Assembly: GCF_947258935.1 (NCBI RefSeq)
Contig: NZ_CAMYKH010000001.1
Coordinates: forward strand, 1-64,000
Direction of reading: 5' to 3'
DNA from: an uncultured Muriicola sp.
GTDB lineage: Bacteria > Bacteroidota > Bacteroidia > Flavobacteriales > Flavobacteriaceae
DNA length: 64,000 nucleotides
Within the stretch, counting starts at the first letter, position 1. Every line of letters begins with the position of its first letter. The notes beneath the pieces were generated by a model. That model saw only the letters and a list, made by a program, of their open reading frames with translations, was not told the origin of the DNA and did no database searches. This document shows, piece by piece, positions 1-64,000 of this stretch. The translations under genes and the position numbers were made by a program.

Positions 1-644
1 TTCTTATCCGTAAAATGCACTATCCCCGAAATCCAATGCTTTCTTTGAAGACAATCCAAAATATAATATGCTAAGTGGTTTGCATCCGTAGGGCAGCCAA
101 CTTGACTATCAGTCACATATAGTATTTCACCTTTATGTGCTTTTTCTAAAATGGATTTGTAGAAATTGTGGCCGTAATCTGAATATAACCAGGAAGTCCT
201 TATTATTATATATTCATTTAAGATCTGCTGAATATATAATTCTCCTTTGAGTTTGGACTTTCCGTATTCATTAATAGGATTAGGAATATCCTTTGGGTAG
301 TAGCCTTCCTTTTTTTCTCCATCGAACACATAATCTGTTGATATGTGAATAAGTTTAACTCCATTCTCAAGACAAGTCAAGGCGAGATTCTTAACCCCTT
401 CAGCATTAACGGCAAACGCAATTTCTGGAGTCCTTTCCGCCTGATCTACATTTGTATAGGCGGCACAATTCACACAATAATCATATGATTTTCCTAAAAA
501 AAAGTTGATAACATCTGCTCTTTTAACAATATCGAGTTGACTCTTATCCGTAAAGTCGAATTTTATTTGACTATTTGAAGATGCCAATTCCCGAATGCAC
601 TTTCCTAGTTGTCCTTCTGCGCCGGTGACTAGTACATTCATCAT
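1..644 (-). CDS. rfbD: dTDP-4-dehydrorhamnose reductase, C-terminus cut by window edge
   Basis: The last step of dTDP-L-rhamnose synthesis: NAD(P)H-dependent reduction of dTDP-4-keto-L-rhamnose in the cytoplasm. The reading frame is open from the ATG at 644 to the left edge, giving about 214 of the usual ~285-290 residues. It begins [14 protein letters not shown], a Rossmann nucleotide-binding loop, and carries the SDR catalytic set STDYVFDG near residue 102 and YGKSK near residue 127. The start overlaps the rfbC stop as ATGA (641-644), implying translational coupling; a second ATG follows at 641. Last visible member of the wzz-rfbBACD string. The 3' end lies outside the window. Confidence 0.93.
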   Translation of the reverse strand, partial: MMNVLVTGAEGQLGKCIRELASSNSQIKFDFTDKSQLDIVKRADVINFFLGKSYDYCVNCAAYTNVDQAERTPEIAFAVNAEGVKNLALTCLENGVKLIHISTDYVFDGEKKEGYYPKDIPNPINEYGKSKLKGELYIQQILNEYIIIRTSWLYSDYGHNFYKSILEKAHKGEILYVTDSQVGCPTDANHLAYYILDCLQRKHWISGIVHFTDK

Positions 645-1192
645 ATCTTAATATCCTTTAATCGAGGTAGTTCTTGGTCTTTTTTAGATAAAATAATCTC
701 ATTCGCAGGAAATTCCCAATCAATATTCAGATCGGGATCATTGTACAAAATTCCGGATTCTGCCTCCAAATCATAATAGGAATCGCATTTATAAAGGAAT
801 ATGGTATCATCTTGTAAAAACCCGTGAGCCATTCCCTTAGGGATAAATAGCATGTTGCAACTTTCTGCTGTGAGGATGGTCTTAAAATGCTTTAGGTATG
901 TAGGACTGCCCTTGCGTAAGTCTACCACAACGTCTATAACTTCTCCTTTTACAACCCTTATTAGCTTGGCTTGTGCTTTGTTACCAGTCTGAAAATGTAA
1001 CCCTCTCAGTACTCCTTTTGCAGAAACTGAATGGTTATCCTGAACGAAATCTAAAGGGATATTCAATTCTTTTTCTAGAAGCTCTTTATTAAAGGATTCG
1101 AAGAAAACACCTCTGTTGTCTTTGTAGACCTTGGGTTCAATAAAAAAACAATCAGCAAGTGTAGTAGGAATAAGCTTCACCTTAGGGGTCAT
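641..1192 (-). CDS. rfbC: dTDP-4-dehydrorhamnose 3,5-epimerase
   Basis: Cytoplasmic cupin epimerase that converts dTDP-4-keto-6-deoxy-D-glucose to the L-rhamno form, third step of dTDP-L-rhamnose synthesis. At 183 residues it has normal RmlC length. The segment GVLRGLHFQ places the catalytic base at His66, and Tyr134 in FLYKCDSYY is at the expected proton-donor position; QDNHS (51-55) and the [10 protein letters not shown] cupin strand also fit the family. It overlaps both neighbours by four bases (rfbA upstream, rfbD downstream), a tightly coupled operon arrangement. Confidence 0.96.
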
Positions 1193-2046
1193 TTTAATTG
1201 TAACAAATAGGCGCCATAACCACTTTTTAATAACGGTTTAGCCAATTTCTTTAGTTCTTCCCTAGAGATATAGCCCATTTTAAAGGCAATTTCTTCAATA
1301 GCTCCTATTTTTAATCCTTGACGTTCTTCAATAACCTCAACAAATTGTGCTGCCTGCATCAGTGATGCAAAGGTGCCTGTGTCTAGCCAGGCTGTTCCTC
1401 TATCCAAAATGCTCACATTTAGCTTCCCTTTTTTTAAGTAAACCTTATTAATGTCTGTTATTTCCAATTCTCCCCTTTTACTTGGTTTAATGCCTTTTGC
1501 AATTTCAATCACCTCATTGTCATAAAAATATATCCCTGGGATGGCGTAATTCGATCTTGGATTTTCTGGTTTTTCCTCAATTGAAATGGCAGATCCGTTA
1601 TTATCGAACTCAACCACCCCATATCGCTGAGGATCCTGAACATGATACCCATAAATTATTCCCCCATTTGGATCATTGTTCTTTTGTAGCAATCTTGCTA
1701 AACCTGCGCCATAAAAAATATTGTCCCCTAAAATAAGTGCTACTTTTTCCTTTCCGATAAAATCGGCTCCAATGATGAAGGCCTCAGCAATACCGTTAGG
1801 TTTCTCCTGTACTGCATACTGAAAAGAACAGCCTAAATGAGAGCCGTCGCCCAATAACTGTTTAAAAAAAGGGCTATCCTTAGAAGTGGTAATAAACAAA
1901 ATATCGCGAATACCCGTCTCCATCAATGTAGCCAACGGATAGTAAATCATTGGCTTATCGTAAATGGGCATTAGCTGTTTACTGATCACATTGGTGATAG
2001 GATATAAGCGCGTTCCCGAGCCTCCTGCAAGAATTATTCCCTTCAT
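1189..2046 (-). CDS. rfbA: Glucose-1-phosphate thymidylyltransferase
   Basis: First step of dTDP-L-rhamnose synthesis: glucose-1-phosphate plus dTTP to dTDP-glucose. The 285-residue protein starts [18 protein letters not shown], the nucleotidyltransferase signature, with Lys23 following in [23 protein letters not shown] carries the metal-binding Asp, and [20 protein letters not shown] is the sugar-binding region typical of RmlA. The C-terminal helices, seen in homotetrameric RmlA with an allosteric dTDP-rhamnose site, are present, so feedback control by the end product is likely from family knowledge. The gap to rfbB is 7 bases; the overlap with rfbC is 4. Confidence 0.97.
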
Positions 2047-2053
2047 TTTATAC

Positions 2054-3061
2054 TTATTGGTATTTTTTAATGTACCAGTCCACCGTCTTTCTCAGCCCTT
2101 CCATAAAATTTTGTTTTGGAGCCCACTTCAATTCTTTTCTGATCTTCGAAGCATCGATAGCATAGCGATAATCATGCCCGAGACGATCCTTAACAAACGA
2201 AATTTGATCTTTATAACTTCCTTCAGATTTAGGAATTAATCTATCCATTAATTTACATACCTCATTAGCAAGATACAAATTAGTACATTCATTAGCTGCC
2301 CCAACCACGTATGTTTCTCCCGCTTTCCCTTTATGAAATAAAAGGTCTATGGCAAGACAATGATCCTCCACATATAGCCAATCTCGAATATTTGTCCCTT
2401 TGCCATAAATAGGAATAGGCTCATTTGCAAGGGCTTTGCGTATTATGGTCGGAATTAATTTTTCATCGTGTTGTTTTGGCCCAAAATTATTTGAACAATT
2501 GCTAATTACAGTGTTTAGTCCATAGGTCTGATGATAACTCCTGACCAAAAAATCTGCTGAAGCTTTTGAGGCACTGTAGGGACTGTTGGGAGCATAAGGC
2601 GTTCCTTCTGTAAAATATCCTTTATCTGAAAGACTTCCATAAACTTCGTCTGTTGAAATATGGAAAAATCTGTGTATGTTTTTATCCTCATTTCCCGAAA
2701 GCCAATGCTTCCTGGCGGCTTCCAGCAAAATAAACGTTCCTTCTATATTGGTCTTAATAAAACTATTAGGTGAATTAATAGAATTGTCTACATGAGATTC
2801 TGCTGCAAAATGAATTACATCATCAATTTTATATTTAATGAAAATGTCATTGACTAGATCTTCATCACAAATATCCCCGAGAATAAATTGGTATTGCTTG
2901 TTCTTCTCTAGTCCATTTAAATTGGATAAATCTCCTGCATAGGTTAATTTATCCAAATTTATGATCCTATATGAGGGATGCGACTCTAATAATAGTGGAA
3001 TAAAATTGCTGGCAATAAAACCAGCTCCGCCGGTAACTAAAATGTTTTTGGTACTACTCAT
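2054..3061 (-). CDS. rfbB: dTDP-glucose 4,6-dehydratase
   Basis: Second step of dTDP-L-rhamnose synthesis; an extended short-chain dehydrogenase that uses tightly bound NAD. The 335-residue protein shows the NAD loop [10 protein letters not shown] (10-19), the catalytic Thr137-Asp138-Glu139 in STDEVYG, and Tyr162-x3-Lys166 in [25 protein letters not shown] and [10 protein letters not shown] are family landmarks. The usual GFIGS glycine is Ala17 here, a mild variation. The start overlaps the stop of the Wzz-like gene by four bases. Confidence 0.97.
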
Positions 3062-4059
3062 ACCCCCATTTCTAGTGCCTTTTTATTCAAATATTTTATA
3101 AAAGATATAAGGAAAAATATTCCTATGTATACTAGTGGGAAAAGAAAAATATTCTTTTGATACAGCGGTTTGAGTATTCTTTGAGGTTTCCCAAAATTGA
3201 TAATGGTAATCGCATCTTTTTGTCTTTCTAATTCCAATTTCTTTGATTCTGTGTCTCTGATCAAATTGTTCTTTAATGTAAATAATTCGGGGACGTTTAA
3301 TTGCTGCTCATTATCCAGGACGATCCGTCCCTCGGTAGTATTATTCTCAGTGAGCATTTTCTTGGAATAATTAGTGATAAGCACATTAATCTGTTGTACA
3401 ACGGAGTCGTTTTTCTTTATTCTATCTTGTGCATTTTCTGTATTGGTCTTAACGATCTCTTTGTAATAGGTATTCGAATTAATATATTCCATAAGAATTC
3501 TGGCATAGGTGTCTCCGAGAGAGGCGTCCTTGTAGAAAAAAGTGATACGTTGATCCAAAGAACTCTTGTCTAATATCTCTGCCCTAACTATATCGGAAAT
3601 TGAACCTGAATTCTCAAAGCTTTGAAGTAATTCCAAATACTTCATTTCCGTTTCCAGGTTCTTTTTATTTGATCCACTTACGGGGGCTACTTCAATTTCA
3701 AAATCCTTTATTTTTTCAACATCTATTCCTAAACTTTTAAAGAAAACTGTGTCCTTTGCTTCGATATTAGCTTGAAGTTCAGCTACAACATCATAGAGGT
3801 AATTTTTACTTTGAAGATTAGGCGATACAATGACCTCTGACTTCATTTTTTTTGAGACGATTTGATTTAGCCCAAAACCGGTTAAGGCGCCCAGTATAGC
3901 AAGCACTATTAAAATGATCGCATTTCTCTTAAAATACAGAAATAAAGAAAGTAGCCCTCTGAAAATTCGATTGAAGCCTTTTCCTATCATCTGAAACAGC
4001 TGTCCCAGGTCTATTTCATCATTAGATGAGGTGTTTTTTGTTTTTAGTTCTTTGGCCAT
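3058..4059 (-). CDS. Wzz-like polysaccharide chain-length determinant protein
   Basis: Probable inner-membrane co-polymerase that sets the chain length of an O-antigen or exopolysaccharide. The 333-residue protein has a soluble N-terminal tail (1-45), a transmembrane segment at about 47-66, a ~235-residue periplasmic part with helical, charged stretches, and a second transmembrane segment at about 305-325 near the C-terminus: the two-helix Wzz topology. No Walker kinase domain follows, so it is not a full Wzc/BY-kinase. It lies 2 bases after the upstream DUF gene and overlaps rfbB by 4, so it is co-expressed with the rhamnose genes. Function is inferred from topology and context. Confidence 0.82.
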   Translation of the reverse strand: MAKELKTKNTSSNDEIDLGQLFQMIGKGFNRIFRGLLSLFLYFKRNAIILIVLAILGALTGFGLNQIVSKKMKSEVIVSPNLQSKNYLYDVVAELQANIEAKDTVFFKSLGIDVEKIKDFEIEVAPVSGSNKKNLETEMKYLELLQSFENSGSISDIVRAEILDKSSLDQRITFFYKDASLGDTYARILMEYINSNTYYKEIVKTNTENAQDRIKKNDSVVQQINVLITNYSKKMLTENNTTEGRIVLDNEQQLNVPELFTLKNNLIRDTESKKLELERQKDAITIINFGKPQRILKPLYQKNIFLFPLVYIGIFFLISFIKYLNKKALEMGV

Positions 4060-4061
4060 AA

Positions 4062-5747
4062 CTATGAATTAAAAATTTGTTGTAGAATTTTGTCGGTAAT
4101 TAAATAGGTCGGTTTCACGCCCGTGGTTCCTAAGCCCCCGGATGCCAAAGTACTCCCCGTCTCTAGAGGATTGTCCGAGGCATAGTAGGCGTAACGCACT
4201 TTTACGTCTTCCTTAATACTTCTCCTGATCTTAGATGCCGATTGAATTGCCTTTTGATAGTGTACCCCTTCCATTTCGAGCCCAATAACCTCCCAGGTAG
4301 ATTCATGGAAGAATTTAAGAATGTCTTTGTTCTGTAATGAGGTGCCTAATACTGTCACCATGGTCCCTTCCATTACTTTTAAACCATTACCCCTAAAATC
4401 ATCTCCACGAAGCTCATTTTGAAATGGATAATTGTCTGCTGTTCCTTCAAATATATGGGCCGATGGGATCATCAGGTCTCCCTTCCCTCCTTCAAGGATC
4501 CCTGCCTTGCCCATAATGGAAATAGAAGCAATGTCTAAATAAAAAGGTTTTTTATGCTTTCGCTTAAAAGGCTTTAGGAGCTCATCTATAGACTCAAATG
4601 CCTGTTCCCCAAAGGCGTAATCCATCACAAAAATTACCGGTTTATTCTCATTTGAAAGATCAGCAGGAAGCTCATAACCACATATATCCTCACCCAATTT
4701 TGCCATATCAAATATCTGTACATCAATATTGGTTCCCGATACGTCCTTAATTTCAATCATTCCATTTTTCCGAGCCATTGCAAGCACTTTCTCCCGTAAT
4801 TTGGCATTCTTCTCAAGACTCAACTGCTGATACATATCCAGAAGTGTCCCTTCTGCCGAATCTTTTTCCAATGCTTTTTTTGCATAAAGGGAGTTCACCA
4901 CACTATGCATGTTAGCACTAATAATGTGGATAGGCCTTTCAAGTAATCTATGCTTGTTTAAGGTGTCCTTGATGTTATGAGCCCATTGCTCCCCATGAAT
5001 ATGGTGACCCAGACGTTCCCTTAGAAGTGCGCTAAAGGTGATCGTCCTTTTTTCTCCGCCTGTCTCCTCCTCAATGGCTAATTTACCAAGCCAATAGATG
5101 ATCTTTAAAAATCGTTCGGGATCTTTCTTGGTTGCCAGTTTATTGTACACATCCATGGTCTCCACAAAGGATCTACCTAAAATATTAGCCGTATGAATCA
5201 ATGCAACTTCTCTGTCTTCCTGGCTGAGTTTGGTCTTATTGACCGCTAATTCTAATTTTTGCCAATCACGAATGGTCTTGTCCGTATCTTCAATAAGCAC
5301 CCGGTTACATATTTTGCCAGATTCTATAAAAAGGAAGGTAAGATGGGTTAAAATATCATAGATATCAGACCTGCCTCGAGTGATCTCTATATTCATCTGT
5401 TCGTCATCGATCCTATAGCAATTACGTCTTCTTTTTGGTGGAATTATTGGTGAAAAATGTGTCTTGGAGTAGCCTTCATCCGAAGTTAGATTGATAAAAC
5501 GGCACTGTTCTATACCTTGAGGAAGCCTTTCCAGGACATATAGTAGCCCATTGAGCTCTGCTTTTTTTTCTGCTATGGACCCATAGATCTCCGGCCTCAA
5601 CAACAAAAGTGCATTTCTAAGGGTCTCCCCTGAAATTCCCATCGGTTTATAAAACCCCCTGTTAAAAAGATGGCGCATGGTGATATACAAACGTTCTATG
5701 GCGTTTGTTGACTCCTGTGCCCTGGTTGTATCTTTTATTTTACTCAT
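4062..5747 (-). CDS. Conserved flavobacterial protein with nucleoside-phosphorylase-like C-terminal half (possibly DUF6909)
   Basis: I do not know its function. The 561-residue protein is soluble, with no signal peptide. The N-terminal ~330 residues are helical and charged with several conserved-looking Arg/His segments. The C-terminal ~200 residues contain SIMGKAGILEGGKGDLMIP, then FEGTADNYPF and VIGLEMEGVHYQKA at about residues 485-500. The GLEMEG string resembles the substrate-binding Met-Glu motif of the PNP/MTAN (nucleoside phosphorylase) superfamily, and the GKAG...GDLMIP block resembles its central strands. From memory such proteins are catalogued as DUF6909; I could not check. It sits 2 bases upstream of the Wzz-like gene and 55 downstream of the GH3 gene. 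Confidence 0.7.
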   Translation of the reverse strand: MSKIKDTTRAQESTNAIERLYITMRHLFNRGFYKPMGISGETLRNALLLLRPEIYGSIAEKKAELNGLLYVLERLPQGIEQCRFINLTSDEGYSKTHFSPIIPPKRRRNCYRIDDEQMNIEITRGRSDIYDILTHLTFLFIESGKICNRVLIEDTDKTIRDWQKLELAVNKTKLSQEDREVALIHTANILGRSFVETMDVYNKLATKKDPERFLKIIYWLGKLAIEEETGGEKRTITFSALLRERLGHHIHGEQWAHNIKDTLNKHRLLERPIHIISANMHSVVNSLYAKKALEKDSAEGTLLDMYQQLSLEKNAKLREKVLAMARKNGMIEIKDVSGTNIDVQIFDMAKLGEDICGYELPADLSNENKPVIFVMDYAFGEQAFESIDELLKPFKRKHKKPFYLDIASISIMGKAGILEGGKGDLMIPSAHIFEGTADNYPFQNELRGDDFRGNGLKVMEGTMVTVLGTSLQNKDILKFFHESTWEVIGLEMEGVHYQKAIQSASKIRRSIKEDVKVRYAYYASDNPLETGSTLASGGLGTTGVKPTYLITDKILQQIFNS

Positions 5748-5802
5748 AAATCCTCACAAAAATACACTTATTATTCATGATTTCGGCCCTCTTCCAGCAG
5801 CC

Positions 5803-7311
5803 TTACGATATCTTTTCCTCCTTTTGAATATCAAGGTCAGTAGCGACCTTCCTGTCATTAGACAAGCGTTGTACTTTGTTTTGGCCACCTAGTTTTCCGA
5901 CCGACTTCATATACATTTGAAATCCTCCTGGTTTTATTGGGGTGATCTTCAAAGGCTGAAGGATGCCCCCATTTATCAGATCATAGTAATAGCTATTTTG
6001 CTCCTGCATTGCCTCATCTAATTTTTGTGCAAACACTTTCATGTTGGTTGGCTTCTTGCCAAACTCTATGAACCATTCATGATACGGAAGTTCTTTGTTT
6101 GCGGGTGTAATTTGGGGAGCTACGGTAAATTCATTTACTTCTGCGCCAGACATTTGTATAGCTTCCTGCATGGCATATTCTACTTCTTTAGCGATTACAT
6201 GTTCGCCAAAAGCTGAAATAAAATGCTTTATTCTTCCTGATACAATAATCCGATAAGGATCTGTTGAGATAAACTGAATAGTATCTCCAAGGTCATAGGC
6301 CCAAAGCCCGGCATTGGTGGAGATAATCATCGCATAATTCACTCCAATTTCAACATCCTTGAGCGTAAGTCTTTTAGGGGTTTCATTAAAAAAATCTTCT
6401 GCCCTCACAAACTCATAAAAAATTCCGGAATTCAACAGAAGAAGCATGCCTCTTTCATCCTGTTTGTCCTGGTAGGCAAAAAATCCTTCACTGGCAGGGA
6501 ATAGTTCTATACTAGCCACTTTTCTGCCTATCAGACTCTCAAATGTTGCCCGGTAGGGTTCATAGTTGACCCCACCATAAATAAAAAGTTCAAAATTTTT
6601 AAAGAGCTCCCCAACCTTCTTCCCGGAAACCGACCTTAATTTTTCAAAATACATTTGCACCCAGGAAGGGATGCCGGCTATGACCATCATATTTTGATCT
6701 ATTGTTTCTTCAATGATCTTGTCTACCTTGGTTTCCCAATCCTCAATACAATTGGTTTCCCAGCTGGGCAATCTGTTTTTTTGAAGATAATTTGGCACAT
6801 AATGTGCTGAGATCCCTGAAAGTCGACCTAGTTTAATCCCATTCTTTTCTGTAAGCACCGGACTTCCCTGCAAAAAGATCATCTTACCATTGACAAAAGA
6901 GGCGTTTCCAGTTTCGTGAATATAATTGAGGATCGCATTTCTGGATGCCTCTACCTGATGCTTAATGGAGTTTTCCGTAATTGGAATATATTTTGCTCCT
7001 GAAGTGGTGCCACTTGTTTTTGCAAAATAAATGGGTTTCCCCGGCCAGAGAATATCTGCTTTCCCCGCTACAACTTTATTTATATATGGGGTAAGTGCCT
7101 CATAATCCCGTATTGGAACCTGATTTGTAAAATCTTTATGAGAATTTATCTTATCGAATTGATGGTCTATCCCAAATTCAGTGCTCTTTGCTGATGAAAT
7201 AAGATCTTTAAAAAGGGCCTCCTGGGTGCTAATTGGGTTATTGACCCACTTCATGGTTCTTCTATGGACATTAGCTGCAAAGATCTGAGCGGCGAAAGAT
7301 TTTAAGGACAT
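5803..7311 (-). CDS. GH3-family acyl-adenylating enzyme
   Basis: Member of the GH3 family, known in plants for conjugating hormones to amino acids through an acyl-adenylate, and widespread in Bacteroidota with unknown substrate. The 502 residues match the family length. The ATP-binding loop FAKTSGTTSGAKYIPIT lies at about 96-112; IYGGVNYEPYRATFE and ASEGFFAYQ match GH3 adenylation motifs; DLGDTIQF and SGRIKHFISAFGEH are the hinge and C-terminal-domain motifs. There is no signal peptide. It starts 5 bases after the M23 peptidase gene, so the two are probably co-transcribed. Confidence 0.9.
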   Translation of the reverse strand: MSLKSFAAQIFAANVHRRTMKWVNNPISTQEALFKDLISSAKSTEFGIDHQFDKINSHKDFTNQVPIRDYEALTPYINKVVAGKADILWPGKPIYFAKTSGTTSGAKYIPITENSIKHQVEASRNAILNYIHETGNASFVNGKMIFLQGSPVLTEKNGIKLGRLSGISAHYVPNYLQKNRLPSWETNCIEDWETKVDKIIEETIDQNMMVIAGIPSWVQMYFEKLRSVSGKKVGELFKNFELFIYGGVNYEPYRATFESLIGRKVASIELFPASEGFFAYQDKQDERGMLLLLNSGIFYEFVRAEDFFNETPKRLTLKDVEIGVNYAMIISTNAGLWAYDLGDTIQFISTDPYRIIVSGRIKHFISAFGEHVIAKEVEYAMQEAIQMSGAEVNEFTVAPQITPANKELPYHEWFIEFGKKPTNMKVFAQKLDEAMQEQNSYYYDLINGGILQPLKITPIKPGGFQMYMKSVGKLGGQNKVQRLSNDRKVATDLDIQKEEKIS

Positions 7312-7316
7312 GTAGT

Positions 7317-8186
7317 TTAGTTAAAATCGATGTAGTCTGATGGATTTACGGGATTTCCATTGCTCCACAATTCAAAATGTAAATGAGGTCCGGTAGTAAA
7401 TTCGCCCGTATTACCTACAGAAGCAATGACCTCTCCTGCTCTGACAAGATCTCCTTGCCCCTTATTTAATGAGCTATTGTGTTTATATACGGATAATAAC
7501 CCCTCTTCGTGTTCCATTATTAAAACAAAGCCAGTATCAGCGGTCCATTCTGAAAAAATAACGGTGCCATTGGCCACTGCTTTTACCGGGGCGTCCTTTT
7601 CAGCTACAATATCTACGGCGAAATGTTTCTTCTCGGCATTATACTCTTGGGAAATTACCCCGGTAACCGGTGAAAATAAGACAAGACTTCCCTGCGAGGT
7701 ATTCCGCTGAAACAGATTATACTTATCTTCTAAAGCCACTTGTGCTCTTAAAATAGAGTCTTCCCGAATGGGCGACAAGTCAACGGTAGACGGATCTATT
7801 TTAAATTGCTCAAACAAAGAATCTCGGTTTATTTCGTTGTTCTCCACATCCCCTCGTAAGACCATCCGAATATTTTCTAAATACCTATTGGTATAATTTA
7901 GTACAGTTACAAGGGAGTCCGTTTTATAAGTGAGTTCGGTAGCTTCTTTTTTTAGTCGAGTTGAAGAATAACCCGGAATATATTCCCGTAAAGGAGTAAA
8001 GGCTATTAGCAGTGTAGTTAGTCCTATCAGGACAATTATAAAGAGCGTTGCTGTGATAAAAACGTTTAACCTGCTTAATTTAAACGAGATCTTTTCTTCA
8101 AAAGTGCTTTCATTAAGTATCACTAAGCGATACTTATGTAAGAGCTTACGCTTTATCTCCTTTCTTTTTTTTCCTTTTTTCTCCAT
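7317..8186 (-). CDS. Membrane-anchored M23 (LytM) peptidoglycan endopeptidase
   Basis: Likely cleaves or regulates cleavage of peptidoglycan cross-bridges in the periplasm. The 289-residue protein has a basic N-terminus, one transmembrane segment at about 43-64, a coiled linker (75-160) and a C-terminal M23 domain (165-285). The zinc ligands are intact: His188 and Asp192 in HFAVD, and His270 in GPHLHFELW, with His235 and His268 as catalytic histidines. I chose the ATG at 8186 over a TTG nine bases upstream, because a promoter -7 element occupies 8193-8200. First gene of the minus-strand unit that runs through GH3 towards the rfb genes. Confidence 0.9.
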   Translation of the reverse strand: MEKKGKKRKEIKRKLLHKYRLVILNESTFEEKISFKLSRLNVFITATLFIIVLIGLTTLLIAFTPLREYIPGYSSTRLKKEATELTYKTDSLVTVLNYTNRYLENIRMVLRGDVENNEINRDSLFEQFKIDPSTVDLSPIREDSILRAQVALEDKYNLFQRNTSQGSLVLFSPVTGVISQEYNAEKKHFAVDIVAEKDAPVKAVANGTVIFSEWTADTGFVLIMEHEEGLLSVYKHNSSLNKGQGDLVRAGEVIASVGNTGEFTTGPHLHFELWSNGNPVNPSDYIDFN

Positions 8187-8192
8187 CCAATA

Positions 8193-8220
8193 CAAAGATA
8201 CATTTCGAATTGAATTTCAA
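8193..8220 (-). promoter_or_regulatory. Bacteroidota-type promoter for the M23 peptidase unit
   Basis: On the minus strand TTG (8220-8218) is followed after exactly 17 bases by TATCTTTG (8200-8193), matching the TTG/TAnnTTTG consensus of the Bacteroidota primary sigma factor. Transcription would begin about 4-7 bases downstream, at 8189-8186, which is at or next to the ATG, so the mRNA may be leaderless. Confidence 0.6.
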
Positions 8221-8357
8221 CATACTACTATCCTAAAAATGATAATAGGTCGTCATTATACTATATTTTCTCATAAATCTTTCGGTTGATTATTTAATGT
8301 GGCAATTAAAGTACAATCTTAACGTTTGGAATAAATAATATCTATATAGTTTTTTAT

Positions 8358-8365
8358 TACCTTTG
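8358..8365 (+). promoter_or_regulatory. Candidate -7 element for tatA
   Basis: TACCTTTG matches TAnnTTTG and lies 22 bases before the tatA ATG. No TTG is present at 17-23 bases upstream (the nearest, 8326-8328, is 29 away), so only half of the promoter is supported. Confidence 0.35.
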
Positions 8366-8387
8366 TTTACCTTATAAATTAAAGCAC

Positions 8388-8570
8388 ATGATCTTACTAG
8401 TACCTTTTCTGGCAATAGGCCCCTGGCAAATAGCAGTCGTCGTAGTTTTAGTACTATTGTTATTTGGCGGCAAAAAAATTCCTGAACTAATGCGGGGATT
8501 GGGTAGCGGAATTAAAGAATTCAAAGACGCCTCTAAGGAAGATGAGAAGATAGAGGAGAAAAAAGAGTAA
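8388..8570 (+). CDS. tatA: Twin-arginine translocase subunit TatA
   Basis: Pore-forming subunit of the Tat pathway that exports folded proteins across the inner membrane. The 60-residue protein has the TatA/B layout: a short N-terminal transmembrane helix (about 8-25, [19 protein letters not shown]), the hinge [20 protein letters not shown] with the conserved Phe-Gly, then an acidic/basic amphipathic tail. It stands alone, with tatC not in the window, and is followed by a strong terminator. Length and hinge favour TatA over TatB. Confidence 0.93.
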
Positions 8571-8590
8571 AAACAGCATACAACCAAGTT

Positions 8591-8624
8591 AAAAAGGCAA
8601 GCTTTAAAAAGCTTGCCTTTTTTT
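8591..8624 (+). terminator. Rho-independent terminator after tatA
   Basis: Perfect inverted repeat AGGCAAGCTT (8595-8604) / AAGCTTGCCT (8609-8618) with a 4-base loop, extended by flanking A and T runs; seven T residues follow (8618-8624). Confidence 0.9.
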
Positions 8625-9023
8625 GTTTCTTATCTCGCTTTTACAGAGAAAAAATCGACTTAATCATTTGAGGTGGTAAAAACTCTATTAAAATAGGTGC
8701 TATTAATTGATATACTATTCGGTATATTATTGATTTTAACCCCTTGCTATTTGAAATCCTCTTTTTCGGTCTCAGTCCGGCGCTGATTAGGTCTTAAGTA
8801 CGTAAAAACCCGCTTATTTATACCCCTATCATTAGTTAGAGGTACATATTATTGAGATACACGACAAAAAACATCCATTTCACAACAAAAAGTAATCCTA
8901 TAGCAAGAGAACTTCTAAATTCGGCGTTATGAAAGAGATTATATATGGATAGACCCCTTTATTCGGGGCGAATCAAATAGCAATATCTCAAATTACAGGC
9001 TATCAATTAGGGTCTATAAACAC
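8625..9023. other. 399-base gap between tatA terminator and the PorE-like gene
   Basis: No reading frame of useful length on either strand. AT-rich, with a short complementary pair ATAGACCC (8949-8956) / GGGTCTAT (9010-9017) close to the downstream start, which could fold the leader. I see no clear TTG/TAnnTTTG promoter, although one is expected here for the plus-strand gene. Confidence 0.5.
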
Positions 9024-11825
9024 ATGAACATAAAACAATTCAGCATCTTATTTCTTTTGCTATTTGTAAGCTCTTTTAGTGGGCATGCTGCCGTTTTAGA
9101 TCTTTCTAACACGGAAGATGTAACTGCCTCTCCCAAAGAACTGTTCAAAAACAAAGCAAAAGCGCACAACATTATCACCAAAACTGTAGGTGGTTATGCT
9201 GATGTATACAATGGCTATTATCTGATCACCGGGGTATTTGGGGTGTCTCAAAATGCCAATAAATTTGCGCGTTCACTTAAACTAAATGCAGCTACTTCAG
9301 GATATTTCAAGAGCCCTGAAAATGGGCTGCATTATGTCTATTTAGATCATTTTTCTGCCGGGGAGGACGCTATTGCTTCCTACTTAGATGGAAAATACAA
9401 GAAGAAGATGTGGATCTTACATGTTGAAAACAGCAAAAAGAACCCATCTGAAATCATAGAAATAGTTAAACCCAATATTACTACCTCAGCTATACAATCG
9501 CATAGCCAATTTGTGAGAGCTGCCAAAAAATTTAAGATTGCCACCCGAACTGTTGAAGGAATGACCAGCATAGGAAATGGATATTATGCGGTTGCCGGTG
9601 TATTTGGTGATAAAAATAATGTTTCAAAATTCGTTAAAGAGCTACGAACCAAAGGATTGTATGCTTTAACGGCAGATAACCCTGTTTCTAAGCTAACATA
9701 TGTTTATCTAGCCCACTCAAAAGATTGGAACGGTGTCCTAAAAGCTGCATCGTCACGGTTAAGTGGAAGCTATGGGGATAAGCTTTGGATCATGCATATT
9801 AAAAATGAGACCGTATCTACTCCAGGTACTGCTTTACAACCAACTGCTGTAGGGCAATTTAAAAATAGCGCCACAATTCCTTCAGTGAAGAAGGTCTTTA
9901 GAAGAAACACAATAAAAGATCCACCCAATAAACTGTTGCAGAAAGCAGATGAATATTTTGATAAGATGTGGTATGCTGAGGCGGCTGAATTGTATGAGCA
10001 ATTTTTAAAGAATAATGAGGATAATTATACCTATGAAGTCATACAAAAGGCGGGGGATTCGCACTATTTTAATACAAATATGGAGCGAGCTTTCTATTGG
10101 TATGACATTCTTTACAATCGTTATAAAGACGATATAAGTGCCGAAAACATATTTAAATACGCACATAGTCTTAAGGGCACCGGAAAATACGCCAGGGCAA
10201 AACGCCTTATGCGCCTGTACGACCGAAAAGTAAAAAAAGAAGGGATGCGCTACTCCGTGGATGATCCCCGAACTACACCCAAAGAAAAAGTCCTGGATAA
10301 CATCCTGAGTACAGAACAAGAATATACCATTCGGAATATAGGTACAAACTCAGAATACTCTGATTTCTCTCCTATGTTCTACAACGAGGATCAGCTGGTA
10401 TTTGCCTCCGCAATGGATTCATCCTTTTTTAGTACTCGCAAGTATAAATGGAATAATCAACCCTATCTGGATCTTTATGTTGCCAAGGTAAATAATGAAT
10501 CTCAAGAGGTAAAAGATGCCATAAAATTCTCTAAAAAGATCAATACAAAGTATCACGAAGCATCCGTTACTTTCTCACCGGATAATTCCACTATGTATTT
10601 TACCAGAAATAATTATGGGAAGAAGCTGAAACGAGATAAAAATGGAGTGAATAACCTAAAAATATACAGGTCCCGTAAAGTTGATGGAGCTTGGACAGAG
10701 GCCACTGAGCTTCCATTTAACAGTGATGAATTTTCAACAGGCCATCCTGCATTAAGTCCGGACGGAAAACAACTTTACTTTGTTTCTGACCGACCAGGAA
10801 GTTTAGGGGAAACAGATATTTTTGTAGTTGATGTGTACGAAGATGGCGGTTATTCTGACCCGCGTAACCTCGGACCGGAGATCAATTCGGAACGAAAAGA
10901 AATGTTCCCGTTTATAAGCGATAAGAAACTCTATTTCTCATCAAATGGCCATATCGGATTAGGAGGATTAGACATCTATGAAGTTGCCTTTGACGAAGAA
11001 AATGGCTTCCAGCAAGTGAAGAATATGGGGAAACCTGTGAATAGTAAGAAGGACGACTTCTCTTATATAGTGAACGAAGGAACACAAAAAGGATTTTTTG
11101 CCTCTAATAGACGCGGAGGTAAAGGAGATGATGATATTTATTCCTTCTCTAGATTATTGCCTGAAGAATTAAATCTAAATGCCATTGCAGGCGTTGTGAC
11201 CGAACAAATAACCGGTGAAGTAATGCCTGAGGCTCTTGTGACACTACTTGATGAAAACAATATTAAACTAAAAGAGGTTATTTCAGATAAAGATGGAAGT
11301 TTTGTCTTTGAAGATCTGGATAGCAACACAAAATATACTGTAAAAACTACTAAAGAAGGTTACTCTGAAGTAGTGCTCAATACACCTACCAAAGAGAATG
11401 AGCTGATCAATGTTGAGGTTTCCTTAGAAAAACTGGAAGACCTTATCGTCCTAGAGGAAGGGATCAAAAAGATCAAACTAAATATGATCTTCTTCAACTT
11501 CGATAAGTCGAACATCAGACCCGATGCAGCAGCCGAGCTGAACAAATTGGTAGCGGTCATGCAGGAAAACCCGTCAATGATCATCAAGATAGAATCTCAT
11601 ACAGATTCCAGGGGTAAAGCGATTTACAATAAATACCTCTCAGACAGACGAGCAAAATCAACCAGAGCATATATCATCTCTAAAGGCATTGATCCAAAAC
11701 GTATTGAAAGTGCCATTGGTTATGGAGAAGAAAGGCTTTTAAATGGATGTGATGGTAGTATTAAATGCAGTAGTGACCAGCACCAGCTCAACAGGCGTTC
11801 CGAATTTATTATAGTGAATATGTAA
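9024..11825 (+). CDS. PorE/PG1058-like OmpA-family protein with SPOR-like pair, TPR, PD40 propeller and carboxypeptidase-regulatory domain
   Basis: Probable periplasmic or outer-membrane-attached peptidoglycan-binding protein linked to type IX secretion. The 933 residues comprise a signal peptide (1-22), two ~80-residue SPOR-like repeats (about 56-137 and 179-263), a TPR-like helical part (~300-400), a WD40/PD40 beta-propeller (~430-710; LSPDGKQLYFVSDRPG is one blade), a carboxypeptidase-regulatory-like Ig domain (~715-790) and an OmpA C-terminal domain (~810-933) ending HQLNRRSEFIIV with the conserved peptidoglycan-binding Asp and Arg. TPR-PD40-CRD-OmpA is the known order of P. gingivalis PG1058 (PorE); the extra N-terminal pair recurs in the SprD-like protein at 33.9 kb. 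Flavobacteria carry several paralogues, so one-to-one orthology is not claimed. Confidence 0.88.
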   Translation: MNIKQFSILFLLLFVSSFSGHAAVLDLSNTEDVTASPKELFKNKAKAHNIITKTVGGYADVYNGYYLITGVFGVSQNANKFARSLKLNAATSGYFKSPENGLHYVYLDHFSAGEDAIASYLDGKYKKKMWILHVENSKKNPSEIIEIVKPNITTSAIQSHSQFVRAAKKFKIATRTVEGMTSIGNGYYAVAGVFGDKNNVSKFVKELRTKGLYALTADNPVSKLTYVYLAHSKDWNGVLKAASSRLSGSYGDKLWIMHIKNETVSTPGTALQPTAVGQFKNSATIPSVKKVFRRNTIKDPPNKLLQKADEYFDKMWYAEAAELYEQFLKNNEDNYTYEVIQKAGDSHYFNTNMERAFYWYDILYNRYKDDISAENIFKYAHSLKGTGKYARAKRLMRLYDRKVKKEGMRYSVDDPRTTPKEKVLDNILSTEQEYTIRNIGTNSEYSDFSPMFYNEDQLVFASAMDSSFFSTRKYKWNNQPYLDLYVAKVNNESQEVKDAIKFSKKINTKYHEASVTFSPDNSTMYFTRNNYGKKLKRDKNGVNNLKIYRSRKVDGAWTEATELPFNSDEFSTGHPALSPDGKQLYFVSDRPGSLGETDIFVVDVYEDGGYSDPRNLGPEINSERKEMFPFISDKKLYFSSNGHIGLGGLDIYEVAFDEENGFQQVKNMGKPVNSKKDDFSYIVNEGTQKGFFASNRRGGKGDDDIYSFSRLLPEELNLNAIAGVVTEQITGEVMPEALVTLLDENNIKLKEVISDKDGSFVFEDLDSNTKYTVKTTKEGYSEVVLNTPTKENELINVEVSLEKLEDLIVLEEGIKKIKLNMIFFNFDKSNIRPDAAAELNKLVAVMQENPSMIIKIESHTDSRGKAIYNKYLSDRRAKSTRAYIISKGIDPKRIESAIGYGEERLLNGCDGSIKCSSDQHQLNRRSEFIIVNM

Positions 11826-11852
11826 ACCATTAATCAACTAACCTACCCCAAG

Positions 11853-11885
11853 AAAGCCATCTTCTCAATGAGTAGGTGGCTTTTT
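11853..11885 (+). terminator. Probable terminator after the PorE-like gene
   Basis: AAAGCCA (11853-11859) pairs with TGGCTTT (11877-11883), loop of 17 bases, then a short T run. A competing stem CCTAC/GTAGG (11842-11846/11872-11876) overlaps it. Confidence 0.5.
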
Positions 11886-12067
11886 AGTTATACAAGGTGC
11901 AAAACACCACTATAGCTTATTTCACAAGACAATATTTACAATAAATCCCCCTTCGCCACAAGAATAAGGCTCTATACAACAAATATGAAAGGGGCAGATA
12001 CGCAACAGGTTAAATTAAAGTTATTACCATAAAAACAGTTTATTCTCACTGCCTAAATCTTTATTTT

Positions 12068-12238
12068 ATGAAACATATTTTACTCCTAAAAGAAATTTAC
12101 ATGGAGGCCTTTAAAAATTTAGGCTCCTATTTTGTTCGCAACTTATTTAAAATTTTCACCTGGTTCTGTCTAGCCTGTTTGGTCATAGTGCTTTATGCCT
12201 TTATTTTTAGAGTGGCCACTGGTTTTGCTTTCGACTAG
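12068..12238 (+). CDS. 56-residue single-pass membrane protein, paralogue 1
   Basis: Translates as a complete 56-residue protein from ATG at 12068 to TAG at 12236-12238. The N-terminus is amphipathic (KEIYMEAFKNLGSYF), followed by a hydrophobic segment at about residues 30-47 and the tail YAFIFRVATGFAFD. The 56-residue product at 12462-12632 has the same length and shares the frame KEIY-EAF-N, F-WFC, LYAF-FR-TGFAFD. This conservation at protein level with divergent DNA is good evidence that both are real. Function unknown. I have an unverified memory of similar flavobacterial small proteins catalogued as DUF6747. No Shine-Dalgarno sequence; a terminator follows. Confidence 0.8.
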   Translation: MKHILLLKEIYMEAFKNLGSYFVRNLFKIFTWFCLACLVIVLYAFIFRVATGFAFD

Positions 12239-12298
12239 ACAGAAAACTCACATGCTTTATAAAAAAGGAAGCTAACGCTGCTTACTTCTTATAAATTT

Positions 12299-12352
12299 AA
12301 CCTCTGCATCATCGGTATAACGGAAAAAGTTTACCATTGACAGAGGTTTTTT
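12299..12352 (+). terminator. Two-part hairpin terminator after small membrane protein 1
   Basis: Outer stem AACCTCTG (12299-12306) / CAGAGGTT (12341-12348), inner stem GGTAtAAC (12314-12321) / GTTTACC (12329-12335), then a T run. The extended structure separates the two paralogues into different transcripts. Confidence 0.7.
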
Positions 12353-12411
12353 ATATCGGCTGTTTTTCTAACCCAATTTTTGTGTTCTTTATCTAGTTAT
12401 TATACTTCTTC

Positions 12412-12437
12412 TGCCACAGAAAATGATCTTTGCCACA
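12412..12437 (+). promoter_or_regulatory. Repeated TGCCACAG motif before small membrane protein 2
   Basis: TGCCACAG occurs at 12412-12419 and 12431-12438, each followed by A-rich sequence; a related CGCCACAAGAATAA lies at 11954-11967 before paralogue 1. A shared operator or activator site is possible but is only inference. Confidence 0.25.
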
Positions 12438-12461
12438 GGATAAACATTAAAAGGCAGGGAT

Positions 12462-12632
12462 ATGCAGAGACTTTTACACTTTAAAGAAATTTATTTAGAA
12501 GCATTTAGAAACTGGAGTAATATGTTCCTTAAAAAGTATTTTAAGGCATTCTCCTGGTTCTGTTTTGGCCTTTGGCTTATAACCTTATACGCATTCGTAT
12601 TTAGGCTCTCCACGGGCTTCGCTTTTGATTAA
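12462..12632 (+). CDS. 56-residue single-pass membrane protein, paralogue 2
   Basis: Complete 56-residue product from ATG at 12462 to TAA at 12630-12632. The order is amphipathic FKEIYLEAFRNWSN, a basic patch FLKKYFK, a hydrophobic Trp/Phe-rich segment (about 30-47), then YAFVFRLSTGFAFD at the C-terminus. It is a same-length paralogue of the product at 12068-12238, with the two ends best conserved and the middle diverged. The charge pattern suggests the N-terminus in the cytoplasm and an invariant Gly-Phe-Ala-Phe-Asp end outside. Function unknown. It has its own upstream region and a strong terminator, so it is independently expressed. Confidence 0.82.
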   Translation: MQRLLHFKEIYLEAFRNWSNMFLKKYFKAFSWFCFGLWLITLYAFVFRLSTGFAFD

Positions 12633-12640
12633 AGGGAATA

Positions 12641-12676
12641 AAAAAAGCTCCAAACTTTACAGCATGGAGCTTTTTT
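12641..12676. terminator. Bidirectional terminator between convergent genes
   Basis: Perfect 12-base stem AAAAAAGCTCCA (12641-12652) / TGGAGCTTTTTT (12665-12676) with a 12-base loop; T runs on both strands serve small protein 2 (plus) and the DUF4837 gene (minus). Confidence 0.9.
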
Positions 12677-12689
12677 ATTTCTATAGGTT

Positions 12690-13670
12690 CTATTTGAATT
12701 TTATTGTTCGAATGATAGCCTCCAATTCAAACATATAATCTCTTTTATTTGTAGCCGGGGCGAAGGTGAATCCTTCCACGACCAACTTACGGTTGTTCTT
12801 TGCGTCATCCATTATAAATGTTGCGAATGGACCTGCCATGGGATAGTTCTCTATATCCCAAATACTTCGCGCTTCAATTGTTCTTTTACCATCGATCTCC
12901 GTTTCAAAGAAATATGGTGCAAAGGCGTCTTCGGTGGTCATATAGGTCTTCTTATTGGGGATATCTGGTCCCGGGATATACTTTTCCCCAATAGAATCGC
13001 GCATTCTAATAAAATCTGTCACAAAAGTGGAATCATTGGATAGGCTATTCCAGGGTATTTCATAGGCAATGATATTCATGCTCCCTTTTTGTATTTCCCG
13101 ATCTATCCAAACGAAATTATCTTCTTGCTTTCCTAACTTGTAGATGGAAGGAAGGCTTAACGTAACTCCAAATTTTTCTTCCAGTATATTATCCTTATTT
13201 AGAGATCTAAGGAATCTCTTCTGTGTTTCCTTTAATTCCATTGAAGAAATGGCTTGTATCATCTCCTCCGCATAGGTTTCAATGTTCCCTATGATCTCTT
13301 CCTCGGTTCTGCCTTTTATAACCCCGATCTCCTGAGGTGTAGCGTAAAGATCTGTTTTTACATGTGCTACGTTTACGGTATCCAGATCAACAAAAAGCAC
13401 GGCTCTGCGATGTCTTGTTGTACCGGTGAATACCTTCTGTGGCATTTGCTCCAAATTAAATACTGGTTCATCCCAGGTTAACCCTACCACGGGAGCAGCA
13501 AAATATTCGCGTAACTTATCCCCAACAGGCCCTTCCCATAGTTCATTGCTAATGACAACACCTACGGAGTTTATGGCGCCAATGGAAGCTGGTTTATACG
13601 ATTTTTTAGGTCCGTCGTTACAAGAAGAAAAAAGTAATAGGGCAAGCAGTAGTGTAAATTGGTGTTTCAT
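12690..13670 (-). CDS. DUF4837 family lipoprotein
   Basis: Function unknown; matches what I know of DUF4837, a Bacteroidota lipoprotein family. From the ATG at 13670 the protein has 326 residues and opens with a lipoprotein signal peptide ending LLFSSC with the lipidated Cys at 17. An in-frame ATG 18 bases upstream (13688) would give a less natural signal peptide, so I reject it. Mature features include ELWEGPVGDKLREYF and a central run on converting and checking numbers (RHRRAVLFVDLDTVN). It starts 60 bases after the lytic transglycosylase gene on the same strand, suggesting a shared envelope role or transcript. Confidence 0.85.
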   Translation of the reverse strand: MKHQFTLLLALLLFSSCNDGPKKSYKPASIGAINSVGVVISNELWEGPVGDKLREYFAAPVVGLTWDEPVFNLEQMPQKVFTGTTRHRRAVLFVDLDTVNVAHVKTDLYATPQEIGVIKGRTEEEIIGNIETYAEEMIQAISSMELKETQKRFLRSLNKDNILEEKFGVTLSLPSIYKLGKQEDNFVWIDREIQKGSMNIIAYEIPWNSLSNDSTFVTDFIRMRDSIGEKYIPGPDIPNKKTYMTTEDAFAPYFFETEIDGKRTIEARSIWDIENYPMAGPFATFIMDDAKNNRKLVVEGFTFAPATNKRDYMFELEAIIRTIKFK

Positions 13671-13730
13671 TGATCTTTGAGTCAGCATTATTCTAAACCG
13701 AGACCTAAATCTTACTTTAGATTCGGTGTC

Positions 13731-15317
13731 TTACGAGGAACATGCACATAATTTTAATTTTGTGCCAGGCAACAAGTTATTACCGCTAATACCGTTCCAT
13801 TCTCGTAAATTTTCAATAGTAATTCCAGGATATTTTTTTGAGATGGTCCATAGGGAATCTCCTTCTTTTACCGTATGGATCTTTAAATTGCTGTTATTCA
13901 ATGAAGTAGCTGATTTAACAGGTGTGGATTTAGCCACATAGGGTTTTCTTGGGAAGATCGTAAGTCGTTGCCCTATTCGAAGATTATTGCTCTTCAACCC
14001 GTTCCAATTCTTTATCTGACTAACCCGAACACCATAACGCTCCGCTATTCTTCCTAGATAATCTCCGCTTCTCACTCTGTACCGGATCCGTTCTTCTGCT
14101 TTAACCATTTGTGGCAAAGCGGATTCCTTGGTTTTTAATTCCTCCTCAACATAGGCATAGATGGCTTCTTCATTGGCTACAAACTTTCCTATTTCACTTT
14201 TAGGCAAACGAAGTGAATAGTTCTTTCCGGGAATATTAGGAATAATATTCAATTTATATGATGGATTCAAAACCGTCAGTTCTTCAACGCTTACATCTAC
14301 CAGTTTAGAAATCTGGTCGAAAGTGATCAACCTTTTTATGTGTACCGTATCCGTTTCGAAATAAGCGCGGGGAACTTTTGTTGATTTAAGACCGTGTTCT
14401 TCTGCGTATTCAAACAAATACATGGTGGCCAAAAATGCCGGAACATAGCCAGCGGTTTCCCTGGGTAAATTTCGTCTGATATTCCAATAATTAGTATATC
14501 CTCCAGATCTTCGTATGGCTTTATTGACATTTCCCGGCCCTGAATTATAGGCAGCTAAAGCCAAATCCCAATCCCCGAAAATATCGTATAGTTTGGCAAG
14601 GTACTGGCATGCTGCTTTGGTCGACTTTATAGGATCGCTTCGTTCATCTACATAGCTGCTTACGTCCAAATCGTACATCTTTCCCGTGCTATACATGAAT
14701 TGCCATAGTCCGGTTGCTCCAACACGCGATTTTGCTCTGGGGTTCAGTGCAGATTCAACAATTGCAAGATATTTAAGTTCTAAAGGAATATTGTAATTGT
14801 CCAGCTCCTGTTCAAATAGGGGAAAATAAAACTGGCTGGCGACCAGCATGCGCTCCATCAGACCTCTTTTTCGGATTAAAAAGGATTTGATCACAGATTC
14901 TAGGGAGGGGTTATAGGAAATATTAAATGGTGTTTTTTGGTCCAGGGCCAGCAATCGTTCTTTCAACACCTCGGTGTCTATTGAAACGCTGTCAGTAAAC
15001 ACCCCATCTGCACTTATTATCTCATCATACATGCTTTGAAAGGATTGTGCACTCTCGTACAATTCCTTCATCCATAGACTGTCGTATTTTGATGCCATAC
15101 GTTGGTCAGTAAGGGCAATGGTCTTATCCGGATTGACCAAAAATGTAGCACTTCCTTCAGCAAGGCTATTGATTGTGTCTTTCTGTAAGATCTGTGCTAT
15201 TTCGTTCTGTACCTTGATCCCCTCATTTACAACCAAAGAATCGGCTTGCTGTGCCATAAGTAATTCGGCGCATCCCATAAGGAGCCCAAAAAGCAGCCAT
15301 TTTTTTAATGAATACAT
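13731..15317 (-). CDS. Lytic transglycosylase with two LysM domains (MltD-like)
   Basis: Periplasmic peptidoglycan-cleaving enzyme that cuts the MurNAc-GlcNAc bond with formation of 1,6-anhydro ends. The 528 residues comprise a signal peptide (about 1-22), an N-terminal region (25-170), an SLT goose-lysozyme-type domain (~175-310) with catalytic Glu188 in IVESALNP and the motifs GATGLWQFM and ALAAYNSGPGNVNKA, and two LysM peptidoglycan-binding domains (~410-455 and ~480-525; RSGDYLGRIAERYG and KEGDSLWTISKKY). All key SLT residues that I can place are intact. Confidence 0.94.
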   Translation of the reverse strand: MYSLKKWLLFGLLMGCAELLMAQQADSLVVNEGIKVQNEIAQILQKDTINSLAEGSATFLVNPDKTIALTDQRMASKYDSLWMKELYESAQSFQSMYDEIISADGVFTDSVSIDTEVLKERLLALDQKTPFNISYNPSLESVIKSFLIRKRGLMERMLVASQFYFPLFEQELDNYNIPLELKYLAIVESALNPRAKSRVGATGLWQFMYSTGKMYDLDVSSYVDERSDPIKSTKAACQYLAKLYDIFGDWDLALAAYNSGPGNVNKAIRRSGGYTNYWNIRRNLPRETAGYVPAFLATMYLFEYAEEHGLKSTKVPRAYFETDTVHIKRLITFDQISKLVDVSVEELTVLNPSYKLNIIPNIPGKNYSLRLPKSEIGKFVANEEAIYAYVEEELKTKESALPQMVKAEERIRYRVRSGDYLGRIAERYGVRVSQIKNWNGLKSNNLRIGQRLTIFPRKPYVAKSTPVKSATSLNNSNLKIHTVKEGDSLWTISKKYPGITIENLREWNGISGNNLLPGTKLKLCACSS

Positions 15318-15431
15318 AGTCTTTCTTTAAACCGTGGGGGTCAACGAAAATGCAATTTTTTTCTGAAAGAATAAAATAATCCTTTCAATAGCCCTAATTA
15401 CAGGCTATGATCTCTTCTTTTATAACGGATC

Positions 15432-16625
15432 TTAGGCCTCCAATATTGCTGCAATGCCAGGGAGTGTTTTTCCTTCCAAACTCTCCAGCATAGCGCCTCC
15501 ACCTGTGGAAACGTAGCTAACTTTATCCTCGAATCCGAATTGTTTTACAGCCGCCACAGAATCGCCTCCGCCTACAAGAGAAAATGCCCCATTCTTTGTG
15601 GCCTCATCAATATAATTCCCTATCGCGATGGTGCCTTTTGCGAACTTTTCCATTTCAAATACACCCACAGGGCCGTTCCAAAGGATAGTTTTTGAGGCCA
15701 GGATCACTTTTTTAAACATTTTTAATGTTTCCGGTCCGGCATCCAGTCCTTGCCATCCTTTGGGTATATGTTTTACAGATACGATTTGAGTTCGGGCATC
15801 TTTACTAAAACTGTCTGCTGCCAATACATCTACCGGGAGATGAATGGATACATTCTTTTTCTTGGCTTGCTCCATGATATCAAGGGCCAGCTCCATTTTA
15901 TCATCCTCACAAATGGAATCGCCGACCTCTCCTCCCATTGCTTTTACAAAGGTGTAGGTCATGCCACCGCCAATGATAAGATGGTCTACCTTATCCAGGA
16001 TATTTTCAATGATGGTGATCTTAGATGAGACCTTTGCGCCCCCAAGAATAGCCGTTACCGGTTTTTCTCCGGTACGCATTACTTTTTCGATCGCCTCAAT
16101 TTCTTTTGCGAGTAAATAGCCAAAACATTTCTTTTCCGGAAAAAATTGAGCAATAATAGTAGTAGATGCATGCGCCCGGTGGGCCGTCCCAAATGCATCA
16201 TTGACATATATATCTCCTAATTCAGAAAGAGCTTCTGCAAAACTTTTGTCGCCCTTTTCTTCTTCCGCATGAAAACGTAAATTCTCCAGGAGTAAAACCT
16301 CTCCATCCTTAAGTTGATCTACTGCATTCATTGCCTTTTCACCAATACAGTCCTCAGAGAATTTCACTTTTACGGCAATGATCTGGCTAACGGCATTGCA
16401 TATGTGCCTTAAAGACATGTCCGGATTTACTTGTCCTTTGGGTCTTCCTAAATGACTCATAAGCACTGCGCTGCCCCCATCTTTCAAAATCTTCATGATC
16501 GTAGGCTTTGCCGCCTCTATTCTATTGGTGTCCGTTACTTTAAATTCAGCGTCTAGTGGTACATTGAAATCGACCCGAACTAAAGCCTTTTTATGTTTGA
16601 AATTATAATCTTCTATGGTCTTCAT
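15432..16625 (-). CDS. pgk: Phosphoglycerate kinase
   Basis: Glycolytic and gluconeogenic enzyme interconverting 1,3-bisphosphoglycerate plus ADP with 3-phosphoglycerate plus ATP in the cytoplasm. Full length at 397 residues. The N-terminal signature [14 protein letters not shown] (about 12-25), the substrate Arg/His region SHLGRPKG, the central hinge region [11 protein letters not shown], and the C-terminal nucleotide loops [10 protein letters not shown] and [18 protein letters not shown] are all present. A minus-strand TACATTTG (16656-16649), a good -7 element, lies 24 bases before the start, though no TTG is correctly spaced. Divergent from holB. Confidence 0.97.
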
Positions 16626-16722
16626 CTTTTAGTAGATTTTGAGAATCGCAAATGTAAAGAATAAATGAACGAGGGTAAAGCCACTACTTTATTTAAATTA
16701 ACACCCAGACCAACAAAATCTG

Positions 16723-16730
16723 TATATTTG
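16723..16730 (+). promoter_or_regulatory. Candidate -7 element for holB
   Basis: TATATTTG matches TAnnTTTG and ends 5 bases before the holB ATG at 16736. If used, transcription would start at or beside the ATG, giving a leaderless mRNA. No TTG is found 17-23 bases upstream. Confidence 0.35.
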
Positions 16731-16735
16731 ACCTC

Positions 16736-17887
16736 ATGCTTTTTAAGGAAATTATAGGGCTCCCCCACATAAAAAAACATCTGACGCAAAGCGCAGATTC
16801 TGGCCGTGTGCCTCATGCTCAGTTATTCGTGGGACCGGAAGGTTCAGGAACATTACCGGCCGCTATTGCATATGCCCAATACATTCTTTGTAACAATTCT
16901 CAAGGTGAAAATACTACGGGCGATGAAGCATGCAATCTAAAATGCAATGCTCTTTCACATCCCGATCTTCATTTTGCCTTTCCGGTATCCAATTCAGATA
17001 CTGTTAAAAGTCATGCTGTAAGCAATCACTACCTTACGGAGTGGAGACAATTTCTAAAAGAGGACCCATACGGTAGTTTATTTGACTGGTATAGGACCGT
17101 TGGCATAGAAAAAAAACAAGGTCAGATTGGTGTAGATGAATCCCATGAGATCGTGAAGAAGTTATCTCTTAAAGCCTACGAAGGTGGTTATAAGGTGATG
17201 ATTATTTGGATGGCTGAAAAAGTGAATACGGCAGCGTCCAATAAATTGTTGAAATTACTTGAAGAGCCACCCAACAAAACTATTTTTTTATTGATCGCAG
17301 AAGATGAGGAGCAGATCCTGCAAACGATCAGATCTAGATGTCAGCTGCTACATTTTCCTCCATTGCCAGAAGAGGCTATCACAGGAGCATTGGTGGAAAT
17401 GGGAGTGCAACGAGAAGAAGCCCAGCGGTTGGCTCATGAGTCTAATGGCAACTTCAACAAGGCCCTGGAGCTCATGAACAAGGATTCGGAAGAATTGATC
17501 TTTGAAAAATGGTTTGTTCAATGGGTGCGAAGTGCCTTTAAGGCCAAGGGTAAAAAGGCGGCAATTCATGAACTCATTTTATGGAGCGAGGAAGTGGCTA
17601 AAACCGGGCGAGAAACTCAAAAGAACTTTTTAAAATACTGTATGGCCGTTTTTAGACAAGCCATGCTCATTAATTATAATGTGGAAGAATTAGCCTATAT
17701 GAAGGTACATGTAGATGGATTTCAGTTCAATAAATTTGCTGGCTTTGTTCATGAGAATAATATCCTGGGGATCATGGAGGAATTGGAACAAGCTATTTAT
17801 CACGTAGAACGAAATGGCAATTCAAAAATAATATTGACCGATCTTTCCATTAAACTCACCAGATTATTGCACAGATCGGCAGCTTGA
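16736..17887 (+). CDS. holB: DNA polymerase III delta' subunit (clamp loader)
   Basis: Stator subunit of the sliding-clamp loader. The 383-residue protein is an AAA+ family member starting with the typical MLFKEIIGLPHIKKHL and VPHAQLFVGPEGSG. The P-loop region lacks the Lys-Ser/Thr pair, normal for delta', which does not hydrolyse ATP. Cys52, Cys66 and Cys70 with following His/Asp look like the zinc module; EEPPNKTIFLLIAEDEEQIL and Ser200-Arg201-Cys202 form the sensor-1 and SRC motif. The C-terminal third is the helical collar domain. The start is secure from the N-terminal family pattern. Confidence 0.93.
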   Translation: MLFKEIIGLPHIKKHLTQSADSGRVPHAQLFVGPEGSGTLPAAIAYAQYILCNNSQGENTTGDEACNLKCNALSHPDLHFAFPVSNSDTVKSHAVSNHYLTEWRQFLKEDPYGSLFDWYRTVGIEKKQGQIGVDESHEIVKKLSLKAYEGGYKVMIIWMAEKVNTAASNKLLKLLEEPPNKTIFLLIAEDEEQILQTIRSRCQLLHFPPLPEEAITGALVEMGVQREEAQRLAHESNGNFNKALELMNKDSEELIFEKWFVQWVRSAFKAKGKKAAIHELILWSEEVAKTGRETQKNFLKYCMAVFRQAMLINYNVEELAYMKVHVDGFQFNKFAGFVHENNILGIMEELEQAIYHVERNGNSKIILTDLSIKLTRLLHRSAA

Positions 17888-17918
17888 TCACAATGCTGCC
17901 CAACTAAACAGGAATACT

Positions 17919-18317
17919 ATGGAAGTCATTACTCAGAATATTACAGTTTTATTATTACTCCTTTTCCTCGTCATCACTTTTCTACAAAGTGGCATAGACA
18001 AAATGATAGATTGGAAGGGGAATCTTGACTGGCTTACGGGTCATTTTTCCCAAACGCCATTTAAAAAAATGGTCCCTTTAATGCTTTTTATAGTGCTGGT
18101 TATGGAAGTTTTAGCCGGATTGTTTAGTGGCATTGGATTTGTTCAAATCCTGCTATCCGGGGAGAGCGTCTTTGCTTTTTTTGGTGGCGTTTTGGCTTGT
18201 ATTACTCTGTTAATGCTGCTTTTTGGCCAGAGAATGGCCAAGGACTATGAAGGAGCTAAAACCATTGTTATTTATTTTATACCTGCCATATTACTGGTAT
18301 TTCTACTACAATATTAG
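17919..18317 (+). CDS. DoxX-like integral membrane protein
   Basis: A 132-residue protein with four predicted transmembrane segments (about 8-25, 50-68, 75-100 and 108-130) and the loop QSGIDKMIDWKGNLDWLTGHF between the first two, which fits the DoxX/SURF4-like superfamily. Members are linked to quinone- or thiol-related membrane functions, but no specific role can be assigned. It begins 31 bases after holB on the same strand and is convergent with the OmpH-like gene. Confidence 0.7.
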   Translation: MEVITQNITVLLLLLFLVITFLQSGIDKMIDWKGNLDWLTGHFSQTPFKKMVPLMLFIVLVMEVLAGLFSGIGFVQILLSGESVFAFFGGVLACITLLMLLFGQRMAKDYEGAKTIVIYFIPAILLVFLLQY

Positions 18318-18355
18318 TTAGGAAATACTCTGATGAAAGAGGCTTTATTGCCTTG

Positions 18356-18862
18356 TTACTCCTGAGTTTCTTTATTTAAAACTGCCAGGACCTCATCGGT
18401 GACATCCTTAGAATCTGCGCCATATAGAACACTGCCGCCTTCTCCGCCTCCCAGGATATACGTATAGCCTTTTGCTTTTCCAAATGCTGCGATCTCTTTC
18501 TTCACTTTCTGGATCACACTGTCCATTTCCGCCTGACCCTGCAATTGCAATAACTGTTCTTCCTGCTGAAGTTCTTGTCCAATACGTTGTCCTTGTTGTT
18601 GTAACATAGCGTATGCTTCCTGAGCCTTCTGCTGAGACATTCCCTTTACCTGAGCCTCCAATCCCTGAGCTTCCCTTTGAAAAACCTGTGAAATACTGTC
18701 ACGTTTTTTATTGAATGTTTCTTTCTGAGCGGTGAATTGCGCTTCAACAGCTATTTTTTCTTTGTACCCATCCATTAGGCGGATATTGTCTACATAAGCA
18801 ATCTTATCTTGTTGGCAAGCCATTGCGGTTAAGATCGCAGTTGCTATAAAAAACTTTTTCAT
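18356..18862 (-). CDS. OmpH/Skp-like periplasmic chaperone, lipoprotein form
   Basis: Probable Skp-family holdase for outer-membrane proteins. The 168-residue protein starts with a lipoprotein signal peptide ending TAMAC (Cys16), then KIAYVDNIRLMDGYKE, the conserved OmpH opening (yVD...l...Y), followed by a long Gln/Glu-rich coiled coil (~40-120) forming the tentacle, and a C-terminal strand region KGYTYILGGGEGGSVLYG with the typical y-iid--vlYad pattern. A minus-strand TACTTTTG (18891-18884) 21 bases before the start is a possible -7 element. Confidence 0.85.
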   Translation of the reverse strand: MKKFFIATAILTAMACQQDKIAYVDNIRLMDGYKEKIAVEAQFTAQKETFNKKRDSISQVFQREAQGLEAQVKGMSQQKAQEAYAMLQQQGQRIGQELQQEEQLLQLQGQAEMDSVIQKVKKEIAAFGKAKGYTYILGGGEGGSVLYGADSKDVTDEVLAVLNKETQE

Positions 18863-19125
18863 TTGATACTTGTTTTAAGTCGGCAAAAGTAAGAAAGGAA
18901 TTATTTGGAATCATAAAAATTTTAAATAAATCTAAAAGGGGCTATTGTATAAGAAATACCTTTCTAACAATTGTATAGATTATTTCTATGTCTTTGTTGC
19001 ATTGTGATTGTTTTACTCTATTAATCTGACGGACATTTAAAAGCCCTCTACGCTAGATCTTTGCACTCCCGTACAAGTATGGCCAAGAATGCGAGATAAT
19101 TCACTAAAAGGCCCGTAACGCGCTA
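18863..19125. other. 263-base gap with no gene seen
   Basis: Upstream of the OmpH-like gene and downstream of the methyltransferase gene on the same strand. Only very short frames, no hairpin followed by a T run that I can support. Confidence 0.4.
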
Positions 19126-19953
19126 TTACCGCTTTTCTAAGACGTAAAGTAAGGAAGAATACTCCCCGCTTCTCCAGCCATGGTAGTTTGAGCGAAGTCC
19201 GTGCCAAAAAGCAGCCAAGAATCGATGTTTCCCGTGTCTGTATTTTTCAGAGAGCTGAGCAATATAAAATGCGTCAAATATCATCGGTTTGGTGGTAACC
19301 AATGAAAATCCATTGTTAGAAAAGATCCTTTGAATTGATTTTTGGGAGAAATGCCATAAGTGTCGAGGCACGTCATATGCCGCCCAAAAAGATCCATAGT
19401 GAGTTGCATCATAGGAACGAAAATTAGGGACAGCGATAAATAACACCCCATCATCAGTAAGCCTATTTTTTATTTCCTGTATATTTTTTTCAAGATCAGG
19501 TACATGTTCCAGTACATGCCAAAGGGTAATCAGATCGTATTTTTTGTCGCCAAGGTCATTTAAGGTGGCCTTCAATTCTATTCCCTTTACCTTAGCCACT
19601 GAACGCGCTTTTGAATTTGGCTCTACCCCATCTGACGCCCAGCCGCGTTCTTTCAAGAACTTGACAAGTGATCCTGTACCGGCGCCCACATCTAATACCT
19701 CAGCATTTTTCTTTGTGTATTTTTTGATCCAGGATTCCTTCTTCTTAAGGTTAAATTTTTTTACCAGTTGGTATATTTTTTCTAAAACAGTACGATTCCC
19801 ATCGGTATGGGAGACGTAATTCTCATCCTGATAATACTTGTCTATTTCTTTGGGTCTTGGAACGGTGTGAAGCATTTCCAAGTTAGCATTATACTGCAAC
19901 TCAAAACTTTCCTTAGTGACCGCATGATCCTTTGTAGTTAAAAAGAATTCCAT
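19126..19953 (-). CDS. Class I SAM-dependent methyltransferase
   Basis: Cytoplasmic methyltransferase of unknown substrate. From the ATG at 19953 it has 275 residues; an in-frame ATG at 19962 adds three. The N-terminal part KYYQDENYVSHTDG is typical of Bacteroidota methyltransferases of this type, the SAM loop VLDVGAGTGSLVKFLKERG lies at about 85-105, DLITLWHVLEHVPD is the motif II/III region, and LFIAVPNFRSYDATHYG plus DVPRHLWHFS follow. The pattern is shared with UbiG/Methyltransf_23 proteins that act on small molecules, lipids or sugars. A ParB-type palindrome separates it from mnmG. Confidence 0.87.
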   Translation of the reverse strand: MEFFLTTKDHAVTKESFELQYNANLEMLHTVPRPKEIDKYYQDENYVSHTDGNRTVLEKIYQLVKKFNLKKKESWIKKYTKKNAEVLDVGAGTGSLVKFLKERGWASDGVEPNSKARSVAKVKGIELKATLNDLGDKKYDLITLWHVLEHVPDLEKNIQEIKNRLTDDGVLFIAVPNFRSYDATHYGSFWAAYDVPRHLWHFSQKSIQRIFSNNGFSLVTTKPMIFDAFYIAQLSEKYRHGKHRFLAAFWHGLRSNYHGWRSGEYSSLLYVLEKR

Positions 19954-19994
19954 AGTTATCATTCAAATGGACAAAGTACAATTAGTAAGCCCTA

Positions 19995-20016
19995 AATTGT
20001 TCCACGTGGAACAATT
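19995..20016. promoter_or_regulatory. parS-like palindrome 1 (ParB binding site)
   Basis: A perfect 22-base palindrome, AATTGTTCCACGTGGAACAATT, shown here as AATTGTTCCAC and its reverse complement. The 16-base core TGTTCCACGTGGAACA (19998-20013) matches the bacterial parS consensus TGTTTCACGTGAAACA family. It lies in the 68-base gap between mnmG and the methyltransferase gene. Confidence 0.85.
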
Positions 20017-20021
20017 GTAGT

Positions 20022-21890
20022 TTAGCGCCCCATAAAAACCAATAACACACTTATGTCGCTTGGGGAAACCCCGCTTATTCTGGATGCCTGTGAAATGGTT
20101 ACGGGTCTTATGGCATGTAACTTTTCGCGTGCCTCATAGGATAGTGATTTCAGTTTAGAATAATCGAAACCTTCCGGTATTTTAATGTTCTCCAGGCGTT
20201 GTAGTTTATCCGCATTATTCTTTTCCTTTGCTATATAGCCAGAATATTTTACCTGTATCTCTGCCTGTTCCATTACCTCCCTGCCCAATTCATGAGTTTC
20301 AACATAATTGGCCACCTCCTCTAGTTGAAGCATATGACCCATTGTAACATTAGGTCTTGAAAATACCTTATACATCTTATCAGCTTGTTTTACCGGAGCA
20401 GACGCCACTTCTTCCAGAATGGGATTTATAGCCTCCGGGGAGAAACTTGTATTCCTGAAAAAATCTATAAAAGCATCCGATTTCCGTTCCTTCTCCTGCA
20501 TTTTTCTAAGGCGTTCTTCAGATGCCAATCCTAATGCGTAGCCTTTTGGGGTTAATCGTATATCTGCATTATCCTGACGTAATAAGGTTCGGTACTCGGC
20601 CCTGGAAGTAAACATGCGATAAGGTTCTTCTGTCCCCTTTGTAATAAGGTCGTCTATTAATACCCCAATATATGCCTCATCTCTCTGTAGTGTAAAAGGA
20701 GGAAGTTCGCTTATCTTTAAATGGGCATTGATCCCTGCCATTAGCCCCTGAGAAGCTGCTTCTTCATACCCAGTAGTACCATTTATCTGGCCCGCGAAAT
20801 ACAAATTCTGAATTAACTTAGTTTCTAGTGTGTGTTTTAATTGTGTTGGTGGAAAATAGTCATACTCTATTGCATAACCAGGTCTGAAAAATTTCACTTT
20901 CTCAAATCCTTTTACTGATCTTAGTGCCTTAAATTGCACATCTTCCGGTAAGGAAGTAGAAAAACCATTTACATATACTTCCACTGTATCCCAGCCTTCA
21001 GGCTCAACAAAGATCTGGTGACTTTCCTTATCTGCAAACCGATTTATCTTATCTTCTATGGAAGGACAATAACGAGGCCCTATGCTTTTGATTCTTCCAT
21101 TAAACATAGGAGATCTGTCAAACCCTTCTTTTAATAATTCATGAACCTCTTTTGAGGTATGGGTCATATGACAATCTCTTTGTGCTGTCAAAAGAGGCGT
21201 ATCTAAATATGAGAATTTTTCAGGAACAATATCCCCTGGCTGAAGTATCATTTTGGAATAATCAAGAGATCTGCCATCTACACGCGGCGGTGTTCCCGTT
21301 TTCATTCTTCCCGAATCGAATCCAAAGGTGCTTAACTGTTCCGTTATTCCGGTTGAGCCCTTTTCTCCGGCTCTTCCCCCACCAAATTGCTTCTCGCCTA
21401 TATGAATTAGACCATTAAGGAATGTGCCATTGGTTAAGATCACCGACTTCCCTTTGATATCTAAACCTAACGAAGTTCTTACTCCAACTACCTTATCACC
21501 TTTTACTAGTAAACCCTTTACCATCTCCTGGTAAAAATCTACGTTTGGTGTGCGTTCTAAGGCTAAGCGCCATTCCTCTGCAAAACGCATTCGGTCATTC
21601 TGAGTTCTTGGACTCCACATTGCCGGACCTTTACTTTTATTCAGCATTTTAAACTGTATAGCAGATTTGTCCGAAACTATGCCACTATATCCACCAAGGG
21701 CATCAATCTCTCTAACTATTTGTCCTTTGGCAATACCACCCATTGCAGGATTACAAGACATTTGCCCTATAGTCTGCAGATTCATGGTCACCAACAGTGT
21801 TTTGGAACCCATATTGGCAGCAGCAGCAGCAGCCTCAGCGCCTGCATGTCCACCCCCAACTACAATTACATCATACTCCTTTTCGAACAT
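20022..21890 (-). CDS. mnmG: tRNA uridine-5-carboxymethylaminomethyl modification enzyme MnmG (GidA)
   Basis: FAD enzyme that with MnmE installs cmnm5 on the wobble uridine of several tRNAs. Full length at 622 residues. The N-terminal dinucleotide fold VVGGGHAGAEAAAAAANMG (about 11-29) and CNPAMGGIAKGQIVREIDALGG (47-68) are diagnostic; TGTPPRVDGRSLDY and CPSIEDKINRF follow in the FAD/substrate region, and the C-terminal helical MnmE-binding domain ends GVSPSDISVLLVFMGR. It lies 9 bases after ybeY. gidA is an origin-neighbour gene in many bacteria, and here it is bracketed by two parS-like sites. Confidence 0.97.
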   Translation of the reverse strand: MFEKEYDVIVVGGGHAGAEAAAAAANMGSKTLLVTMNLQTIGQMSCNPAMGGIAKGQIVREIDALGGYSGIVSDKSAIQFKMLNKSKGPAMWSPRTQNDRMRFAEEWRLALERTPNVDFYQEMVKGLLVKGDKVVGVRTSLGLDIKGKSVILTNGTFLNGLIHIGEKQFGGGRAGEKGSTGITEQLSTFGFDSGRMKTGTPPRVDGRSLDYSKMILQPGDIVPEKFSYLDTPLLTAQRDCHMTHTSKEVHELLKEGFDRSPMFNGRIKSIGPRYCPSIEDKINRFADKESHQIFVEPEGWDTVEVYVNGFSTSLPEDVQFKALRSVKGFEKVKFFRPGYAIEYDYFPPTQLKHTLETKLIQNLYFAGQINGTTGYEEAASQGLMAGINAHLKISELPPFTLQRDEAYIGVLIDDLITKGTEEPYRMFTSRAEYRTLLRQDNADIRLTPKGYALGLASEERLRKMQEKERKSDAFIDFFRNTSFSPEAINPILEEVASAPVKQADKMYKVFSRPNVTMGHMLQLEEVANYVETHELGREVMEQAEIQVKYSGYIAKEKNNADKLQRLENIKIPEGFDYSKLKSLSYEAREKLHAIRPVTISQASRISGVSPSDISVLLVFMGR

Positions 21891-21899
21891 TGCCTTCTT

Positions 21900-22319
21900 C
21901 TATTGTTCCACGTGGAACATTTTTAATTTTTCATTCTCCTTTTCTCTCATCACCTTCTTTTCCGCCTTAGTTTTATCCGTATAACCTACTAAATGCAATA
22001 CCCCGTGTGCCATGACGCGTCGTAACTCATCTTCCGGTTTAACTTTGTATTTCTTTGCATTCTCCTTAATTCGATCCATCGAAATAAGTATGTCACCATG
22101 AATCTCACTCCCCTTTGTATAATCGAACGTAATCACATCTGTAAAGTCAGTATGTCCAAGATATTTCTTATTGATCTCCAGTACCTGATCATCCGTAGTT
22201 AATACAAAACATAAATTACCAGGAATTTTGTCTTCTGAAATAATTAAACTTTTCAACCAATCGGTATATTTATATAACTCAACTATCTTAAAATCAGTTT
22301 CGTATACAAAATCAATCAT
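21900..22319 (-). CDS. ybeY: Endoribonuclease YbeY (rRNA maturation)
   Basis: Metal-dependent RNase involved in 16S rRNA 3' processing and ribosome quality control. The 139-residue protein carries the motif HGVLHLVGYTDKT (105-117): His105 and His109 are present, while the third canonical His is replaced by Asp115, which I believe is common in Bacteroidota. TDFTDVITFDY (58-68) and GDILIS match the family. The last codons, giving FHVEQ and stop, lie inside a parS-like palindrome. It overlaps the DUF4175 gene by 8 bases. Confidence 0.94.
   Translation of the reverse strand: MIDFVYETDFKIVELYKYTDWLKSLIISEDKIPGNLCFVLTTDDQVLEINKKYLGHTDFTDVITFDYTKGSEIHGDILISMDRIKENAKKYKVKPEDELRRVMAHGVLHLVGYTDKTKAEKKVMREKENEKLKMFHVEQ
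21904..21919. promoter_or_regulatory. parS-like palindrome 2, inside the 3' end of ybeY
   Basis: Perfect 16-base palindrome TGTTCCACGTGGAACA, identical to the core at 19998-20013 and 1906 bases from it. It encodes the C-terminal FHVEQ of YbeY, so the DNA site and the reading frame coexist. Confidence 0.85.
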
Positions 22320-25300
22320 CCTTTTTAAAATACTTCTTAGCTTTATCCTTGTAAAATTCCTGCAAAGGTAATACTTGTCTTTGTAATAATTCTAATTGGC
22401 CTTCTTCTGTTGTCTTTTCTTTTCTGCTGTTTATCAGCGGCTTACCATAATTCTTGCTTACCTTCTTACTTTCACGCTCTTCCTTCTCTCCCTGCTGCAT
22501 GGCCGCATTCTCAAGTTTTAGCAATTGTTGTTGAATTCTATTCGCCTTGTCCATTGTGCGTTGCGTAATGCCATTCTCCAGAAGATCGCGTTCAAATTCT
22601 TCCATTTGTTGCGCTAATCTTTTGGCCAACTGTTTATCTGATTCCTGAATAAACGTAGCCAGTTGTTCTTCTAACTTTTCACGTATTAGTTGCTGTTCTT
22701 TGTATATCTCGTAGAGTTCATTTAGTTCCTTTTCATTCATATCCAAACCGCTACCAGTATTTTCTCCTTTAGATCCGCTTCCACCTGCCCCATCTTTTCC
22801 TTCGTCACCTCCTTCTTTAGGTTCATTACCACTCTTTCCTCCTTCTCCTTGTTCACCCTCTTTGCCTTCTTGACCTTCTTGTCCTTCATCCCCCTTTTGT
22901 TTCATCCCCTCCATACGCTCCTGAACACCGCTTTGTCCTTTAATAATATCGGGTAATTGAAATCCATCATTTTTTTGTCCACTTCCTTTTCCCTTACTCA
23001 ATGTCTCCTGCATATTTCCTAAAATATTCGCCAGAAAATCTGCCAAATTATTTGCTGCTGTTAGTACATATTGCTGGTACGACACTCCCTGATAGGTTTG
23101 CCCTTCAGAAAGGCTACTAAGCGAGCGATCAATATTATAATAGACCTCAGTTATCTGCTCATTGACAAATTCCGTTAACTCCACTTGTCGCAAAGACAAA
23201 GCAAAAAGACTATCATCTACATGTTCAAATAAGCTCTTTAATTGTTGTTCTTCTTTTACAACGCTTGTATAATAACCCCTCTCCATTCCCTGTTCCTGTA
23301 AACGATCATATAGGGTCTCCTGTTTAAATGAAAATTTCAATAAATTATCCAGGATCTGCCTTAGCATTTCGGCATCTTCTGCCATGGATGATCCACCCCC
23401 GGACATGGCCGATTGCTCCAAAGCCTCCGACATCTGTTTCATCTTGTTTGCGGCTGATTGCTGCTTCTTTTTGGCCTTGTTACCGGCCTTTTCCTTTTCC
23501 TGACCTTCCGATGCTTCCTCCAGGCCCTGTTGTTTGTTTAATTCTTCCTTGGCCTCATTCAAATCTTCCTTTACCTCTTCTTCCTTTTCCTCAGAAGTAT
23601 CCATCTGTATAGGCTTCTTTAGATCTGCATTGGCCTTTCTAAGGTCTTCCAGTCCTTTAGAAATTGTATCGAACTGATTATTTATCTTTTTTTGTTGATC
23701 AACATTAAAATCTTGTTCCTGCCCTAATTTTGATAAAATATACTGCCTTTCACTTAACTCATCAAGATCCTTGGCTAACTGATTCGCCTTCTCTGTAACG
23801 TAATACCGCTTGGTTAGTTCAAGTAATTGTTCCAGATTTCGTTTGCTATTTTGTTGCTTTTTGCCTATTTCTTCCAGGCGTTGGGACATTTCCTCTTTGT
23901 TTAACTTATCGGCAATCTTCTTTAATTCTTCCAGAAGTCGCTCATTCTTTCTTGCTTCAATTTCCTGCCGCTCCAGTCGTTCTTTTAACAAAGGATCTGT
24001 TTGCTTCTCATTGGCCATTGATTTATTGAGTTGCTTGCTGAATTTTTCCATCAGTGCCTCTTGCTGTTGCTGTTGCTTTAAAAAGTCTTTTATCGCCCTT
24101 TGATCATTAAAGCTCAGTACATTCTTTTCTTTTTGATCTCGTTCTAGTTGCTTTAAAGCATTTTCCTGTTCCTGGAATTTATCCAATGCCCCATCCCATT
24201 CCTGTAAAAGCTTCTTTTGATCGTTTAATTGCTGCTCCTTTTCCTGTCTTTCATTGAGAATGTCTGTAGAGAATACCTGACTTTTTGCCTTCTTTCCACC
24301 CCGCAGTGCATCATTATCTGTTACTTGAAAATAATAGGAATATCTCCTTCCTCTTTCCAGTTCCAGACCAGAAGGAAAATCATAGTAAAAACTAAAATCC
24401 CGATCTCCGGGGCGTGCCAATTCCAAAGTAATACCTTTATTCTCTTCATTATCAGCATAATAGACTATTTCTAGCTTTGATACTTTATAATCATCTGATG
24501 TAATTCCTTCGTAAGAAAGTGCTTGACTTACTGAGTCGCGTATCTCCTTTACCTTGATAGAAGGACTTGCATCCTTGTTTACTCTAATACGATATTGGAG
24601 TCGCTCATAATGCTCTATATTCTCATTAGAAGTAGTTACTTCATATTCTAATTCATTAAATACCTTTCTTGTATACCCATATTCTCCCTTATCAACCGCA
24701 AATACTACCGTAGTATCATTAGTTATCAATTGTACACTATTAGTATTTTCACTTTCTATTTGCCACATTATTATTGTGCCTTCCGGTACTACAGCATTAC
24801 CCGTTCCCTGAAGTGTATCCGTCTTTTTTTGAGTATAGGCCGGATAAGATAAAATGGTCTTGAATTCCTGAATAGAAGGTGTGACCAGGGCGTTTAACTG
24901 ATACTGCCTAGACCTTATTTTATTAGCACTTAAATAAAAGTCCTGAGATTGTATCGGAGCCCTGAATGTATATGAAAACTGACCATTAGTTTTTTGTAAT
25001 AATCGTTCTTTTCCGTCTATAACGATATAGGCAATATCTGGTTGTATTTCCCCTTCGGTAGCGATATTGAGTGTATACGATTCTGATTCTAGCACATCCA
25101 AAGCCCCATTTAATACTACAAATCTGAAGGGTGCCGGTTTCTCATAGGCCACATCATAGTTGACCACACGATCATAAGAACTCATAAAAGAATTTAACTG
25201 GCCTGCTATACCAATGCCTGCTATTATGAATAATGGAATAAGTACATATTTTCCATATGCCAAACTCTTTCGAATATCTATTGCCCTATTAAAAGGGATA

Positions 25301-25710
25301 GGCGAAAGTTGATTAGAGCGTTGTTCTATGCTTGCCAGCAACAATTCTGTTTTCTGTTTGTCGTCTGCGAGATCTAAAAGATTAATCAGATTATCGCCCA
25401 CTTCCGGAAAGTGGTTACCAATGATCCTGGAAGCTACTTTTAGATCGAGTCCTTTTCGAATTCTTAGTAAATAAGTAATAGGGATTATTAGATATTTCAC
25501 TAACAATAAAAGGGTTACTGTTAAAGAAATAATTAATAAAACGAGTCTTGCCGTGGAGCCTAGCCAAAGAAAATATTCCAACGCCAGTACGCTTAAGAAA
25601 AACAACAATGCCAGAGCCACAAATACGAAGGCCCCTTTGATCATTCGGGTAGTATAGTACTTGGTGATGAATGCCGACAGTTTATGTAGAATGTTCTTAT
25701 AACTATCCAA
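22312..25710 (-). CDS. DUF4175 family large membrane-anchored coiled-coil protein
   Basis: Function unknown. The 1132-residue protein has two adjacent N-terminal transmembrane segments (about 25-48 and 55-80) and a third at ~150-170, an extracytoplasmic beta-rich region (170-480), then a very long Lys/Glu/Gln-rich coiled coil (~490-1100) interrupted by a Gly/Glu low-complexity linker (about 950-1000). This layout matches DUF4175 of Bacteroidota. The apparent start is TTG (25710-25708), since no upstream in-frame ATG exists and the next Met (residue 23) would remove family-typical N-terminal sequence. It overlaps ybeY by 8 bases and so heads the DUF4175-ybeY-mnmG unit. Confidence 0.85.
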   Translation of the reverse strand: MDSYKNILHKLSAFITKYYTTRMIKGAFVFVALALLFFLSVLALEYFLWLGSTARLVLLIISLTVTLLLLVKYLIIPITYLLRIRKGLDLKVASRIIGNHFPEVGDNLINLLDLADDKQKTELLLASIEQRSNQLSPIPFNRAIDIRKSLAYGKYVLIPLFIIAGIGIAGQLNSFMSSYDRVVNYDVAYEKPAPFRFVVLNGALDVLESESYTLNIATEGEIQPDIAYIVIDGKERLLQKTNGQFSYTFRAPIQSQDFYLSANKIRSRQYQLNALVTPSIQEFKTILSYPAYTQKKTDTLQGTGNAVVPEGTIIMWQIESENTNSVQLITNDTTVVFAVDKGEYGYTRKVFNELEYEVTTSNENIEHYERLQYRIRVNKDASPSIKVKEIRDSVSQALSYEGITSDDYKVSKLEIVYYADNEENKGITLELARPGDRDFSFYYDFPSGLELERGRRYSYYFQVTDNDALRGGKKAKSQVFSTDILNERQEKEQQLNDQKKLLQEWDGALDKFQEQENALKQLERDQKEKNVLSFNDQRAIKDFLKQQQQQEALMEKFSKQLNKSMANEKQTDPLLKERLERQEIEARKNERLLEELKKIADKLNKEEMSQRLEEIGKKQQNSKRNLEQLLELTKRYYVTEKANQLAKDLDELSERQYILSKLGQEQDFNVDQQKKINNQFDTISKGLEDLRKANADLKKPIQMDTSEEKEEEVKEDLNEAKEELNKQQGLEEASEGQEKEKAGNKAKKKQQSAANKMKQMSEALEQSAMSGGGSSMAEDAEMLRQILDNLLKFSFKQETLYDRLQEQGMERGYYTSVVKEEQQLKSLFEHVDDSLFALSLRQVELTEFVNEQITEVYYNIDRSLSSLSEGQTYQGVSYQQYVLTAANNLADFLANILGNMQETLSKGKGSGQKNDGFQLPDIIKGQSGVQERMEGMKQKGDEGQEGQEGKEGEQGEGGKSGNEPKEGGDEGKDGAGGSGSKGENTGSGLDMNEKELNELYEIYKEQQLIREKLEEQLATFIQESDKQLAKRLAQQMEEFERDLLENGITQRTMDKANRIQQQLLKLENAAMQQGEKEERESKKVSKNYGKPLINSRKEKTTEEGQLELLQRQVLPLQEFYKDKAKKYFKKDD

Positions 25711-25783
25711 AATCTGCTATATTTAATACCAAGATACCGGATATGGCATAATTGAACCTCAAAAATTTGTTAAAAAGCTTACA

Positions 25784-26827
25784 ATGAAGGAATTAAAATA
25801 CCTGGCAGCCTTAACACTTCCTCTTTCTGCTTTGATCGGTATAAACTTAGGGGGGGTATGGAGCTATTTTACCCCGGTGTACGGCTTTGTTCTTATTCCA
25901 ATATTGGAGATAATACTCCCGTTAGACACTCGGAATTTTGATAAGGAAACAAAAGATAAAAGAATCCTCAATACATTGTTTGATTGGATGCTCTATGCCA
26001 ATCTTCCCATAGTATATGGACTACTTTTCTATTTTCTATGGTCATTTTCACAAACAACATATGCTCCTTATGAAATAGCCGGACTTATACTTTCTATCGG
26101 TATCGTCCTGGGAACTAATGGCATTAATGTAGGTCATGAATTGGGGCATAGACTGAAGTCCAATGATCGATTCCTTGGAAAATTACTGCTTCTCCCTTCC
26201 TTGTATATGCATTTCTATATTGAACATAATTTTGGCCATCATCTCCATGCCGCTACAAAGGAAGATCCGGCAACTGCCCGCTATAATCAATCTGTATATT
26301 CCTTTTGGATCACCTCTGTTAGCGGGCAATTGGTAAAATCCTGGAAGATCCAATTAAAATTATTGGACAGTGAGAAACGATCGTTCTTTTCCATTAAGAA
26401 TGATATGTTTTGGTATATTATTTTGCAACTCGCTTATTTGATTCTGGTCCTTATTCTCTTTGGCCTACCTACCCTTTTGTTTGCGATTGGGGCCGCCACA
26501 GTAGGCTTTTTACTTTTGGAAACTGTCAACTATATTGAGCATTACGGGCTCTTACGTCAAAAGATGCCTTCAGGACGTTATGAACGAGTGAAGGAGATAC
26601 ACTCATGGAACAGCAATCATGTTTTAGGGCGAATCATGCTATACGAATTAACCAGACATAGTGATCATCATTATATCTCTTCCAAGAAATACCAGGTTCT
26701 CGATTGCCATGAGGATTCTCCGCAAATGCCCTTTGGCTATCCTACCTCCATGGTTCTTTCTCTTTTGCCTCCTTTATGGTTTAAGATCATGAATAAACGT
26801 ATCCCCAATACAATGAAACCTGCATAA
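25784..26827 (+). CDS. alkB: AlkB-type alkane 1-monooxygenase
   Basis: Integral-membrane non-haem di-iron hydroxylase that oxidises terminal methyl groups of alkanes or similar chains, using rubredoxin and reductase (not in the window). The 347-residue protein has about six transmembrane segments and all histidine boxes: HELGH (118-122), EHNFGHH (147-153) and RHSDHH (291-296), plus the AlkB signature NYIEHYGL (249-256), which separates it from fatty-acid desaturases. The physiological substrate cannot be told from sequence. The gene is single and divergent from the DUF4175 gene. Confidence 0.92.
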   Translation: MKELKYLAALTLPLSALIGINLGGVWSYFTPVYGFVLIPILEIILPLDTRNFDKETKDKRILNTLFDWMLYANLPIVYGLLFYFLWSFSQTTYAPYEIAGLILSIGIVLGTNGINVGHELGHRLKSNDRFLGKLLLLPSLYMHFYIEHNFGHHLHAATKEDPATARYNQSVYSFWITSVSGQLVKSWKIQLKLLDSEKRSFFSIKNDMFWYIILQLAYLILVLILFGLPTLLFAIGAATVGFLLLETVNYIEHYGLLRQKMPSGRYERVKEIHSWNSNHVLGRIMLYELTRHSDHHYISSKKYQVLDCHEDSPQMPFGYPTSMVLSLLPPLWFKIMNKRIPNTMKPA

Positions 26828-26881
26828 AGGCTCTTGCATTTCACAATGATACAGAAGGCCGGGAATTGATACCGTTACCTT

Positions 26882-26911
26882 TTGGCATTCCATAGCTTCC
26901 GCCTATCTTTG
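26882..26911 (+). promoter_or_regulatory. Bacteroidota-type promoter for gltX
   Basis: TTG (26882-26884), a 19-base spacer, then TATCTTTG (26904-26911), a full match to the TTG/TAnnTTTG consensus. The ATG is at 26931, giving a leader of roughly 13-16 bases. Confidence 0.7.
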
Positions 26912-26930
26912 CTTTCTTAAGAATTTTTCC

Positions 26931-28442
26931 ATGAACAACAATGTCCGCGTTCGGTTTGCTCCCAGTCCCACTGGACCATTACATATTGGTGGAGTCCGTA
27001 CTGCCTTATTCAATTACTTATTTGCTAAAAAACATGGAGGTTCTTTTGTCCTGAGGATTGAGGATACGGACCAGAACCGCTATGTAGAAGGCGCAGAGCA
27101 ATATATCATAGATGCCCTGAATTGGTGTGGGATCCCTTTTGATGAAGGTCCTGGGAAGAATGGAGCTTTTGGCCCCTATCGCCAAAGTGAGCGAAAGGAA
27201 CTATACAAAAAGTACGCCGAAGAACTGGTAGAAAAAGGAAAAGCGTATTACGCTTTTGATACAGCGGAGAAGTTGGAGTTTCACCGGAAAGATCATGAAG
27301 AAAAAGGCAAGACCTTTATTTACAACTGGCATAATAGAGAAAAACTTTCCAATTCACTTGCACTAACCGCTGAAGAAACTCAGGCCAGAATAGCTGCAGG
27401 AGAAGATCACGTTATCCGGTTTAAAACTCCACATGAAGATACCATAAAGCTTCACGACCTGATCCGCGGAGATATAAGTATTGATGCTTCTTTATTAGAT
27501 GACAAGGTATTGTTTAAAAGTGATGGGATGCCTACCTACCATCTTGCAAATATTGTAGACGATCATTTAATGGAGATCACGCATGTGATCAGGGGAGAAG
27601 AGTGGTTGCCTTCATTGGCACTCCATTGTCAGCTATACGAGGCATTTGGATGGAAGCCTCCTGTTTTTGCACATCTGCCTCTAATTATGAAGCCCACGGG
27701 AAAAGGAAAATTAAGCAAACGCGATGGTGAAAAAATGGGCTTTCCGGTATTTCCGCTTTCCTGGGGATCATCTGTCGGCTATAAGGAAGCCGGGTATTTC
27801 CCGGAAGCAGTCGTAAATTTCCTGGCCATGCTCGGATGGAACTCCAGTGATGATAAAGAACTTTATACGCTCGAAGAATTGATCAATGCTTTTACGCTGG
27901 AGCGGGTTCATAATTCCGGAGCGCGATTCGATCCGGATAAAACCAAATGGTACAACCATCAATATTTACAGCAAAAATCGGATGAAGAGCTTGCGGCTCT
28001 TTTTTATCCTATTGTTCAGAAAAAGAATGTCTCTCTGGCATCTCATATGGACCTATCATATGTAACCAAGGTGGTGTCTATGGTAAAGGAGCGCGCTAAT
28101 TTTGTAAATGACCTTTGGGATTTAAGTTCGTACTTCTTTGAAACTCCTGATGAATATGAAGAGAAGCCGGTTAAGAAACAATGGAAGGAAAACACACCTA
28201 CTATTCTTGGTAATCTCCAAAAGGTATTAGAAGCAGCTCCTTCATTTGAATCTGCCAATTTGGAGACAGTCGTTAAAGATTGGATCGTAGCTGAAGAACT
28301 ATCCTTTGGGATGGTAATGGCGCCTTTGCGTCTTGTAATTGTCGGAGACCTAAAAGGACCTCACTTATTCGATATTCTTGCCCTTATAGGAAAAGAAGAA
28401 AGCGTAAAAAGAATTCGGATCGCGATAGATCGACTAACTTAA
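26931..28442 (+). CDS. gltX: Glutamyl-tRNA synthetase
   Basis: Class I aminoacyl-tRNA synthetase charging tRNA-Glu. Full length at 503 residues. The HIGH motif appears in FAPSPTGPLHIGGVRTALF (about 9-27), the KMSKS loop as KLSKRDG (~259-265), with FVLRIEDTDQNR and the anticodon-binding helical C-terminal domain following. A canonical promoter lies directly upstream. As glnS is also present in the window, tRNA-Gln is charged directly in this organism and this GltX is probably discriminating. Confidence 0.97.
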   Translation: MNNNVRVRFAPSPTGPLHIGGVRTALFNYLFAKKHGGSFVLRIEDTDQNRYVEGAEQYIIDALNWCGIPFDEGPGKNGAFGPYRQSERKELYKKYAEELVEKGKAYYAFDTAEKLEFHRKDHEEKGKTFIYNWHNREKLSNSLALTAEETQARIAAGEDHVIRFKTPHEDTIKLHDLIRGDISIDASLLDDKVLFKSDGMPTYHLANIVDDHLMEITHVIRGEEWLPSLALHCQLYEAFGWKPPVFAHLPLIMKPTGKGKLSKRDGEKMGFPVFPLSWGSSVGYKEAGYFPEAVVNFLAMLGWNSSDDKELYTLEELINAFTLERVHNSGARFDPDKTKWYNHQYLQQKSDEELAALFYPIVQKKNVSLASHMDLSYVTKVVSMVKERANFVNDLWDLSSYFFETPDEYEEKPVKKQWKENTPTILGNLQKVLEAAPSFESANLETVVKDWIVAEELSFGMVMAPLRLVIVGDLKGPHLFDILALIGKEESVKRIRIAIDRLT

Positions 28443-28556
28443 TATTGGCAACAATATCTAATTCCGCATTCATGCAATACCAGATTGTAACAAAATCATA
28501 AAAATACCGACCTATTAGGTACACTTATTTTTTAATCATTAACTAATTCAATAATA

Positions 28557-29489
28557 ATGGGAAATTTTATTTTAATACCGATCTTCTTTTTTGCTTTCAT
28601 CCTTCTTTTACTCTCATTTTTTGTAGTGAAACAACAAACGGCGGTCATCATTGAACGGTTTGGTAAGTTCCTCAGCATTCGGAATTCCGGATTACAAATG
28701 AAGATCCCATTGGTAGATAAGATAGCTGGTCGTGTGAGTCTAAAGATTCAACAATTAGATGTGATCGTAGAAACAAAGACGCTAGATGACGTGTTTGTGA
28801 AACTTAAGGTTTCTGTTCAATATGTTATTATACGAACTAAGGTCTATGAAGCATTTTATATATTGGATTTCCCACATGAACAGATAACATCTTATGTATT
28901 TGATGTGGTAAGGGCAGAGGTTCCTAAAATGAAATTGGATGATGTCTTTGTGAAAAAGGATGATATTGCCATTGCCGTGAAAGGCGAATTACAAGATGCA
29001 ATGCTCGATTATGGATATGATATCATTAAAACCCTGGTTACCGATATTGATCCAGATTCTCAAGTAAAAGCAGCCATGAACCGTATTAATGCCTCGGAAA
29101 GGGAAAAGATCGCTGCGCAATTTGAAGGAGATGCCGCTCGTATCCTGATCGTAGAAAAAGCAAAAGCCGAAGCAGAAAGCAAACGCTTGCAGGGAATGGG
29201 TATTGCAGATCAAAGACGAGAAATAGCCCGTGGTTTGGAAGAATCAGTAGAAGTACTTAATAAAGTAGGCATCAATTCTCAGGAAGCATCTGCCCTGATC
29301 GTAGTAACACAACATTACGATACACTTCAGGCCATTGGAGAAGAAACCAATACCAATCTTATTCTTCTGCCTAACTCACCACAGGCAGGAAGTGATATGC
29401 TGAATAACATGGTTGCATCTTTTACCGCAAGTAATATGATAGGGGAGGCCATGAAAAAAGAAAATCCAAAGCCTAAAGGGAAGCAGTAA
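28557..29489 (+). CDS. SPFH/Band 7 (stomatin-like) membrane protein
   Basis: Probable inner-membrane scaffold protein of the flotillin/stomatin type. The 310 residues comprise one N-terminal transmembrane segment (about 3-23), an SPFH domain (~25-200; QQTAVIIERFGKFLSIRNSG is the characteristic opening), a coiled coil rich in Ala/Glu (ASEREKIAAQFEGDAARI ... AKAEAESKRLQG), and a short C-terminal tail. There is no adjacent NfeD-type protease, the usual partner. A bidirectional terminator follows. Confidence 0.9.
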   Translation: MGNFILIPIFFFAFILLLLSFFVVKQQTAVIIERFGKFLSIRNSGLQMKIPLVDKIAGRVSLKIQQLDVIVETKTLDDVFVKLKVSVQYVIIRTKVYEAFYILDFPHEQITSYVFDVVRAEVPKMKLDDVFVKKDDIAIAVKGELQDAMLDYGYDIIKTLVTDIDPDSQVKAAMNRINASEREKIAAQFEGDAARILIVEKAKAEAESKRLQGMGIADQRREIARGLEESVEVLNKVGINSQEASALIVVTQHYDTLQAIGEETNTNLILLPNSPQAGSDMLNNMVASFTASNMIGEAMKKENPKPKGKQ

Positions 29490-29507
29490 TTAAATTCTTG
29501 TATAATT

Positions 29508-29543
29508 AAAAAACCTGAAGATTTAAGAAACTTCAGGTTTTTT
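29508..29543. terminator. Bidirectional terminator between SPFH gene and glnS
   Basis: Perfect 13-base stem AAAAAACCTGAAG (29508-29520) / CTTCAGGTTTTTT (29531-29543), 10-base loop, with T runs readable on both strands between convergent genes. The minus-strand glnS stop is 180 bases away. Confidence 0.88.
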
Positions 29544-29721
29544 AATTTTGTATTTCAAAGAAATTAGAAAAGTGATTTTAAATACTCCTAATGGAGATTT
29601 TGATTGATAACCCAGACTTTCCCCTTGTCTTTTTTTATAAATGACTCAGAATAGCTCTAATTGATCCATTTTTAATTTAATATACTTATTGTTATAAATA
29701 TATTTATAGATAGAATCTATC

Positions 29722-31407
29722 TTATGCTTTTTCCTGAATTTTGGCCCAGGTATCTCTTAAAGGGACGGTTCTGTTAAAAACTAACTTTCCCGGACTGGAA
29801 TCAACATCTATGTTGAAATATCCCAATCGCTGGAATTGAAAATGGTCTTCAACCTGAGCCTCTTTTAAACTTGGTTCCGCAAAGGCGGTAATTACTCGCA
29901 GCGAATCTGGGTTTACAAAATCCATAAATTCTTTATCCTTGTGAGAATCCGGTGCTTCGTCCGTAAATAGTCTGTCATACAATCTAACCTCTACAGGAAT
30001 AGCATGTGGAACAGAAACCCAGTGCAAGGTACCTTTTACTTTTCGCAAACTTTCTTCCGTGCCACTTCCGCTCTTGCTTTTTGGATCATAGGTACATTGT
30101 ATCTCCGTTATATTCCCATCCTTATCTTTCGTACAACTTTCTGCTTTTATGATATACCCATTTTTAAGTCGCACTTCCCCGCCCAATTTTAAACGGAAGA
30201 ATTTACGGTTGGCTTCTTCCTTAAAATCCTCTTGCTCTATATAAAGTTCTCTGGAGAAAGGAACCTCTCTATCTCCTGCCGATTCATCCTCTGGGTTATT
30301 TTCTGCTTTCAACCATTCGGTATTTTCTTTTGGATAGTTGGCTATCACTACTTTCACGGGGTTTAAGACCGCCATAACTCTGGGTGCAATTTTATTCAAG
30401 TGCTCTCTTACATGAAACTCAAGTAAAGAAACATCTACTAAATTTTCCCTTTTGGCTATCCCTATGGTATCTGCAAAATTTCTTATAGATTCTGCGGTAT
30501 ACCCCCTTCTTCTTAGCCCCGATATTGTGGGCATTCTTGGATCGTCCCAACCCTTCACAACATTTTGTTCTACCAACTGTAGAAGCTTTCGTTTGCTCAC
30601 AACCGTATGGCTTAAATTTCTTCTGGCAAATTCGCGTTGTTTGGGTCTTAATTTTTCTTTAGCAACCACCTGATCTAAAAACCAATCATATAATTCACGG
30701 TGAGGAGCAAATTCAAGGGTACACAAGGAATGTGACACTTGTTCAATATAGTCACTTTCACCGTGCGTCCAGTCGTACATTGGATAAATACACCAATCGG
30801 TATTTGTGCGATGGTGTGGCCTGTGCAGGATGCGATACATAATGGGGTCTCGCATTAGCATATTAGAGGCCGTCATATCTATTTTAGCCCTTAAAACATG
30901 ACTTCCTTCTGCGTATTTGCCTTCTTTCATCCCCTCGAATAGTTGCAGATTCTCTTCGATGCTACGATCCCTAAACGGGCTATTTACACCAGGTTCTGTG
31001 GGAGTTCCCTTTTGTGACGCCATGTCTTCCGAAGACTGACTGTCTACATACGCTTTTCCATTCTTGATCAACTGTACGGCCCAATCGTACAATTGCTGAA
31101 AATAGTCTGAAGCATAGCATTCATTTTCCCAAACATATCCAAGCCATTCCACATCTCTTTTAATAGCATCTACAAACTCCTTTTCTTCTTTGATCGGATT
31201 GGTATCATCAAACCTCAGATTCACAGGGGAATTGTAACGCAATCCCAACCCAAAATTGAGGCAAATAGAACTTGCATGCCCAATGTGTAAATATCCGTTT
31301 GGTTCTGGTGGAAAACGGAAACGCAATTGTTCTTTTGGAAATCCGTTTGAGAGATCTTCCTCAACAATATGTTCTATAAAATTCAGCGCTTTTTTTTCTT
31401 CGCTCAT
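29722..31407 (-). CDS. glnS: Glutaminyl-tRNA synthetase
   Basis: Class I synthetase charging tRNA-Gln directly. Full length at 561 residues. RFPPEPNGYLHIGHASS (31-47) is the GlnRS form of the HIGH motif, and the KMSKS equivalent is VVSKRKL. DDTNPIKEEKEFVDAI and the two C-terminal anticodon-binding beta-barrels (ending in PGKLVFNRTVPLRDTW) are present. A minus-strand TACCTTTG (31434-31427) 20 bases before the start is a plausible -7 element, without a well-spaced TTG. Confidence 0.97.
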   Translation of the reverse strand: MSEEKKALNFIEHIVEEDLSNGFPKEQLRFRFPPEPNGYLHIGHASSICLNFGLGLRYNSPVNLRFDDTNPIKEEKEFVDAIKRDVEWLGYVWENECYASDYFQQLYDWAVQLIKNGKAYVDSQSSEDMASQKGTPTEPGVNSPFRDRSIEENLQLFEGMKEGKYAEGSHVLRAKIDMTASNMLMRDPIMYRILHRPHHRTNTDWCIYPMYDWTHGESDYIEQVSHSLCTLEFAPHRELYDWFLDQVVAKEKLRPKQREFARRNLSHTVVSKRKLLQLVEQNVVKGWDDPRMPTISGLRRRGYTAESIRNFADTIGIAKRENLVDVSLLEFHVREHLNKIAPRVMAVLNPVKVVIANYPKENTEWLKAENNPEDESAGDREVPFSRELYIEQEDFKEEANRKFFRLKLGGEVRLKNGYIIKAESCTKDKDGNITEIQCTYDPKSKSGSGTEESLRKVKGTLHWVSVPHAIPVEVRLYDRLFTDEAPDSHKDKEFMDFVNPDSLRVITAFAEPSLKEAQVEDHFQFQRLGYFNIDVDSSPGKLVFNRTVPLRDTWAKIQEKA

Positions 31408-31530
31408 TACCCGCTTTTTGAAGCTGCAAAGGTATGAAAAATGGGAGTATAAGGCCCATAAAAAAGCCTATCCATACAAATAGTACCATTTCACAACATA
31501 TTTAAATGCACCTACAACATTAAATTCCTA

Positions 31531-31612
31531 TGGCGGCATATATATGACATATTTGTTATAGAATACTAAATGGGATGAGAAAAAATGGCGGATTTAGATT
31601 GAGATGCCGCCA
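31531..31612 (+). promoter_or_regulatory. Leader inverted repeats ahead of the gliding operon
   Basis: ATGCCGCCA (31604-31612) can pair with TGGCGGCAT (31531-31539) or, over six bases, with TGGCGG (31586-31591). The two pairings are mutually exclusive and lie 28-110 bases before the ATG at 31641. They could form alternative leader structures; no regulator is known. Confidence 0.4.
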
Positions 31613-31640
31613 CTGTAGTCCCCCAAAACTACACTCGCTT

Positions 31641-33896
31641 ATGAAAACAAAATTATTTTGCATCGTACGATTTGTGATGCTACCGATCTTTCTACTAGGT
31701 CTTGGTAGTATGCATGCCCAAGTGCTAAATGCACCGGTGGCTGCTCCAAATCAAACGCCCCCTGCCGGGGCTACCCCATGGAACAGGGCTTGTGCCTCTG
31801 CTTCCTTTAACGATTACTGGGTGCAATTTACCTGGAATCCGCCTTTAGTGAATTCCGATAACGTATTTATCCTTGAATTGTCTGATGCTACAGGAGATTT
31901 TAGCAGCCCTGTTGAACTTGCAACAGATAATTCTAAGAATCTTGTTTTTGATTTCTATATGCAATTCACAGTTCCCATAGATACCAGGGGTGAAAACTAC
32001 AGACTTCGTGTTCGTAGTACTAGTCCGGCTGTGATCGGGCCAGCTTCCGATCCATACCCTATGTACTACATTGGGGTAGACAGTGGACTTACCATAAGAC
32101 CACAGGGTCAAGCCGATTTTGGTGATGGAACTGCTGAAGTATGTGATGGTAATTCCATTACACTTGAGGTTTATGGATTAGCCAATGCAGATACCTTTCA
32201 GTATAATTGGTACCGATCAGGAACGCCTCTTTCTGAAAAATCAGAATCCATTACCGTGTCTGCTTCAGGCATGTATAATGTGGAAATAGATTATGGCGCC
32301 TGTTCCGGTTCCGGAAATACACTCTCCAATATTATTGATGTAACCTCAGGCACAAGTCTGGGTGTCGCTATTAATCCCCCTGCTAAAACAGATCTGTGTA
32401 GTGGAGAGACCATGCCGCTGGAAGCCAACATCAACAATCCTAGTTTAACTTATACATGGTATCAGAATGGAGCGGTTATCCCGTCTTCTGATAATTACAT
32501 TTATACTGTAGATGCTTCAAGTCCAGGATTTGAAGGTGACTATGAAGTAGAGATCTTTGGGCCAGGTGCCTGTTTAGAGCGTTCTGCCGCGGTGACCATC
32601 ACCAATGCCGGAAACTTTACAGTTACCAGAGACAATGCAGCAAACATTGTATTGCTGCCAGGTCAAAATTCTACTTTAAGCGTCAGTACAGATGCCTCAT
32701 CCCCAACCTATCAATGGTTTAAAGATGGTAGTCCGGTTGCGGGAGCTACCTCTGCCAGTCTAGTGGTAAACGACACTGAAACAGGTACTTATTTTGCAAG
32801 AGTTACTTTAAGTGGTGGTGTTTGTACTTCTACATCATTAGATTCTGAGAGCACGGTTGTTGTTACGCCCGCTTCTTTTGAACTGATTATAGACTATGCT
32901 ACTTCTTATGTAGCTTGTGAGAATACCAGTATTGCCCTGGAGGTTACAACTATAAATGCTGTTGATGCCGGAGGAAACAAGACCGATGTCACCGGTGCAA
33001 TACAAAATGATTTTGCATACCAATGGAAACTTAATGGCGCTAATGTAGCCGGAGCAAATAGCAGTTCTATCAGCTTAACGGATCCGACAGAAAATGGCAC
33101 CTATACCTTAGATGGTACTCTTAGCACTTATTCAAGTACTTCCAACAATTTAACTGTTGAACTTTTGGTCAATGAGACCCTAACTATAAGCAGTACCGGT
33201 CTTGTAAGTTGTGGTCCTTCAGAACCAATCACAATTAGTACAACCACCAATCTGAGTGGAGAGACATTTACCTGGAACAGAAATGGAACAGATCTTGGGG
33301 TTACAACCACCGATCTTACCGTGACTGAAGAAGGTATGTACCAATTGGTATTAATGAGAAACGGATGTCCATTGCCTTCTAATGAGATCGATATAAATCC
33401 TTTAGACGAAAACCTAATTACGCTAGATCCTGCAGCTGATATTGTATTCCCGGAAGGCGGCTCAAGAACTGTATCTGCTTCGGGAGGAAGTAGTTATAGA
33501 TGGTTAGACAGCAACAATGTTGAGATGAGCACAGGCTCTTCAATGACTTTTACGGAAGAGGGAGATTTTGTTCTGATCGCTACTATTGGGAATTGCCAGA
33601 TCATTAGAAATATAAATGTGACTTACCTAGACACCTTTAAAGTGCCTAATGTGATCACTGTGAATGGTGATGGGATAAATGATCAATGGATCATTCCAAA
33701 TTCCTATTCCTACAAAGCAGACGTTAATGTCATTATTTACAATGAAAAAGGTAAAGAGATCATAAACGAATTTAATTATCAGAATAACTGGCCTTCATCT
33801 TCTGCCGCGTTTACAAAGCAGAACATGGTGTTCTTTTATAAAATTAGAAATGCATCGGAGGTCCTAAAACAAGGCACCATAACCGTTATACGTTAA
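31641..33896 (+). CDS. SprC-like secreted protein: Ig-like repeats plus T9SS type-B C-terminal domain
   Basis: First gene of the gliding-adhesin operon. From the ATG at 31641 it has 751 residues with a clean signal peptide ending GLGSMHAQ; an in-frame ATG at 31575 would add 22 basic, Cys-containing residues and is rejected. After an N-terminal domain (~25-150) come about six Ig-like domains, each with a W-core such as YNWYRSGT, YTWYQNGA, YQWFKDGS, YQWKLNGA, FTWNRNGT and YRWLDSNN. The last ~85 residues (VPNVITVNGDGINDQWIIPN...GTITVIR) form a gliding-motility-associated type-B secretion domain. The position matches sprC in the F. johnsoniae order sprC-sprD-sprB-sprF; orthology is inferred from order and architecture. 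Confidence 0.85.
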   Translation: MKTKLFCIVRFVMLPIFLLGLGSMHAQVLNAPVAAPNQTPPAGATPWNRACASASFNDYWVQFTWNPPLVNSDNVFILELSDATGDFSSPVELATDNSKNLVFDFYMQFTVPIDTRGENYRLRVRSTSPAVIGPASDPYPMYYIGVDSGLTIRPQGQADFGDGTAEVCDGNSITLEVYGLANADTFQYNWYRSGTPLSEKSESITVSASGMYNVEIDYGACSGSGNTLSNIIDVTSGTSLGVAINPPAKTDLCSGETMPLEANINNPSLTYTWYQNGAVIPSSDNYIYTVDASSPGFEGDYEVEIFGPGACLERSAAVTITNAGNFTVTRDNAANIVLLPGQNSTLSVSTDASSPTYQWFKDGSPVAGATSASLVVNDTETGTYFARVTLSGGVCTSTSLDSESTVVVTPASFELIIDYATSYVACENTSIALEVTTINAVDAGGNKTDVTGAIQNDFAYQWKLNGANVAGANSSSISLTDPTENGTYTLDGTLSTYSSTSNNLTVELLVNETLTISSTGLVSCGPSEPITISTTTNLSGETFTWNRNGTDLGVTTTDLTVTEEGMYQLVLMRNGCPLPSNEIDINPLDENLITLDPAADIVFPEGGSRTVSASGGSSYRWLDSNNVEMSTGSSMTFTEEGDFVLIATIGNCQIIRNINVTYLDTFKVPNVITVNGDGINDQWIIPNSYSYKADVNVIIYNEKGKEIINEFNYQNNWPSSSAAFTKQNMVFFYKIRNASEVLKQGTITVIR

Positions 33897-33904
33897 CCAA
33901 ACCA

Positions 33905-35971
33905 ATGAAACCAAGAGTACTCCTTTTATTGTTGTTGTGTGTTACGGGATTCCTGAGCGTGAATGCTCAGGATGAGAATCCTTTTATCACCTATGACGTA
34001 CCCTCTCAGAATCTGTTGAAATATAACAGGTTCCTGATCAATCCTACATTTTCAACGGTGCGGGAAGACAAGTCGTACGTCAACCTCTTACACCGAAATC
34101 AATCGGTAACTTTCGATGATAACAATCAAACTTATTTCCTTAGTTATAGCGGTAGAATGAACGACCGCACAGGCCTGGGTCTAAGTTTGTATACTCAACG
34201 CGAGGGTATTGTAAGCAATTATGGAATACTTGCCAACTACGCTTATGGAATAAAACTGAGTGATAAGAGTAATTTTACATTTGGCGCCAACCTATCTTAC
34301 TATAATAGTGGATTTGATCAGAACAGGGCCAACCCAATAGAAAATGATCCTTTGCTAAATGGCTTCCAGGATGTATCGCTCATATCTTTCCAACCCGGAT
34401 TTAACCTTTCTTATGGTAAATTCGATTTTGGTCTGTTTGCCGAAAACCTATTCGATTACAATTTAAAGACCAATGAATCTGTTTCAGATTTTAATGAAAA
34501 GACTTACTCTGGTCACTTACAATATACCCATCAGTTTGAAAATGCATCAGGGGTCATGGAAAATGCCCGACTAATGCCTCTTGCGCGAGCAAGAAAGGTA
34601 GGGCAGGACGAATTTGTGCTGGGTGGAAATCTTATTCTCGACCTTCCGAGACTTGGATGGGTTCAAGGTGGGTACGATAGCTTTTATGGAGCATCTGCGG
34701 GTATTGGTTTTAATCTTAACAAACGGGTTTCCATTGGCTATACCATGGAAAAAGGATTATCTAACACCTTCGATAATTTTGGGTTAACCCATGAGATCTC
34801 CTTTGCATATTCCTTTACACCTAACCTTACTGAAGACAGGGTAATGTTAGAAGATAGCGAAGAGGCTCTGGCTCAAAACGAGGAAGAAAAAGAAGCGCTT
34901 GAAGAGAACCTAAGTGATAAGGATGAAGAAATAGCTGAGCTGAAGCGTCGTCTTACTGAGAACGATGCCATTCTTGCCGAGTTAATGTACAGACAAGATT
35001 CTCTGGAAAACAACCGCCAAAAAGATCTTGAAGACAGGTTTGAACGCGTAATGCGAATGGTTCGTAATGAAACCAATGGAAAACGCCCCGATCTTGAGGA
35101 AAGAGCTAAAGAGGAGTATTTCCTAAACAATGACAAATCAGCCCTGGCACAACAAACTGTTGATCCAAAAGAATTCAACAAAAAACCTGTCAAGGATAGC
35201 AAACCCGAACCCGTTCTTCAAAAAGAACAGACCAGAGATGCTGTTGCACAAGTTAACACAAAACAAGAGAAAGCCAGACAGCCACAGGCTGCTTCGGGTG
35301 TTAAGAGTAGAAAATTCAGAGACCTTCAGGGAGTTGAGGATGGTTACTATGTGGTGGCAAATGTCTACAAGAATGAGCATTACCTTAATAAGTTCGTAGA
35401 CGCCATGAATGATGAGGGCTTCCCTGCCGATTATATAGACAATCCGAGTAACGGACTTAAATATGTATATCTGAAAAGATACAATAGCTGGACAGAAGCC
35501 GAAGATGCCTATCGTACTAAACTGGGTGGGAATTATACGGGTGATCTATGGATCATGAATGTAGAGAATCGTTATAGAAATGACGCCTACGTTGCAAACA
35601 CCAATAAGATCAAAGAAAAGTCGTCCAAATTTGGAACAGATGTGCTGCAGAAAAATGTAGTGGCACAAGATAATATTGCCAACAATGATACAGAAGAACC
35701 GGCATATGGTCGTTCTCAGGGAATAACAGATTACTATATCATTGCCAACGTTTTTGCCAATCCCAAGAATGCCACTCGGTTTGTAAAACTATTGAATTCC
35801 AGAGGATTAAGTGCTAGTTACTTTATAAATCCACAAAATAAATACCGATACGTATATATTAAGAAACACAATTCCTGGAACAACGCTTTGGTTTCTTACT
35901 ACTCAAAAATAAACGACGCATATAATGACAAGATGTGGATCATGCGTGTCACCCCAAATCTAATAGCATAA
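33905..35971 (+). CDS. SprD-like fusion: PorP/SprF outer-membrane domain, coiled coil, two SPOR-like domains
   Basis: A 688-residue outer-membrane protein. The signal peptide (1-22, FLSVNAQ) is followed by a PorP/SprF-type beta-barrel domain (~25-310; FLINPTFSTVREDKSYVNLL, SNFTFGANLSYYNSGFDQN), a charged coiled coil (~315-400), a polar linker, and two ~78-residue SPOR-like domains (~478-556 and ~608-683) reading GYYVVANVYKNEHYLNKF...YVYLKRY...LWIMNVEN and DYYIIANVFANPKNATRF...YVYIKKH...MWIMRV. The barrel probably helps attach or secrete the adhesin encoded next, and the SPOR-like pair may contact peptidoglycan. Its stop codon is directly followed by the sprB ATG. Position corresponds to sprD. 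Confidence 0.85.
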   Translation: MKPRVLLLLLLCVTGFLSVNAQDENPFITYDVPSQNLLKYNRFLINPTFSTVREDKSYVNLLHRNQSVTFDDNNQTYFLSYSGRMNDRTGLGLSLYTQREGIVSNYGILANYAYGIKLSDKSNFTFGANLSYYNSGFDQNRANPIENDPLLNGFQDVSLISFQPGFNLSYGKFDFGLFAENLFDYNLKTNESVSDFNEKTYSGHLQYTHQFENASGVMENARLMPLARARKVGQDEFVLGGNLILDLPRLGWVQGGYDSFYGASAGIGFNLNKRVSIGYTMEKGLSNTFDNFGLTHEISFAYSFTPNLTEDRVMLEDSEEALAQNEEEKEALEENLSDKDEEIAELKRRLTENDAILAELMYRQDSLENNRQKDLEDRFERVMRMVRNETNGKRPDLEERAKEEYFLNNDKSALAQQTVDPKEFNKKPVKDSKPEPVLQKEQTRDAVAQVNTKQEKARQPQAASGVKSRKFRDLQGVEDGYYVVANVYKNEHYLNKFVDAMNDEGFPADYIDNPSNGLKYVYLKRYNSWTEAEDAYRTKLGGNYTGDLWIMNVENRYRNDAYVANTNKIKEKSSKFGTDVLQKNVVAQDNIANNDTEEPAYGRSQGITDYYIIANVFANPKNATRFVKLLNSRGLSASYFINPQNKYRYVYIKKHNSWNNALVSYYSKINDAYNDKMWIMRVTPNLIA

Positions 35972-38900
35972 ATGAGACCTAACTTTACCCAAAAAATACT
36001 TGCGGCCTGTTTAGTCCTTTTTTCTTATATGGGCTTCTCACAAGAATTCAACACCTTTGATATTCGTTATCAGAATAACCTCAAGGGTGACCTTACTTTT
36101 ATTGCCAACAATATTGTTAACCGCGATGGAGGGACAGGAAATACAGAACCAGAAGATCCTTATAATGCCACAGGAAACTCATCTACCTATAACGACTGGC
36201 TCAATCAGCAATATATAGATATAGATAGTGATCCCACTACTTTTAGTTCTAGTTCGGCAACATTTACCTTTCCAAATGCAAACTGTAACCTGATCAGGTA
36301 TGCAGGCCTCTATTGGTCTGCCACCTATCCCAGCGAACAGGCAGGCCAGGCGTTAGGGACCAATCGCCAGAACGACTTTAACCAGGTGAAATTGATGGTG
36401 CCTGGTGGTGCCTATGTAGACGTAGTGGCCGATGAGGTATTATTCGATGGTTTTACCAGCGGAGATCCTTCGGTAACACAGAACAGTCCTTATGCCTGCT
36501 ATGCAGATGTAACAGCTTTAATCACGCCTCTGGCAGACCCTTCCGGGGATTATACCATAGCCAATGTGCGCTCTGTGGTGGGATCTTTATCCCCCGGTGG
36601 AGGAGCCGCAGCAGGCTGGACATTAGTAATAGTTTATGAAAACCCTACACTTACCGGTAAATTAATTACCACCTTTGATGGTTTTGCCCGGGTGCGAAGT
36701 GCCAATCCTACTGTTGATATTAACTATACCGGTTTCAACACGATTCCTGTAGGTCCTGTAACTGCGAATATCGGTGCAGCAGCTTTAGAAGGTGATAATA
36801 GGATCACCGGAGATCAAATGAGGATCCGTGCTGCAAGTAACCCTGGGTTTACTACCATTAGCGATCCCGTAAATCCGTCCAATAATTTTTTCAATAGTAA
36901 TATTACATTAAACGGTGTGGTCACCACTAATCGTAACCCCAATAGCATTAATACGTTGGGTTACGATACGGATATGTTCTTGTTAAGTAATCCAGCCAAT
37001 TCTGTAATCCCAAATTCAGAAACGGCAGCTACAATCCGCTTCACTTCTAATGGAGATCAATACTACCCGTTTTTTAACTCCTTTAATATTGAGATCATTG
37101 AACCCAACATAGTCGTTGAAAAAAAGGTCGAAGATATTGCCGGGAATGACATTACCGGGATGGGGGTAAATCTTGGACAATTATTAGATTATGTGCTGTC
37201 TTTCCAAAATATTGGGAATGATGATGGAACTAATTATGTATTGCGCGATGTATTGCCGATAAACGTTACCGTTGATGAGTCTAATCTTGTCTTGCCCCCT
37301 GGGGTTACTTACGTTTACGATCCCGTTGCCAATGAAATATCATTTTCAATTCCCGACAATTTAATAGAAGAAGGAGACCCTCAATATTCTATAAGACTTC
37401 GGGTACAAGTGGCTGAAAATTGTTTCGATTTTGTGGATGCCTGTACCGATCTTATTGCTAACCAGGCCTTTTCTACTTATCAGGGTGTCATCAATAACAA
37501 CTTGATTACGGATGACCCTAGTGTCTCCGATTTTGACAATTGTGGTTTTGTAACGCCCGGGGCAACCAACTTTTTATTGGATGACCTAGAAAGTTGCGAT
37601 TACAGCAGAACGGTTCAAATATGTGGGGATGACGTATTGCTAGATGCCGGGGATAATTTTGATTCCTATGTTTGGTATAAGGATGAAAATGAAGACGGCT
37701 TAATTGATGCGGGAGATACCCTCATTGATGATGGAGATCCGGACAACGATCCCAGCACGCAGTTAGTTACCGAAGTTGGTGTCTATATCGTAGATAAAAT
37801 AGTTGCTGATCCTTGTAAAGGATTCCAGGAAATTATAACTGTTGAATATTTTGGCGCCACTCAAACCAACCCTATTACCGCGTTAATCAACGACCCTAAC
37901 AATACGGTTGAGGGCGAAGTTGTTGTTTGTCCAAATGACGGAGAAGAGTTACCGAAAGTTTTTTTATGTGGATTAAACGATACCGAGCCTATTACTATCA
38001 ATATTCCCGATGCAGATACCATTACCTGGGAACAATTAGATACGGCCAGTTGCGCATCTGCAGGTGCGGATTGTGCGAATAAGAATTCTGGATGTACCTG
38101 GAATACCGTAGGTACAGGAAGCACATATGTGGCTTCCGATCCTGGTGAATTCAGGGTAGTTATTGGGTATCAGAATGGATGTTTTACAAGGTTCTATTTT
38201 AATATTTTCAAAAATCCGCTGGATCCTCAATTTAACAGCAGGGACCTAATCTGTGCAACCCCGGGAAATATTACAGTTACTAATATGCCTGCTGATTATG
38301 AGTATCAGCTTTTAGATGCTACAAATGGGAATATCCTGGTGCCTTTTAGTGCTAATAACGGACCAAGTTTTACGATAGGAAGCAATGGAGCCTATACCGT
38401 AGAAATGCAACAACAAGGTGTTGTAGGTGGGTGTATTTTCCGACTTGAAAATATTGGTATTCTAACTCGTGATTTCCAGGTAGATATTGCCACCAAGGAT
38501 ACTGATTGTACCGGCTTGGGGGAGATCTCGATCTCTGTCCTGGACGTAGAGCCACAATACTATTATGAAATTCAACAAGGTGGTACCACTATTGACACCT
38601 TCGGTCCCAGTGCTGACAATAATTACACTTTTGAAAACTTAAATGACGGCACTTATGATGTCCTCGTCACCACAGATGATAGTTGTTCCTATACGGAACA
38701 GGTAGTGATCAATGATTTATCGGATCTAGAATTAGAAGCTGTAATATCTCAGCATATATCTTGTAAAGAGGGAAACATACAGATGAATTCTTCAGGAGGA
38801 AGAACGCCTCACATCTATGCAATCTGGTCTTATGTGGATGAAGGTGGAAATACCATAATCTCATATCCAACAGTGGGTGATATTCCACCTTCAGAATATC

Positions 38901-41900
38901 AGACAAGTGTTATTTTTGATATACTAGATCCGGGTGATTATACTTTTGTAGTTGTAGATAAAAACAACTGTGCTGCCATTTCGAATACAGTAACTATTGT
39001 ATTGGTGCCTTCCATACAATATGATCCAACAACTGTAATCGATGAAACATGTTTTGGGGCTGCAGATGGTTCCATCTCCTGGAATTTAACCAATACCAAC
39101 GGTTATCAACTAACCTTCTATTTACTTGATGAAAATGGGGTCGAAATTACCAATAATGCTTCAGGAGTATTTACCGGCCTTGCACAGGGAGACTATACCG
39201 TACGGCTAAATCAACGTAAGGGTGGTGCTTCATGTGATTTCTTTGAAGATTATACCATATCTGGACCCACAAATGGGATTACTTCTTCTGCGGTTCTTAT
39301 CCAGCCCTATACTTGTACACAATTTGGGATAATTGAAGCCCAGGGAACAACCGGAAGCATGCCGCCTTATGAATACAGTATTGATGGGGTGAATTTTGTT
39401 TCGGGTGCAGGAGCAGAGACTTTTAGCGGCCTAACCGATGGAACCTATACTATTACCGTTCGGGATGCCAATGGATGTACCCTGGTAACCAATACCGTAA
39501 CAATTGATCCTCTCAATGCTCCAACTGATCTTACATTTGCGGTTACAGATCCAAACTGCCCTGCATTAACCTCGGATGTGACTGTTTCAGTAGTTGGAGG
39601 CACAACGCCTATTGTTTATGAAATAATAGCACCTGTTGTAGTTAATAATGGCAACAATAATGTTTTTACCGGATTAACACCAGACACCTACACATTTAGA
39701 GTTACAGACGCTAATAATTGTACTTATCAGGAAAACCTTACTATCTCGCCAGTTGTCCCTATTCAGGTTGCCGGTAATTTAGTAAGTAATGTTTCCTGTA
39801 TTGGTGGTAACGATGGAGCTGTAGATTTCAGCGTGAACGGATTTAACACCACTTATGAATATACTATAAATGGTGGAGCTCCCGTAACGGGCCAGTCGGC
39901 TGCAACCATAAACCTAACAGGCTTAGCGGCAGGAGATTATACCATCGTGGTTACAGATGAGGTCACTAATTGTACAGACACAGACACTGTAACAGTAAGT
40001 GAGCCTTTAACGCCCTTGGCATTTACCTTTGTTACAACACCACTAACTTGTTCGTCAGACGCTTCTGTAACGATTACCGCAGCTGGTGGATGGGGAAGTT
40101 ATTCGTATGAGCTAGAACAACCAGACCTTTCTGTTGTAGGCCCTCAGGGAAGCAATGTTTTCTCTGGTCTTACTCAAACAGGAAACTATACAATAACCAC
40201 AACAGATTCTGGAGGCTGTTCGGTAACGGATACGTTTACCATTACTTCTCCGGGAAATCCAACATTAAACTTGGATCCTGCCACCGACCTTTGTTATGAT
40301 CCTGCAACCGGTGTTACTTTGAACGCCAATGTCGTTGGTGGTGTAGCTCCTTATTCGTATAGCCTTAACGGAGGTGCCAACCAAAGTTCCAACGTATTCG
40401 GCAACCTTACTCCCGGTGCTTATACAGTAGTGGTTACGGATTCTTATGGGTGTACTGCCACATCGAATACTGTCACTATAGAACCTCAGCTTACAGCTAC
40501 AGGTATTTTAACTAAAGAATTAGATTGTACTGTTTCTCCGGATGCCGTAATAGACATTACGATCAATGGGGGGTATGCACCTTTTTCATACCAGGTAAAT
40601 GGGGGTGGCAGCAATGCTGTAGTTGGCAATACTTTTACATACACAACTGCCGTTGATGGTTCGTTTACGTTCCTGATCACAGATGATGAAGGATGTACGG
40701 CCCAAACCGCTATTGTTGTGGACCCAATAACGAACCCTGTTGCTACCCACAATTTTACAGATCCAACATGTGATGGCAATTCGGATGGTTCTGTTGAGAT
40801 CCTGATAGATCCTAGCTTTGGAACTGCGCCTTATCAGGTCGATTTTGACAGTGCGGGATTATCGAATCAAACTGTGTATACCAACCTTGCTGCCGGCACT
40901 TATAATTATATTGTTCAAGACAGTAAAGAATGTACATATTCTGGTAGCGTAACCCTTACGAACCCAAACCCCATTAACGCCGATGCTGTGGTAACACAGG
41001 TTTATACCTGTTTACAAACGGCAACTATTGAGGCTCAAAATGTAACTGGCGGAACTCCGGGGTATACCTATAGTATTAACGGCATTACTTTTGGCGCTTC
41101 CAATACATTTACCGGTTTAACAGACGGATCCTATACAATTACAGTAATGGACAGCAATGGCTGTACCTTTGTAACTGCGAATGCGGTAGTTCCACCATTA
41201 GACCCGCCAACCGATATCTCCTTTGTAGCCACGCCTGCAAATTGTCCTGCAGAAACTTCAGATGTTACCCTTACGGTAACTGATGGAATAGGGGCTATTA
41301 CCTATGAGATCATTGCTCCGGCCGCCGTGAATAACGGAGCCAGCAATGTATTTACAGGGCTTGCACCAGATACCTACACTTTCAGGGTAACCGATAGTTA
41401 CGGATGTACCTATGATGAAAATTTTACGCTAAATCCTGTTGTTAAAGTTCAGGTTGCGGGAGTTTTGGTAAACAACGCCTCCTGTGTTGGAGCTGCAGAC
41501 GGGGCCATAGATTTTGCTGTTAGTGATTTTTCAGCCACCTATGCATATTCCGTAAATGGTGGCGCCTCGGTAGTAGGACAGTCTGCTGCAACGATAAACC
41601 TAACAGGCTTGGTCGCCGGAAACTATACAATTGTAGTCACTGATGAAACCACTAATTGCACAGATACCGATACTATTACGGTAAGTGAGCCCGCAGTAGC
41701 GTTGGCCTTTACTTTTGTTGTGTCTCCATTGACATGTACTACGGATGCCAGTGTTACGATCACTGCTACCGATGGTTGGGGCGGCTACACTTATCAGATT
41801 GAAGAGCCAGATACCAATATTCTTGGGCCACAAGCCTTAAGTACATTCTTTGGCCTAAATCAGCTGGGAACATATATCATAAGCGTTACAGATTCGGGCG

Positions 41901-44900
41901 GATGTACCGTTACCGATACCTTCGATATTGTTACACCGGCCAATCCGGTTGCCAGTATTGATGCTACCTCAGATTTGTGTTATTCCTCTACAAGCCTTGC
42001 CACTATTGTGGTAGGAGCGGCTGGAGGACAAGCACCTTATTTTTATAGCATCAATGGCGGGCCAACACAAACATCGAATACTTTTTCTGATCTGATCCCG
42101 GGTAATTATACCTTCACTGTTTTAGATTCTTACGGGTGTAGCGATGATGTAACATTCACTATTGCGCCAGAATTAACATCGAACGCTGTTCTAGACAAGG
42201 ATCTGGATTGTAGTGGGTCACCTGACGCAGAAATTGACCTTATAGTTGGTCCCGGCTATGCCCCATTTACATATGAAATAGATATAAATAGTGCGGGATA
42301 TGTTGCCTATGGAGGCGGTTTTCCCTATACCACTTCCACAGCCGGAACTTATCAATTCCGTGTTACAGATAACCAGGGTTGTGTATCAGAATCGAATATA
42401 GTTACCGTAACCCCGGCGGTAAATCCTGTGGCAACAGCCACTGCAACAGACCCAACATGTAACGGGGATGCTAATGGGATAGTAGAAATAAATGTAGATC
42501 CTAATTTTGGTTTTGCACCCTATATGATCAGTTTTGATGGATCGCCATTAACCGCCCAAACCGTTTACACAAGCTTAGTCGCAGGCACTTATAATTATAT
42601 AGTACAGGATGCCAAGGGTTGTACATATGCAGATTCTGTAATACTTACGGACCCCGCTTTGTTCGATGCAAATGTAGTACCTACCGATGTTTCCTGTGGC
42701 GGACCAGGAATAGGTGATGTTCTTGGTAAAATAGACATCAATATCACTAGTGGTGGGGTATCTAATTTTACATATACCCTATATGACAATTTAAACAATA
42801 TTGTACCCACTACAGGGCCCAACCCTATTGTAAATACGGCAGCAACTTCGGTCACTTTTGATGGCTTAGATTTTGGAGACTATTACGTTCGTATCATTGA
42901 TGCCAATGGTTGTGAATACTATGAAAATCCTGTAAGGGTAAGGGCCAATCCATTTTTAAGTCTAAATGCGGCTACTGCCATTGTAGATTGCCCTACAGGA
43001 GGTACCGTTGAACTATCTGCCGATGGTGGTTCTGGTGATTATACATTTACAATTTATGGAACAGCAATAGGCCCAACAACTGAAGTGCCGGGGGGTCCAT
43101 TAGAAGAAATAGCCACTTTTACAGGGCTAAATGCAGGTCAAACCTATATTTTCTTGGCCGTTGATAACGTAAGTGGGTGTTCCAGTTATGTGGAGGAGAC
43201 CATCCCAACACTTTCCGCTATCGATGTGGTTCCGACGCCCACGGTGGTTGACGTTAGTTGTTTTGGGGATACCAATGGCTCCATAACCTTTCAGGTTGAA
43301 GGGTACGACCCTAGTGTTACAATTATAAATTATAGCGTGTTGGAGTCCTTAACCAACAATCCGCTTGGGGCGCCTTACACAGGATCAGTTGTTGCAGCAG
43401 CCGGACCTGGTCCAACGCCAGTGATAGCTATCAATAATATACCTCCGGGAGATTATGTGTTGTTCTTTGAGGAGAACACGGCGCCTTTCTGTTCTAATGC
43501 CTATGCTTTTAGAATTCTTGAGCCTACACCAATAAGTCTATCTCTTATAGATAATAACAACGCCAATTGTAATGAGGATGCTCAGGTAACTGTACTGGCC
43601 AGTGGCGGAACAGGACCATATACCTACGCTTTTGTTCAGGATGGAGCAGCCCCCCTTGCCGGAGATTTTGTGGCCAGTAATTATGCCGAATTAGATCCTG
43701 CAGTAAATACAGACTGGGATGTGTACGCCCAGGATGCAAATGGATGTGTTTCTCCACTACTTGATGTAGCTATTGTCGCCGATCCAGAACCAGTTATTTC
43801 AGCAGCAGTGCTTAATCAATGTTCTGCGCCAGAAGGTGGATTTATTATCCGGGTTACCCTGGATGTGGCAGGTATTAATCCACATAACATAAGTGTAAAT
43901 GGCGGCGCTTACCAGTCTACAACCTTAACCAATGCCACAGATTTTATAGATTTTTCCGGACTAAATTCAGGGACCTATACTTTTGAGGTAAAGGATTCTA
44001 ACAATTGTGGTAATTCTGTTTCAGTAGATATTTATCCACCAGCATCTCTTACTGCAGAAGCACAGGTGCAGCCTAATTGTTTTGCCAATGATGGTCAAAT
44101 ATTACTTACCCCATATGGCGGATCTGGAGTATATACTTATGAATTATTCCTTGGGGCTGTTAGTCAGGGAGGGCCACAGGCCGCGCCTCTATTTATAAAT
44201 CTTGCGCCGGGATTATATACAGCATATGTTTACGACGGCCTTGTTGCGGGATGTGGGGCTTCGGTAAATATAGAACTAGAAGTGCCCGCATTAGTGTCGT
44301 TCACAACCACTCAAACCAATGTTTCCTGTTCAGGAGGCAATGATGGTACTGTGACGGCTATTCTGGATCCCGGAATGAACAATCCGCCATATGTATATGA
44401 ATTATATGACAGTACCGGCCTTATTTTACAGGCGGGTCCACAATCAAATAACACCTTCACTGGCCTGGCTGCAGGAGACTATGAAGTATTGACAAGATCT
44501 GCGCGTCTTTGTGAGGCCCGTGTACCTATTACCATCACAGAACCACTTCCTGTTGATGTAACGGCAACGGCAACTGACTTTGCCTGTGATGCGAGTAATG
44601 CGCCTACCCAGGCTGTTATTACTGCCATTGGAACAGACGGTACCGCGCCATATACCTATAGTATTGATGGGGTAAACTTCTTTAGCACAAACACCTTTAT
44701 TATAAATGATACAGGGGTTGTACAAAATATAACCGTAACCATTAAAGATAACTTTGGCTGTACCGATACGGATATGGTTACAATTAATCCATTGCCTACG
44801 ATAACAGATGTTTCGGCATCTCAAATCACAGCCATTACCTGTGTCAATGATGAAACCGTACGAGTTACAGTAACCGGAGGTTCAGGAGATTTTGATTTTG

Positions 44901-47900
44901 ATCTTCTTCCTTTGGGTACAGCTCCTACAGTTTCTCCCGGTGCTGGCATATTTACAGCAGATTTTGACATAGCTGCTCCTGGTGACTATACGTTTAGGGT
45001 TACAGATAATGTAACGGGTTGTTACTTTACTTCTGCACCTTATCCCATTGCGCCGTATGATCTTATTGAAGCAATCGCCACAGCCTTAACGCCTGTAACC
45101 TGTTTTGGGGATGCGGATGGTGAACTTTCTCTACAGGTAAACAACTACCTGGGGAATTATACCTATCAGGTGTTTGATGATACCGCTACTCCAATCACTG
45201 GTGTTATTGGTACGGATACTTCTGTTAACCCAATAACAATCACTGGTCTGCCAGCAGGGAATCTATACGTGGAAGTGATCGCTACAGATACCCCTTTCTG
45301 TGATGATCTCACCAATACGATCACCATTGGTTCACCAGCTGCACCTGTCGCCCTTGTCGTAACAAGTAATATCAATGCAAATTGTAATATTGGTGCGCAG
45401 GTAACAGTACAGGGATCTGGTGGAACACCAGGCTATATGTATGCCTTTATGCCTACCGGAAATATTCCTGTTCCCGCAGATTATTCAGCTAGTGCGAGTG
45501 CCGTTCTTGCGCCTGCAACCTATCCTGCAGATTATGACATCTATATTCAGGATGCGAATCTCTGTTCAACCTTTATCACCCTTACGGTAAATGAAGATCC
45601 GCTACCTACGATAACTGCTCCTGCCTATGCTGTAGATCAGTGTACTTCTAATGGTACGTCTTACAGCTTTACAGTTGTGGGTACTGGGATAGCACCTCTT
45701 CAGTATAGTGTTGGTGCAGGGTATCAAACTAGCTCAACCTTAACAGTATCTGCACCGGGCACCTATACGGTTACCGTAAGGGATGCCAATGGTTGTACTG
45801 CAACAGATACGATCACAATTTTACCTCCTTTAAGCCTTACTCCAGATGTGGATTTGCAGCCTTCGTGCGCGCTTAATGACGGAGAGATTACCATTGCCGC
45901 TACCGGTGGATCAGGTGGCTATGAATACGACCTGTTAGATGGTGGTGGCGTTAGTGTTATCGGTGGTGTTCCCCAGGCTTCCAATACCTTTACAGGTTTG
46001 GCCCCGGATACGTATACAGCTATTGTTTATGATACAGGAGGAAGCGGTTGTAGTGCCCAGGCTTCCATTACGCTGGAAATACCAACTCCTGTTGTCTTCA
46101 CCTATTCAAAAGAAGATGTTTCCTGTTTTGGCGGAAGTGATGGTTCCATTAATGTTGTTCTAGCTCCATCGAATGATAACCCTCCTTATACATACACCCT
46201 GGATGATGGTACGAATCCTCCCGTGGTTCAGAGCAGTCCTATATTTAGCGGATTGCCTGCGGGATCTTACGATATAACAGTTACTTCAGACCGTGCTTGT
46301 GTTGATACTCAAACTGTAGTTATCGATGAGCCAATTATACTAGATGTAACAGCTTCTGCGACCAGTTTTGCCTGTAACCCGAATAATACAGTTGCACAGG
46401 CCGTTATCACGGCAGTAGCCACAAATGGTACAGCGCCATACTTATACAGCATAAATGGTGTGAATTTCTTCTCCTCCAATACGTTTAGCATTAACGATAC
46501 CGGAGTTGTTCAGAATATTACAGTAACCGTTAGAGATGATAATGGGTGTACAGATACAGCTCTAGTAACTATAGATCCTATCAATGTATTTACCGCATCC
46601 GTATCGCAAATAACGGCTATTTCATGCGTTAACCCGGAACAAGTACTTGTTACTGTGGCAGATGATGGTAATCCTGCCAATGTGTATACCTTCGACTTGT
46701 TGCCTCTTGGTAATCCTGATGGTATACTTACGGCAACACCAACCAATACTACAGCAGAATATGATCTTTCTGCCGTAGGTACCTATGTATTCAGAATTAC
46801 GGACACTGCAACCGGTTGTTATACAGATACGGCGCCCTATGAGATACTTCCTTATGATCTAATTGATGTTGTGGCTACAGCTACGGCTCCTGTTGTTTGC
46901 TTTGGCGACTCAAATGGTGCTTTGGAAATAGATGTGACCGGATACACCGGAACTTATTCTTACGAAGTATTTACGAGTGCTGCGGTTTCAACCGGCATCA
47001 TAGGTGCTGGAGACACTGCGGTCAATCCATTGACCATCAACGGTCTCCCCGCAGGGAACTATTTTGTTCGTATTACGGAAACGGCATTCCCATTATGTGC
47101 TGAAGACAGCAATATTGTTACCATAGTGTCTCCTAGCTCACCGCTTATTGCTATAGTCAATGAAATTGCCAATGTTACCTGTACTAATGATCAGGGTGAG
47201 ATCTTGGTAGATCCTTCTGGTGGCTATGCCCCATATGACATCGTATTGACCAATACAACCACGGCTCAGGTATATTCCGTTAGTGGAGTAAATAGCCAAA
47301 GCTTTACAGGGCTATCTGCGGGTAATTTCACAATAGATATTACAGATGCCGGTGGATGTGTCATTAACGATACACAAATCCTGGTACAACCTGTCCCAAT
47401 TACGGCAGATATTACAGGCGCTCCACTTGTGCTGACTTGTTACGGAGACACCAATGCCTCCGTGTCTGCCATCAATGTAGTGGGCGGCCAGGGCGTATAC
47501 CAGTATCAGCTTAATTATTATGATGCTTCTGGTGCCACAATCACTTTTACCAGTGGTGGGCAAACAACACCCGACTTTAATAATCTGGGTGCCGGAATCT
47601 ATAGTATTACTGTTTCCGACGGATGGAATTGTGATGTGGAAACCGTACAGGTTACTATAACTGAGCCTTCAGATGTTGAAAGTTCCCTATTGCAAGCCAG
47701 CCAACTTACATGTACCAATGATGCGCAGATAACGCTTTCTGCCACAGGGGGTAACGGACCATATGAATACAGTACAGATAACGTGCTCTTCTCGCCAATG
47801 TCTGGTGGAAACACTCATACGTTTACCGTAATTGCCGGGGTATATCAATATTATGTGCGCGATTCTTTTGGTTGTGAGGCTAATATTTCAAATCAGGTTT

Positions 47901-49384
47901 CGATAGATCCTATACCGCCACTTACTATTGGCCTGGATCTTAGCGCTGCCGTAATAAACTGTACCGGAGAGGCAACGGCCACTATTATAGCTGAAGCTAC
48001 AGGTGGACTAGGAAATTATTCGTATGAATTATTCTCAGACGCTGCCCTGACAAATCTTTTGGCCGGACCACAACCAGACGGAGAATTTAGCGGACTAATT
48101 GCCGGAAGTTATTATATAAGAGTAGTGAGTGGAGATTGTGTTGAAGTGACCAATGAAATTGTGATAACTGAGCCTCTCCCGCTTCAAATAGACAGACAAG
48201 AATTTACCAATGTTACTTGTGCTGGTGATGCAGATGGTACTATTACGGTAGAGGTTTCTGGTGGAACAGGAAACATCCTGTACGCCATTACGCCAAACCT
48301 TAACCAGTTCGATTCAGTTAACACTTTTGATGGGTTGGCTCCTGGTATCTATGATGTCATCGCGCAAGATGAAAATGGATGTTTTATTTCATTCCAGTTC
48401 ACAATTACGGAGCCCGCTCCTGTGACAGCTACTTATGTAGCAGAACCGGAGATCTGTGCCGGAAGTGAAGATGGTACCATTACAGTAAGTATTGCCGGAG
48501 GTACTGCGCCTTACAGAACGGCTTTAAACACTACCGTAGACACAGCTTTTGTACAAGACCAGTTCTTCTATTCTGATCTGGCTGCAGGTACCTATGTGGT
48601 CTTTATCCGAGACGCACAAGATTGCGAGGCTAATGTCATTGTTGTAATTGAACCAGGTGTAAATTTAAACGGTGTCGTTGAGCCTGTATACGAATGTACC
48701 GCTGCTGTTCCGGATAATTACCTGAACATCACTATGGATGACCCAACGGTACTCGGATCTATCATGTATGCCCTGGATTCAACAGATCCTGCGGATATGC
48801 AACTAAATCCAGACTTTATCAATACAGCCCCGGGGTCTCATTATATAGCTATCTCCCATGCCAATGGATGTATTCAAACGATCGATTTTGAGATTGAGAA
48901 TTTTGAGCCATTAACACTTGTGCTCGAACAGAACAATATCAATGAGATTACGGCAATTGCTGCCGGTGGCCTTGAGGATTACACCTTTATTTTTGATGGT
49001 GATAACAATGGAACCGATAATACTTATTATATCAACAGAACGGACACGTTTACGGTTCAGGTAATTGATGCGAACGGGTGTGTAGTTGAGGCCCAGATCT
49101 TTATGGAATTTATTGATATAGAAATTCCGAATTTCTTTACACCTGATGGAGACGGAATGAATGACACCTGGGTCCCTAGAAATATGGAGGGATTCCCTGA
49201 AATACTAATAAAAATATTTGACCGTTATGGTAGAGAGATTACTGTCATGTCTGTCAATCATACCGGATGGGATGGAATGTACCAGGGTAGCATGCTTCCA
49301 ACGGGAGACTATTGGTATGTAATACAGCTTAACGGCGAGAGAGATGAAAGAGAATTTGTAGGGCATTTTACACTCTACAGATAA
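35972..49384 (+). CDS. sprB: SprB-like giant gliding adhesin, 4470 residues
   Basis: Cell-surface adhesin moved by the gliding motor and exported by type IX secretion. It has a signal peptide (1-24, MGFSQ), an N-terminal domain (~25-370), a DUF11-like Ig domain (~375-490; VVEKKVEDIAGNDITG...LDYVLSFQNIGNDDGT), then some 3800 residues of SprB-type repeats of ~70-90 residues following VSCFGxxDGsI...G.PYxYsidG...F.GLaaGxYtitVtDxxGC...IxeP with two Cys each, and a type-B T9SS domain (~4385-4470; IPNFFTPDGDGMNDTW...PTGDYWYVIQLNG...FTLYR). Repeats fall into higher-order modules. ATG immediately follows the previous TAA. Smaller than F. johnsoniae SprB (about 6500), consistent with variable repeat number. 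Confidence 0.93.
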   Translation: MRPNFTQKILAACLVLFSYMGFSQEFNTFDIRYQNNLKGDLTFIANNIVNRDGGTGNTEPEDPYNATGNSSTYNDWLNQQYIDIDSDPTTFSSSSATFTFPNANCNLIRYAGLYWSATYPSEQAGQALGTNRQNDFNQVKLMVPGGAYVDVVADEVLFDGFTSGDPSVTQNSPYACYADVTALITPLADPSGDYTIANVRSVVGSLSPGGGAAAGWTLVIVYENPTLTGKLITTFDGFARVRSANPTVDINYTGFNTIPVGPVTANIGAAALEGDNRITGDQMRIRAASNPGFTTISDPVNPSNNFFNSNITLNGVVTTNRNPNSINTLGYDTDMFLLSNPANSVIPNSETAATIRFTSNGDQYYPFFNSFNIEIIEPNIVVEKKVEDIAGNDITGMGVNLGQLLDYVLSFQNIGNDDGTNYVLRDVLPINVTVDESNLVLPPGVTYVYDPVANEISFSIPDNLIEEGDPQYSIRLRVQVAENCFDFVDACTDLIANQAFSTYQGVINNNLITDDPSVSDFDNCGFVTPGATNFLLDDLESCDYSRTVQICGDDVLLDAGDNFDSYVWYKDENEDGLIDAGDTLIDDGDPDNDPSTQLVTEVGVYIVDKIVADPCKGFQEIITVEYFGATQTNPITALINDPNNTVEGEVVVCPNDGEELPKVFLCGLNDTEPITINIPDADTITWEQLDTASCASAGADCANKNSGCTWNTVGTGSTYVASDPGEFRVVIGYQNGCFTRFYFNIFKNPLDPQFNSRDLICATPGNITVTNMPADYEYQLLDATNGNILVPFSANNGPSFTIGSNGAYTVEMQQQGVVGGCIFRLENIGILTRDFQVDIATKDTDCTGLGEISISVLDVEPQYYYEIQQGGTTIDTFGPSADNNYTFENLNDGTYDVLVTTDDSCSYTEQVVINDLSDLELEAVISQHISCKEGNIQMNSSGGRTPHIYAIWSYVDEGGNTIISYPTVGDIPPSEYQTSVIFDILDPGDYTFVVVDKNNCAAISNTVTIVLVPSIQYDPTTVIDETCFGAADGSISWNLTNTNGYQLTFYLLDENGVEITNNASGVFTGLAQGDYTVRLNQRKGGASCDFFEDYTISGPTNGITSSAVLIQPYTCTQFGIIEAQGTTGSMPPYEYSIDGVNFVSGAGAETFSGLTDGTYTITVRDANGCTLVTNTVTIDPLNAPTDLTFAVTDPNCPALTSDVTVSVVGGTTPIVYEIIAPVVVNNGNNNVFTGLTPDTYTFRVTDANNCTYQENLTISPVVPIQVAGNLVSNVSCIGGNDGAVDFSVNGFNTTYEYTINGGAPVTGQSAATINLTGLAAGDYTIVVTDEVTNCTDTDTVTVSEPLTPLAFTFVTTPLTCSSDASVTITAAGGWGSYSYELEQPDLSVVGPQGSNVFSGLTQTGNYTITTTDSGGCSVTDTFTITSPGNPTLNLDPATDLCYDPATGVTLNANVVGGVAPYSYSLNGGANQSSNVFGNLTPGAYTVVVTDSYGCTATSNTVTIEPQLTATGILTKELDCTVSPDAVIDITINGGYAPFSYQVNGGGSNAVVGNTFTYTTAVDGSFTFLITDDEGCTAQTAIVVDPITNPVATHNFTDPTCDGNSDGSVEILIDPSFGTAPYQVDFDSAGLSNQTVYTNLAAGTYNYIVQDSKECTYSGSVTLTNPNPINADAVVTQVYTCLQTATIEAQNVTGGTPGYTYSINGITFGASNTFTGLTDGSYTITVMDSNGCTFVTANAVVPPLDPPTDISFVATPANCPAETSDVTLTVTDGIGAITYEIIAPAAVNNGASNVFTGLAPDTYTFRVTDSYGCTYDENFTLNPVVKVQVAGVLVNNASCVGAADGAIDFAVSDFSATYAYSVNGGASVVGQSAATINLTGLVAGNYTIVVTDETTNCTDTDTITVSEPAVALAFTFVVSPLTCTTDASVTITATDGWGGYTYQIEEPDTNILGPQALSTFFGLNQLGTYIISVTDSGGCTVTDTFDIVTPANPVASIDATSDLCYSSTSLATIVVGAAGGQAPYFYSINGGPTQTSNTFSDLIPGNYTFTVLDSYGCSDDVTFTIAPELTSNAVLDKDLDCSGSPDAEIDLIVGPGYAPFTYEIDINSAGYVAYGGGFPYTTSTAGTYQFRVTDNQGCVSESNIVTVTPAVNPVATATATDPTCNGDANGIVEINVDPNFGFAPYMISFDGSPLTAQTVYTSLVAGTYNYIVQDAKGCTYADSVILTDPALFDANVVPTDVSCGGPGIGDVLGKIDINITSGGVSNFTYTLYDNLNNIVPTTGPNPIVNTAATSVTFDGLDFGDYYVRIIDANGCEYYENPVRVRANPFLSLNAATAIVDCPTGGTVELSADGGSGDYTFTIYGTAIGPTTEVPGGPLEEIATFTGLNAGQTYIFLAVDNVSGCSSYVEETIPTLSAIDVVPTPTVVDVSCFGDTNGSITFQVEGYDPSVTIINYSVLESLTNNPLGAPYTGSVVAAAGPGPTPVIAINNIPPGDYVLFFEENTAPFCSNAYAFRILEPTPISLSLIDNNNANCNEDAQVTVLASGGTGPYTYAFVQDGAAPLAGDFVASNYAELDPAVNTDWDVYAQDANGCVSPLLDVAIVADPEPVISAAVLNQCSAPEGGFIIRVTLDVAGINPHNISVNGGAYQSTTLTNATDFIDFSGLNSGTYTFEVKDSNNCGNSVSVDIYPPASLTAEAQVQPNCFANDGQILLTPYGGSGVYTYELFLGAVSQGGPQAAPLFINLAPGLYTAYVYDGLVAGCGASVNIELEVPALVSFTTTQTNVSCSGGNDGTVTAILDPGMNNPPYVYELYDSTGLILQAGPQSNNTFTGLAAGDYEVLTRSARLCEARVPITITEPLPVDVTATATDFACDASNAPTQAVITAIGTDGTAPYTYSIDGVNFFSTNTFIINDTGVVQNITVTIKDNFGCTDTDMVTINPLPTITDVSASQITAITCVNDETVRVTVTGGSGDFDFDLLPLGTAPTVSPGAGIFTADFDIAAPGDYTFRVTDNVTGCYFTSAPYPIAPYDLIEAIATALTPVTCFGDADGELSLQVNNYLGNYTYQVFDDTATPITGVIGTDTSVNPITITGLPAGNLYVEVIATDTPFCDDLTNTITIGSPAAPVALVVTSNINANCNIGAQVTVQGSGGTPGYMYAFMPTGNIPVPADYSASASAVLAPATYPADYDIYIQDANLCSTFITLTVNEDPLPTITAPAYAVDQCTSNGTSYSFTVVGTGIAPLQYSVGAGYQTSSTLTVSAPGTYTVTVRDANGCTATDTITILPPLSLTPDVDLQPSCALNDGEITIAATGGSGGYEYDLLDGGGVSVIGGVPQASNTFTGLAPDTYTAIVYDTGGSGCSAQASITLEIPTPVVFTYSKEDVSCFGGSDGSINVVLAPSNDNPPYTYTLDDGTNPPVVQSSPIFSGLPAGSYDITVTSDRACVDTQTVVIDEPIILDVTASATSFACNPNNTVAQAVITAVATNGTAPYLYSINGVNFFSSNTFSINDTGVVQNITVTVRDDNGCTDTALVTIDPINVFTASVSQITAISCVNPEQVLVTVADDGNPANVYTFDLLPLGNPDGILTATPTNTTAEYDLSAVGTYVFRITDTATGCYTDTAPYEILPYDLIDVVATATAPVVCFGDSNGALEIDVTGYTGTYSYEVFTSAAVSTGIIGAGDTAVNPLTINGLPAGNYFVRITETAFPLCAEDSNIVTIVSPSSPLIAIVNEIANVTCTNDQGEILVDPSGGYAPYDIVLTNTTTAQVYSVSGVNSQSFTGLSAGNFTIDITDAGGCVINDTQILVQPVPITADITGAPLVLTCYGDTNASVSAINVVGGQGVYQYQLNYYDASGATITFTSGGQTTPDFNNLGAGIYSITVSDGWNCDVETVQVTITEPSDVESSLLQASQLTCTNDAQITLSATGGNGPYEYSTDNVLFSPMSGGNTHTFTVIAGVYQYYVRDSFGCEANISNQVSIDPIPPLTIGLDLSAAVINCTGEATATIIAEATGGLGNYSYELFSDAALTNLLAGPQPDGEFSGLIAGSYYIRVVSGDCVEVTNEIVITEPLPLQIDRQEFTNVTCAGDADGTITVEVSGGTGNILYAITPNLNQFDSVNTFDGLAPGIYDVIAQDENGCFISFQFTITEPAPVTATYVAEPEICAGSEDGTITVSIAGGTAPYRTALNTTVDTAFVQDQFFYSDLAAGTYVVFIRDAQDCEANVIVVIEPGVNLNGVVEPVYECTAAVPDNYLNITMDDPTVLGSIMYALDSTDPADMQLNPDFINTAPGSHYIAISHANGCIQTIDFEIENFEPLTLVLEQNNINEITAIAAGGLEDYTFIFDGDNNGTDNTYYINRTDTFTVQVIDANGCVVEAQIFMEFIDIEIPNFFTPDGDGMNDTWVPRNMEGFPEILIKIFDRYGREITVMSVNHTGWDGMYQGSMLPTGDYWYVIQLNGERDEREFVGHFTLYR
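39279..42660 (+). repeat. Super-repeat A in sprB: two tandem modules of about 1.69 kb
   Basis: Module A1 (about 39279-40972) and A2 (about 40973-42660) align in order throughout, e.g. VYEIIAPVVVNNG / TYEIIAPAAVNNG, GQSAATINLTGLAAGDYTI / GQSAATINLTGLVAGNYTI and ILTKELDCTVSPDAVID / VLDKDLDCSGSPDAEID. Each module holds roughly seven SprB repeats (~563 residues). Boundaries are read by eye. Confidence 0.8.
42955..47130 (+). repeat. Super-repeat B in sprB: two and a partial third module of about 1.8 kb
   Basis: B1 (~42955-44808), B2 (~44809-46592) and partial B3 (~46593-47130) align, e.g. NNANCNEDAQVTV / NINANCNIGAQVTV, and B2-B3 boundary copies NDTGVVQNITVTIKDNFGCTD / NDTGVVQNITVTVRDDNGCTD. The unit is about 595-618 residues. 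Period differs from module A. Confidence 0.75.
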
Positions 49385-49407
49385 GAGAATTTAACCGAAA
49401 CACAACT

Positions 49408-50352
49408 ATGCGTAAGTCGATCATATATGGAATCTTATTACTGAGCGCGGTGTTCGCCAGGGGGCAGGAGCTTACCTTGCCGCAGCTCTCCCAGTATCTG
49501 GCAGACAATCCCTTTGTAATGTCTCCTACCTATGCGGGTATTGGCGACCATATTAAGATCCGTGTCAATGGCCTAACCCAGTGGGTGGGTATTAAAGACG
49601 CTCCAGATACTCAATCCTTGGCGGCAGATGCCAGGATAGGGAACAGGTCTGGGCTTGGTATGCTGTTGTATAATGATAGCAACGGAGAGACAAAACAACG
49701 AGGCGCAAGGCTATCCTTTGCGCACCATTTAACGCTAGACAGGTATGATGATGAGTTTGTATCCTTCGGGATCTCCTATAATTTCAATCAATTTAGGATA
49801 GATATTGAGAATTTCGATGGGCCAGATCCAAACGTTACTGACGACAGGGCCACCACCAATCACAATTTTGATGTAGGTGTCCTATACCGAAAAGATAAGT
49901 TCTATTTCAGTCTCAATGCCTCCAACCTCCTGGATAAGGACCTTACCAAATTTAACCCGGTATTTGAGCCAAACCGTCTCCGTAATTATTATATCTACAC
50001 AGGATACAGATATACCAAGAACAAGAATAGTCGATTGGAGATCGAACCATCTGTCTTCTTTCAGTGGTTCGAAAGTGATGGGCGTTCTGTAACCGATCTA
50101 AATGTTAAATTCCGTTGGTACGATTTTGAAGATTACTATTATGCAGGTGTTACTTATAGGTTTTTAAATGACCAGATCGGTAACCCGCTATATATAGCCC
50201 CGATAATGGGTTTAAAAAAGAGCAACTTTTACTTCGGATATTCTTACCAGATCATCCTGAATGAGATCCTTGGATTTAGCACAGGAACCCATGTGGTAAC
50301 CCTCGGAGTAGATCTTTTCCAGGGACTTAGTAATTGCCGTTGTACATACTAG
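49408..50352 (+). CDS. sprF: PorP/SprF family outer-membrane protein
   Basis: Outer-membrane partner needed for export or attachment of SprB in related gliding bacteria. The 314-residue protein has a signal peptide (1-19, FARGQE), the PorP-type opening LTLPQLSQYLADNPFVMSPTYAGIGDHIKIRVNGLTQWVG with the conserved N-P and R...QW, and alternating amphipathic strands ending in TGTHVVTLGVDLFQGL, typical of the C-terminal beta-strand. It starts 23 bases after sprB, fitting the sprB-sprF pair. Unlike the protein at 33905-35971 it carries no extra C-terminal domains. Confidence 0.92.
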   Translation: MRKSIIYGILLLSAVFARGQELTLPQLSQYLADNPFVMSPTYAGIGDHIKIRVNGLTQWVGIKDAPDTQSLAADARIGNRSGLGMLLYNDSNGETKQRGARLSFAHHLTLDRYDDEFVSFGISYNFNQFRIDIENFDGPDPNVTDDRATTNHNFDVGVLYRKDKFYFSLNASNLLDKDLTKFNPVFEPNRLRNYYIYTGYRYTKNKNSRLEIEPSVFFQWFESDGRSVTDLNVKFRWYDFEDYYYAGVTYRFLNDQIGNPLYIAPIMGLKKSNFYFGYSYQIILNEILGFSTGTHVVTLGVDLFQGLSNCRCTY

Positions 50353-50390
50353 CTTTTAAATGGTTTACATTTACATCTCAATAAAATGCT

Positions 50391-50747
50391 TTGGATACTA
50401 TTACTTTAAATAACATAAAACTATATGCTTATCATGGATGCCTGGAGGAGGAAGCGCGTATTGGCAGTGAATACCGCGTAGATGTCGTTGTAAAGGCAGA
50501 TCTCCGCAAAGCTGCTTCAACAGACTCTTTAAAGGACACGGCAGACTATGTGCTGATCAACCACATTGTAAAAGAAGAGATGAAAATACCTTCAAAACTA
50601 CTGGAACATGTGGCTCGCCGTATTGCGGATCGTATCTTAAAGGAGATAGGCTTAGTGACCAAAGGAAAAATAAGTGTGTCAAAAATAAACCCGCCTATTA
50701 GAGGGGATGTATCCTCGGTATCGGTAGGTTATTCATTTAGTAGATAA
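50391..50747 (+). CDS. folB: Dihydroneopterin aldolase
   Basis: Folate biosynthesis enzyme that cleaves 7,8-dihydroneopterin to 6-hydroxymethyl-dihydropterin and glycolaldehyde. The 118-residue protein has the FolB pattern: LYAYHGCLEEE (11-21) with the substrate-binding Glu, DTADYVLI with Tyr53, and Lys98 in SVSKINPPIRG as the catalytic lysine. The start is TTG at 50391 (MDTITLNNIKLYAYHG); an ATG six bases upstream meets a stop after seven codons, so it is excluded. It begins 38 bases after sprF but is a housekeeping gene and need not share its function. Confidence 0.93.
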   Translation: MDTITLNNIKLYAYHGCLEEEARIGSEYRVDVVVKADLRKAASTDSLKDTADYVLINHIVKEEMKIPSKLLEHVARRIADRILKEIGLVTKGKISVSKINPPIRGDVSSVSVGYSFSR

Positions 50748-50802
50748 ACGGGGCTAATGAGCTTTTATATTTGTTCTTTGAATCAGTGATTTTAAACTAC
50801 AC

Positions 50803-50874
50803 GGCACTGTGGTTGAATTGGATAGACAAGGCTGCGCAACAGCTTTTATGGTGGTTCGAGTCCACCCGGTGCCT
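50803..50874 (+). tRNA. tRNA-Cys-like gene with abnormal anticodon loop (GCA, C33)
   Basis: Folds as a complete 72-base cloverleaf: acceptor GGCACTG / CGGTGCC, D stem GTT/GAC with the GG pair in the loop, anticodon stem AGGCT/AGCTT, T stem GGTGG/CCACC with loop TTCGAGT. CCA is not encoded. The anticodon loop is GCGCAAC: the anticodon position reads GCA (Cys), but U33 is replaced by C, and bases 32 and 38 are G and C and could pair. A candidate -7 element TATATTTG lies at 50766-50773. It precedes an ordinary tRNA-Cys by about 100 bases. Confidence 0.7.
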
Positions 50875-50899
50875 CTACTTTTCCACACATAAATAATAC

Positions 50900-50928
50900 G
50901 CCTCTAAGTTATTAGGGGCTTTTTTTTG
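50900..50928 (+). terminator. Terminator after the first tRNA
   Basis: Stem GCCTCTAA (50900-50907) / TTAGGGGC (50912-50919) with one G-T pair, 4-base loop, then eight T residues (50920-50927). Confidence 0.8.
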
Positions 50929-50952
50929 CGTGATGTTTCCATCTTAATTTTG

Positions 50953-50960
50953 TAAATTTG
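50953..50960 (+). promoter_or_regulatory. -7 element for tRNA-Cys
   Basis: TAAATTTG matches TAnnTTTG and lies 12 bases before the tRNA. A TTG at 50926-50928 is 24 bases upstream, one more than the usual maximum. Its presence suggests the second tRNA is transcribed on its own after the terminator at 50900-50928. Confidence 0.45.
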
Positions 50961-50972
50961 CTGCTTTGTAAT

Positions 50973-51043
50973 GGCATCGTGGCCGAGTGGCTAGGCGCAG
51001 CTCTGCAAAAGCTTGTACAGCGGTTCGAATCCGCTCGATGCCT
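50973..51043 (+). tRNA. tRNA-Cys (GCA)
   Basis: Acceptor GGCATCG / CGATGCC perfectly paired; D arm GCC/GGC; anticodon loop CTGCAAA with normal T33 and anticodon GCA; T arm AGCGG/CCGCT with loop TTCGAAT; discriminator T as expected for cysteine. CCA is not encoded. The outermost anticodon-stem position is a C-T mismatch. Confidence 0.92.
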
Positions 51044-51051
51044 CTGGATTT

Positions 51052-51079
51052 CCCTGACCTTAACAGGTTAGGGTTTTTT
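51052..51079 (+). terminator. Terminator after tRNA-Cys
   Basis: Stem CCCTGACCT (51052-51060) / AGGTTAGGG (51065-51073) with one G-T pair, 4-base loop TAAC, then six T residues. Lies just before the convergent LysE-like gene. Confidence 0.82.
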
Positions 51080-51083
51080 ATTT

Positions 51084-51770
51084 TTAGTATTGCTGTTTGC
51101 CTTCTGCTTCCCGGATAAGTTCTATCCCTTTTTCTATGTTGAGCTTGTCTTTTGGAAGAAATCCTTTTACGATCAACACTAATCCGCAAATTGCTAATAT
51201 AATCCCCAGCGCTTTTTTTACTAAAAAAATTCTTCGTAAAGTGAGCTTGCGCCTTAATTGTTTAGCCAATAAAATTTTAAAGATGTCTGTGATCAGATAT
51301 GCAGAGAGCATTGCGGAGAAGAAGACCAATATTCTATCGGGGTCATTGTTTAGGCTGGGGCCTACCACAATAATCACACCCAGCCAAAAAACCAATACAC
51401 CAATATTGATGAAATTGAGTAAGAATCCTTTTATAAAGAGACCTAAATATCCTGTTTTACTGGTTTGAACGTTGGTTTTGTCATTTATGGGCGCCTTACT
51501 AAAAAGGATGGTGATGGCATATACCAATAAAATAGCTCCTCCAAATACAAAAAGTCCTGGTTGGTTGCTTAAATTCTCAAGTAACTGAAAACTACTGAAA
51601 TAGGCTATGATAAGGAAAATAATATCGGCTATGATCACTCCGGCGTCAAATACAAGTCCGGCTCTAAATCCTTTGATGGCGCTGGTCTCTAACAGCACAA
51701 AAAATACCGGGCCAATCATAAAGCTTAAGAAAAATCCAAGAGGAATAGCCGCTTGTATATCTTCGATCAT
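51084..51770 (-). CDS. LysE/RhtB family exporter
   Basis: Inner-membrane exporter of the LysE superfamily, members of which export amino acids. The 228-residue protein has the typical six hydrophobic segments and starts IPLGFFLSFMIGPVFFVLLETSAIKGFRAGLVFDAGVIIAD-type sequence (PxGP motif as IGPVFF, then G-x-G-A position occupied by FDAGV). The C-terminal ~30 residues are charged. It is 11 bases downstream of the head-GIN gene on the same strand. Substrate unknown. Confidence 0.85.
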   Translation of the reverse strand: MIEDIQAAIPLGFFLSFMIGPVFFVLLETSAIKGFRAGLVFDAGVIIADIIFLIIAYFSSFQLLENLSNQPGLFVFGGAILLVYAITILFSKAPINDKTNVQTSKTGYLGLFIKGFLLNFINIGVLVFWLGVIIVVGPSLNNDPDRILVFFSAMLSAYLITDIFKILLAKQLRRKLTLRRIFLVKKALGIILAICGLVLIVKGFLPKDKLNIEKGIELIREAEGKQQY

Positions 51771-51781
51771 CTGTACTATAT

Positions 51782-52462
51782 TTACATTCGCTCTATTTTA
51801 CCACCAAAGACCGTTTTTTCTTCCATTTTATCCGGATCTCCATAAACATAGACAGTGCCTCCAGCTTTCACACTTACTTTTACATAGGAAGTAGCGTAGA
51901 TCTCTGCACTAGACCCGGCATTTACATTTACCGTGGTAAATTTTGTTCTGAGGTCCTTGCCTTTATAAACTCCTCCGGTATTTATTTGCACATCCTGATT
52001 GTCTGAGGTACCGGTAGCATTTATAACTCCTCCCGTGACCGATTTAATTAATAGTTGTTCTACCTGTGCTTGTATGTTGATCTCCCCACCTTCCTGTGCT
52101 TTGAGTTCTACGATATCTTGTTTTAAGGTCTCTTTGGTTGTGATTCTCGCGTCTTCATTGACATCTATAATAACGAGGTCTTGGGTGTAATGCAGGTCTA
52201 TAAAAGTTCTGTATCCGCTAAAAAGCTTCCCAATTTCCATTCGTATCTTCAGCACTCCGTCAGTATTGACGATGGCTACTTTAGAAGTATTAGCACCCGT
52301 GATCACTGCCTGGTTTTTGTCTGAGCGAATCAAATTCACGGATAGTCCGTCAAAAACCTTAAGCTCTTTAAAACTACTCAGGTTTTGAGATACTTTTCCT
52401 TCCTGGGATTGCAAAGACCAGGTCCCTGCACAAACAAAAAGTAATAAAATATACCTTTTCAT
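51782..52462 (-). CDS. Head-GIN domain protein (DUF2807)
   Basis: Exported protein of the GIN/DUF2807 family, annotated as putative auto-transporter adhesins but without a proven function. The 226 residues comprise a signal peptide (about 1-19, WSLQSQ), then FKELKVFDGLSVNLIRSDKNQAVITG, the family opening, followed by a right-handed beta-helix-like series of short strands rich in Gly/Val/Thr and ending KAGGTVYVYGDP. It is probably periplasmic or surface exposed. Short spacing to the LysE-like gene suggests one transcript. Confidence 0.85.
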   Translation of the reverse strand: MKRYILLLFVCAGTWSLQSQEGKVSQNLSSFKELKVFDGLSVNLIRSDKNQAVITGANTSKVAIVNTDGVLKIRMEIGKLFSGYRTFIDLHYTQDLVIIDVNEDARITTKETLKQDIVELKAQEGGEINIQAQVEQLLIKSVTGGVINATGTSDNQDVQINTGGVYKGKDLRTKFTTVNVNAGSSAEIYATSYVKVSVKAGGTVYVYGDPDKMEEKTVFGGKIERM

Positions 52463-52511
52463 GAATTGTTCTTTAAGATGTCTTGTATAGAACGATAAAA
52501 TGTGTTAAAAG

Positions 52512-54698
52512 TTACGTCGCTTTTCCAAGAAGACTAAAATCCAGGTGTCTTTTAACCAGATCTGTGTTCTTTACCATAACCCTTACTTCGTCTCCTAATT
52601 GATATATTTTCTTTCTTCGTTCCCCAACAAGAGCATACTGCCGTTCATCAAAGGTATAATAATCATCTTTTATATCACGGATCCTTACCATTCCTTCGCA
52701 TTTATTCTCAATGATCTCCACATAGATACCCCATTCAGTGACACCGGAAATAACACCCACGAACTCCTTGTCCTGGTGATCTTGCATAAATTTGATCTGC
52801 ATGTATTTTATGGAATCGCGCTCAGCGCTCGAGGCTAAATACTCCATATCAGAAGAGTGTTTACACTTTTCTTCAACAGACGCTGCTTTAGGGGATTTAC
52901 CACCGTCTAAATAATGTTGAAGCAGTCTGTGTACCATAACATCCGGATATCTTCTAATAGGAGAAGTAAAGTGGGTGTAGTAATCAAACGCCAGGCCATA
53001 ATGACCAATATTATCCGTAGTATAAATGGCTTTACTCATACTTCTAATAGCAAGAGTGTCTACCAGGTTTTGTTCTTTATTCCCTTTTACATCCTCCAGT
53101 AATTTATTTAAAGATTCACTGATGGTCTTCTTGTTATGAAAATTTAATTTGTGTCCAAATTTGGAAATGATGCCATTTAAAGCCATTAACTTATCTTCAC
53201 TTGGTTCATCGTGAACACGATACACAAATGTCTTTTCAGGGCGTTGTTTTCCAATAAATGCAGCTACTTTTCTGTTAGCCAATAACATAAATTCCTCAAT
53301 AAGCTTATTAGCATCTTTAGCTTCTTTAAAATAGACACTTACCGGAACATTCTCCTTATTTAAATTAAACTTAACTTCTAATTTATCAAAAGAGATAGCC
53401 CCGGCGTTCATGCGTTTTTCACGCATAATTTTAGATAACCTATTTAATGTGAGGACCGCCTCTTTTATTTCATCTGATACACTGTATGCTTTTCCTCTGA
53501 TAGAAACAGATGTATCAATAGAATTGGTGTTGTTCTCTATTATATATTGAGCCTCCTCATAAGCGAAACGTTCATTAGAATGGATAGCAGTACGTCCAAA
53601 CCATTCATTTATTACTTGTGTTTGTTCGTTTATTTCAAAAACTGCAGAAAAGGTGTATTTATCCTCCTTAGGTCGTAAAGAACAAGCATTATTAGATAAG
53701 ATCTCTGGCAACATAGGAACTACCCTATCTACTAAATATACAGAGGTAGCTCTTTCATATGCCTCTTCATCTAACAAAGTATCTGGAGTTACATAAAATG
53801 AAACATCTGCAATATGTATCCCAATCTCATAATTCCCATTTTGAAGCTTTTTAAAAGATAAAGCATCATCAAAATCCTTAGCGTCTTTTGGGTCAATAGT
53901 GAAGGTAAGCACATCTCGCATATCCCTTCTTTTTAATATCTCAGCTTCTTTAATAGAAGTATCTAAGGTATTAGCAACTTGTTCTACTTCTTTTGGAAAA
54001 GTATAAGGTAGTCCGTATTCTGCAAGGATAGCGTGTATCTCTGTATTGTGTAGTCCGGGTAAACCAAGTACTTCTACTACCTTCCCTGTAGGAGAATCAG
54101 CATCTTTCTCCCAGGATAGTACTTCCACAATTACTTTCTCTCCATTTTTTGCTTTCCCAATTAAATCTATAGGAACAAAGATGTCTGTATACATCTTATG
54201 ATCCGTGGGTTTTACAAAAGCAAAAGATTTATTTAATTCAAGAATACCTACAAAATTATTTTTCTTTCTTTCAAGGACTGCTACAACTTCCCCTTCCAAT
54301 TTATTTGAACTTCTGGAAGGTCTTAACATAACCTCAACTCTATCCCCATTAAAAGCTCTGTTTACCTTATTGGATGAAACAAAAATATCATCATCCAAGC
54401 CCTCTACAACAACATACGCATTTCCCCTGGCGGTTATTTCAATTTTGCCTTCGTGAATAGCTTTTTCCTGAAGTGAGGTATATTTACCTTTTTCTACTTC
54501 TTTGATCCTGTCTTTAGCGTGTAATTGCCCTAATCTTTTTATTAATATATTTCTTCCTTCAGTATCACTTATATTTAGTTTAGATGCTATTTGCTTGTAA
54601 TTAAAACTCTTGTTAGACTCATTTTCTAATACCTGAAAAATCCCTCTCGTAATCTCATTTTTCCTGTGATTATTAGTCCTTTTCTTTTTCTTCGACAT
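52512..54698 (-). CDS. rnr: Ribonuclease R
   Basis: 3'-5' exoribonuclease that degrades structured RNA. Full length at 728 residues: basic N-terminus with a winged-helix-like region (1-75), cold-shock/OB domains (~80-215), the RNB catalytic domain (~250-580) with TIDPKDAKDFDDAL supplying Asp269, Asp275, Asp277 and Asp278, and an S1 domain (~640-725; EFVGVISGVTEWGIYVEI). FTSPIRRYPDVMVHRLL is the diagnostic RNase II/R signature. Divergent from rpiB across a 602-base AT-rich gap. Confidence 0.96.
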   Translation of the reverse strand: MSKKKKRTNNHRKNEITRGIFQVLENESNKSFNYKQIASKLNISDTEGRNILIKRLGQLHAKDRIKEVEKGKYTSLQEKAIHEGKIEITARGNAYVVVEGLDDDIFVSSNKVNRAFNGDRVEVMLRPSRSSNKLEGEVVAVLERKKNNFVGILELNKSFAFVKPTDHKMYTDIFVPIDLIGKAKNGEKVIVEVLSWEKDADSPTGKVVEVLGLPGLHNTEIHAILAEYGLPYTFPKEVEQVANTLDTSIKEAEILKRRDMRDVLTFTIDPKDAKDFDDALSFKKLQNGNYEIGIHIADVSFYVTPDTLLDEEAYERATSVYLVDRVVPMLPEILSNNACSLRPKEDKYTFSAVFEINEQTQVINEWFGRTAIHSNERFAYEEAQYIIENNTNSIDTSVSIRGKAYSVSDEIKEAVLTLNRLSKIMREKRMNAGAISFDKLEVKFNLNKENVPVSVYFKEAKDANKLIEEFMLLANRKVAAFIGKQRPEKTFVYRVHDEPSEDKLMALNGIISKFGHKLNFHNKKTISESLNKLLEDVKGNKEQNLVDTLAIRSMSKAIYTTDNIGHYGLAFDYYTHFTSPIRRYPDVMVHRLLQHYLDGGKSPKAASVEEKCKHSSDMEYLASSAERDSIKYMQIKFMQDHQDKEFVGVISGVTEWGIYVEIIENKCEGMVRIRDIKDDYYTFDERQYALVGERRKKIYQLGDEVRVMVKNTDLVKRHLDFSLLGKAT

Positions 54699-55300
54699 TC
54701 ATTTTTTAATTTGGGTGGAAAATTACGAATTATAATCCACTGCTTCCTCTACTATAACCACTTTAAACAGCCTTTATCTATTTGTTAACATATATAACAT
54801 TATACTATTTCTTTTTATTAAATATTTAAAATAAAATGGTGGTTATGATAGGGTGTTAACTTGTAGGATAAGATTTAGTGTATTTTATTGCAGTGAACAG
54901 GTTTTAAAGTTTATTAGAAGTTATATAAAATTGATTCTTATATATATCAGCTACTTAAGCCAGTTGTTAAAAGTTGTTCATAAGTAGAATGAACAATAAA
55001 TAGTTTAAAAGTTTTACTCTTATTTATGTTAACTCCTCCTTATTTTAAGTGGATAAGATGATATCAACTTTTAAAGATATTTTTTGTGTTATAAATATAA
55101 AATCGCCAATAGAGTATTTAGTTAGATCTAAACAAAATAGAAATGAACTCTTATCTATAGACTATAAACAATCCAACTTAATTTAAATGTATTGATTATC
55201 AATGTTTTAAACATAACCATAATTTAATATTGTTAACAAGTATTAAAGGCTTAAATAATAACAGGATTTGTACCTTAGTATAATAATAAAGTATTGAGAT
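54699..55300. other. 602-base AT-rich gap with four TGTTAAC(A/T) motifs; candidate replication origin region
   Basis: No gene seen on either strand. Clearly richer in A and T than its surroundings. TGTTAACA or TGTTAACT occurs at 54783-54790, 54854-54861, 55027-55034 and 55231-55238. One DnaA-box-like site, TTATCCACT on the minus strand (about 55057-55049), matches TTATCCACA at 8 of 9 bases; weaker relatives (TTATCCTAC, TTATCTATA) occur. It separates divergent rnr and rpiB. The origin assignment is a hypothesis. Confidence 0.4.
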
Positions 55301-55732
55301 ATGAAAATTACTATAGGGAACGATCATGCAGGTACAGAGTATAAACTTGCTGTGATTGGCTTGTTAAAATCCATGAATATAGAGATAATTAACCACGGCA
55401 CAGACAGTTCAGATAGTGTTGATTATCCAGATTTTGTGCACCCGGTAGCGAATGATGTTGAAAATGGATCAGCAGATTTCGGAATTATTATATGCGGGAG
55501 CGGAAATGGGGCTTCTATGACTGCTAATAAACATCAAAAAATACGCGCCGCACTATGTTGGAACAAGGAAATTACGGAATTAGCGAGAGCACATAATGAT
55601 GCTAACATACTTAGCCTCCCCGCAAGGTTTATATCATTGCACCAGGCACTAGATATGGTAAAGACCTTTTTAAACACTTCTTTTGAAGGAGGGCGTCACG
55701 AAAGGCGAATAGAAAAAATTGCCTGTTCATAA
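55301..55732 (+). CDS. rpiB: Ribose-5-phosphate isomerase B
   Basis: Interconverts ribose-5-phosphate and ribulose-5-phosphate in the pentose phosphate pathway. The 143-residue protein is of RpiB/LacAB type: ITIGNDHAGTEYK (3-15) with Asp8-His9, VDYPDFVHPVA (40-50), Cys65 in IIICGSGNGASMTANK as the catalytic base, and HNDANILSLPARF. Upstream gene spacing places it directly after the AT-rich gap. Confidence 0.93.
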   Translation: MKITIGNDHAGTEYKLAVIGLLKSMNIEIINHGTDSSDSVDYPDFVHPVANDVENGSADFGIIICGSGNGASMTANKHQKIRAALCWNKEITELARAHNDANILSLPARFISLHQALDMVKTFLNTSFEGGRHERRIEKIACS

Positions 55733-55773
55733 CATTAACAAAATATAGAGGCCTTTAACCTCTGTTCTATTGA

Positions 55774-56679
55774 ATGGCGCATTCTCACTCTCATCATCAT
55801 CACGATCTTAAAGGAAAGAATCTCCTCATATCAATTATATTAAACATCGCTATCACCATTGCTCAGGTAATTGGAGGTATTGTTTCCGGAAGTTTAGCCC
55901 TCCTATCCGATGCTTTGCATAATTTTAGTGATGTACTATCACTGATTATAAGCTATGCCGCAACCCGATTTACCAGAAAACAAGCTTCTGTAAAGAGAAC
56001 CTTTGGTTATAAAAGAGCAGAAATTATGGCGGCGTTTGTCAATTCTGCCACCTTAATGGTTATAGCCGTTATTTTGATAAAAGAAGCCATTGAACGTTTT
56101 TTTGATCCAGTGACCATAGAATCTACTATAGTTATTTGGCTCGCTGCTTTAGGGATCTTAGCTAACGGAATTAGCGTTTTACTTCTGAAAAAAGATGCGG
56201 ATCACAATATGAATATGAAATCTGCATATCTGCACTTATTAACAGATATGTTGGCCTCCGTAGCGGTGCTTGCGGGCGGACTTCTTATGAAATTCTATGA
56301 AATATATTGGATAGACCCATTGCTGACTATCGTTATCGGACTTTACCTTATTTATATGGGGTACGATCTCTTAAAGGCCTCCACCAAGGTGTTAATGTTG
56401 TTTACACCCGAAGCCATTAAAGTGGAAGAAATAGTAAGTGTTCTGGGCGCCATACCCCCTATAAAGAATATACACCACGTTCATATATGGCAACTTAATG
56501 AACAGGAAATACATTTAGAGGCCCATGTGGACTTTAATAAGAATATTAGCCTGCAAGAGTTTGACAAGGTGTTAGACCAGATCGAAGACAAGGCATATCA
56601 CTATTTCGGGATCAATCATGTGAACATTCAACCCGAATACGGCAAATGCGATTCGGATCAGATCATTGTACAGGATTAG
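55774..56679 (+). CDS. Cation diffusion facilitator (zinc-type efflux transporter)
   Basis: Inner-membrane proton-coupled exporter of divalent metals, probably zinc. The 301-residue protein starts with a His-rich metal-binding tail (MAHSHSHHHHD), has six transmembrane segments and the metal site pairs SDALHNFSD (about 45-53) and HLLTDMLAS (~150-158), both Asp/His-type as in zinc transporters. The C-terminal cytoplasmic domain (~205-295; HHVHIWQLNEQEIHLEAHV) is a ferredoxin-like fold. A small hairpin AGAGG/CCTCT (55747-55763) precedes the start. Its stop lies 4 bases before the next gene. Confidence 0.92.
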   Translation: MAHSHSHHHHDLKGKNLLISIILNIAITIAQVIGGIVSGSLALLSDALHNFSDVLSLIISYAATRFTRKQASVKRTFGYKRAEIMAAFVNSATLMVIAVILIKEAIERFFDPVTIESTIVIWLAALGILANGISVLLLKKDADHNMNMKSAYLHLLTDMLASVAVLAGGLLMKFYEIYWIDPLLTIVIGLYLIYMGYDLLKASTKVLMLFTPEAIKVEEIVSVLGAIPPIKNIHHVHIWQLNEQEIHLEAHVDFNKNISLQEFDKVLDQIEDKAYHYFGINHVNIQPEYGKCDSDQIIVQD

Positions 56680-56683
56680 ATAT

Positions 56684-57133
56684 ATGAAGATCGAGATCAA
56701 AACATACAGCGAACTTACCAAAGAGGACTTATATGATCTATTGCAATTGCGCAGTCAGGTTTTTGTTGTGGAACAAGATTGTGTATATCAGGATATCGAT
56801 GGTTTAGACTTTAAAGCAGTGCACATTTTAGGCACTGTAAATGGAAAGCTTTGTGCTTACACCAGAGTATTTAAAGCGGGCGATTATTTTGAATACCCAA
56901 GTATTGGCAGGGTGGTTGTATCAAAAGATAAAAGAAAACACGGCTATGGAAAGCAGATCATGCTTGCCACAATAGCGTTTATAGATACAAAATGGAAGGA
57001 AGAACAGATAGAACTATCTGCACAGGTATATCTGACAAAATTCTATCGTGAATTAGGTTTTTTTGAACAAGGGGAGGAGTATTTGGAGGACGACATACCC
57101 CATATTAAAATGATCAGAAAGACCGATCAGTGA
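56684..57133 (+). CDS. GNAT-family N-acetyltransferase, ElaA-like
   Basis: Acetyl-CoA-dependent acyltransferase of unknown substrate. I chose the ATG at 56684, 4 bases after the previous stop; an in-frame ATG-like start at 56666 would overlap the transporter gene. The 149-residue protein shows the ElaA pattern LLQLRSQVFVVEQDCVYQDIDGLD near the N-terminus, the GNAT acetyl-CoA loop RVVVSKDKRKHGYGKQIM, and LTKFYRELGFFEQGEEYLEDDIPHI at the C-terminus. Confidence 0.88.
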   Translation: MKIEIKTYSELTKEDLYDLLQLRSQVFVVEQDCVYQDIDGLDFKAVHILGTVNGKLCAYTRVFKAGDYFEYPSIGRVVVSKDKRKHGYGKQIMLATIAFIDTKWKEEQIELSAQVYLTKFYRELGFFEQGEEYLEDDIPHIKMIRKTDQ

Positions 57134-57172
57134 AGGAACAGCGGCTATTTTAAGTATCTCTAAAAGGAGAAT

Positions 57173-57547
57173 CTAGATCTTTATAGGAGTTTTATTACTG
57201 AGATTGATTTCCTCCAGCACACTATCTGTAAACTTATAATGCCCTTTGGTAGTAATAATTCGAAAAGAGTCCGACTTCATTCTGCTTAGCGCATCCAGAA
57301 ACACCCATTTTGTTTTTAATAATTGTGGCTCATCTGTTTTTAAGCTGATCTCAAAAAAGTAACGCTTCCCATCTTTGTTGGCTACAATATCCGGAGTAAC
57401 GTTAGTACCATCACGCTTTCTAAGGAAAGATTTTGGTTTATCATACCCATCCAGATCTACTCTGATCTTGTCGAAGCCTCTCGCTTCCAGGTGATGAACT
57501 GATTTTATAATAAACGCTGCGTGCTCTTTCTTTTCTGATTTTACCAT
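57173..57547 (-). CDS. Small protein of unknown function with a nuclease-fold-like core
   Basis: Not recognised as a named family. From ATG at 57547 it is 124 residues; a TTG 15 bases upstream is less likely. It is soluble and basic. The central stretch KRDGTNVTPDIVANKDGKRYFFEISLKT has an Asp in a TPDI turn followed 14 residues later by FFEIS, a layout like PD-(D/E)xK nucleases (D...ExK), but the final Lys position is Ser here, with a Lys two residues further. The core then runs into KTKWVFLDALSRM, a helix, and a C-terminal strand RIITTKGHYKF. Function is open; an inactive or divergent nuclease-like fold is one reading. Confidence 0.6.
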   Translation of the reverse strand: MVKSEKKEHAAFIIKSVHHLEARGFDKIRVDLDGYDKPKSFLRKRDGTNVTPDIVANKDGKRYFFEISLKTDEPQLLKTKWVFLDALSRMKSDSFRIITTKGHYKFTDSVLEEINLSNKTPIKI

Positions 57548-57635
57548 TCTAGCAAGATACAAAAAATTTCTATCCTTGCCAATTTTAGAGGGCTGATTAA
57601 CAGGGCGTTAAGAGTATCATAATATTAAATTCTAT

Positions 57636-58709
57636 CTAGTTCAGTAACACCGTTTTACCTGTCCTAACAGAGGTGTCTGCTGCCAGCACCACACGCAAAC
57701 TATTTACCGCATCTCGTAAATGAGAGCTAAGATCTATATCTTCCAGAATAGATTTTAAAAAATATTGCTGTTCCAGAAAGCACAATCCATCGTGATCTGG
57801 CTCTTCTTCCGTTGAGATTAACTCATCACTTTTCTTAAAACTTCCATTTTTATCAAGAGCACTATAATGGATTTTCAACCCCCCTGTTTTAGTATGACCT
57901 TCAACGTCGTCCGAAGCTCCTTTGTTTTCATCTATTATAGAAACACAACCCTCCGGACCTATAACATCTTTAACGAAGAAGGCTGTTTCACTCATCATAG
58001 GCCCCCAGCCAGCCTCATACCATCCCACGGAACCATCTTCAAAACGCACCTGCAAATGACCATAATTGTACATTTTTTCATCGATCTCATTGCTTAAGCG
58101 GGCGCCTATGGCGGAAACACTGACGGGTTGGGATCTGGTCATTAAGCACATTACATCTACATAATGCACCCCACAGTCAACAATAGGGGACATAGACTTC
58201 ATTAGCTGTTGATGTGTGTACCACTGTGGCCCGGAACTTTGCTGATTTAGATTCATACGCATAACTAAAGGCTTACCCAGGGTGTGCGCGATAGCTATAA
58301 ATTTAGTCCATGCCGGATGCACCCTAAGTATATACCCCACCACAAGCTTCTTTTTTAATTTGTTGGCCAAAGCCACCAATTCCTCCGCTTTTTCTACCGT
58401 GAGGGCCAGTGGTTTTTCTACAAATACATGGGCCCCTGCCTCCAGGGCCATTTTTACATAGTTGAAATGCGTATCGGGATAAGTATTAATAGAAACTGCG
58501 TCTGGCCGGGTGTTTTTCAGGGCCAATGCATACTCTTCGAAAGTTGGAAGCCCACCTAGTAATTCGGATAAGGCATCCCTACTTTTGGGAGATCTGCTAA
58601 CCAATCCGACGATTTCAAATTCCGATAACTGTTGATAAGCCCTGGCGTGACTTGTACCCATATGACCACAACCAACAACCAGCACTTTTATGGTGTTTTT
58701 ATTTGACAT
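57636..58709 (-). CDS. Gfo/Idh/MocA family oxidoreductase
   Basis: NAD(P)-dependent sugar or inositol dehydrogenase family; substrate unknown. The 357-residue protein has the N-terminal Rossmann motif VLVVGCGHMGTSHARAY (about 9-25), NTYPDTHFNYVKMALEAGAHVFVEKPLA with the catalytic-domain EKP signature (~95-101), and a C-terminal alpha/beta domain. CGVHYVDVM (about 177-185) carries the conserved His of the GGxxxxH-type motif. It is followed on the same strand by the small nuclease-like gene. Confidence 0.9.
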   Translation of the reverse strand: MSNKNTIKVLVVGCGHMGTSHARAYQQLSEFEIVGLVSRSPKSRDALSELLGGLPTFEEYALALKNTRPDAVSINTYPDTHFNYVKMALEAGAHVFVEKPLALTVEKAEELVALANKLKKKLVVGYILRVHPAWTKFIAIAHTLGKPLVMRMNLNQQSSGPQWYTHQQLMKSMSPIVDCGVHYVDVMCLMTRSQPVSVSAIGARLSNEIDEKMYNYGHLQVRFEDGSVGWYEAGWGPMMSETAFFVKDVIGPEGCVSIIDENKGASDDVEGHTKTGGLKIHYSALDKNGSFKKSDELISTEEEPDHDGLCFLEQQYFLKSILEDIDLSSHLRDAVNSLRVVLAADTSVRTGKTVLLN

Positions 58710-58790
58710 AGTATTCCAGGCTCTATTTTGTTGTTTCCTTTTTAAAGTTAAGAAAAAAGAGGTATTGGCTATTCGGGGCGAAGAGAATCC

Positions 58791-59651
58791 CTAAAAGTAT
58801 TGCTTTAAAATACTCCTGACAGCCGGAGCATATGATTCCCCAAAAAGATTGAGGTGTACCAATAAATAATACAATTGATATAGTTCTATCACAGCCTTAA
58901 CAGGCATGGGTGAAGGGAAGCTTTCTGCGTACGCATCATAAAAAGAGGATGAAAATCCCCCGAATAACTTGCTCATAGCAAGGTCCATTCCAGGATCAGC
59001 ATAACTTATGCCAGGGTCAATAAGAACAGGAACGCCCTGTTTGTCTATCAAATAATTTCCTCCCCAGAGATCGCCATGGATCAATGAAGGCTTGTCTACC
59101 TTACAATGCTTTGTAATACTCTTGAGTAATACAGATCTTTCCGGCACCTCATCTTTGCTAAGTCGCCCACGTTCTACTGCCAAAACTAGTTGTGGAAGCA
59201 GCCTGTTTTCCACATAGAAAATAGGCCAGGTAGTTTTTGGAGCATTCTTTTGATCAAGGCTTCCTATATAGTTATCCGAATTCCACCCAAAAGAATGAGA
59301 ACTCACCTTATGAAGTGCTGCCAAGCCCCTTCCTAAACACGCCATATCCTTATCGCTGGGCGATTTGGCTTCTATGTATTCTATCAGAAGGACACCACCT
59401 TTTTTTAAAGATCCCAGGTGACAGACCCGGGGAACTTTTATAGTTGCTGTTGCCGAGATAGCTTCTAAACCTTCTTTTTCTGACTTCAGCATTAGAAAGC
59501 CAGTTGTACCGGGATGATATTTACAAAAAAAGCGATCGGTTTTGGTGACAATTTTATAGGCCTGTGAAATATCTCCCCCAGAAACAGGAGTAGCATTTAT
59601 TACATCAGAATTAAGAGCATTTTCTATATGTTCTTTTAAGACAAGATCCAT
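58791..59651 (-). CDS. Fructosamine-kinase-family protein
   Basis: Kinase of the fructosamine/ketosamine-3-kinase family, which phosphorylates glycation products to remove them from proteins. The 286-residue protein shows the kinase-like fold: ATP-site strand PVSGGDISQAYKI (22-34), the catalytic loop SLIHGDLWGGNYLID with Asp194 (about 189-203), and Asp212 in VLIDPGISYADPG as the metal ligand. It starts 2 bases after the stop of the metallo-hydrolase gene upstream, so the two are co-transcribed. Confidence 0.9.
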   Translation of the reverse strand: MDLVLKEHIENALNSDVINATPVSGGDISQAYKIVTKTDRFFCKYHPGTTGFLMLKSEKEGLEAISATATIKVPRVCHLGSLKKGGVLLIEYIEAKSPSDKDMACLGRGLAALHKVSSHSFGWNSDNYIGSLDQKNAPKTTWPIFYVENRLLPQLVLAVERGRLSKDEVPERSVLLKSITKHCKVDKPSLIHGDLWGGNYLIDKQGVPVLIDPGISYADPGMDLAMSKLFGGFSSSFYDAYAESFPSPMPVKAVIELYQLYYLLVHLNLFGESYAPAVRSILKQYF

Positions 59652-59653
59652 GG

Positions 59654-60649
59654 TTATAATTCAAATTCCTCAAGGAAAGACGCTACATGAAATCCTTTTG
59701 AAACTACATCCTTGTATTCTTCACTTTCAGGAGTAAGAAGGGGATTGGTATGGTTGAAATGAGTAAAGTATATCTTTCCTTTCTCAGCGGAGGTAAGATC
59801 ATTGAATAGCGCCATGCTCTCAATTACAAAAGGGTGTGGAATTTCAGAAATATCACGGTTATTTATTTCTTTCTCATCATAGAATGTGGCATCTATAAAG
59901 GCATAATCAACTTCTGAGATGGCCCGTACGATGCTCTTCTCCCATCGTGCCCATTTATCGATATCCGGAATAAAAAGCACCTTTTTATCGGGCCCTTCTA
60001 TAAGAAACCCCACCGTTTCTGAATACTCATCCCTGTGTGGCACCAGGAAGGGAGTAACAGTTAAAGATGATGACAATTTTATTCCTTTATTGGCCTCCAA
60101 TGCCTTCAACACAATATTATCATTGGAAACCAATTGACCCCATGGTCCGTTTTGAGTAAGGAAAGAACTCATTTGTGGCATAACAAATACCGGTAATTTT
60201 TCTGAATTGAGCGATTCCTTTCCAAAATACATCAATCCGGTATAATGCCCAATATGGGCATGTGTCAGGAAAACGCCATCCGGAAGCGGTTTAGAAGGAA
60301 AAGAGGCTAACTCATTCAAGTGGTTAAGCTGCAGGCCAATATTGGGCGTTGCCTCAATGAGATAGCTCTTTTTATGCACGCCATCTACCAATCCAAGGGC
60401 CACAACATTTCTTGTATTGTCAGGATATTTTTGGAGGTCTTTACAACAGTCCTTTTCGCATGCTATTTGTGGCGACCCTGCGTCCTGAACAGTTCCTAAA
60501 ATAACGAGTTTCACAGAAGATCCTATAGGTGCTGACTTCTTATTTTCTGAGACATCAGATAGTGAATTAGGGATGTCCTTGCACGAAAACAAGAACAATG
60601 CACACAGAAACCAAAGCATCACACTCCTTATAGACCCAAGACAAAACAT
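59654..60649 (-). CDS. PqqB-like MBL-fold metallo-hydrolase lipoprotein
   Basis: Exported metallo-beta-lactamase-fold enzyme of unknown substrate. The 331-residue protein starts with a lipoprotein signal peptide ending LFLFSC (Cys23). LGTVQDAGSPQIACEKDCC (51-69) resembles the PqqB opening with its clustered Cys residues; THAHIGHYTG gives metal ligands His130, His132 and His135; FIPDIDKW and FTHFNHTNP complete the site. PqqB proper takes part in pyrroloquinoline quinone synthesis, but no other pqq gene is visible, so a PQQ role is not implied. It pairs with the fructosamine-kinase-like gene downstream. Confidence 0.85.
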   Translation of the reverse strand: MFCLGSIRSVMLWFLCALFLFSCKDIPNSLSDVSENKKSAPIGSSVKLVILGTVQDAGSPQIACEKDCCKDLQKYPDNTRNVVALGLVDGVHKKSYLIEATPNIGLQLNHLNELASFPSKPLPDGVFLTHAHIGHYTGLMYFGKESLNSEKLPVFVMPQMSSFLTQNGPWGQLVSNDNIVLKALEANKGIKLSSSLTVTPFLVPHRDEYSETVGFLIEGPDKKVLFIPDIDKWARWEKSIVRAISEVDYAFIDATFYDEKEINNRDISEIPHPFVIESMALFNDLTSAEKGKIYFTHFNHTNPLLTPESEEYKDVVSKGFHVASFLEEFEL

Positions 60650-60731
60650 AATTATATGATTTTATAGCCTTAAAGTTAACCCATAAACAGGAATTCTATG
60701 AGGCTTCAACCATGTTCCTTACACAGAGCAG

Positions 60732-62375
60732 TTATACATACAAAGTATCGTAGTATTCTTTGGTCATCCGTTGGCTGGTGAATGCAGGTATTACCCCATC
60801 TATCCCATTAAAAACAATGTCTTGCCATTGCTTAGGATCTTCGTAGTATGTTGGCAACACCTTGTTTTCTAATACTTCATAAAGATTGTTACTGTCAAAA
60901 TCGTCCTGTTCCCATACAGGAGACCTGTAATCTGCCTCTGGGAGCACAAAACAATTTTTACCATCTTTAGCAAACTCAGGTATCCACCCATCATTTATTG
61001 AAAGGTTTACAGAACCATTCATTGCAGCTGTCATCCCGCTGGTACCGGAGGCCTCTCTTGTAATTCTTGGGGTGTTTAACCAGACATCAGAACCCATTTT
61101 TAGCTTCTTGGAAAGGGTCATTTCATAGCCCGTTAAAACAGCTACATTAGATCGAAATTTGGTAAAATGTACTAATTTATTAAAGACATCAATGGCATTA
61201 AAATCTAAGGGATAGGGCTTCCCGGCCCAAATGATCTGTATAGGGTATTTTGTATTATGTAACAATCTTTCAAGGCGCTCCATGTCTCTTAACAATAGAT
61301 CGGCCCTTTTGTATTCAGCAAATCTGCGCGCCCAGACAACTGTCAGGACGTTTGGATCAAATATTTTACCTGTTTGGTAAAGGACCTCATCAAAGAGTTC
61401 CTTTTTAAGGACCACCTTCCTTTTTTTATACGTACTGCTATTTTTAGACAGCCAGGATTTTTTAATACTCTCGTCTTGCCAAAACTTTTGATTTTGGGCA
61501 TTGGTGATAGGATAGATAGATGCACCTCCCTTATGATCCTTCCACATATCGCGTGCTACCTTAGCGTGAAGCTTAGATACCGCGTTTGTTTTTTTGGCCA
61601 TTCTAAGAGCCGCAATGGTATAGTTTAATTTATCGTTATTTCCGGTTTCTTTCTGAAGTTCTTCAGCAGATAAGGTCCGTCCAAAAAATCCGCTTTCATT
61701 CAGCGCTTTGGCATCACGCTCTACATTCCCTGCTTTTTCTGGAGTATGAGTAGTGAAAACCATCTTATCCTTGGTAAAGCCTTTGTTTCTCAAGTGATAA
61801 AAAGCGGGAAGCGCATGTCCTTCGTTGAGGTGATAAATGTCTGCACCTCCTAAGACCTCCACCAACTTCGCCCCCCCAATACCCAATACGATACTTTGGC
61901 AAATGCGCGTTAATTCTGTTGCATCATAAAGGTTGTTTGTAATGGACCTGGATAAATCATCGTTGCCATCTACATCTGTAGTAAGAAAATACATTGGTAC
62001 GGTGCCGAAAATTTCCGGCTTCAGGACCATGGCTCTAACCTTTACGTGGGCATTATCAAAGAGCTGCACATCTATTTCATGACCAGAATCCTCGAGGAAA
62101 CTGTACTGTTTTTCAATGAATTGGGTCTGTAATGTCTGATCTTTGTTTCTCCCCTGATCGTAATACCCATATTTCCATAACATCCCGATCCCGATCATAT
62201 TTTGTTTATACTCAAAAGCTGAGCGCATATGAGATCCGGCCAGGAATCCCAATCCTCCGGAATATATCTTCAGGGCCTGGTGGATACCAAATTCCATACT
62301 GAAATAAGCAATTCTCTTGCTATATTTTGCAGCAGGAGTATAAGGATGATGCCATTTATTGTATTTACTGGTCAT
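60732..62375 (-). CDS. glgP: Alpha-glucan phosphorylase, short GT35 type
   Basis: Glycogen or maltodextrin phosphorolysis, cytoplasmic. The 547 residues match the short bacterial/archaeal GT35 subfamily rather than the ~800-residue E. coli GlgP. Recognisable parts are KRIAYFSMEFGIHQALKIYSGGLGFLAGSH (~20-50), HLNEGHALPAFYHL, TTHTPEKAGN, VVWARRFAEYKRADLLLRD, and ASGTSGMTAAMNGSVNLSINDGW. At the place where GT35 enzymes have the PLP-linked lysine (GTSGMK) there is Thr449. A full-consensus promoter lies upstream. No glycogen synthase gene is in the window. Confidence 0.88.
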   Translation of the reverse strand: MTSKYNKWHHPYTPAAKYSKRIAYFSMEFGIHQALKIYSGGLGFLAGSHMRSAFEYKQNMIGIGMLWKYGYYDQGRNKDQTLQTQFIEKQYSFLEDSGHEIDVQLFDNAHVKVRAMVLKPEIFGTVPMYFLTTDVDGNDDLSRSITNNLYDATELTRICQSIVLGIGGAKLVEVLGGADIYHLNEGHALPAFYHLRNKGFTKDKMVFTTHTPEKAGNVERDAKALNESGFFGRTLSAEELQKETGNNDKLNYTIAALRMAKKTNAVSKLHAKVARDMWKDHKGGASIYPITNAQNQKFWQDESIKKSWLSKNSSTYKKRKVVLKKELFDEVLYQTGKIFDPNVLTVVWARRFAEYKRADLLLRDMERLERLLHNTKYPIQIIWAGKPYPLDFNAIDVFNKLVHFTKFRSNVAVLTGYEMTLSKKLKMGSDVWLNTPRITREASGTSGMTAAMNGSVNLSINDGWIPEFAKDGKNCFVLPEADYRSPVWEQDDFDSNNLYEVLENKVLPTYYEDPKQWQDIVFNGIDGVIPAFTSQRMTKEYYDTLYV

Positions 62376-62397
62376 ATTGAATATATTTTTAAAGCCG

Positions 62398-62427
62398 CAA
62401 ATGTATGATAATAGGGGTATAAATCAA
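62398..62427 (-). promoter_or_regulatory. Bacteroidota-type promoter for glgP
   Basis: On the minus strand TTG (62427-62425), a 19-base spacer, then TACATTTG (62405-62398), a full match to the consensus. The glgP ATG at 62375 leaves a leader of about 16-19 bases. Confidence 0.7.
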
Positions 62428-62518
62428 TCGCAATGCTCTAAAAAAAGTATTACCAGTACTATCGCCTGAAAGCGAAAAATGCGCAAGTAAAAAGCTTATC
62501 GATATCCCAGAAGAAACT

Positions 62519-64000
62519 TTATAATTTTAAAAGGGCATCGTACTTCGAACGGTCCTTTAACAATGCATTAGCCGTCACAATGGCGGAGTCGCTAATTAAG
62601 TAGTAATCATAAAGACCTTCCCTGTAAAAATATCGTTTAATGATCTCGTCTTCCAGTTGTTTTTGGATTTCACTCTCATAGGTGTCTAACGCCTCGCCTT
62701 TACTTTTGCTGATGGTGCTCAGAAGCCTTTTAGAATCTTCAATTACCTCAGGACCCAATAGTCCATCACCCTGACTTAAAAGTGCTTCTTTTAAAGCCTT
62801 CTCAGTTTTAGTCTCAAAAGTAAATTCAGTTTTAGAGACGAAATTCTTGAATGCGTCAAAGTCGGATTGAGTAAATGAAAACTGATCAATTTCAGGCATG
62901 GGGTGTGAATAGTGATAGTTAGTGGCAAAATCGAAGATCACACTATTGTTGAGCAAGGCGGAAACCAAGTCGTTGCTTTTCAGGGACTTTATCTCTACAT
63001 CGGGCATAACGCCTCCTCCATCCTGTACTTTTCGTCCATTCCTGGTAGTAAAATCACTGAACTCGGTAGTGCGTACAGCATTTCCGGCTTTATCCCGGTT
63101 CCAGTAATCGAGCGACTGAATACACCTTCCGGAAGGGGTGTAATATCTGGATATGGTTACTTTTAATTGGGTTCCATAAGTTAGTTTTAGTGGGCGCTGC
63201 ACCAATCCTTTGCCAAAACTCCGGGCGCCAATAATTACAGCCCTGTCCAGATCCTGTAAACTTCCTGAAACGATCTCACTGGCAGAGGCACTTCTGCCGT
63301 CTACCAAAACAACTAAAGGAATTTCTTCATCTACCGCCTTGTTTCGCGTTTTATATTCTGAATTGAATTTTTTTACTTTCGACTTTGTAGTGACCACCAA
63401 TGTTCCTTTGGGGATAAATAAGTTGGTTACGTTGATAGCTTCTGAAAGTAAGCCGCCGGGATTCCCACGCAGATCAAGTATCAGTTTTTGAGCCCCATTA
63501 GCTTTAAGCTCCAGCATGGCAGCCTTTGTTTGGGAAGAGGCTTTTTTATTAAATCTGGAAAGGACAATATAGCCCGTTTCTTCATCAACCATCTTATAAT
63601 AAGGCACAGCATCTACTTCAATGGCCTCCCTCTCAATCTTGGCCTCGTAGGTTTTACCCTGGCGCTCATAGGAGACATTCACCACGGTATTGTTTGCACC
63701 TTTTAAGAGCTCACTGGCATCGTCCTTAAAATCTTTGATGGCAATATCTCCAATAGAGATTAGTACGTCTCCTGCTTTAAGTCCGGCCTTATCAGCAGGG
63801 TAATCTTTATAAGGCTCAATGATCACTAACCTATCCTCATACGACCTAACAAGTGCGCCAATTCCTGAATACTCCCCGGTGTTATTGATACGATACGATT
63901 CAACGTCCTGTTCATTTAAAAACTTGGTATAGGGGTCAAGATCATCCAACATATTCTTTATTGCAGTATCCATCAATTCAGCTGGATTTGTCTCATCCAC
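62519..64000 (-). CDS. S41 family C-terminal processing peptidase, N-terminus cut by window edge
   Basis: CtpA/Prc-type periplasmic serine protease. The visible 493 residues lack the N-terminal part beyond the right edge. They begin inside the conserved pre-PDZ region (ELMDTAIKNMLDDLDPYTKFL), then a PDZ domain (GIGALVRSYEDRLVIIEPYKDYPADKAGLKAGD), the S41 core with DLRGNPGGLLSEA, catalytic Ser in DGRSASASEIVSG and the Lys of GKGLVQ, and a C-terminal helical extension rich in Lys/Asp. The catalytic dyad is intact. Minus-strand neighbour of glgP, 144 bases away. Confidence 0.92.
   Translation of the reverse strand: MDETNPAELMDTAIKNMLDDLDPYTKFLNEQDVESYRINNTGEYSGIGALVRSYEDRLVIIEPYKDYPADKAGLKAGDVLISIGDIAIKDFKDDASELLKGANNTVVNVSYERQGKTYEAKIEREAIEVDAVPYYKMVDEETGYIVLSRFNKKASSQTKAAMLELKANGAQKLILDLRGNPGGLLSEAINVTNLFIPKGTLVVTTKSKVKKFNSEYKTRNKAVDEEIPLVVLVDGRSASASEIVSGSLQDLDRAVIIGARSFGKGLVQRPLKLTYGTQLKVTISRYYTPSGRCIQSLDYWNRDKAGNAVRTTEFSDFTTRNGRKVQDGGGVMPDVEIKSLKSNDLVSALLNNSVIFDFATNYHYSHPMPEIDQFSFTQSDFDAFKNFVSKTEFTFETKTEKALKEALLSQGDGLLGPEVIEDSKRLLSTISKSKGEALDTYESEIQKQLEDEIIKRYFYREGLYDYYLISDSAIVTANALLKDRSKYDALLKL

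Follow-up and report, generated by a model that had tools for sequence, protein, structure and literature searches.

Regulatory small membrane proteins include AcrZ, MgtS and MgrB, the last of which acts on the PhoQ kinase, and Qrr and csRNA are multicopy small RNAs driven by a regulator. Pfam lists a family of small proteins, DUF6747 (PF20532, a model of 55 positions with a curated cut-off of 27 bits), to which it assigns no function; neither the name nor the accession was found in the literature searched, and the family had no known context before. LytTR regulons of the AgrA, YpdB and HdrR types combine a LytTR response regulator with upstream sites made of two direct repeats (PMC4227749, PMC4847170, PMC6193735). 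In the sections consulted, these repeats are described as 9–11 nt long, separated by a spacer of 11–13 nt and without a common consensus (PMC4847170); in one LytTR class the spacer is mostly 12 bp, and ~ 10 bp separate the repeats from the −35 element downstream of them (PMC6193735).

The window analyzed here (the whole stretch of DNA, 64,000 nt from an uncultured Muriicola sp.) carries two DUF6747 genes, which we call copy A and copy B. Judged from sequence, DUF6747 proteins would be single-pass inner-membrane modulators, one of which would belong to a LytTR envelope regulon that probably has a small RNA as its second arm; we give this reading a probability of roughly 0.6. The pair and its surroundings are as follows.

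9024–11825, + strand: OmpA-family gene with SPOR, PD40, CarboxypepD_reg and OmpA domains (Pfam, NCBIfam), putative co-regulated neighbor
11851–11885, + strand: terminator-like hairpin after the OmpA-family gene (z −4.3)
12068–12238, + strand: copy A, DUF6747 protein of 56 aa with one predicted membrane helix (Pfam PF20532, E 3.9e-27)
12299–12353, + strand: terminator-like hairpin (12299–12348) and T-run after copy A (z −4.5)
12462–12632, + strand: copy B, DUF6747 protein of 56 aa with one predicted membrane helix (Pfam PF20532, E 1.8e-27)
12634–12682, either strand: two-way terminator-like hairpin between copy B and the DUF4837 gene (z −5.2)
12690–13688, − strand: DUF4837 gene (Pfam E 1.3e-95), conserved convergent neighbor by synteny and weak candidate for a small-RNA target

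The preliminary description had reported two 56-residue ORFs that standard gene calls would miss. Both are where it placed them, but a full-length Pfam model already exists: the two proteins score 94.9 and 96.0 bits over model positions 1–55, and because these values exceed the Pfam cut-off, A and B are members of a catalogued family and not new proteins. They match the model at full length and do not differ from it in size. As ordinary DUF6747 members they deserve interest for their regulatory setting, and it is the regulation, not the proteins, that is new. The shared protein frame over diverged DNA that had been described was borne out: A and B are identical at 30 of 56 residues (54%) in a full-length, gap-free alignment, with saturated dS and a dN of 0.35. 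The dN/dS comparison of orthologues that had been proposed as a check gave medians, from pairs with dS 0.15–1.0 only, of 0.077 for tandem A copies (64 pairs) and 0.123 for tandem B copies (62 pairs), and no pair exceeded 1. This indicates purifying selection on both copies and excludes chance ORFs; spurious ORFs are likewise ruled out by the Pfam match and by synteny.

The expectation of constrained ends around a free middle also agrees with the family. Among 109 diverse members, M1, Y11, F15, A44, R48, T51 and G52 are invariant and F53 and F55 nearly so, and the most variable columns include 20, 21, 24, 25 and 39. Hydropathy gives a single membrane segment at residues 29–47, and the structure model is one helix (residues 2–51; mean pLDDT 86.5, pTM 0.49), as the preliminary description of conserved single-pass membrane proteins would have it. 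The mean charge is +3 over residues 1–28 and +0.3 over residues 47–56, a difference that suggests a topology with the N-terminus inside and the C-terminus outside. A phage origin (weak matches only, E 0.033 and 0.19) and identity with cbb3 CcoQ (E 0.37) were considered and rejected.

The A/B pair sits between the OmpA-family gene and the convergent DUF4837 gene, and both neighbors have matches around DUF6747 in 65 of the best 80 named loci, where the usual gene order is M23, TatA, OmpA, A, B, DUF4837, MltD, PGK; 14 of the 80 are without an OmpA match. The OmpA-family protein scores 353.7 bits against the NCBIfam model T9SS_PorE (NF052230; cut-off 600) and 442.1 bits against CHU_0125_OmpA (cut-off 620). 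Because it misses both of these nearest cut-offs, the "PorE-like/T9SS" label it had been given is weak, and a PorE identity was rejected. The envelope role once read from the location keeps its footing in the conserved place and in a LytTR-type site common with the OmpA-family gene; its link to T9SS is weak.

Each copy is followed by a terminator-like hairpin of its own, as had been described. A nearer fold just after copy A was no better than shuffles (z −0.8). The hairpin after the OmpA-family gene suggests that copy A is a separate transcription unit. A sigma-70 promoter scan returned four promoters against 3.8 expected. Elsewhere in the window, positions 50803–51044 hold two adjoining tRNA-Cys genes with the same anticodon (ARAGORN), the first of them scoring below the Rfam tRNA cut-off and the second reaching it.

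DUF6747 occurs in 57 of 299 sampled Flavobacteriaceae species, with one to six copies each; the model span among the matches listed is 1–55, in one case 2–55. In an order-level sample, six of 246 genomes lie above the cut-off, all from the same family, and seven more lie below it. All nine genomes of the own genus are carriers, and named carriers among the best 80 loci include Muriicola, Eudoraea, Maribacter and Robiginitalea as well as Lentiprolixibacter, Poritiphilus, Ulvibacterium and Allomuricauda. The search for a third copy that the preliminary description had called for was successful: the own genome has five, the tandem A/B pair plus one copy each on contigs 29, 64 and 67. On a tree of 56 columns, with many forks unresolved and B copies L012 and L111 left out, A and B positions follow old groups, with 10 and 5 label changes versus 52 in shuffles. 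By this sequence grouping A and B are old paralogues, which rules out a recent tandem duplication. Twelve further copies, termed copy C, form one branch. At L184:7020–7187 copy C has an M48 peptidase gene on one side and a VanY domain nearby; its other flank is presumably a phosphoglycerate mutase-like gene, with what we take to be Na+-NQR- and ApbE-like genes close by. One genome (G218, 99% complete) has six divergent DUF6747 matches (best E 6.6e-12) and no orthologue at 1e-60 of the regulator described below.

In the upstream regions of 65 A copies, EM motif search detected a strong tandem direct repeat with the consensus TTCACAACA-N12-TTCACAACAAA, a 9-12-11 layout. The repeat, with a period of 21, was present in 56 of the 65 tandem A copies at half-site matches of at least 14/18. 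The A upstream regions match themselves with a peak at lag 21 (z 22.8), and the repeat starts 90–118 nt before the ATG in 66 of 67 sequences scored. The window has two such sites.

8858–8889, + strand: LytTR-type site before the OmpA-family gene, TACACGACA-N12-TTCACAACAAA, 18/20 to consensus
11952–11983, + strand: LytTR-type site of copy A, TTCGCCACA-N12-TATACAACAAA, 16/20 to consensus, its end 85 nt before the ORF

In the window, the A site is off consensus at four of 20 positions. With repeats of 9 and 11 nt and a spacer of 12, the copy A promoter has the LytTR layout; by sequence, the repeat before A and the OmpA-family gene has the geometry of LytTR binding sites, and we regard these as candidate sites. 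The half-site TTCACAACA matches none of the published LytTR examples compared, as they are given in the sections consulted. A site was found in 59 of 65 OmpA–DUF4837 intervals, i.e., the A intervals (six without), and in 43 of 49 whole TatA–OmpA intervals at 16/20 (six without); with an estimated OmpA start and a threshold of 17/20, the latter count was 26/55. Altogether, 81 fetched DUF6747 loci (899,283 bases) contained 104 sites of at least 17/20, versus one for the reversed pattern.

Genome-wide, with up to three mismatches allowed, all 37 DUF6747 genomes in a set of our choice (35 of the 57 carriers and two own-genus genomes) had 7–24 sites each versus 0–4 for the reversed pattern; 21 carriers, including several with the most divergent regulators, lie outside this search. 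In 20 genomes without DUF6747, which we picked from lists and most of which are nearly complete, there were 0–4 sites versus 0–9 reversed, and none of the 20 was enriched. The own genome was also searched and gave nine sites with the degenerate pattern versus one for the control. These lie before A, before the OmpA-family gene (8858), at the locus of a LytTR regulator (two sites), before an LRR-protein gene, before a second small membrane protein, before a small-RNA copy (contig 42) and, as two unassigned sites, on contigs 4 and 6. In four Muriicola-type genomes, sites recur before the kinase gene, OmpA and A, and two or three of the four have sites before LRR, collagen-repeat and Ig_7 protein genes. 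If the old paralogue A shares a LytTR-type regulon with genes for OmpA-family, LRR and collagen-repeat proteins, DUF6747 gains a testable role.

The second small membrane protein, of ~ 42 aa (HPILNRILSALNFSLEVVLLLIALGFLIGLY), is encoded on contig 2 of the own genome (G000, 17758–17877, − strand) and in L246–L253. It was found in eight of 299 genomes, with one more doubtful match containing stops; all eight genomes have a LytTR-type site of at least 15/20 upstream of its gene, and two members gave no Pfam match. A stretch of contig 3 of G184 (620234–621196, + strand) has four LytTR-type sites ~ 300 nt apart and is possibly a tandem array of regulated units.

Sites at both genes (43/49 and 59/65), together with the flanking OmpA and DUF4837 matches in 65 of 80 loci, would also be expected if DUF6747 were an accessory subunit of an OmpA-family envelope complex whose stoichiometry is kept by common regulation. 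We consider this unlikely, since the own genome has three more copies in other places, an OmpA match is missing from 14 of 80 named loci, and A, B and the OmpA-family gene each have their own terminator-like hairpin.

A modulator within a LytTR regulon, the reading we prefer, calls for a regulator. A candidate gene on contig 45 of the own genome (4368–5060) encodes receiver and LytTR domains (PF04397 E 7.9e-17) and lies beside a kinase gene with TPR, HisKA_2 and HATPase domains; of 30 regulator loci, 29 had at least one site in the stretch between the two genes. An orthologue 85–94% identical is found in the 37 other DUF6747 genomes tested, whereas the best match is at most 40% in the 20 genomes without DUF6747, 11 of which have none at 1e-20. 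Among all 299 genomes, from sets compiled by hand from search lists, 55 of 57 carriers have the orthologue versus three of 242 non-carriers, and of the two carriers that lack it, one is a genome 73% complete. The own genome's kinase gene reads as two overlapping ORFs of 417 and 247 aa that lie in different frames (L183:1737–3678, − strand), and a relative's kinase (L197) is one ORF to the locus end; the split may be genuine or may stem from the draft assembly.

Because of the sites at its own locus, the co-occurrence and the recurrence before the kinase gene, the contig 45-type regulator appears to be the likeliest binder of the repeat, and autoregulation of the regulator–kinase locus is suggested. 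Only related genera have DUF6747 and the regulator, and shared descent may explain why the two co-occur. Clade history alone, with another regulator binding the repeat, would account for both the co-occurrence and the common sites: all carriers are genomes of the same family, and the same genomes hold other LytTR-type regulators. However, the sites lie inside the regulator–kinase locus in 29 of 30 cases, the second LytTR-type matches in DUF6747 genomes are only 27–38% identical, and matches of 31–40% also occur in genomes without sites, so that we do not think this explanation likely.

The system proposed here resembles known LytTR regulons in its LytTR response regulator, in two upstream direct repeats of 9–11 nt with a 12-nt spacer and in a site at its own locus, as far as these features are described in the sections consulted (PMC4227749, PMC4847170, PMC6193735). 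It differs from them in its TPR–HisKA_2 kinase, in the half-site, in its Flavobacteriaceae targets and in non-coding units between regulator and kinase.

By analogy with MgrB on PhoQ, DUF6747 might be a feedback connector on the TPR kinase. A small protein that crosses the membrane once, is encoded behind the type of site that the system itself has and closely co-occurs with that system would suit such a role, but the regulator is found without DUF6747 in three genomes, and most paralogues have no site; we rate it as improbable. Two genomes show the reverse, DUF6747 without the regulator. DUF6747 is like the AcrZ, MgtS and MgrB class in having ~ 50 residues, one helix and a place behind a signal-responsive type of site, and unlike it in being multicopy with divergent promoters and in having no relative among solved structures at E 1.

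The preferred reading also includes a small RNA. The regulator–kinase interval has one to four sites and no conserved ORF beyond the translated site; hidden small ORFs were considered there and rejected, as the only sizeable groups were the site itself translated. Non-coding units follow both the first and the second site in four Muriicola-type loci; a scripted search placed a terminator hairpin behind the first unit at three of these loci and behind the second at two. The first unit contains a 14-mer core, TATAGTGTTCTCGT. To the 37 DUF6747 genomes above we added the own genome and another five from its genus, and 42 of these 43 contain one to four exact matches to the core; the sole exception is 74% complete. 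The core is present in none of the 20 genomes without DUF6747, and the reversed control gave 0–1. A site of at least 14/20 lies ~ 99–124 nt upstream in 47 of 50 distinct core copies or, by the fairer count of copies obtained from the core search alone, in 25 of 27. In the own genome (G000) the cores, all on the − strand, are on contig 45 (4196–4209), contig 42 (4307–4320) and contig 137 (516–529), the first two just downstream of a LytTR-type site.

We aligned 48 copies, ten of them obtained through the site search and some others through regulator loci, after dropping two of the 50 exact core matches (L102, L257) that were without the flanking pattern. The core is invariant in this alignment by construction, because the 14-mer was the search key. 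Independent evidence comes only from the hairpin after it and from the preceding 12 nt, where 11 positions are invariant and one nearly so. In the hairpin, 94.8% of cells are paired and 63 cells are changed on both sides versus 18.1 in shuffles; both-side changes affect seven of 12 pairs versus 5.2, a count reached by 32 of 500 shuffles, and the other covariation measures were reached by 0 or 1. An own site, no conserved ORF, a conserved core and a terminator are the features of a trans-acting small-RNA gene, and we treat the product as a putative RNA. Eight small-RNA loci gave no Rfam match at gathering score, and the regulator–kinase interval gave three matches at chance level (E 0.29–0.84). 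A 15-nt string of the small RNA was absent from the literature searched, in which, by titles, no circuit of LytTR, small RNA and Bacteroidota is described.

The LytTR sensor system seems, on sequence grounds, to drive an undescribed small-RNA family; if so, Flavobacteriaceae would have a small RNA that is multicopy and driven by a regulator. Like Qrr and csRNA, it would comprise one to four short RNA genes in each genome, most of them preceded by a site of the regulator's type, with a conserved unpaired core and a terminator hairpin; it differs in the type of regulator and in giving no Rfam match at gathering score in the eight loci. A second conserved non-coding unit, with the core CCCAAATCTTACC, is located at L183:3678–4365 with equivalents in L216–L245; its core is present within two mismatches in 19 of 29 regulator–kinase intervals, and it is perhaps another small RNA.

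Predicted pairing of the first-unit 14-mer with the copy C start reaches −13.4 kcal/mol or lower for 11 of the 12 copies (−9.4 in the twelfth), although these form one branch, nine of them from one genus, and are not independent. By comparison, one of 785 other gene starts reached −13.3 kcal/mol or lower, a DUF4837 gene; the 785 belong to genes in the neighborhood of the fetched loci, include many orthologues and do not represent one genome. None of 200 shuffled cores matched the copy C pairing, and none of 100 did so with a longer core. For DUF4837, 2/200 shuffled cores were as low (5/100 with the longer core), a weak signal given that 13 gene sets were tested. Copy B was borderline (10/200; 3/100), other copies gave 9/200 and 8/100, PGK gave 7/100 with the longer core, and copy A starts paired no better than control (62/200). 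The second-unit core gave nothing under 6/60 in four copy groups. The copy C pairing spans conserved codons, of which 2 and 3 are unusually uniform (GGA and ACA in 11/12). Twelve genomes carry copy C, and in 11 of them the core is also present. Among the fetched loci the RNA outnumbers copy C, which is therefore unlikely to be its sole target. We take copy C as a lead for a small-RNA target from predicted pairing, and DUF4837 as a weak candidate.

Small, hydrophobic, multicopy proteins and a core that pairs with the copy C start in 11 of 12 cases also recall a type I-like arrangement in which DUF6747 proteins would be membrane toxins held off by a trans-encoded small RNA; TimP/TimR is a known pair of such a layout, as described in the section consulted (PMC7667032). 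Of the features of a type I pair, complementarity to copy C is the one observed here. Yet both ends of the protein are conserved residue by residue with dN/dS near 0.1, A and B lie in conserved chromosomal synteny, complementarity is not above control for copy A, and copy A and the small RNA have sites of one kind. We rate toxins as an improbable explanation. A more specific form of the regulon reading is that the LytTR system swaps paralogues, activating A while the small RNA blocks translation of C, and perhaps of DUF4837, at the start codon, so that the other small protein acts on a common membrane partner; we put this forward tentatively and consider it rather doubtful.

For the LytTR-regulon reading that we favor, the following course can be drawn. 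The kinase would sense an envelope signal, and the TPR–HisKA_2 kinase and LytTR regulator would, by a bind-and-activate route, turn on copy A, the OmpA-family gene, the kinase's own gene and the small RNA; the regulator may also bind the repeat before some surface-protein genes. Copy A would insert in the inner membrane, probably with its N-terminus inside, where the conserved N-terminal helix (KEIYxEAF) and the outside tail (RxxTGFxF) would bind and tune a membrane partner. The multicopy small RNA would probably be a second, post-transcriptional arm that represses copy C and perhaps DUF4837. The evidence proper consists of protein conservation, the geometry, enrichment and placement of the sites, co-occurrence and the conservation of the putative RNA genes; from it we infer regulator binding, the direction of regulation, small-RNA expression, membrane topology and partner binding, that is, every step of the mechanism beyond the presence of sites.

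The other paralogues have different upstream signals. An A-type site at 14/18 was found before none of 66 tandem B copies, none of 12 C copies and seven of 43 other copies. DUF6747 is therefore not confined to the LytTR regulon, and the paralogues seem, from their upstream sequences, to be wired to different inputs. Two elements precede copy B in the window.

12369–12402, + strand: weaker direct-repeat element before copy B (EM motif), with a different half-site and a period of ~ 21, a lead only
12425–12432, + strand: −7-like box of copy B, GATCTTTG, of Bacteroidota type

In the B upstream regions, counted with L012 and L111 left out, lag 21 is favored (19.0/63 versus 4.4 in shuffles). TTTG or TTTAG stands at the −7-like place in 61 of 63 B copies, and TATCTTTG is the motif named for Bacteroides promoters in the section consulted (PMC6193735).
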